IMG/VR virus record: IMGVR_UViG_3300035162_001785
Coordinates: 1-24,317 of that record
Length of the DNA: 24,317 bases
Direction: 5' to 3' (one strand)
From: a virus
Below, piece by piece: positions 1-24,317 of the stretch. The notes beneath the pieces were generated by a model. That model was not told the DNA's origin. It saw nothing but the letters and a program-made list of their open reading frames with translations, and did no database searches. How positions within the stretch are numbered: position 1 is the stretch's first letter; each line of letters starts with the position of its first letter. The position numbers and the translations under genes are program-made.

Positions 1-1386
1 CTTTGCTGGGCATGTTCAAAGTGTAACGCTCAGAAGTCTGATACGAGACTACCGATCTTTCAAGAAGGTTTATTGCTTGGCCTAGCTGTGCGCAGGGCAA
101 AAGGGATAACAGCAAAGTTAAAAGCTGCCCAGACAGTGGTTAAGCCAAAGGTAAAAAAGAAAGCGGCTGACGAAGGTTTAGTATTAGGAAATGGCTGGAT
201 GTTCAAAGGTTCTGTTGAAGAGTTAGGAAGATATGTTGCACTGGCAGATGCCTTGATAGAACACGGCTTCGTTGAAGAGTATCATGGTATAGACACATGG
301 CGTGGCAAACCTATAGAGGCAAGATTTTGTCACAGTATACGGACCTCAAAGATACCCAAAAGTTTCCTGTCTGAGCGTGGTCTAGAATTAAGAAAACATG
401 GCCATTCATTTGATTTTCAGCTTTTATTTAGCATGATTCAAAAAGAAAGTGGTCCCTGTAATATGGGAACTATCATCGACACAGACTTCTGTGGTGCATA
501 TTCTATTGTTAAATTTAGACTATCCTTGGAAGAATTTCTGTCTATCAGAAACCTTGCCAACAATGCGTGTAATCAAGTCCGTAGGGGGCCTGTAGCTACT
601 GTAAAAAAGCCACTGAGTGAGGCGGCACGTCAGCTAAACCAGAGAGGCCTTCGTGTACTTGAAGCCTTTTTATCCAGTGGGTTGATTGAAGACAGGCGGG
701 AGCCTTCATCTGTCAAATGCAATAGCAAGCCCCTTCAAGGCTCTTTCTTTAGTGAATTAGGGCTAACACCCCGTGGCACATTTGACTGCCTTGCCAACCT
801 TTTGTGGCATTCCAGTAATGGACTTCTAGACTACAATGACCAAGGTGGACCCATGGTAGGTGGTCTTGACTTTAGCTTGAGGCCGATAGCCGATACTGAC
901 TTGCATGTCTTTTCTTTTAGTAAATCACTATCCGAACTCAATCTGTTCACCTCTAGAATTAAACAACAAATGGGGGTGCCACCAAAGCCTTTCGTTGAGG
1001 TCATACACATACCAGACACCTCATTCACAGCCCAATTGTCTTTAAGCCAACTCAGCGAAGCATATAAACTACTAAGTTTGATCTTGAGTAAAGGTATTAC
1101 AGATAAACGTGAAGAGCGCTGGAAATTGCCTGCCCGTGTATGGTTTGAATCAGCATTTGTGCTGCCGCAGGGGACAACGGACGCAGAGTTGCTTTTATAC
1201 GAAATTGCTTACTTTGGTAAAAGTGCGGATGGTTGGGATGGGGGCAGTCCACGATTGGTTTGTAGCAGTATTAAATGCACCGAAACAGGTGAGATGCAGT
1301 TTCATTTTATAGCGCCCATGAAAGAACTCAAAAAATTAAAGCAGGGAATAGGTAAATTCCTTAATCAAGACAAGGAGTATGCATGA
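1..1386 (+). CDS. Unrecognised protein, 5' end outside window; HNH-like segment at in-window N-terminus
   Basis: The reading frame is open to the left edge and ends at TGA 1384-1386, giving 461 in-window residues. The first possible start in the window is TTG 73, but codons 1-24 also look coding, so the gene probably begins outside. Those codons read LCWACSKCNAQKSDTRLP, which resembles the end of an HNH endonuclease (a leucine, then ACxxCNxxKxD). If this is right, an HNH domain lies mostly to the left and is joined to a long unknown C-terminal part. That part has a Lys-rich linker (codons 37-55), mixed alpha/beta composition and scattered cysteines, but I recognise no family. Its stop overlaps the ATG of the next gene (ATGA at 1383-1386), so it heads a cluster of small coupled genes. 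The coding call is strong; the function is unknown. Confidence 0.75.
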   Translation, partial: LCWACSKCNAQKSDTRLPIFQEGLLLGLAVRRAKGITAKLKAAQTVVKPKVKKKAADEGLVLGNGWMFKGSVEELGRYVALADALIEHGFVEEYHGIDTWRGKPIEARFCHSIRTSKIPKSFLSERGLELRKHGHSFDFQLLFSMIQKESGPCNMGTIIDTDFCGAYSIVKFRLSLEEFLSIRNLANNACNQVRRGPVATVKKPLSEAARQLNQRGLRVLEAFLSSGLIEDRREPSSVKCNSKPLQGSFFSELGLTPRGTFDCLANLLWHSSNGLLDYNDQGGPMVGGLDFSLRPIADTDLHVFSFSKSLSELNLFTSRIKQQMGVPPKPFVEVIHIPDTSFTAQLSLSQLSEAYKLLSLILSKGITDKREERWKLPARVWFESAFVLPQGTTDAELLLYEIAYFGKSADGWDGGSPRLVCSSIKCTETGEMQFHFIAPMKELKKLKQGIGKFLNQDKEYA

Positions 1387-1532
1387 CAGAAGTGAATGAA
1401 GCAAGAAAAGCGCTGGAAAAAGAACTCCAGCGCATCACAGGTAAGCCAAGTCAAATCCTCACGGAGAGATTAATAGACATGATGCAACTGGTTTGGGCTG
1501 AACTGAGAAAGACAGACTATGTTAAAAAATGA
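1383..1532 (+). CDS. Small hypothetical protein, 49 aa
   Basis: ATG 1383 overlaps the preceding TGA in an ATGA junction, the usual sign of translational coupling, and the frame ends at TGA 1530-1532. The product begins MTEVNEARKALEKELQRITG and is charged and almost entirely helix-forming, with a second amphipathic stretch (residues 22-49). It could be a short coiled-coil or adaptor peptide, but no family is recognised. It overlaps the next gene (ATG 1519) by 14 bases. Confidence rests on the junction geometry and composition only. Confidence 0.55.
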   Translation: MTEVNEARKALEKELQRITGKPSQILTERLIDMMQLVWAELRKTDYVKK

Positions 1533-1728
1533 AATAGCAGTGGACTTGGTTGGCTGTATTAGTTGTGGCGCTGCGAAGACCGTTGTTTTGGACAGTCGAA
1601 CTATTGTCAAAGACAGTACGCATTTCACCCGTAGAAAACGTGAGTGTGTGAAATGCAACGCTGCATACTGGACTAAAGAAGTAGCAGACCTCTCCGCAAG
1701 ACCTTATCAATGGGGCAAAGACAGATGA
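1519..1728 (+). CDS. Small zinc-ribbon-like hypothetical protein, 69 aa
   Basis: ATG 1519 lies inside the end of the 49-aa gene and the frame ends at TGA 1726-1728. Two CxxC pairs are visible, CISC near residues 13-16 and CVKC near residues 43-46, about 27 residues apart. This is the layout of a treble-clef or zinc-ribbon knuckle. Between them is a basic segment (TRRKREC). Small zinc-ribbon proteins of this kind are common in phage accessory clusters and often bind nucleic acid or a host protein, but the target cannot be told here. It is followed at once by the next gene through an ATGA overlap at 1725. Confidence 0.65.
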   Translation: MLKNEIAVDLVGCISCGAAKTVVLDSRTIVKDSTHFTRRKRECVKCNAAYWTKEVADLSARPYQWGKDR

Positions 1729-1916
1729 GTGAGTATTCAGTAGTGTACAACAAATGGTATAACTTGGGTGTATTTAGTTGCTTAAAAAAGGCGGAGGAGT
1801 TTGCCGAAAGGATGAAAACAGACAGAGAGATATTCGAATATCACTCTCAACATGAAATAAGCGGCAGTGTATCTGATCTAATAGAAATATCTGATACGAC
1901 CGGACAAGACTGTTGA
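1725..1916 (+). CDS. Small hypothetical protein, 63 aa
   Basis: I place the start at ATG 1725, which overlaps the preceding TGA, rather than at the in-frame ATG 1710. The upstream option would overlap the previous gene by 19 bases, and ATGA junctions are the pattern in this cluster. The product ([20 protein letters not shown]...) has an N-terminal beta-like stretch rich in aromatics, then a helix ([20 protein letters not shown]) and an acidic tail. It resembles no family I can name. The stop at 1914-1916 overlaps the TTG start of the next gene. Confidence 0.6.
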
Positions 1917-2116
1917 GTAAATTACATGAACTAGAGCCACACATCATGGACTGTTGGTCAGTCTGTAATGACCTTGAGACAGTGTTCAAGCAGATTGGTG
2001 ACGGTGAGCGTGACCCTACACAAGATGAGACTATGAATGCTCTGATCGGTATGCAACAGCTTTACCAGTGGAAGTTTGAGCAGTTGTTCTACAAGTTTGA
2101 GGACATAAACTCTTAA
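1913..2116 (+). CDS. Small acidic hypothetical protein, 67 aa
   Basis: TTG 1913 overlaps the TGA of the previous gene (TTGA), and the frame ends at TAA 2114-2116. The product starts [20 protein letters not shown] and is helical and acidic, ending in a segment rich in aromatics ([14 protein letters not shown]). It is the last gene of the left cluster: a terminator hairpin begins 25 bases after its stop. No family is recognised. The TTG start is inferred from the overlap; an internal Met at residue 12 (ATG 1946) is the alternative. Confidence 0.6.
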
Positions 2117-2141
2117 CGGCCCTTAGAGACATCTAACTAAC

Positions 2142-2173
2142 AGGTCAGCTATTTTTAGGCTGGCCTTTTTTTT
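2142..2173 (+). terminator. Rho-independent terminator of the left gene cluster
   Basis: AGGTCAGC (2142-2149) pairs with GCTGGCCT (2159-2166) over eight base pairs with one G-U pair. A 9-base loop separates the arms, and a run of eight T follows immediately (2166-2173). It lies just after the last small gene and is oriented for the plus strand. Confidence 0.85.
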
Positions 2174-2230
2174 GTTTTGGCTTGAGTTTTTTTTGTTTGT
2201 CAAAGGAATCATTAACTTTGAAAAATAATA

Positions 2231-2294
2231 TGACAATTATGTCACCTAAAAATGCACATAATGCACCGTGCATTATCTGAATGTGCAGTGCATT
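2231..2294. promoter_or_regulatory. Cluster of palindromes, candidate operator region
   Basis: Two dyads stand close together. TGACA-ATTA-TGTCA (2231-2244) is a perfect 5-bp inverted repeat. TAATGCAC-C-GTGCATTA (2259-2275) is a perfect 8-bp inverted repeat around one base. The half-site AATGCAC also occurs alone at 2251-2257, and its complement GTGCATT at 2288-2294, so four half-sites lie within 44 bases, two in each orientation. Such an array is typical of a DNA-binding dimer's operator. No regulator gene is visible beside it. This part lacks coding ORFs. Confidence 0.5.
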
Positions 2295-2330
2295 CTTGAA
2301 TTAACTATTATCTGTAAGTGACTGATAATT

Positions 2331-2395
2331 AAACAAATGGCTCCGGCGGTAGGGATCGAACCTACGACCAATTGAGTAATGGGAGCTGTTTGTTT
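2331..2395. repeat. Inverted repeat flanking the tRNA fragment
   Basis: AAACAAA-TG-GCTCC (2331-2344) on the left is mirrored by GGAGC-TG-TTTGTTT (2382-2395) on the right. Twelve of 14 positions are complementary. The arms bracket the T-arm dyad of the tRNA fragment and partly overlap its acceptor end. This could be a recombinase-binding arrangement or a long stem-loop; neither is demonstrated. Confidence 0.45.
2338..2380 (-). other. tRNA 3'-end fragment, putative phage attachment site (attP core)
   Basis: Read on the minus strand, this stretch gives a T-arm GTAGG-TTCGATC-CCTAC, then CGCCGGA, a G at the discriminator position and an encoded CCA ending at 2338. Before the T-arm comes CAATTGGTC, which fits the end of an anticodon stem and variable loop. 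The implied acceptor (5' TCCGGCG), with its U1-A72 pair and G73, suggests tRNA-Asn. No D-arm or 5' half follows beyond about 2380, so this is not a working tRNA gene. A tRNA 3' half in an intergenic gap of a phage is the classic form of an attP core, which rebuilds the host tRNA on integration. No integrase is in the window. Confidence 0.6.
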
Positions 2396-2432
2396 TCAAT
2401 GACTTATAAAGTTATTTTGTAGAACCTGTTAA

Positions 2433-2512
2433 TTGTTAGCTGTTGTTGTAAATAGTTAACTAAATTATAACTTAAAGTACTTGTTAGCTGTTGACAGAAA
2501 TAATTAACTATA
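2433..2512. repeat. Two direct repeats of about 32 bases upstream of the primase
   Basis: TTGTTAGCTGTTG is repeated exactly at 2433-2445 and 2481-2493. Each copy is followed after four differing bases by AAATA-R-TTAACTA (2450-2462 and 2498-2510). The copies start 48 bases apart, and about 25 of the first 30 positions agree. Direct repeats beside an attP core can be integrase arm sites. Beside a primase in AT-rich DNA they could instead be origin iterons or operators. The sequence does not decide. Confidence 0.55.
2443..2471 (+). promoter_or_regulatory. Candidate sigma70-like promoter before the primase
   Basis: TTGTTG (2443-2448) and TATAAC (2466-2471) are separated by 17 bases. The -10 box matches five of six consensus positions; the -35 box matches three. 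A perfect TTGACA at 2491-2496 has TATAAG only 14 bases further on, a poor spacing. The candidate lies within the direct-repeat region, so repeat-binding proteins could control it. Confidence 0.35.
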
Positions 2513-2521
2513 TAAGCTGAC

Positions 2522-2543
2522 GCTGTCCCTGCTAAGGGGCAGC
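2522..2543 (+). other. Leader hairpin just upstream of the primase
   Basis: GCTGTCCC (2522-2529) pairs with GGGGCAGC (2536-2543) over eight base pairs with one G-U pair and a 6-base loop. No T-run follows, so it is not a standard terminator. It ends six bases before the primase ribosome-binding site AAGGG (2550-2554). It may stabilise the mRNA end or modulate translation. Confidence 0.45.
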
Positions 2544-2560
2544 ATAGCCAAGGGCTTATA

Positions 2561-3319
2561 ATGACCTACGCCGAACAACTTCAAATAGTCAAAGATATCC
2601 CCATTCGAGAGGGTGTAACGAAAGTTATAACATGCCCATTCTGCGGAGGTCTAAAGAAATTAGCACTGTCTAAAATGGATGGTAAGCTAATGTGGAACTG
2701 CTACAGAGCCTCATGCGAAGGCAAAGGCATCTACACTGGTAAACGAGACCTACAGTCGGCTAAGAAATATCTCTCCGGCCAGGTAACGCAGCATAAGGCA
2801 TTCGTCCGACCTCTCCCCAGCATTACGACTGCAATTGAAAACCATCGACCTGCTTTAGACTATTTGGAGAAGGTGAACAGCCTTGAGGCTTATCTGAACA
2901 AGTACATCAAAATACGATATGATCCGTCAGGTGACCGGGTGCTGTTTTATGCAGAGAATGGGGCTGTAGGTCGATCTTTAGGCTCATACGGCCCTAAATG
3001 GGTAACATTTGGAACTATTGCCGGAGGTGTTCATGTAGGCACTGGCACAACTGCTGTCTTAGTTGAAGACGTTCCATCAGCATGTTCCGTTAGCAGAATA
3101 AATGGGTTGGTAGGTGTTGCTCTGCTAGGAACTACCGTTACCCGCGCCATTAATACTTTAACTAAATGTTATAAAAATAGGATAATTATTCTTGACAAAG
3201 ACGCAGCTAGTAAGGCTATATCAATTAGAAGGCAATTAGGCTTTGAATTTAAAGTGCGTTTTACTAGCAGGGATTTAAAGTTTTTAACTATTGACGAAAT
3301 ACAGTATTTAATGAAATAA
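2561..3319 (+). CDS. DNA primase, zinc-finger plus TOPRIM (T7 gp4 N-terminal type)
   Basis: This 252-aa protein probably makes the RNA primers for phage replication. A four-cysteine zinc finger lies at residues 25-52 (CPFC at 25-28, Cys47, Cys52), as in the template-reading finger of T7-type primases. A TOPRIM core follows: the catalytic-type Glu169 in LVED, and Asp212/Asp214 in the motif LDKD, which coordinate magnesium in this family. The start is ATG 2561, with AAGGG six bases upstream. Unlike T7 gene 4, primase and helicase are not fused: the helicase is a separate gene at 3988, with two small genes between. The gene follows a leader hairpin and a repeat-rich control region. The family call is firm from the paired motifs. 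Confidence 0.85.
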   Translation: MTYAEQLQIVKDIPIREGVTKVITCPFCGGLKKLALSKMDGKLMWNCYRASCEGKGIYTGKRDLQSAKKYLSGQVTQHKAFVRPLPSITTAIENHRPALDYLEKVNSLEAYLNKYIKIRYDPSGDRVLFYAENGAVGRSLGSYGPKWVTFGTIAGGVHVGTGTTAVLVEDVPSACSVSRINGLVGVALLGTTVTRAINTLTKCYKNRIIILDKDAASKAISIRRQLGFEFKVRFTSRDLKFLTIDEIQYLMK

Positions 3320-3411
3320 ACTGTAGAACGGCTGCAACCATACGAACAGCCAGAAAAAGGGGGAATTAATAGTATGACAAAAAGATTAAGACATAGCGGG
3401 AAGGGGTATCA

Positions 3412-3567
3412 ATGTTTAATATAGCTAAATCGAATAAATATTCCCGTGGTTTTAAACTAAACTTGACTTCTGGGCTATCAATTCAAGGCAAGTATGCTTC
3501 AGGATTCTACGGGCAAACCGTAACCAGTTGGCGTCATAAGCCTATTGGACCACCTGTATATAAATAA
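3412..3567 (+). CDS. Small basic hypothetical protein, 51 aa
   Basis: ATG 3412 is preceded by a good ribosome-binding site, AAGGGG (3401-3406), five bases upstream; the frame ends at TAA 3565-3567. The product starts MFNIAKSNKYSRGFKLNLTS and is basic, with Gly, Tyr and Ser throughout, and ends in a Pro-rich HKPIGPPVYK tail. It is short enough to escape routine gene calling. A 16-codon reading frame (ATG 3374 to TAG 3422-3424) overlaps its start in another frame and could be a leader peptide. No family is recognised. Support comes from the ribosome-binding site and an uninterrupted frame in an otherwise empty gap. Confidence 0.5.
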   Translation: MFNIAKSNKYSRGFKLNLTSGLSIQGKYASGFYGQTVTSWRHKPIGPPVYK

Positions 3568-3568
3568 A

Positions 3569-3614
3569 GCTGGTACACCCAGCCTCAACGTGAAAGGCGC
3601 AGCTCATGGCTGCG
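3569..3614 (+). other. Two tandem hairpins between small genes
   Basis: GCTGG-TACAC-CCAGC (3569-3583) and CGCAGC-TCATG-GCTGCG (3598-3614) are perfect stems of five and six base pairs. Neither has a following T-run. A further near-dyad TGCGTCA/TGACGTA (3625-3631 and 3645-3651) lies just before the next gene. The rest of 3568-3670 holds only the ribosome-binding site AAGGA for ATG 3671. These could be RNA processing or stability elements. Confidence 0.4.
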
Positions 3615-3670
3615 GAACAATGTGTGCGTCATCTTATTCTTTTCTGACGTAAATATAAAGGAACTGACCA

Positions 3671-3874
3671 ATGAAAATCCGAGCAATCTCGATTATTGAT
3701 ATGTCAATCGAGGGGGGCTTCAGAGAAGCCGCTGATATAGAGGACTCACTTAATGCTGTAATTAAGAAGTTCTGTGACTCTAACAAAGATGTAGTCACTT
3801 ACCAAACGGAGGTACGTGACCGCCGGGGGGATAAGGCTCCTGACATTTCAAAAATGAAATTCCGAAGTAACTAA
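3671..3874 (+). CDS. Small hypothetical protein between primase and helicase, 67 aa
   Basis: ATG 3671 has AAGGA about eight bases upstream, and the frame ends at TAA 3872-3874. The product (MKIRAISIIDMSIEGGFREA...) shows a beta strand, then a helix with acidic and basic residues (AADIEDSLNAVIKKFC), then a second beta-like part and a basic tail (KMKFRSN). That strand-helix-strand pattern suits a small ferredoxin-like or nucleic-acid-binding fold, but no family is recognised. It sits alone, with hairpins before it and a terminator 26 bases after it, so it may be made from its own short transcript. Confidence 0.65.
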   Translation: MKIRAISIIDMSIEGGFREAADIEDSLNAVIKKFCDSNKDVVTYQTEVRDRRGDKAPDISKMKFRSN

Positions 3875-3899
3875 TATAATTTAGTTTACTTTTAAACCT

Positions 3900-3933
3900 A
3901 AAGAGCTTCTCAGAAATGAGGGGCTTTTTTTTT
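3900..3933 (+). terminator. Rho-independent terminator after the 67-aa gene
   Basis: AGCTTCTCA (3904-3912) pairs with TGAGGGGCT (3917-3925) through nine pairs, two of them G-U, around a GAAA tetraloop. The stem can be extended outward by the AAAG at 3900-3903. Nine T follow (3925-3933). It separates the small gene from the helicase, implying a promoter downstream or partial read-through. Confidence 0.8.
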
Positions 3934-3940
3934 ATTTCCA

Positions 3941-3984
3941 ACTGTTCTAAGGTGCGGATATTCGCGGCTAACTAAAGGAACAGT
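3941..3984 (+). promoter_or_regulatory. Inverted repeat covering the helicase ribosome-binding site
   Basis: ACTGTTC (3941-3947) is the exact reverse complement of GAACAGT (3978-3984), extendable by one G-U pair. The right arm overlaps the ribosome-binding site AAGGAA (3975-3980) of the helicase TTG start at 3988. Folding would partly hide that site. The loop contains a weaker inner stem (3954-3965). Confidence 0.35.
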
Positions 3985-3987
3985 AAA

Positions 3988-5205
3988 TTGCACCAATCAC
4001 TACTTAAAGCATGTCTCAGTTACGAATTTTATAGTAATAATAAAACTAAACTCAGAGCTTCCTTATTCGATGATACCTTTAAAGATTTGTATAAAACAAT
4101 AGAAGCTATGCATACCAAATTTGCCATTGATATTACCGAAAATGAGATGTTTTCGTATTGGAAGGCTCAAAACCCCACCTCCACAGAGAGTTGGTCAGAT
4201 GAAATCGGGGTCTTAGTCAGCGAAATATCCAGCGCAGAAGTTCTAAACCCGGCTATTGCAGAGGATGTGATCAGTAATCTTTGGAGACAAAGCATAGGTC
4301 TCGACATAGCCGATTTAGGCATAGCTATGTCGGAAGGTGATGTTTCCGCTATGGACCGCTTGAATGTTTTATTGGAGACAGTTTCTAGTGGATATGTACC
4401 CAATCGATTTGATGACTGCATAGTCACCGACGATATCTATGAAATGCTTGCCGCAGTATCTGATGAAAATAGATTTAAATTTAATATCCCTACATTATCC
4501 AAGGAGGTTTACGGATTAGCCCGTGGCGAATTTGCTTGTTTTGCTGCTTACTCCAATGTGGGTAAGACCGCCTTTGCTATTAGCCTGAGTGCAGCGCCGG
4601 GAGGCTTTTGTGAGCAAGGTGCTAAAGTGGGCTACATTGCTAATGAAGAATTTGGTAAGCGCGTAAAGCTAAGGGCTGTCCAAGCATATGCGGGTATGAC
4701 CAAAGAAGAGGTTATATTCGAGCCTCGAAAAGCGGCTGCTATATATAGTGGAATTAAAGACAAGCTAATATTTGCAGACGCCCAAGATTGGGATGTCCAA
4801 ACACTAGACGCATACTTGGGGCAGGGAAACTTTGGGGTGGTCTTTGTTGATATGGCCGACAAAATCTCACTCTCTTCCAATTTCAACAGTAGCCATGAGC
4901 GTCTGGCTGACCTTTACTATCGTCTGCGTGAACTCGCTAAAAAGCATAATGTGGCGCTTATCGGAATGTCTCAGGCATCCGGTGAAGCTGAAGGTAAAAC
5001 AAGACTTACCATGTCTATGTTGGCAGGCAGTCGTGTAGCGAAGCAGGCTGAATGTGATCTTTTAATCGGCCTGGGTAAAGGAAACAGCCCAGACGAAGAT
5101 AAAGACCCCACCCGCTATATAAATGTTATGAAGAATAAGATCAGCGGATGGCATGGCATGATCATATGTAATCTGGACGCAGATCGTAATAGATATGGAG
5201 CTTGA
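3988..5205 (+). CDS. Replicative DNA helicase, DnaB/T7 gp4 C-terminal-like RecA fold
   Basis: This 405-aa protein probably unwinds DNA at the fork by ATP hydrolysis, as a ring. Residues 1-165 form a helical N-terminal part without a primase domain. The RecA-type core follows: Walker A AYSNVGKT at 187-194 (Ala replaces the usual first Gly), a Glu-rich motif IANEE near 217-221, Walker B VVFVD at 284-288, and motif H3 with GMSQAS at 326-331. The end LDADRNRYGA holds arginines at positions typical of the finger and sensor of DnaB-type helicases. The start is TTG 3988, with AAGGAA seven bases upstream; no better start is seen. Its stop overlaps the polymerase start by 11 bases, which couples the two replisome genes. 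Confidence 0.85.
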   Translation: MHQSLLKACLSYEFYSNNKTKLRASLFDDTFKDLYKTIEAMHTKFAIDITENEMFSYWKAQNPTSTESWSDEIGVLVSEISSAEVLNPAIAEDVISNLWRQSIGLDIADLGIAMSEGDVSAMDRLNVLLETVSSGYVPNRFDDCIVTDDIYEMLAAVSDENRFKFNIPTLSKEVYGLARGEFACFAAYSNVGKTAFAISLSAAPGGFCEQGAKVGYIANEEFGKRVKLRAVQAYAGMTKEEVIFEPRKAAAIYSGIKDKLIFADAQDWDVQTLDAYLGQGNFGVVFVDMADKISLSSNFNSSHERLADLYYRLRELAKKHNVALIGMSQASGEAEGKTRLTMSMLAGSRVAKQAECDLLIGLGKGNSPDEDKDPTRYINVMKNKISGWHGMIICNLDADRNRYGA

Positions 5206-7363
5206 TAGCAGCAAGAAGTGGTTAGTAATCGACCTTGAGACAACTGTTGATCATATTGAAGGCCGTATCGATAACTCCCCTAAGAACCCTCTGAACAAGT
5301 GTGTGTCTGGTCATTATGGCTGGTTAGGTGATGAAACGGTAGATATCGTACACTCAGATGTATGGAATCATAACGACTATGAGGGCAGTGACCCTATAAC
5401 TCGCTTGGAAGAGCATCTGGCTGAAGCCTACGGGTGCATCATGCACAACGCTAAGTTCGATACTGAATGGCTGATGGAGATGGGCTTCAAGCTACCCCCA
5501 TTCATCTATGATACTCTCCACGTTGAATACTTACTTTCCAAAGGGCAGCGCAGACCGTTGAGCCTGCAAGAGAGTTGCCTTCGCAATCATACTAAAAGCA
5601 TTAAGAAGTCAGACCTTGTTGATGAGCTTTTCAAAAGCGGCACAGGCTTTGAGGCCATGCCTTTGGATGTGGTTTTGGAGTATGCAGAAGCTGATGTTAA
5701 AGCTACTGGGGAACTGTTTTTAGCCCAGCGCAAATTGTTAGAGCAAGATCATAACAAGTCTCTGCTGACTGTGATCCCACACATGATGAAGATGATGCTG
5801 TTCTTGTGTGAGATTGAGATGAACGGCGTAAAGATCGATACGGAAGCCTTAAACCTAGTAGAGCTTAAATTTAGGGCTGAGAAGGAACAACTAACCAATG
5901 ATCTATCTCGCATCATAGAGCTTGTCATGGGTGACACTGTTATCAACATCAATTCAGGCAGAGATATGACCAAGGTTATATACTCCCGCGAGGTTTCTAA
6001 CAGGGAAGCTCACATACAGACCTTTAACATTGGTACAAATGCGGCGGGTAAGTCTCTTAGACCTCCTTTTATGTCTGATGCTCAATTTGCAGACGCAGTG
6101 AGAGCTTGCACAAGCATTGTTATGCGTACACAGGCTTCTCAATGCCCAGATTGTAGTGGGGCTGGCTCTATCCAGAAATATAAAGTGGTTACTAAAATCA
6201 AGCTAGGTAAGAAGTACCGAACCACTGGAGAAGCCTACAAAAACCGTACAAAGTGCGCAGTCTGTGATGGCGCTGGTGCATTATATATCAGTACAGGAGT
6301 ATCAGCGGGTCTCAGGATGTCACCAAAAGGCCCAAATGATGCAAGTGCGAACGGATTTAAGACCGATAAAGGGACTATTCTTGAACTGATCAAAAGGGCA
6401 GAGGCCAAAGGTAATCTGCAAGCCGTTGAGTTTCTAACTAAGATGTCCAGGTTGAAAGCAATCACCGTGTATTTGGATAGCTTCTGTGCTGGAATTAAAA
6501 GAGGGACCAGAGCCACTGGATTTCTTCATGCTAACTTCAATCAGTGTGTAGCAGCCACAGGTCGGCTGTCTAGTGGGGGCGGCATCACACTTAACCTTCA
6601 GAATATGCCAAAGCGCGGGTTTCCTGTCAGGGCATGTATCGTCAGTCGATTTGAAAACGGTCTGATATTGGAAGCGGATTACTCAAGTCTTGAATTTAGA
6701 ACGGCCTGTGAACTCTCGAGAGATGCCCAAGGTATTGCTGACATCATTGAGGGCAAGGACATACACAAGCAGACCGCTAGTATCTGCCTTCAGAAAGATG
6801 CTTCTGAAGTTACTAAGGATGAACGTCAGGGCCATAAATGGGCGAGTTTCCAACCTCTTTTTGGCGGCACTTCATACGGCCACCCGCCTCATATCGGAGC
6901 TTACTTCGATGCCTTCTACAATATATACAAAGGTATATACGATTGGCATCAGTCTCTTATGAACGGGACTTTAAAGAACGGGACTGTGCAGACACCTAGT
7001 GGTCGGCAGTACTTTTGGCCTAACGTAGAGCGTACTCGCAATCAGCGCGTCACTAATGCAACTCAGATACTAAATTATCCGGTCCAAGGCTTTAGCGCAG
7101 ACCTAGTTCAGCTATCTTGCATACGGGCATTTCGTTTATTTAAGGCTCGGAATTTACGCTCTAAGCTCATCTTAACCGTCCATGATTCCATTGTCGTAGA
7201 CACCCATCCTGATGAAATAGAGCAAGTTAAAATTATTTTAACAGAGGCTATGACTAAGGTGGGAGAAGAGTCTGAAAAGCTGTTTAATTACAAGCTAGTA
7301 GTCCCATTAGATATTGAAATCTCAGGAGGTATTAACTGGTTAGATCAGGAGGAATATACTTGA
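5195..7363 (+). CDS. Family A DNA polymerase with 3'-5' exonuclease and DnaJ-type zinc-finger insertion
   Basis: This 722-aa replicative polymerase has a complete proofreading domain: DLE at 13-15, HNAKFD at 84-89 and Y163-x3-D167. The polymerase part shows the TGR motif (455-457), motif A with Asp495 in ADYSSLE, motif B with Arg544, Lys548 and Phe552, and motif C VHDS with Asp664. Phe552 is the equivalent of E. coli Pol I Phe762, a position used to sort viral polymerases; the next aromatic, normally Tyr766, is Phe556. Unusually, about 120 residues (roughly 265-383) lie between the NSGRD thumb motif and the TDKG segment. They carry two CxxCxGxG motifs (Cys317/320 and Cys354/357), as in the DnaJ zinc centre. 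From memory this insertion characterises HMO-2011-like polymerases. The start ATG 5195 overlaps the helicase. Confidence 0.93.
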   Translation: MELDSSKKWLVIDLETTVDHIEGRIDNSPKNPLNKCVSGHYGWLGDETVDIVHSDVWNHNDYEGSDPITRLEEHLAEAYGCIMHNAKFDTEWLMEMGFKLPPFIYDTLHVEYLLSKGQRRPLSLQESCLRNHTKSIKKSDLVDELFKSGTGFEAMPLDVVLEYAEADVKATGELFLAQRKLLEQDHNKSLLTVIPHMMKMMLFLCEIEMNGVKIDTEALNLVELKFRAEKEQLTNDLSRIIELVMGDTVININSGRDMTKVIYSREVSNREAHIQTFNIGTNAAGKSLRPPFMSDAQFADAVRACTSIVMRTQASQCPDCSGAGSIQKYKVVTKIKLGKKYRTTGEAYKNRTKCAVCDGAGALYISTGVSAGLRMSPKGPNDASANGFKTDKGTILELIKRAEAKGNLQAVEFLTKMSRLKAITVYLDSFCAGIKRGTRATGFLHANFNQCVAATGRLSSGGGITLNLQNMPKRGFPVRACIVSRFENGLILEADYSSLEFRTACELSRDAQGIADIIEGKDIHKQTASICLQKDASEVTKDERQGHKWASFQPLFGGTSYGHPPHIGAYFDAFYNIYKGIYDWHQSLMNGTLKNGTVQTPSGRQYFWPNVERTRNQRVTNATQILNYPVQGFSADLVQLSCIRAFRLFKARNLRSKLILTVHDSIVVDTHPDEIEQVKIILTEAMTKVGEESEKLFNYKLVVPLDIEISGGINWLDQEEYT

Positions 7364-7388
7364 TTACGCCACTTAACTGTTGTATAAT
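7360..7388 (+). promoter_or_regulatory. Sigma70-like promoter for the recombination and nucleotide-metabolism operon
   Basis: TTGATT (7360-7365) and a perfect TATAAT (7383-7388) are separated by exactly 17 bases. They sit at the end of the polymerase gene and in the 53-base gap before the next one. This is the clearest promoter in the window. It suggests that host RNA polymerase transcribes the downstream genes separately from the replisome genes. Confidence 0.65.
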
Positions 7389-7416
7389 GAAAGTCCACAA
7401 GAAGGATATTTCTTAA

Positions 7417-8256
7417 ATGACGGAATTAATGATACAAGAGAATGGTTTTAATATAGAAGAAATTAGCGCCGAACTAGGCGCTGCATCGGTATCGAATGGA
7501 TTGGGGCCAAGTATGCCCGATCTAAAGATGAATTATGATGGCGAGAATGGGCCTATGGGCGCACTTTTTCTTAAAATGGGTAAAAATGGCAACTGTCAAG
7601 ATAATGTCTATGCCAAAGGTGAGGTCAGGTTTCGGGCTTTTAGTAGCCACATTCAATTTCAACATTGGGGAGAAGATCGGGAATTAATCAACAAAAGCCT
7701 GTTAGTAAACAATAATAATGATGAAGCCCGGGACCAGCTTGGGGGCGTCCGTTGTAGCCTACCTAAATATGAAGATTTTTGGGCGCTAACGGAAGAGGGT
7801 CGTAAAGCACATACAGGAAAAGACCAATACCGTGTGGTTCGCGGTCTAGTGTCGTACACAGGTAATAAGCCGGATGGTACTGAAGTCACTATTGAAAACC
7901 ATCCCTGTGTTTTTCAAGGAAAACGGAAAAACTACGGTAGATTTTATGAGGACGTAACCAGCAAAATGGCCCAAGGGGTTAACCTTTGGGATTTTGAAAG
8001 CATTCTTTCAAAAGACACCAAAACAAACGCCTACAAAAAGAAGTTCTACGTTTTGAGGTTTAACCCTCAGTTTGGCGAACCCATCGAAATGGATCAAATT
8101 ACTTACGATAGTTTAACGCATGTCAGAAATCTTATTACTTCTGAAAACGCTCGTATTAACGGAGCTTATAAAGAAACGCATATGCAGAAGGAGGATGAAG
8201 AAGAAGCGGCTCGAATTATGGAAGCCGTGGATACGTTTGATGCGGATTTTGTCTGA
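7417..8256 (+). CDS. Putative ssDNA-binding (or annealing) protein
   Basis: This 279-aa protein starts at ATG 7417 with GAAGGA about ten bases upstream. The centre (residues about 60-240) is rich in beta-forming and aromatic segments (VRFRAFSSHIQFQHW, YVLRFNPQFGEP), consistent with an OB-like fold. The end is acidic (EDEEEAARIMEAVDTFDADFV), like the partner-binding tails of single-stranded DNA-binding proteins. The position, after the polymerase and directly before a RecE-like exonuclease, fits an ssDNA-binding protein. It equally fits a RecT-type annealing partner, since exonuclease and annealing genes usually sit together. I see no diagnostic motif for either. It is separated from the polymerase by a promoter and joined to the next gene by a TGATG overlap. 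Confidence 0.5.
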   Translation: MTELMIQENGFNIEEISAELGAASVSNGLGPSMPDLKMNYDGENGPMGALFLKMGKNGNCQDNVYAKGEVRFRAFSSHIQFQHWGEDRELINKSLLVNNNNDEARDQLGGVRCSLPKYEDFWALTEEGRKAHTGKDQYRVVRGLVSYTGNKPDGTEVTIENHPCVFQGKRKNYGRFYEDVTSKMAQGVNLWDFESILSKDTKTNAYKKKFYVLRFNPQFGEPIEMDQITYDSLTHVRNLITSENARINGAYKETHMQKEDEEEAARIMEAVDTFDADFV

Positions 8257-9026
8257 TGGGCATCATCGAAGGTATGAGCAATGAGGTATACCACGCAACG
8301 GCTGGTATATCCTCTAGCGCGGTCAAAGCCGTATACAAGAAATCCTTAGCGCATTGGAAGGGCGAGAAGAGGTCTCAAACAGCCGCTTTTACGATGGGAA
8401 CAGCTATTCATAGCCTTCTCTTAGAAGAAGACAGAGACCTTGTTGTAAAAGGCCCAAAGACTAAGGCCAGCGCAGCTTTCAAGACGATGAAAGAGGAGCT
8501 TACTGAGGATCAGGTGCTTCTGACCGAAGTTGAGTACAACGTGGCTAATCGTATTGCTAAGGGGGCCTTAGACAACCCTACCTGCAAAGCTGCCCTACGG
8601 CACAAGGATAGGCGCAACGAGGTTAGTATCTTCGCTGAAGACCCCATCTCAGGGCTGATGCTCAAGACCCGACCTGATTTGATGATTGAGTCTGAACAGA
8701 CTGTATATGACGTTAAAAGTACCCAGGACGCTAGCCCGAAAGGGTTTTCCTCAGAATGTTCTAAGTATGCGTACTTCATCCAAGGCTCTTTTTACGTTTA
8801 TGTCTGTAAATTGGCTGGCCTAGACATTGAAGAGTTCAACTTCATAGCTTGTGAGAAGTCATCTCCTTATGTGTCTCATATGCATGTTCTAGGCCCAGAA
8901 GCTATGGAGTGGGCTACAGAACATATGCACCGTACCCTAGCTATTATGGCGGATGCTAATGCCAAGGAAGACTTTGGCACAGGCTGGGGCGATTATTCCA
9001 TCTTGGAGAAACCCAAGTGGGGATAA
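8256..9026 (+). CDS. RecE/PDDEXK-type exonuclease
   Basis: This 256-aa protein matches the C-terminal nuclease domain of RecE (exodeoxyribonuclease VIII) and related phage PDDEXK nucleases, which resect double-stranded ends. Visible motifs in order: GTAIHSLLLE with His52, NEVSIF with Glu122, KTRPDLM with metal ligand Asp141, the YDVKST core with Asp152 and Lys154, and the QGSFY motif with Gln176. The opening GMSNEVYHATAGISSSAVK is the usual beginning of these proteins. The length is normal for the stand-alone phage form. ATG 8256 overlaps the upstream stop (TGATG), and the end overlaps a second, smaller nuclease gene by 10 bases. Together with the upstream candidate ssDNA-binding protein it forms a recombination cassette. 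Confidence 0.8.
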   Translation: MGIIEGMSNEVYHATAGISSSAVKAVYKKSLAHWKGEKRSQTAAFTMGTAIHSLLLEEDRDLVVKGPKTKASAAFKTMKEELTEDQVLLTEVEYNVANRIAKGALDNPTCKAALRHKDRRNEVSIFAEDPISGLMLKTRPDLMIESEQTVYDVKSTQDASPKGFSSECSKYAYFIQGSFYVYVCKLAGLDIEEFNFIACEKSSPYVSHMHVLGPEAMEWATEHMHRTLAIMADANAKEDFGTGWGDYSILEKPKWG

Positions 9027-9373
9027 CCGTAGCCAGCGGTAAGCAAAAGGGGCGCAAACATCAGCAGTGGGTTAGAGACCAAATACTGGCTCTTTATCCC
9101 TCTGCACTTCTCCCAGACGATGTTAAAAGCACCTCTATGGGCGCTTCGGGAGAGGACGTACAACTTAGTCCCGCTGCCAGACGCCTCTTTCCATATTCCG
9201 TAGAGTGTAAGGCCCATAAAGCCTTCGCCTTCTACAAGATCATGGAGCAGGCCGCATCCAACTGTCCAAAAGGCGCAGAGCCTCTAGTCATCATTAAAGG
9301 TGACCGCAAAAAGCCACTTGCCGTTGTGGACGCAGAACATTTTTTCAAACTAACAGCCAAAGGTGATAAATGA
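9017..9373 (+). CDS. Small PDDEXK-type endonuclease, Holliday-junction-resolvase-like
   Basis: GTG 9017 starts a 118-aa frame inside the end of the exonuclease gene; no ATG lies upstream, and the first internal Met is residue 41. The core shows GEDVQLS (Asp47) followed by SVECK (Glu63 and Lys65) and then a helix with Gln78. That is the D-(E-x-K)-Q order of small PDDEXK nucleases such as archaeal Hjc and phage resolvases. The N-terminal KGRKHQQWVRDQIL helix also fits that fold. A role in cutting recombination or replication branches would suit its place after the RecE-like exonuclease. A homing or restriction-like nuclease is the alternative. It overlaps the next gene in ATGA. Confidence 0.6.
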   Translation: MGITVASGKQKGRKHQQWVRDQILALYPSALLPDDVKSTSMGASGEDVQLSPAARRLFPYSVECKAHKAFAFYKIMEQAASNCPKGAEPLVIIKGDRKKPLAVVDAEHFFKLTAKGDK

Positions 9374-9720
9374 AAATTCCACATAACACGATTCAACTAA
9401 ATCTTGCGATAGATCAGGACACTGATGTTCTGGATATTAGTGTCGAATATAATCTCAGTGTCACAATGGGTGATGCTCAACAAATCTTCTACAAAAATAT
9501 TATCAGCGGATTGATGTCTAAATTAAATACGGAGCTAGAAGCTTTTGCTTTTCAAGGCTCACTCTTACACGAACTTTCCACTTTGCGCTCAATTTTAGAT
9601 GATGAGGAAGAGGACGAATTTGGCATCGAATTTGAAGCTGCTGAAGAATTACTAGAAGCAGTTAAGAAAAATAAAAATGAGAAAATTGTCGAGTTTAACG
9701 GCAAGAAGAAGCCGCACTGA
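9370..9720 (+). CDS. Hypothetical protein, 116 aa
   Basis: ATG 9370 overlaps the preceding TGA. The product has a beta-rich first part (residues 1-35, IQLNLAIDQDTDVLDISVEY). A helical middle follows, then a strongly acidic run (LDDEEEDEFGIEFEAAEELLEA, about residues 77-97) and a basic tail (KKNKNEKIVEFNGKKKPH). Opposite charge blocks of this kind often occur in small DNA-mimic or partner-binding proteins, but that is only a possibility. No family is recognised. Its stop overlaps the next gene in TGATG, so it is made within the operon. Confidence 0.65.
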   Translation: MKIPHNTIQLNLAIDQDTDVLDISVEYNLSVTMGDAQQIFYKNIISGLMSKLNTELEAFAFQGSLLHELSTLRSILDDEEEDEFGIEFEAAEELLEAVKKNKNEKIVEFNGKKKPH

Positions 9721-10013
9721 TGGCTAAGTGGGGGGAGATACCACCTCTGGCAGCAAGGCGACCTGCCGCTGATCCAGTGAACCAGCCGCCTCATTACAAC
9801 AACTCTTCAATAGAGTGCATAGATGCAATGGCTGCAATGTCAGAAGGTACGAATATGCCTTCCCACGCCGCTTACTGTTGGCAGAATGCTTTTAAGTACC
9901 TTTGGAGGTTCCCCTATAAGCACAAATCAATTGAGGGTAGCCTCACTGACCTCCGCAAGTGCCAGTACTACTTAGACCGCCTAATTACGCAGCTAGAGGG
10001 GTCTGATACATGA
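9720..10013 (+). CDS. DUF3310 family protein (nucleotide-kinase-like annotation in phages)
   Basis: This 97-aa protein carries the recognisable DUF3310 pattern: NQPPHYNNSSIECIDAM (a P-x-H-Y followed by ECIDAM), then a helix with YCWQNAFKYLWRF, and finally LTDLRKCQYYLDRLI. DUF3310 is very common in phages, usually near replication and nucleotide genes. It is often annotated as a nucleotide kinase, though I know of no firm activity. Members are typically 60-120 aa, so the gene is complete; residues 1-18 form a variable lead. ATG 9720 overlaps the upstream stop, and the end overlaps the MazG-like gene in ATGA. Confidence 0.85.
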   Translation: MAKWGEIPPLAARRPAADPVNQPPHYNNSSIECIDAMAAMSEGTNMPSHAAYCWQNAFKYLWRFPYKHKSIEGSLTDLRKCQYYLDRLITQLEGSDT

Positions 10014-10462
10014 TCACGCAAGAAGATATCGATGCTTTCAAAGAGCCTGTACCTGATCGCATGCCTCGCACTTCAAGTATATTGGAAATGGTCCGTGACT
10101 TTGCAAAGAGGATGGATCAACCGCTGGATAATGTCTGGCCCACCAGTTTGAAATTAGAAGATTTGCGCTGGGCTATGATCCAAGAGGAATACACAGAAGC
10201 CTTTGATGAAAGCTGCAACCGTAGCAATGAAGAGGCCATGCTGAAAGAGCTAGCTGACCTTGTGTACGTTACTTTCGGATACGCCGCTACTTACGGATGG
10301 AACCTCGATGAGGCCGTCCGAAGAGTTCATCTATCTAATATGTCCAAATTAGGGCTGGACGGAAAACCCCTGAAAAATCCTGAAGGCAAAGTCCTAAAGG
10401 GTCCAAATTATCAAAAATGCAATCTTTCAGACTTAGTAAAGACAAATCTTGGATCATATTGA
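10010..10462 (+). CDS. MazG-like nucleotide pyrophosphohydrolase
   Basis: This 150-aa all-helical protein has the MazG metal-binding layout: QEEYTE with Glu59, Glu60 and Glu63 (EExxE), then KELADLVYVTFGY with Glu80 and Asp83 (ExxD). The later VHLSNMSKLGLDGKP is typical of phage members. The family hydrolyses (d)NTPs or alarmone-like nucleotides to monophosphates. In marine phages it has been proposed to cleanse nucleotide pools or alter the host stress response. Being next to DUF3310, the methyltransferase and the ribonucleotide reductase agrees with nucleotide metabolism. ATG 10010 overlaps the previous stop; the end overlaps the methyltransferase start by 14 bases. Confidence 0.85.
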   Translation: MITQEDIDAFKEPVPDRMPRTSSILEMVRDFAKRMDQPLDNVWPTSLKLEDLRWAMIQEEYTEAFDESCNRSNEEAMLKELADLVYVTFGYAATYGWNLDEAVRRVHLSNMSKLGLDGKPLKNPEGKVLKGPNYQKCNLSDLVKTNLGSY

Positions 10463-11195
10463 CCTGTGTTCAGGGATTGGTGGATTTGCGCTGGGCTTTG
10501 AATGGGCTGGACTGAGCAAACCTGTTTTGTTTTGCGACATAGAACCTTGGAGCCGCAAAGTGCTGAAAAAGCATTGGCCCAATGTGCCGATTGCCTCTGA
10601 TGTTAAGGAACTTGCTAGTGACCCAGAAAGACTTATTCCTCAAACAGACCCCCGAAACACAATCCTCACAGCAGGATACCCCTGCCAACCGTTCAGTGTT
10701 GCAGGAAATCAAAAGGGCGCAGAAGATAATCGCCACATCTGGCCGTACATCCTCGAAATTGTTGCACATAAAAGACCCGCTTGGTGCGTTTTCGAGAATG
10801 TTTATGGTCACATCGGGTTGGGTCTCGACCAAGTCTTGTTTGACTTGGAAGCTGAAGGCTACGCCAGCAGGACGTTTATTGTTCCAGCTTGCGGTGTCGA
10901 TGCCCCCCAAAGAAGAGACAGACTTTGGATTGTGGCCCACTCCGACCACGAGAGATCACAAGGGCGGCTATATCGGGGGTCGGATACGCAACGGAAAAAT
11001 CAGCATGGATACTCTGGATGTGGCGGTGCAATGGACCGACAACCAATCCAAGACAGGTGGGCAACTGAACCCTCAGTGGGTCGAGTGGCTCATGGGATAT
11101 CCAAGCGGGTGGACCGACTTAGAGGATTAGGCAACGCGATTGTCCCTCAAATTGCCCAGCGCATAGGTGAGACAATTCTTAAAAATAACCAATAA
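10449..11195 (+). CDS. DNA (cytosine-5) methyltransferase
   Basis: This protein methylates cytosine at C5 in a specific sequence, probably protecting phage DNA from restriction. Motifs in order: I, DLCSGIGGF (5-13); IV, AGYPCQPFS with catalytic Cys79; VI, FENV with Glu116; VIII, QRRDR (154-158); and IX-X, RLRGLGNAIVP with Gly228-Pro233. All are present in one frame, so the enzyme can be whole. At 248 aa it is short for the family, mainly because the target-recognition region (about 166-215) is small. That limits prediction of the recognised sequence. A stop codon lies in frame at 10437-10439, so the start must be at or after it; TTG 10449 is the best candidate and overlaps the MazG-like gene by 14 bases. 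The second half is also open in another frame (10582-11130). Confidence 0.85.
   Translation: MDHIDLCSGIGGFALGFEWAGLSKPVLFCDIEPWSRKVLKKHWPNVPIASDVKELASDPERLIPQTDPRNTILTAGYPCQPFSVAGNQKGAEDNRHIWPYILEIVAHKRPAWCVFENVYGHIGLGLDQVLFDLEAEGYASRTFIVPACGVDAPQRRDRLWIVAHSDHERSQGRLYRGSDTQRKNQHGYSGCGGAMDRQPIQDRWATEPSVGRVAHGISKRVDRLRGLGNAIVPQIAQRIGETILKNNQ
10582..11130 (+). other. Nested +1-frame ORF inside the methyltransferase gene, possible overprinted protein
   Basis: A 182-codon frame runs inside the methyltransferase, shifted by one base. Its last two-thirds look like a family I recall from phage and prophage genomes. It has a TWKLKATPAGRLLFQLAVS-type segment (residues 88-106), then a FGLWPTPTTRDHKGG motif (115-129), then a GGQLNPQWVEWLMGYPSGW motif (159-177). 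Those fragments appear in databases as parts of methyltransferase-associated proteins. The same bases encode motif VIII to X in the main frame, so both readings look family-like. ATG 10582 is only the first ATG; no convincing ribosome-binding site is seen. It may be a second protein, a frameshift product, or a shadow that has been annotated elsewhere. Length alone is not evidence: other shadow frames here are as long. Confidence 0.35.
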
Positions 11196-11215
11196 ATTAA
11201 TAGGAAGCACTATAC

Positions 11216-13183
11216 ATGAGCAACTATCTACCAACAGACTATCAAACTTTTATCGCCACAAGCCGTTATGCCCGTTGGTTAGATAAAGAAAATCGCCGTG
11301 AAAACTGGGGGGAGACTGTTGATCGGTATATGATGAACATCGTCCATCAAGCTTTACCTAATTGGATACCTTCTGAAGATTTCAAAGATTGGCACGATAC
11401 TTTGGGTGACTTGGAAATAGAAATTCGTGATGCTATTTTAGGCTTAGAGGTAATGCCCTCCATGCGCTCCCTTATGACGGCTGGCCCAGCGGCTGACCGT
11501 GATAATACGTGCATGTACAACTGTAGCTACATAGCTGTGGACGATAAAGTAGCCTTTGATGAGGCCATGTTTGTACTGCTGTGCGGCACAGGCGTAGGCT
11601 TTAGCGTAGAGCGTCAATTTATTGATAAACTTCCGGTAGTACCTAAGCTAACCTGGAGTGATACTGTTGTCGTGGTTAAGGATAGCAAAGAAGGATGGGC
11701 TAAAGCTTTCAGGACGTTGTTAGCGTTGCTTTGGGCGGGTGAAATACCAAAGTGGGATATGAGTAAAGTTCGTCCCGCAGGGGCTAGGCTGAAGACATTC
11801 GGAGGTAGGGCATCAGGCCCAGCGCCATTAATTGATCTATTTAACTTTGCAGTCACTACGTTCAAAGGCGCACAAGAGCGTCAGCTATCCAGCCTCGAAT
11901 GCCATGATTTGATGTGCAAGGTAGGCGAAGTGGTGGTAGTTGGCGGGGTGCGGCGTAGTGCTATGATCTCCTTGTCTAATCTATCAGATGATCAGATGCG
12001 TCATGCCAAATCTGGAGAGTGGTGGGACGATGAGGCAGCGGGTATTAAACGACACGGTTATCGTGCCTTAGCTAACAACTCCACAGCCTATACCAAAAAG
12101 CCAGACGCCCTGTCATTCATGCGAGAATGGACTTCATTAATTGAGAGTAATTCAGGAGAGCGTGGTATCTTTAACCGTCAGGCTGCTAAGAACCAAGCGG
12201 CTAAGAATGGTAGGCGTAAATCAGATGAAGAGTTTGGCACAAATCCTTGTTCAGAAATAATTTTATTGTCAGGGCAAGTGTGTAATTTAACAGAGGCTGT
12301 AATTCGTGCAACTGATAGTCTGAAGGATATAGAGCGCAAGGTACGCATAGCTACAATCTTGGGTACTATACAAGCTACCTTCGTTAAGTTCCCGTATCTT
12401 CGTAAAATTTGGACTACTAATACGTCTAAAGAAAGACTTCTGGGCGTGTCGCTCACGGGCATCATGGATAACCCTCTTCTGACGCTATCCAATAAGAAAC
12501 TTGCTGAAACATTAGAACATCTTAAACAGGTAGCCGTAGATACCAATAAGTTGTGGGCTGAACGGTTAGGCATACCTCAGTCGGCTGCTATATCTTGCGT
12601 CAAACCAAGTGGAACGGTGAGCCAACTTGTATCATGCGCCAGCGGGATTCATGCGCGACATTCTCCGTATTATATCCGTACTGTTCGTGGTGATAACAAA
12701 GACCCTCTGACGCAGTTCATGCAGGATCAGGGTATACCGTCAGAGCCAGAGATGCAGAAGCCCGACAAGACTACAGTTTTCAGCTTCCCGGTGAAATCAC
12801 CTGAAGGCTCTGTCTGTACAAAAGACATGACTGCTATTGAGCAACTAGATATGTGGCTAATGTATCAGCGCCACTGGTGCGAACATAAGCCATCTGTAAC
12901 TATAAATGTAAAAACGGATGAATGGCTGGAAGTAGGGGCATACGTTTATAAGAATTTTGATGAGATGTCTGGCGTAAGCTTCCTACCGTTCAGTGAGCAT
13001 ATCTATCAGCAAGCTCCTTATACGGATGTTGAGAAAGAAACCTATGATGAATTGCTTGCAAAGATGCCAAAGCGTATCGATTGGAGTAAATTATCGGAGT
13101 ATGAACTGGAAGATCATACCTCTGGGATGAGTACAATGGCGTGTAGTGGAGACTCATGTGAAATTGTAGATATTTCAGCATAA
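11216..13183 (+). CDS. nrdJ: Class II (adenosylcobalamin-dependent) ribonucleotide reductase, monomeric type
   Basis: This enzyme turns ribonucleotides into deoxyribonucleotides, feeding DNA synthesis. Key residues fit the Lactobacillus leichmannii reductase: NPCSE with thiyl-radical Cys345 and Glu347; Cys356, eleven residues on, as in the redox Cys419; Cys103 in the YNCSY segment as its likely partner. The C-terminal CSGDSC, with Cys643 and Cys648, reduces the active site. CVKPSGTVS (461-469) binds phosphate. At 655 aa it is slightly shorter than that reductase (about 740). Class II enzymes need vitamin B12 and no oxygen or second subunit, which suits phages of B12-using marine bacteria. The start is ATG 11216 with AGGAAG about nine bases upstream. 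It is the last gene of the plus-strand operon. Confidence 0.9.
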   Translation: MSNYLPTDYQTFIATSRYARWLDKENRRENWGETVDRYMMNIVHQALPNWIPSEDFKDWHDTLGDLEIEIRDAILGLEVMPSMRSLMTAGPAADRDNTCMYNCSYIAVDDKVAFDEAMFVLLCGTGVGFSVERQFIDKLPVVPKLTWSDTVVVVKDSKEGWAKAFRTLLALLWAGEIPKWDMSKVRPAGARLKTFGGRASGPAPLIDLFNFAVTTFKGAQERQLSSLECHDLMCKVGEVVVVGGVRRSAMISLSNLSDDQMRHAKSGEWWDDEAAGIKRHGYRALANNSTAYTKKPDALSFMREWTSLIESNSGERGIFNRQAAKNQAAKNGRRKSDEEFGTNPCSEIILLSGQVCNLTEAVIRATDSLKDIERKVRIATILGTIQATFVKFPYLRKIWTTNTSKERLLGVSLTGIMDNPLLTLSNKKLAETLEHLKQVAVDTNKLWAERLGIPQSAAISCVKPSGTVSQLVSCASGIHARHSPYYIRTVRGDNKDPLTQFMQDQGIPSEPEMQKPDKTTVFSFPVKSPEGSVCTKDMTAIEQLDMWLMYQRHWCEHKPSVTINVKTDEWLEVGAYVYKNFDEMSGVSFLPFSEHIYQQAPYTDVEKETYDELLAKMPKRIDWSKLSEYELEDHTSGMSTMACSGDSCEIVDISA

Positions 13184-13198
13184 GCTCATGTTTTTCAT

Positions 13199-13232
13199 AA
13201 AAAAAGCCTACAAGTGCTTGACCTGTAGGCTT
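13199..13232 (-). terminator. Terminator for the minus-strand structural operon
   Basis: AAGCCTACA (13204-13212) and TGTAGGCTT (13224-13232) form a perfect 9-bp stem with an 11-base loop. On the minus strand it is followed by seven T (13205-13199), the mark of a terminator for transcripts coming from the right. It lies beyond the stop of the 1297-aa gene (13325). On the plus strand only weak T-rich DNA follows. Confidence 0.75.
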
Positions 13233-13290
13233 ACATTTATTATACTGAAATAGAACAGATTGAACGTGATTGGTCACCTGTTCGTTGGTT

Positions 13291-13327
13291 GAAACCCCCT
13301 GCTAGAAATAGTGGGGGGTTTCTTTTA
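13291..13327 (+). terminator. Strong terminator of the plus-strand operon
   Basis: A 14-bp stem (13291-13304 with 13309-13322, two G-U pairs) closes on a GAAA tetraloop and contains five consecutive G-C pairs. It is followed by TTTTATT on the plus strand. The T-rich tail overlaps the stop codon of the opposing 1297-aa gene (13325-13327). It lies 107 bases after the reductase. Confidence 0.85.
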
Positions 13328-16300
13328 TTGTGGCAACGCTTCTTCCATCTGTTGGTCTAGGCTAGAGGGTAAGTTGTTAGGGTCTACCTCACCATCCCCT
13401 TCTAAAGCACCTACAGTCGCAACTCTTGGTTTAGTCACTGTATTAACAGTCCCAGAAGCCACATACTTTGTACCATCCCAGATATAACTTAGGGGTGCGC
13501 CTATAATGCCCTTTTCTTTAAACCTTGTCTGTATTCTACCCAGACCTTCTTTTATCGTGTCAGTCGCCCGTAACTGGATGGTGGGGTTTTTAGAAATATA
13601 ATCCCGTAACAAATTAGGATTTAATAATAGAAACTCCATCTGCTCCCTTTTCTTCCGCCTTGGTAGTTTATCCACTAAATTCTTCATAAATGCGGAACCA
13701 ATAGAAGCTGCCTGAAGGCTTGCATTACCTTTGCCAAACAGCACCCCTACGTTAGCCCCAGCTAGACGGGCAATATTATTTACCATCATCTCAGAGTCCT
13801 GCATAATTTGATTGAATTGGTTAGGCTCGGCAGTACTTTTCTTTATTCGTATGGACTCAAACATCAATGTAGCTACGGCCTCGGCAGTATCGTCATCCAT
13901 TAGGCCGTTTTGAATCATTATATCCATGCGAGTTGTACCCGCTGATGCAGTATCCAAGGGAGCAAATAGTTGGTTAGACAGACTAACGAAGTCTAGTTCA
14001 TCCCCCTTTGTTGCGGAAGTTATCATCATATCAAACGTAGATGCGCGTAATTGGTCTAAAGCTTCGGCAGGGTCTTCCCCTTGGCGTACTGCGGCAGTCC
14101 GAATGTCTTCTGCCAATTGGGTAAACCGCTGACCGGGGTTATCAAGCGCAAATACTTCAGCTACTGAATTGTTGAATTTCTCAGTAGTACTAAACTTATC
14201 TACCTTAGCCACTAGAATAGCGGCATCTTCCTGTGCCTGTACTAACTGCACAGCCCTTGTCTTAATGGCAGGAAAGCGTTCTACTAAGTCGGAATTATCA
14301 GTAAGGAAGCGGTTAAGGGCTTCGGTAGTAGGAATACCTGATCTATCTGCACTATCCGCAAGGTTTCGGATCATATTCTGCAAAGCAACCGATTGGGCGG
14401 CATTCATATCGGCCCCCAAAGACATTCCTTCGGGCATAGGCATCAACTGCCCATATACTTCTTCGTTGTCCAGGGTGTATATGCCCTCTTCGGGATCATC
14501 CTTAAAAGTATCCTGCCGTTTATTCTTCTCAGTAGTCCCTCGCTGCCATGAAGCATCCTGTCTACGCTTTCTATCGGGGCCGGGAAAGTCGGTTGCGTCT
14601 GCGTCCCTACCACCGGGGTTGGCAGGGTTATATGTAATATTACCGTCTGTATCTATTGTGCCAAATTCATCAACAGACCTCGGAGCATCATCCGCGCCCA
14701 TTGCGCTGGGCCTTTCGTAAAAGGCTCGTCTGAACTGCCTAAGTGAATCGGCCATACTAGGAGTATCAGGGGCCACAGGAGCAGCACTAGGGGGCTGTAC
14801 GTCAGCAGCGGCTTTCTTTGCTCCTGCTATATTTAGATCAATCATTTGCTGGCGTTCTGTACCGAAAGAGGCTGCATCAGTCAGGTCTGAGGCCTCTTGT
14901 GCATCGCGTAAGTTAAGATTGGTTTGATCAGGTGTTCCTGCTGTAGCACTTTGCATAGTAAGTCTAGGGTCTTTAGCTGTACCTCCCCCGGAGGCAGAAG
15001 CTAAGGTATCCTTTATCCAGAATCGGTTATAGGTCTCGTTTAATTTAAGACTGAACTTCCTAGCCATATCGATGACATCTTTATCAGGGCCATCGATTGC
15101 ATTTAATACATCGATTAATGAACCCGCAATTTCGTCATATCGATCAGCAGTTTTAAATTGACTATTGCCACCAGCTTCCCTTGCAAGCTCAAGAAAATAA
15201 CTGCGCTGCTTTAGAATTTCTCCTGCACTAAGGGCTTCCCCTGACTTGGCCCGTGCCAGTAGGTTACTTAGTACTGTATTAGCTTCACCTGACGCTACGT
15301 TAGCGCCTTCTGGCATCTTAGCTTGCTGCGCCCTAATTGACTTTGCAACCTCCGATACATCCACAAGGGTGTCTTTATTAATACGGTCCCACCAGAATGT
15401 TTCTGCTTTCCGTAGATTAGTTTTACCCTCTCGGAGAATAGACTGTACCGAAACTGACGCCGCTTCCATGTCACCTTTAGGTATAGTCTTTAATACATCC
15501 TGAATGGCTTGGGATTTATCTAACATCTCTTTCTGTAAGATGTTTTGTATATAACGGGCTTGCATTATCTCACCCGCACGGCGTGTGCCTTCGTTTTTTA
15601 GTAGTTGACTAGATAAAGTCCACATACCTGCAAGAGCTTCGCCAATTTGCGTATTTACGGCTGTTTTAAACTTCTCACTAGATTTCATCAATGAGTTTTG
15701 TATACCTAAAAGTCCGGCGTTATCAGTACCTGTGCCTGCGGGAAGTGGTGCAAATCCCTGACTTTTTTGTGATTCGCTCAGTGCTTTTAGAACGGCTTCA
15801 ACTTCGTAACTCTCGGCCTCTGTTTTTAGTGCTGTGGCGTCTGCATCTCTCCCTTCGTTGGTGGCTACCCTAGCTTTTTCTAGAATTTCGGCTTTGGCTG
15901 CGTCAATTGAAATCAAAAACTCTTGCCCAGCAGCTTTCCTAGTTGCTTCAGTACTCATTCCACTAAATATTGTTTTTACACCACGGGTAGCCATACCCAA
16001 GGGAGTTACGTTGTAAGCCGCCTTAGCCGCAGCAGGTACTAGACTTACCCCTACAGCCCCAATTACTTCGCCACCCATTGCCCAGTAGGGGTTATCAGGA
16101 GCTAGGGACTCGGCAGTACCAGCACCAATAGCTCCACCTAAGATAGCTACCGCTTCACCTCCTGCAAATGCCGCAGGGTTCTTAGCCATCTGAGCCAGAA
16201 AAGGGTGCATGTTAGGGGTTGCGGCTAGTTTGACTGCATTTGTGAGGGCTAATTTATATAAAGCCGCCGCAGGAAGAGCATTTTCCCCTACACTCCGGCC

Positions 16301-17218
16301 CCCTTGATACAGAAACCTATACTCTTCTGGGATTTCCCGTTTGCTGTCGGGTATGTCAAACCCAACCTCTCTTAACCCCCTTCTAAGGCCCATAGAGCCT
16401 AAAGGATGACCTCCCTCTGAAGCTGCATAAGAACCTTTCATATCTTCAGGCTCAAGGCTTAGGTTAGTACCTAGAACAGCATTAATACCTTTTCTACCGC
16501 CTTGTTCCAGCTTTCTCGCAACCCAGTTGGCTAAATCTACAGGGATACCTGCAAAGTTTGTAAGACCTGTATTAACGCCCATGACGGTTGCCGTTGCCGC
16601 TCCAACATCCCTAACCGTTTTCCCAGTAAGTAAATAATCCATAATCTCTTGGGGGACTACGCCTTTTTCGACATCCGCAGCAAAGTCGTACGGCTTGCCA
16701 TCTACTTCTAGAATGTCTGTGCCGCCTTCGTACATAAGAGTGATGAGGTCTTCAGCGGTTACTCCTCGCTGCAATTCTTCAAGAAAACCTTTAGCGTTAT
16801 AGTTTTCCCCCGTAATCTGAGGTTCTACTTGCGCTTCGTCTAGGGCCGCATCAGTATCGGTATTTTCAGCCGCAGTATCTTCCGCAGGCTCATTTCGGGA
16901 AAGCAATTCTTGTTGGAAAGGGTCGTCACCGGGAAACCTGGGTACAAAAGCAGGCTCTTGGACTTCAGGTGCTTCAACTACAGGTGCTTCAACTTCAGGT
17001 GCTTGAACCACAGGTGCTTGAACCACAGGCTCTTGGACTATAGGCTCTTGGACTATAGGTGCTTGAACCACAGGCTCTTCAACTATAGGTGCTTCAACTA
17101 CAGGATCAGAGAAAAACTTCTCTGTGATCATGCGCTGTTCTTCATCAGAGGGCGTGTCTCCCGCAATGTTAACTAGGACACGACCTTCTTGCGGGGTATC
17201 TACATAAATCTGACCCAT
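13325..17218 (-). CDS. Giant putative virion (internal) protein, 1297 aa
   Basis: ATG 17218 overlaps the upstream stop (TAATG) and has a strong ribosome-binding site, GGAGGTGAT. No enzymatic domain is recognised. Residues 39-88 are ten perfect-length pentapeptides of the form P-[VIE]-V-[QE]-[AE], a stiff, extended linker. A Gly/Ala-rich hydrophobic segment lies at about 351-402 (AVAILGGAIGAG and EVIGAVGVSLVPAAAKAA), which could insert in a membrane. The rest is mostly helical and Ala/Gln-rich, broken by a charged, disordered part around 810-905. Size, the end-of-structural-operon position and the hydrophobic stretch resemble the large internal virion proteins that podoviruses eject into the host envelope; that role is inferred. 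A lysozyme domain, seen in T7 gp16, is not visible. Confidence 0.7.
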   Translation of the reverse strand: MGQIYVDTPQEGRVLVNIAGDTPSDEEQRMITEKFFSDPVVEAPIVEEPVVQAPIVQEPIVQEPVVQAPVVQAPEVEAPVVEAPEVQEPAFVPRFPGDDPFQQELLSRNEPAEDTAAENTDTDAALDEAQVEPQITGENYNAKGFLEELQRGVTAEDLITLMYEGGTDILEVDGKPYDFAADVEKGVVPQEIMDYLLTGKTVRDVGAATATVMGVNTGLTNFAGIPVDLANWVARKLEQGGRKGINAVLGTNLSLEPEDMKGSYAASEGGHPLGSMGLRRGLREVGFDIPDSKREIPEEYRFLYQGGRSVGENALPAAALYKLALTNAVKLAATPNMHPFLAQMAKNPAAFAGGEAVAILGGAIGAGTAESLAPDNPYWAMGGEVIGAVGVSLVPAAAKAAYNVTPLGMATRGVKTIFSGMSTEATRKAAGQEFLISIDAAKAEILEKARVATNEGRDADATALKTEAESYEVEAVLKALSESQKSQGFAPLPAGTGTDNAGLLGIQNSLMKSSEKFKTAVNTQIGEALAGMWTLSSQLLKNEGTRRAGEIMQARYIQNILQKEMLDKSQAIQDVLKTIPKGDMEAASVSVQSILREGKTNLRKAETFWWDRINKDTLVDVSEVAKSIRAQQAKMPEGANVASGEANTVLSNLLARAKSGEALSAGEILKQRSYFLELAREAGGNSQFKTADRYDEIAGSLIDVLNAIDGPDKDVIDMARKFSLKLNETYNRFWIKDTLASASGGGTAKDPRLTMQSATAGTPDQTNLNLRDAQEASDLTDAASFGTERQQMIDLNIAGAKKAAADVQPPSAAPVAPDTPSMADSLRQFRRAFYERPSAMGADDAPRSVDEFGTIDTDGNITYNPANPGGRDADATDFPGPDRKRRQDASWQRGTTEKNKRQDTFKDDPEEGIYTLDNEEVYGQLMPMPEGMSLGADMNAAQSVALQNMIRNLADSADRSGIPTTEALNRFLTDNSDLVERFPAIKTRAVQLVQAQEDAAILVAKVDKFSTTEKFNNSVAEVFALDNPGQRFTQLAEDIRTAAVRQGEDPAEALDQLRASTFDMMITSATKGDELDFVSLSNQLFAPLDTASAGTTRMDIMIQNGLMDDDTAEAVATLMFESIRIKKSTAEPNQFNQIMQDSEMMVNNIARLAGANVGVLFGKGNASLQAASIGSAFMKNLVDKLPRRKKREQMEFLLLNPNLLRDYISKNPTIQLRATDTIKEGLGRIQTRFKEKGIIGAPLSYIWDGTKYVASGTVNTVTKPRVATVGALEGDGEVDPNNLPSSLDQQMEEALPQ
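16955..17104 (-). repeat. Tandem 15-bp repeat array encoding ten pentapeptides
   Basis: Ten units of 15 bases, all in frame, encode residues 39-88 of the 1297-aa protein. On the plus strand the units vary around GGTGCTTGAACCACA and GGCTCTTGGACTATA. Near-identical neighbours suggest duplication by slippage or unequal exchange, and unit number could vary between relatives. Confidence 0.8.
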
Positions 17219-20200
17219 TAATTATCACCTCCAAAGGTGTAGACTGGAATGCCATCTTCTGACGTAGAGGTTTGCGTCAGGTTGTTATTCGGTACTGCAT
17301 CAGGGGCGGTAACTGTTTCTGTAATATTCAGACCCGATGTTACTTTCACTTTGGCCTTGGTTTCGGCGTCCTGCCACGCAAGGAAAAGATTACCGTAAGA
17401 TTCATATAACGGTTTTAGTGCATTAAGCTGAATAAATGCTTTTGATTTTGCAGTGGGAGTAGTTCTCCCGTCTAAAGTAAGCTGCAAAACGTCCATTTGC
17501 CTGCGTAATTCGCTTACAGTACCTTTCAACTTCTGTTTTGCTTCAGTTTTACTTTCAAACAAAGTAGCCGCTTTAGGTAAATTATCTAGAATAAGATTCT
17601 TGTTCATAACACTGTCGCGAGAGCCTTCGATAGCCACCGATATACTACGCATAGCTGCGTTATTTAGCCCCTTAATATATGTTTGCATTTGAATTAACTC
17701 TGGGAAGGTCTCCCAACCAACAAGGGCCGTAGTATTAGACGCTGCCCACTTTAGGAATGCACCTGACCCAAACGCCTTACGCACATCCAGATTACCCCCA
17801 GGGGTTTTCTCCCTGTCCATAAAGGCTTGTGATTCAAATAAGTCTTCACGAGACACGGTAATTTCTTCGCCATTAACAATCGTTTTGAAGCCAGTTTGAC
17901 TAAGTTGGGTTATATTAGCCGCTATCTCTGCAACTGGGGTCTGAATCTCAGCAGGAGCCGAAGCTGAGAAACTATCAAAGTTCATCACAGTTCTGTCGCC
18001 AGTAATTGGATCAGCAACTATTTGGGTTGTACCGCCGACCGTAGCCCTAGCAAAAGCCTCCTCTACACCACTATCCAATAGAAATTGTAATTTAGCTTCT
18101 TGATTAAGGGTAGTATTATTAACCCCTACTAGACCCGCTATCATTGAAGGTAGGGTATCCTTTAGAAACTTTTGTCCTTCGGCTTCTAAAGTGGGGTCAC
18201 CAGATTTAATATTTTGGTTAGCCTTAAATATCTCACCAGCTACAAATTCGGCATTAAAGGTAGGTGCATCAGGAGTCTTAGCAGACTGATCCTTCCAAGT
18301 GGTTTCCCAGTTGGTCAAAACATCTATAAGCTCCTGACCTGTTTTGCCTGTATTCTCAGGCAGAGCTAGATGCGCTTTAAGAGCTACCTGATAGGTATTA
18401 ATGTCTTCTCCTTCAGCAATCAATCCTTCAGCCTTCGCCAGTACGGCACGAACCCGTGTGAAACTTGTCATTTTTTCTGGGGTGTCAAATACTTCTGGTC
18501 CCGCCGCCGCTACAAAGGCATCTACTTCGGTTGTTGAGTTCCATGTTCTACCTGTAGGGTCTAAAAGCTCTGATAGCTTGGCATCCTCTGCTATTTTGAC
18601 CCTAGAGTTGTACATATCTTGAACAAGTTGTAAAACATCGGGTTGTTCAGTAAGAATACCCGTATCGATAATAACCTTTAAGTCCTCGACAGGTAATTGT
18701 AGAAGTTTATCGTCCTCATACCAATTAGGTTTCTGGGTTATATCGGTAAAAATCTTCCACGTAGTCTCTATAGAAGCCATAGCCCCAGAGTCAGGGATTT
18801 TAATCGACTTACCATCTTCACCTACTGTGAAGAAACCTTTTTCTTTATAAACAGCTTTCAAGAAACGCTCTTTAGTAGTCAGCTTTTGTTCAGCCTCTAA
18901 ATCATTCTTATTTACTTTTTCTAGCGCCAGACCGCGCAATATTATGAGGTTTTTCAGAGATGCGACGTTTCGCTCATAGAACGGATCATTCTCATCTAAC
19001 ACGCCTTGGACTTTCATTGCTGCGTCATACCATTCTACGCCCTTATCCAACTCTTGGGAAAGTGCTTGTAGGTTAAATGAGTTAGCTAAGGCGTCCTTGC
19101 GTGAAAGTGCGATACGGATATTCTTACCAAACTTTGTATCCTCTGCATGAACGGAAGCGTAAAGATTCAAGTCACTGACTTCTTCTAATATCAACTTATC
19201 CAGATCATTAAATATATCTGAGTTTTCTTCTTCCGTTTCTTTAACAGCCCTTATAGCTTCAACTATTTTAACTTCGTCTTCCGTTAAAGAGACAATGTTT
19301 AAGACTGTATCCAAACCTACCTTTTCGCCATCGCCATTAACTGGCAAAGCCATAAGCTGCTTCCGTGTGTAACCACCCGCTACTTTAAAAAATTCCTGTC
19401 CTACAGCCCAAGCTTTTATGTCTAAAGCGTCAGGGTCACTCTCACCCCTCTTAGGATCGGTGACTATTCTCTGATATATCCCTTCCCAATTATCTTTTCT
19501 GAGGTCTCCCGTATCAAATCGGGGTTTTGTATAAGGCTCTAAGGTAACTTGTGTTTCGCCAAATACAGGAACCTCTTCGTAATTCTTCTCAGCATATAAA
19601 GATTCTTGCTTGGCATCCGACAACTCTAAATCAATCATTTGCTGGGCTGTTGTAGCGTAATCTGTAGGCTTGCCGTCAGAGTCTTTTTCGTTGGCAATCC
19701 TTTTAAGGTCTTCAGGCCCTACGGGCCTCCGTTCTTCGCCATACGCTTGGATACTATTATCCCATGTAGTGGTACTATACATCGGTCCTGTAATAGGTGA
19801 CTCGTCAGTAGGACGCTGTGCGGGTGGCTGGTTGAGGTCAGCACCTGAAATGGACAACAATTCCGTACCCACTTGCTGCGGGGTGAAAGATAGTTGATTA
19901 TTCTTTATTAGTAATATAGTATTTTCTACTGTATCATTGTAATCATTATCACTCGCAACGAGATTTTGTCTAAAATAATCTATTACTTTAGCGTTTGAAC
20001 CTGCGTCAGAACCCGCAAACTGATTAGCTAATCTAACCGCATTAGTTTCAATCTTTTTAGCTAATGTATCTTCAGCATCCTGCTTGGCTTTTATACTCCG
20101 TGCGGCAACTCTCGCTTCTTGCCGCTTGACCCGCTCTTCTTGCCTTTTCTCTTCGTCTTGTTTTTTAAGTCCGTAGGTTAGTTCGTCAAAAAACCCAGCA

Positions 20201-20277
20201 AACGGGTCTACCTTCTTCTTAAATGAGCCTGCGGATAATCCCGCCCGTACATTAGCTTTCTCTGTCTTAAAGCTCAT
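17218..20277 (-). CDS. Large putative virion (internal) protein, 1019 aa
   Basis: ATG 20277 follows GAGGA by eight bases and overlaps the 183-aa gene by 11. Residues about 35-75 are a highly charged, heptad-like helix (KKQDEEKRQEERVKRQEARV and following) and likely a coiled coil. The remainder is helical, acidic and without recognised domains or signal peptide. The C-terminus is Thr/Asn-rich (ITETVTAPDAVPNNNLTQTS). Coupling by overlap to the 1297-aa gene (stop and start share a base) suggests the two are made in equal amounts, as with paired internal core proteins such as T7 gp15 and gp16. That analogy is inference from size, order and composition. No catalytic motifs are seen. Confidence 0.7.
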   Translation of the reverse strand: MSFKTEKANVRAGLSAGSFKKKVDPFAGFFDELTYGLKKQDEEKRQEERVKRQEARVAARSIKAKQDAEDTLAKKIETNAVRLANQFAGSDAGSNAKVIDYFRQNLVASDNDYNDTVENTILLIKNNQLSFTPQQVGTELLSISGADLNQPPAQRPTDESPITGPMYSTTTWDNSIQAYGEERRPVGPEDLKRIANEKDSDGKPTDYATTAQQMIDLELSDAKQESLYAEKNYEEVPVFGETQVTLEPYTKPRFDTGDLRKDNWEGIYQRIVTDPKRGESDPDALDIKAWAVGQEFFKVAGGYTRKQLMALPVNGDGEKVGLDTVLNIVSLTEDEVKIVEAIRAVKETEEENSDIFNDLDKLILEEVSDLNLYASVHAEDTKFGKNIRIALSRKDALANSFNLQALSQELDKGVEWYDAAMKVQGVLDENDPFYERNVASLKNLIILRGLALEKVNKNDLEAEQKLTTKERFLKAVYKEKGFFTVGEDGKSIKIPDSGAMASIETTWKIFTDITQKPNWYEDDKLLQLPVEDLKVIIDTGILTEQPDVLQLVQDMYNSRVKIAEDAKLSELLDPTGRTWNSTTEVDAFVAAAGPEVFDTPEKMTSFTRVRAVLAKAEGLIAEGEDINTYQVALKAHLALPENTGKTGQELIDVLTNWETTWKDQSAKTPDAPTFNAEFVAGEIFKANQNIKSGDPTLEAEGQKFLKDTLPSMIAGLVGVNNTTLNQEAKLQFLLDSGVEEAFARATVGGTTQIVADPITGDRTVMNFDSFSASAPAEIQTPVAEIAANITQLSQTGFKTIVNGEEITVSREDLFESQAFMDREKTPGGNLDVRKAFGSGAFLKWAASNTTALVGWETFPELIQMQTYIKGLNNAAMRSISVAIEGSRDSVMNKNLILDNLPKAATLFESKTEAKQKLKGTVSELRRQMDVLQLTLDGRTTPTAKSKAFIQLNALKPLYESYGNLFLAWQDAETKAKVKVTSGLNITETVTAPDAVPNNNLTQTSTSEDGIPVYTFGGDN

Positions 20278-20818
20278 CTTGTGGTTCCTCTTCTACCATC
20301 GCACCTAGCATCGCCGCCTGTTCATCCTCAGATGCTGACATCTGGTCAGGCATAGCCATGAGACCTTCTGTAACGGCCTCTGGTGCGTCTTCTTCAATCG
20401 CAGGCTCTTCCTCCACAACCGGTTCAGGTTCATCCATGATGCCCAGAGAGGCTTTTAGCAAAGTAGGGGTGATAATCACACGATCCTTGTCCTCCACTCC
20501 CATCTCATATTTAATTCCGACATCTTTAGCTGCAATCTCAATGTAACGGGCGAGGGGGCCTGCAATTAGGATAGCTAGGTCAATGCCTATTTTACCTTTA
20601 CTAATAGCCTGTAGAAGTAGCGTAGTGACTACTGTGGTGATGTGTGCATCGATGCCCAGCATCGCGTAGACAACTTCGATTTGTTCAGGTTCATCAATCC
20701 GGTCAATCATGTAGCTAATAGCTACATCATAATCGACTAGATCAGGTGGCCTGTGCCATGAATAATTCTTTGTGTCCGAAGTAAAATTCCCGCCGGGGAT
20801 TGGAGCCTCAAGCCTCAT
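20267..20818 (-). CDS. Small acidic structural-operon protein, 183 aa
   Basis: ATG 20818 is preceded by AAAGGAG at about seven bases and overlaps the 65-aa gene by 11. Residues 1-25 are polar; a hydrophobic helical centre follows (TTVVTTLLLQAISKGKIGID and LAILIAGPLARYIEIAA, about residues 60-97). The last 55 residues are very acidic and Met/Ala-rich (VVEEEPAIEEDAPEAV). Such hydrophobic-core, acid-tail proteins next to large virion proteins could act as a chaperone or scaffold for them, but no family is recognised. The coding call rests on position, ribosome-binding site and chain-wide reading. Confidence 0.7.
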   Translation of the reverse strand: MRLEAPIPGGNFTSDTKNYSWHRPPDLVDYDVAISYMIDRIDEPEQIEVVYAMLGIDAHITTVVTTLLLQAISKGKIGIDLAILIAGPLARYIEIAAKDVGIKYEMGVEDKDRVIITPTLLKASLGIMDEPEPVVEEEPAIEEDAPEAVTEGLMAMPDQMSASEDEQAAMLGAMVEEEPQDEL

Positions 20819-21005
20819 CTTCTAGCTCCTTTTCTTCTTTGGACTTTTTGCTGTCCGTAGGTTCATCCAACAAATCTTCTTCTAGCTCATCAAAATATTC
20901 AGGTGTGTAGAACAGACCTTCTTCTGCCAGTTCCCCGGTCTTCATGGGCATCTTGCCTTGCAAGAAAACCTTGATAGATTTCTTAACTGCGTCATCAAAT
21001 GTCAT
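20808..21005 (-). CDS. Small acidic structural-operon protein, 65 aa
   Basis: ATG 21005 overlaps the end of the S74-domain gene by 11 bases, and the stop overlaps the next gene by 11. The same 11-base overlap on both sides is the operon's coupling style. The product (MTFDDAVKKSIKVFLQGKMP...) has a basic amphipathic N-terminal helix and a strongly acidic second half (FDELEEDLLDEPTDSKKSKE). The ribosome-binding site is weak. No family is recognised; it may work with the 183-aa protein downstream. Confidence 0.65.
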   Translation of the reverse strand: MTFDDAVKKSIKVFLQGKMPMKTGELAEEGLFYTPEYFDELEEDLLDEPTDSKKSKEEKELEDEA

Positions 21006-23400
21006 TTTGAATTATCCCATAATTTACCCGAAGATATCCGTTGTGATCTTCTACAACAGCTTCTGGATGTGTCTTCTGAACTTCTTGGGCAAGTACCCCA
21101 AAGGTTGGGTGTTTATTTGCACCGACACGTTTACCTTCCGCATTCCAATCCCAGGTGTAGAAATTTATGCCATTAAGGGTATCATAATGCTGGATATTTT
21201 CTTTAAGCCGTATATCTGAAGGTAATATAGATGACAGCCATGCAGAGCCGCTAGTAGAGCCAAGGAATGCACCTCCTAATTGCATAATGCCGCTTAAAAA
21301 TCCGCCGCCAGAACTCTGGCCCGATTGTGCAGTCATCTGGGCAGTAAGCAGTCTAAGCTCTCGCTCCATTTCGTTGTCAGAAGTTTTCCAAATGTAGTCG
21401 AGCAGATTATCTGCGCTGTCCCAGAGTGCGTTCTGAGCCTCTTGCGTCAGGTCAAGGGCAGATTTAACGTCAAATGTATGGGCATCTACCATATTCTGAT
21501 TATTGGTAGTCTCCACCGTCTGCCGCCACTTTGCATTACTGATATCGATGTTATATTGCATAGAGGAGAGAAACTGTTGACGGTCATTTTTTATATCGGC
21601 ATTGAACTGAGCCGCATCATTTATTTCACCCGCATTGAATTTTTTCAGGGCGTTCCGTTCAGAGGAATTATGCCGCTCTACCGAATTTTGTAGTTCAGAA
21701 TAAAACTTATTCATGTCGTTTTCGGTTGTGGCTGTGAACAATCGCTCTGCATTTACTGCGCTAGTATTATCAAACATAGCTTGTACAAGAGCCTGCTTAT
21801 TGACTACTTCCGCCTGCTGTTCGTTGTCGAGATTGGCGAGGTCCATCTGCATAAAGCTCTTGGCATTTTGAACAGCGGCTTGTGATCGGGCGTCTAGGTT
21901 AGCCATCTCCAAATTAGACAGTACATTAGCTTTGTTAATTACAGCTTGCTGGCGGTTGTCTAAATTTTTAGTGGTAAGAGTCTGAAAGAATGTTGCGTCC
22001 TTCTCAGCAACTCCCAGCGTAGCTTCCATAATCGCATTACTGAAGGCCGATATTGCCGCTGTACCAGTGATACCGCTGAAGGCTATCGACTTACTTGCAT
22101 CTCGGTGCATAGCCTGCGCCCAAGGTGGAATTATTGGCTCATTATTTGAATCGCGGAACTCCGCAGAGATAATTTTCATCTGCCCTAAGACCGTGGCCTT
22201 TGAGTCAGTGTAATTACCGGAGCCAAGCTTCTGTGCTAGTAACTTACCTGCGACAGTAGAGGTGTCTATTATTTTGGATATGTCCTGCGAGGCGAAGTCA
22301 TTCAGAGCCTCGCCCAACACACTGCGCGTACCGTCTGCATTTACACCTGTAGCCGCACCCTCCATGTCGATGGTGTACTCTTCGGCGTCTACAATAGCGT
22401 CAGGACTAACCGTACCTGTGGCAGCGTCAACCATTTCGTTGTCGGTCAGTGCATTCATTTCAGCGGTATAGGTTGCGGAGCCAGGTTGAACTACATCCGC
22501 AACCCTGGAAACTTCTCCCGTACCTGTAGCGGTAAATCCTTCGTTATCCCCCAGCCCATATTCTGATTTAGTAGCGTCTAACGAAGTACCCGCTACCGTT
22601 GGGTCTAGTGAAGGAGTTAAGTCAGCAAGGTTTAAATCTCTATCGTCTAGAAATTTATTAGGGTCGGCCATGATAGACTGCATGTCTTCGGTGTTAGAAG
22701 TAACCCCTGCATCATCTGCCATGCCTGCAACTGTTTCCGCAGAGGTAAGTTGATTAACGGCTTCCTCGCCATCTTTGGCATTGTCTTCAGCTTCTTGCAA
22801 GATGGCATCGGCAGTGTCGTTATCATCCTCACTTGCGGCCTTCTCAGCGAGTACCTGGTAGCCCGTTTTTTCTGTACCTTCGACTATCTGCGACAACTTA
22901 TCGACGGCGACACCGGCAACATCTGCAACCTCATAGGGCTGACCAAGATAGTTATAACTGTATGTGAATCCCGTCTCTGGATTTTGATATACCTTTTGGA
23001 TAGCCCCAGAGGCCGTTTTTAAATCACCGATTGCTTGAGTTGCAGGGTCTAGGCCGTTTGCCCAACCTGCAAGCTTACCGATTATGCCTAGCGGGTTTGC
23101 GAAGCCTGCCGCCGCCTTCAAACCAGATGGCGCTTCCCCAAATACCATTTTGGCTGTGGTTTCAGTGTTGGTTCCTGCACTGTTTGCGCTGCCTGTGTAG
23201 CCCTTACCGTCATTATCCGTTGAGGTTCCAAAAGTGCCGTCTTCGTTCTGTTTAACTACACCACCGCCGCCGACTTCGCCATCTTTATCGTAGGTCAGCG
23301 TACCGCCAACATAAGAAGCTCCATCGCTCTTTGTGAATGTATTAGCCAAGCTTTCCTTGAAGCTATTACCGTCCCCAACTGTATCTGCCCATATGCCCAT
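20995..23400 (-). CDS. Virion protein with C-terminal S74 (intramolecular chaperone) domain, 801 aa
   Basis: The last 74 residues read as a peptidase S74/chaperone domain: SDIRLKENI with Ser728 and Lys733, then GVLAQEV (768-774), PEAVV and a final YLRVNYG. In this family the Ser-Lys pair cuts the domain off after it has helped a trimeric tail protein to fold. Here the domain is short, lacking the long helical end. It is directly preceded by a Gly-rich hydrophobic stretch (698-725, FLSGIMQLGGAFLGSTSG). Residues 479-544 hold three 22-residue repeats beginning NLDNRQQ, NLDARSQ and NLDNEQQ; a long helical region follows. The N-terminal 300 residues are Gly/Asp/Thr-rich. The start is ATG 23400 after AGAGGG. 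A tail fibre or adhesin role is suggested but not proven. Confidence 0.75.
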   Translation of the reverse strand: MGIWADTVGDGNSFKESLANTFTKSDGASYVGGTLTYDKDGEVGGGGVVKQNEDGTFGTSTDNDGKGYTGSANSAGTNTETTAKMVFGEAPSGLKAAAGFANPLGIIGKLAGWANGLDPATQAIGDLKTASGAIQKVYQNPETGFTYSYNYLGQPYEVADVAGVAVDKLSQIVEGTEKTGYQVLAEKAASEDDNDTADAILQEAEDNAKDGEEAVNQLTSAETVAGMADDAGVTSNTEDMQSIMADPNKFLDDRDLNLADLTPSLDPTVAGTSLDATKSEYGLGDNEGFTATGTGEVSRVADVVQPGSATYTAEMNALTDNEMVDAATGTVSPDAIVDAEEYTIDMEGAATGVNADGTRSVLGEALNDFASQDISKIIDTSTVAGKLLAQKLGSGNYTDSKATVLGQMKIISAEFRDSNNEPIIPPWAQAMHRDASKSIAFSGITGTAAISAFSNAIMEATLGVAEKDATFFQTLTTKNLDNRQQAVINKANVLSNLEMANLDARSQAAVQNAKSFMQMDLANLDNEQQAEVVNKQALVQAMFDNTSAVNAERLFTATTENDMNKFYSELQNSVERHNSSERNALKKFNAGEINDAAQFNADIKNDRQQFLSSMQYNIDISNAKWRQTVETTNNQNMVDAHTFDVKSALDLTQEAQNALWDSADNLLDYIWKTSDNEMERELRLLTAQMTAQSGQSSGGGFLSGIMQLGGAFLGSTSGSAWLSSILPSDIRLKENIQHYDTLNGINFYTWDWNAEGKRVGANKHPTFGVLAQEVQKTHPEAVVEDHNGYLRVNYGIIQNDI

Positions 23401-23425
23401 TAGTTAACCCTCTTCTTTTTTTCGA

Positions 23426-24317
23426 TTATTGAGTAACTGCAAATGGGCTACCGAGGCCTGCGGGGACAGGGTTGCCTGACTGTGCATTAGCTCCAAGACG
23501 AAGCTGCGAAAGACTGTTTTGATAATTAGCCTCTGCGGCTGCTGCGGCTTCTGAAAGTTGCTGATCTCGGATTGCTGCTAATTGAAGCTGCTGGGCCTGA
23601 AGCTTCTGGCCTACATTGTCGTTATACATGGCAGCATTATCAGCCATTTCGTCTGCAAAGTTAGACTGTGCCGAAGCTAAATCTCGGCGATTGTCTTGCG
23701 CAAATTGAGTATCATCCGAATAACGATCTATGTAATCGTCAAAAGTAGACGCTTGAGTATCAATCCCTGACTGCATTGCCGCCTGATTATCTAAAGATTG
23801 CCCAGCATATATGTCGGCTGTATCGCCCATTGTATCTAACGTTGCTCCAAGACCTGTCTGCCCCGCCATCACGTTAGCCTGAGTTTCCGTTAGCTGGTCT
23901 GTGGCAGCACCGAAACCTGCATTGAGAGCTTCTCCTGTATCCGCAAATTGTGTATTTCGATCTGCTTGAGCAGCGGCGGCTTGTGCAGACCTATCAATCT
24001 GTGCGTCTGAAAAACCAGCGGATTGTTGTACGAAACCTTGATCTACAGCGCTCTGAACATTTCCTACATTTTGATCAACTGTGTTAAATCTATTGCCCAT
24101 TTGGTCAAAGCCACCAGACAAATTTGAATTTACCGCATCAAAATTCGTGTTAGACTCTGTGTTGTATCGGCCCATTGCATCCGCAACATTAGCAAATCCT
24201 GTGTCAAATCTACTATAGTCTATGACAGGAGCTGCAGCTACAGCCGCCGCAGAGCCAGAGGTGTTTGCGCTAGAGCCAGAAGAGCCAGAGGTGTTTGCTC
24301 CAGAGCCAGATAGGTTA
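23426..24317 (-). CDS. Ala/Gln/Asn-rich structural-operon protein, 5' end outside window
   Basis: The stop is TAA 23426-23428. The frame stays open through the right edge, so the first ATG in view (24175) is probably internal. The codons beyond it read PVIDYSRFDTGFANVADAMGRY continuously with the rest, preceded by a Ser/Gly/Asn/Thr-rich repeat. The visible 297 residues are low in hydrophobics and full of Asn, Gln, Asp and Ala. Heptad-like phases (FDQMGNRFNTVDQNVGNVQSAV) point to an elongated coiled coil. Such composition suits a tail, fibre-linker or scaffolding protein, but no family is recognised. It is the gene just upstream of the S74-domain protein, with only a 25-base gap, so the two are probably co-transcribed. 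Confidence 0.65.
   Translation of the reverse strand, partial: NLSGSGANTSGSSGSSANTSGSAAAVAAAPVIDYSRFDTGFANVADAMGRYNTESNTNFDAVNSNLSGGFDQMGNRFNTVDQNVGNVQSAVDQGFVQQSAGFSDAQIDRSAQAAAAQADRNTQFADTGEALNAGFGAATDQLTETQANVMAGQTGLGATLDTMGDTADIYAGQSLDNQAAMQSGIDTQASTFDDYIDRYSDDTQFAQDNRRDLASAQSNFADEMADNAAMYNDNVGQKLQAQQLQLAAIRDQQLSEAAAAAEANYQNSLSQLRLGANAQSGNPVPAGLGSPFAVTQ
24251..24310 (-). repeat. Two tandem 30-bp repeats in the right-edge gene
   Basis: AGAGCCAGAGGTGTTTGC occurs at 24251-24268 and again at 24281-24298, each followed by a variable triplet and AGAGCCAGA or its near equivalent. The two 30-bp units are identical at 28 positions. On the minus strand each encodes a ten-residue SGS...ANTSGS unit, a flexible linker. 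More copies may lie beyond the edge. Confidence 0.7.

Follow-up and report, generated by a model that had tools for sequence, protein, structure and literature searches.

A C5-cytosine methyltransferase (MTase) gene that is also open in its +1 frame raises the question of whether the same bases encode two proteins and, if so, what the second one does. Such a gene occurs in the window analyzed here, i.e., the whole 24,317-base stretch of an IMG/VR virus record, in which replication and nucleotide genes are carried on the plus strand in the order primase, DnaB-like helicase, DNA polymerase, exonuclease, RusA-like resolvase, MazG-like pyrophosphohydrolase, C5-MTase and ribonucleotide reductase. 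The sequence-only reading of the locus had offered several answers: a genuinely overprinted protein that might serve as a methyltransferase partner or an anti-restriction factor; a programmed frameshift that swaps the C-terminus; or a conserved shadow wrongly annotated in databases.

Two frames in one methyltransferase gene

The main-frame gene was confirmed at positions 10449 to 11195 (plus strand), where it starts with TTG and encodes a protein of 248 amino acids, termed alpha. Alpha matched PF00145 (E 6e-36, profile positions 1–169 of 324), TIGR00675 (E 1.3e-29, positions 2–168 of 329) and phrog_363 (E 2.1e-66). Motif IV (PCQ, containing the catalytic cysteine; 10680–10688) and motif VIII (QRRDR; 10908–10922) were read from the translation and placed by phmmer alignment to M.HhaI, in the former case to its own PCQ. 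Coverage by the C5-MTase profiles ends at motif VIII, and motif X (GNAIVP; 11130–11147), also read from the translation, is present downstream. No LTPRE-type motif IX was found in the alpha frame after motif VIII. The statement that the main frame has all of the C5 motifs through GNAIVP is thus correct for motifs I–VIII and X and fails for motif IX, with the profiles stopping at about position 168–169. In this respect, the enzyme of the window differs from a single chain of the M.HhaI type: motifs I–X are not all located on the frame-0 polypeptide.

The +1 ORF lies inside the alpha gene and extends, in its longest form, from ATG 10582 to 11130 on the plus strand (182 amino acids). The occurrence of FGLWPTPTTRDHKGG and GGQLNPQWVEWLMGYPSGW in this frame was confirmed, as was the sharing of bases: those that read ...WIVAHSDH in frame 0 read ...GLWPTPTT in the other frame, and those of GRVAHGISKRVDRLR encode VEWLMGYPSGWTDLE. 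The ORF itself was borne out, but its start at ATG 10582 is likely wrong, and this codon is probably not used. In most relatives, a +1-frame ATG is found at alpha nucleotide 169, preceded by AAAGGAG (e.g., gatgtaaaggagttagcaaATGACCCAG). A +1 start with a strong Shine-Dalgarno sequence was detected in 42 of 64 representatives, versus 8.4 expected from synonymous shuffling, and in 34 of the 64 the +1 start is located exactly at nucleotide 169. At the aligned position, where the relatives carry AAGGAG...ATG, the window has GTG 10618, 8 nt downstream of a Shine-Dalgarno-like TAAGGA (10604–10609, plus strand). Because both the Shine-Dalgarno sequence and the start position are conserved among the relatives, the nested gene, termed beta, probably begins at GTG 10618 and ends at 11130, giving a product of 170 amino acids. 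Its stop codon, TAG (11128–11130), stands immediately 5' of alpha motif X.

Coding by the +1 frame in relatives of the locus

Taken alone, the window makes a weak case for the +1 ORF, which stands out only slightly (p=0.035 for the longest ORF; a probability of 0.10 of being stop-free when codons are shuffled synonymously), and relatives were therefore gathered and tested. These were fetched in two separate searches, one with the +1 protein as query and the other with the main-frame protein. In all 107 unique loci, the +1 ORF exceeded its synonymous shuffles at p<0.05; its median length was 209 codons, compared with a shuffled mean of 94 and with 45 in the control +2 frame. The earlier caution that length alone does not decide was therefore well placed for the window ORF, while across the relatives openness is decisive. 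That caution had been illustrated by a supposed minus-strand shadow at 14169–14720, which is indeed of equal length but lies on the plus strand, antisense to a minus-strand gene (13325–17218), and has no PHROG match. The minus strand of this region of the window (13325–20818) contains two very long ORFs (1297 and 1019 amino acids) and an ORF of 183 amino acids, all of them without a PHROG match.

Internal stops were scored from alpha nucleotide 190 to just 5' of motif X. The +1 frame had none in 101 of the 105 testable relatives and was stop-free in all 30 of those fetched with alpha only, where synonymous shuffling predicts about 0.45% stop-free frames and 4.8 stops per gene. Frequent +1 stop codons among close homologues were thus absent. 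A search with the beta family yielded 80 genome loci from Bacillota, Pseudomonadota, Bacteroidota, Acidobacteriota, Chloroflexota and others, and an overlapping alpha was present in every one of them.

The pattern of substitution was analyzed further in independent pairs of relatives, in which the ratio of third- to first-position differences in frame 0 was determined. The ratio was 2.6–3.3 upstream (5') of beta and 4.2–18 downstream (3') of its end, but 0.8–1.2 in alpha codons 91–172, 0.6–0.9 in a variable stretch (codons 173–205) and 0.37–0.46 under the WVEWLMGYP segment (codons 206–226). From codon 229, in the region of motif X, the third positions vary freely again. Frame-0 third positions are therefore frozen solely where both ORFs overlap. 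No such suppression affects the first positions, where the wobble bases of the +1 frame lie; this indicates +1 coding rather than constraint acting generally on the DNA or RNA.

The dual-frame selection test that had been proposed, run on 26 independent pairs in the manner of OLGenie, revealed such constraint directly. In codons 91–226, the +1 dN/dS was below 1 by both measures (NN/NS 0.58 [0.41–0.75]; SN/SS 0.32 [0.24–0.50]), compared with 0.95 [0.70–1.42] and 0.72 [0.54–1.11], respectively, in the beta-free codons 3–42. In the motif-IX segment described below, the +1 SN/SS fell to 0.08 [0.03–0.19]. The stretch corresponding to the N-terminal part of beta (codons 57–90) was weakly constrained. 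In codons 173–205, frame 0 is nearly unconstrained (NN/SN 0.99 [0.83–1.31]), and it therefore seems, although SS sites are few there, that the +1 protein is what matters in the stretch. Taken together, the +1 ORF is a conserved protein-coding gene rather than a shadow, and hundreds of phage and prophage sequences preserve its nested arrangement.

Motif IX and its place among the frames

The beta protein of the window matched PHROG_1008, annotated as ‘DNA methyltransferase’ (E 1.1e-27), as did all 39 of the A1 relatives. Scans of 39 beta proteins against Pfam (at E 0.01, HNH included) and against NCBIfam gave no match, and neither did PDB sequences when searched with the beta profile by hmmsearch. 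The C-terminus of beta, LNPQWVEWLMGYPSGWT (11065–11115), which shares its bases with GRVAHGISKRVDRLR of alpha and shows the strongest synonymous constraint, resembles the motif IX consensus L-T-P-R-E-x-x-R-L-Q-G-F-P. The beta family was aligned by hhalign with single-chain actinophage MTases (Prob 97, E 1.9e-11), and the alignment ends exactly in the LNPQWVEWLMGYPSGWT motif. In these single-chain enzymes, one frame carries LPTP segments, followed by EWMMGWPAGW and then by motif X (GNGV). For one of them, L269, the predicted structure (pLDDT 72) superposes on M.HhaI along its full length (VIA-align Z 23.9, rmsd 3.4, 233 residues aligned). The sequence comparison suggests that the +1 frame supplies the motif IX that alpha is missing.

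The homology to motif IX resides chiefly in the C-terminal part of beta; no in-frame counterpart of the N-terminal ∼95 residues was found, and these residues match no family of Pfam, NCBIfam or PDB. AlphaFold modeled beta alone with poor confidence (pLDDT 59, pTM 0.28), a fold search with this model gave no meaningful PDB match, and the model was not used as evidence. A two-strand hairpin (CLTWKLKATPAGRLLFQLAVS; 10834–10899, strands 73–81 and 87–94) is predicted in this low-confidence model and is conserved in A1.

Non-redundant loci were classified by the place of motifs IX and X relative to motifs I–VIII, using a regular-expression search that makes the counts approximate. The nested class, as in the window (IX in +1, X in frame 0), comprised 213 loci, in which alpha is always without motif IX and beta always with it. 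Motifs IX and X were both located in frame 0, in a single chain, in 32 loci and both in the +1 ORF in 11 (e.g., Gordonia phage Camerico gp38/gp39, L219 and L247), while 13 loci carried a classical LTPRE-type motif IX in frame 0. The two segments encoded by the same bases in the window sit side by side in one chain in L219 and L247, and the +1 motif is therefore independent of the overlap.

A free-standing beta gene, without alpha overlap, was considered as a candidate arrangement and rejected: there were none in the 80 loci, and L193, L219, L222 and L247 represent rearranged frames of the same parts. In L193 and L222, indels of the variable region have swapped the frames of IX and X, resulting in three-ORF layouts that may be inactive or transitional. 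Among the deposited annotations, those of Porphyromonas phage018a (L006, 1798–2412) and Salmonella phage SLP-22 (L009, 1510–2463) name the +1 ORF and omit the overlapping catalytic frame.

A different long +1 ORF is borne by the complete C5-MTases of another phage group, whose motif IX is in frame 0 (viral contigs L306, L310, L327, L331, L338 and L388–L467). It reads QLTLFAxDSPARTY...KYYLSPKAARGILRRAEKRG and ends in ...CSLSxVLET..PxKYYLSPKAARGILRRAEKRG. In 83% of 81 complete MTase genes, the +1 ORF was above the synonymous shuffles, and the third/first ratio was 0.53–0.91 at codons 166–195, versus 2.2–4.6 at the N-terminus and 1.9–3.1 at the C-terminus. Because the overlapping alpha genes are themselves homologous, an hhalign comparison of beta with this ORF (Prob 90, E 1.5e-6) is confounded and was not used as proof. 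Among phage C5-MTases, a +1 partner is thus more widespread than motif IX loss, and since a selected +1 ORF lies over complete enzymes, the supply of motif IX cannot be the sole role of the +1 family. The N-terminal part of beta may serve a separate function.

A probable two-subunit methyltransferase and its relation to known systems

The locus is likely to encode a heterodimeric C5-MTase of the M.EcoHK31I kind, with beta nested in the +1 frame of alpha. Alpha would form the catalytic large domain, bearing the cofactor and catalytic motifs I–VIII together with motif X. Beta, translated on its own from an internal ribosome-binding site (10618–11130), would contribute the variable region beyond motif VIII and motif IX, i.e., the small domain for DNA recognition. 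With its ribosome-binding site inside the alpha gene, beta would be made together with alpha. We infer that both subunits would be needed, that they would assemble into one active orphan phage MTase with beta recognizing the target, and that this enzyme would modify the phage DNA, plausibly against host restriction.

The methyltransferase partner proposed from the sequence thus gains support from dual-frame selection, from the openness of the frame, from the internal ribosome-binding site and from the C-terminal homology to motif IX. That beta is indeed overprinted, yet has a separate job, for example in regulation, in the modulation of specificity or in anti-restriction, with its likeness to motif IX incidental or secondary, seems unlikely. 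The selected +1 ORF over complete MTases and the N-terminal residues devoid of database matches would fit such a job. The partition of the motifs argues against it, since nested alphas always lack motif IX and their betas always carry it, and elsewhere motif IX is found in frame 0 or joined to motif X; such movement among arrangements fits an enzyme part, not an unrelated protein. The overlapping alpha at every one of the 80 loci weighs against it as well, and no match of any sort supports a separate anti-restriction protein.

A programmed frameshift, in which ribosomes would pass from frame 0 to +1 after motif VIII to yield a fused chain with motif IX, is less probable still. It would account for the division of consecutive motifs of one enzyme between the two frames, but a single shift would drop motif X, which is in frame 0, and a shift after motif VIII does not explain the +1 selection well upstream of that motif (codons 91–135). 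The conserved Shine-Dalgarno sequence and start codon of beta disfavor a frameshift, which is in any case unneeded. The remaining alternative, that alpha codons happen to hold the +1 frame open and that the resulting shadow was annotated by mistake, could draw on the restriction of beta to loci with alpha and on the modest showing of the window ORF by itself. It can be set aside almost entirely, being rejected by the synonymous-shuffle, codon-position and dual-frame dN/dS tests; moreover, single-chain MTases carry the motif in frame 0.

Beyond the heterodimer itself, we regard as possible, though rather doubtful, a broader history in which phage C5-MTases in general have an ancient +1 partner, produced by overprinting and predating its motif IX. 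Its N-terminal domain would then have its own role, e.g., in setting or switching target specificity, and several exchanges of the catalytic and recognition parts between frames would have taken place in evolution.

Among the known enzymes, the closest parallel is EcoHK31I, whose small gene was reported by Lee, Kam and Shaw in 1995 to be contained in full within the large one, in a different frame, and to encode 176 amino acids, as compared with 170 here. The motif layout of M.EcoHK31I, a YGGCCR C5-MTase of two polypeptides, is likewise similar: its large subunit contains motifs I–VIII and X, and motif IX is in the small subunit (PMC3404938). M.EcoHK31I is part of a restriction-modification system, whereas next to the MTase locus of the window no restriction gene was recognized, the neighbors being the MazG-like and ribonucleotide reductase genes. 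Published work places the EcoHK31I TRD in its large subunit, whereas here the pattern of selection beyond motif VIII fits the small subunit better. M.AquI, a CYCGRG C5-MTase, is also divided over two polypeptides, but its small subunit holds both IX and X (PMC3404938); in the window, motif X remains in alpha and beta ends at 11130, although the 11 related loci mentioned above do have both motifs in the +1 ORF.

Mycobacterium phage DillTech15 gp66, one of the single-chain actinophage MTases, shares the LPTP segments, the EWMMGWPAGW motif IX and the GNGV motif X, but has every motif in frame 0 of one gene. In Paenibacillus phage Lily (g62/g63), the same +1 gene is nested in a C5-MTase gene and was annotated by the depositors as ‘g62 internal gene’, without a function or subunit role. 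An out-of-frame protein within a phage DNA methylase gene is also known from the ShiLan type, in which a hidden HNH endonuclease represents a mobile homing insertion (PMC11855218); beta, in contrast, is no inserted element and matches no HNH family. A LAGLIDADG-like reading (YVAGLIDGEGCVHL), located out of frame, in +1, within a Gordonia-type phage methylase gene (L292, L294), is comparable to that hidden HNH (PMC11855218). No earlier description of the phage nested-MTase family, its selection or its spread was found in a search of mainly open literature, which is weak evidence of novelty. The kind of enzyme is already known from M.EcoHK31I, and novelty is most likely to lie in the wider +1 family.

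Hundreds of phage and prophage MTase genes thus seem to hide a second selected gene, which annotation pipelines either drop or name while passing over the actual MTase. Should activity require beta, an alpha cloned or annotated alone would be an inactive enzyme, half of which would escape methylome and restriction-modification studies. The locus would also represent an unusually clear and widespread case in bacterial viruses of two functional halves of one protein encoded on the same DNA, with relatives in several frame arrangements.
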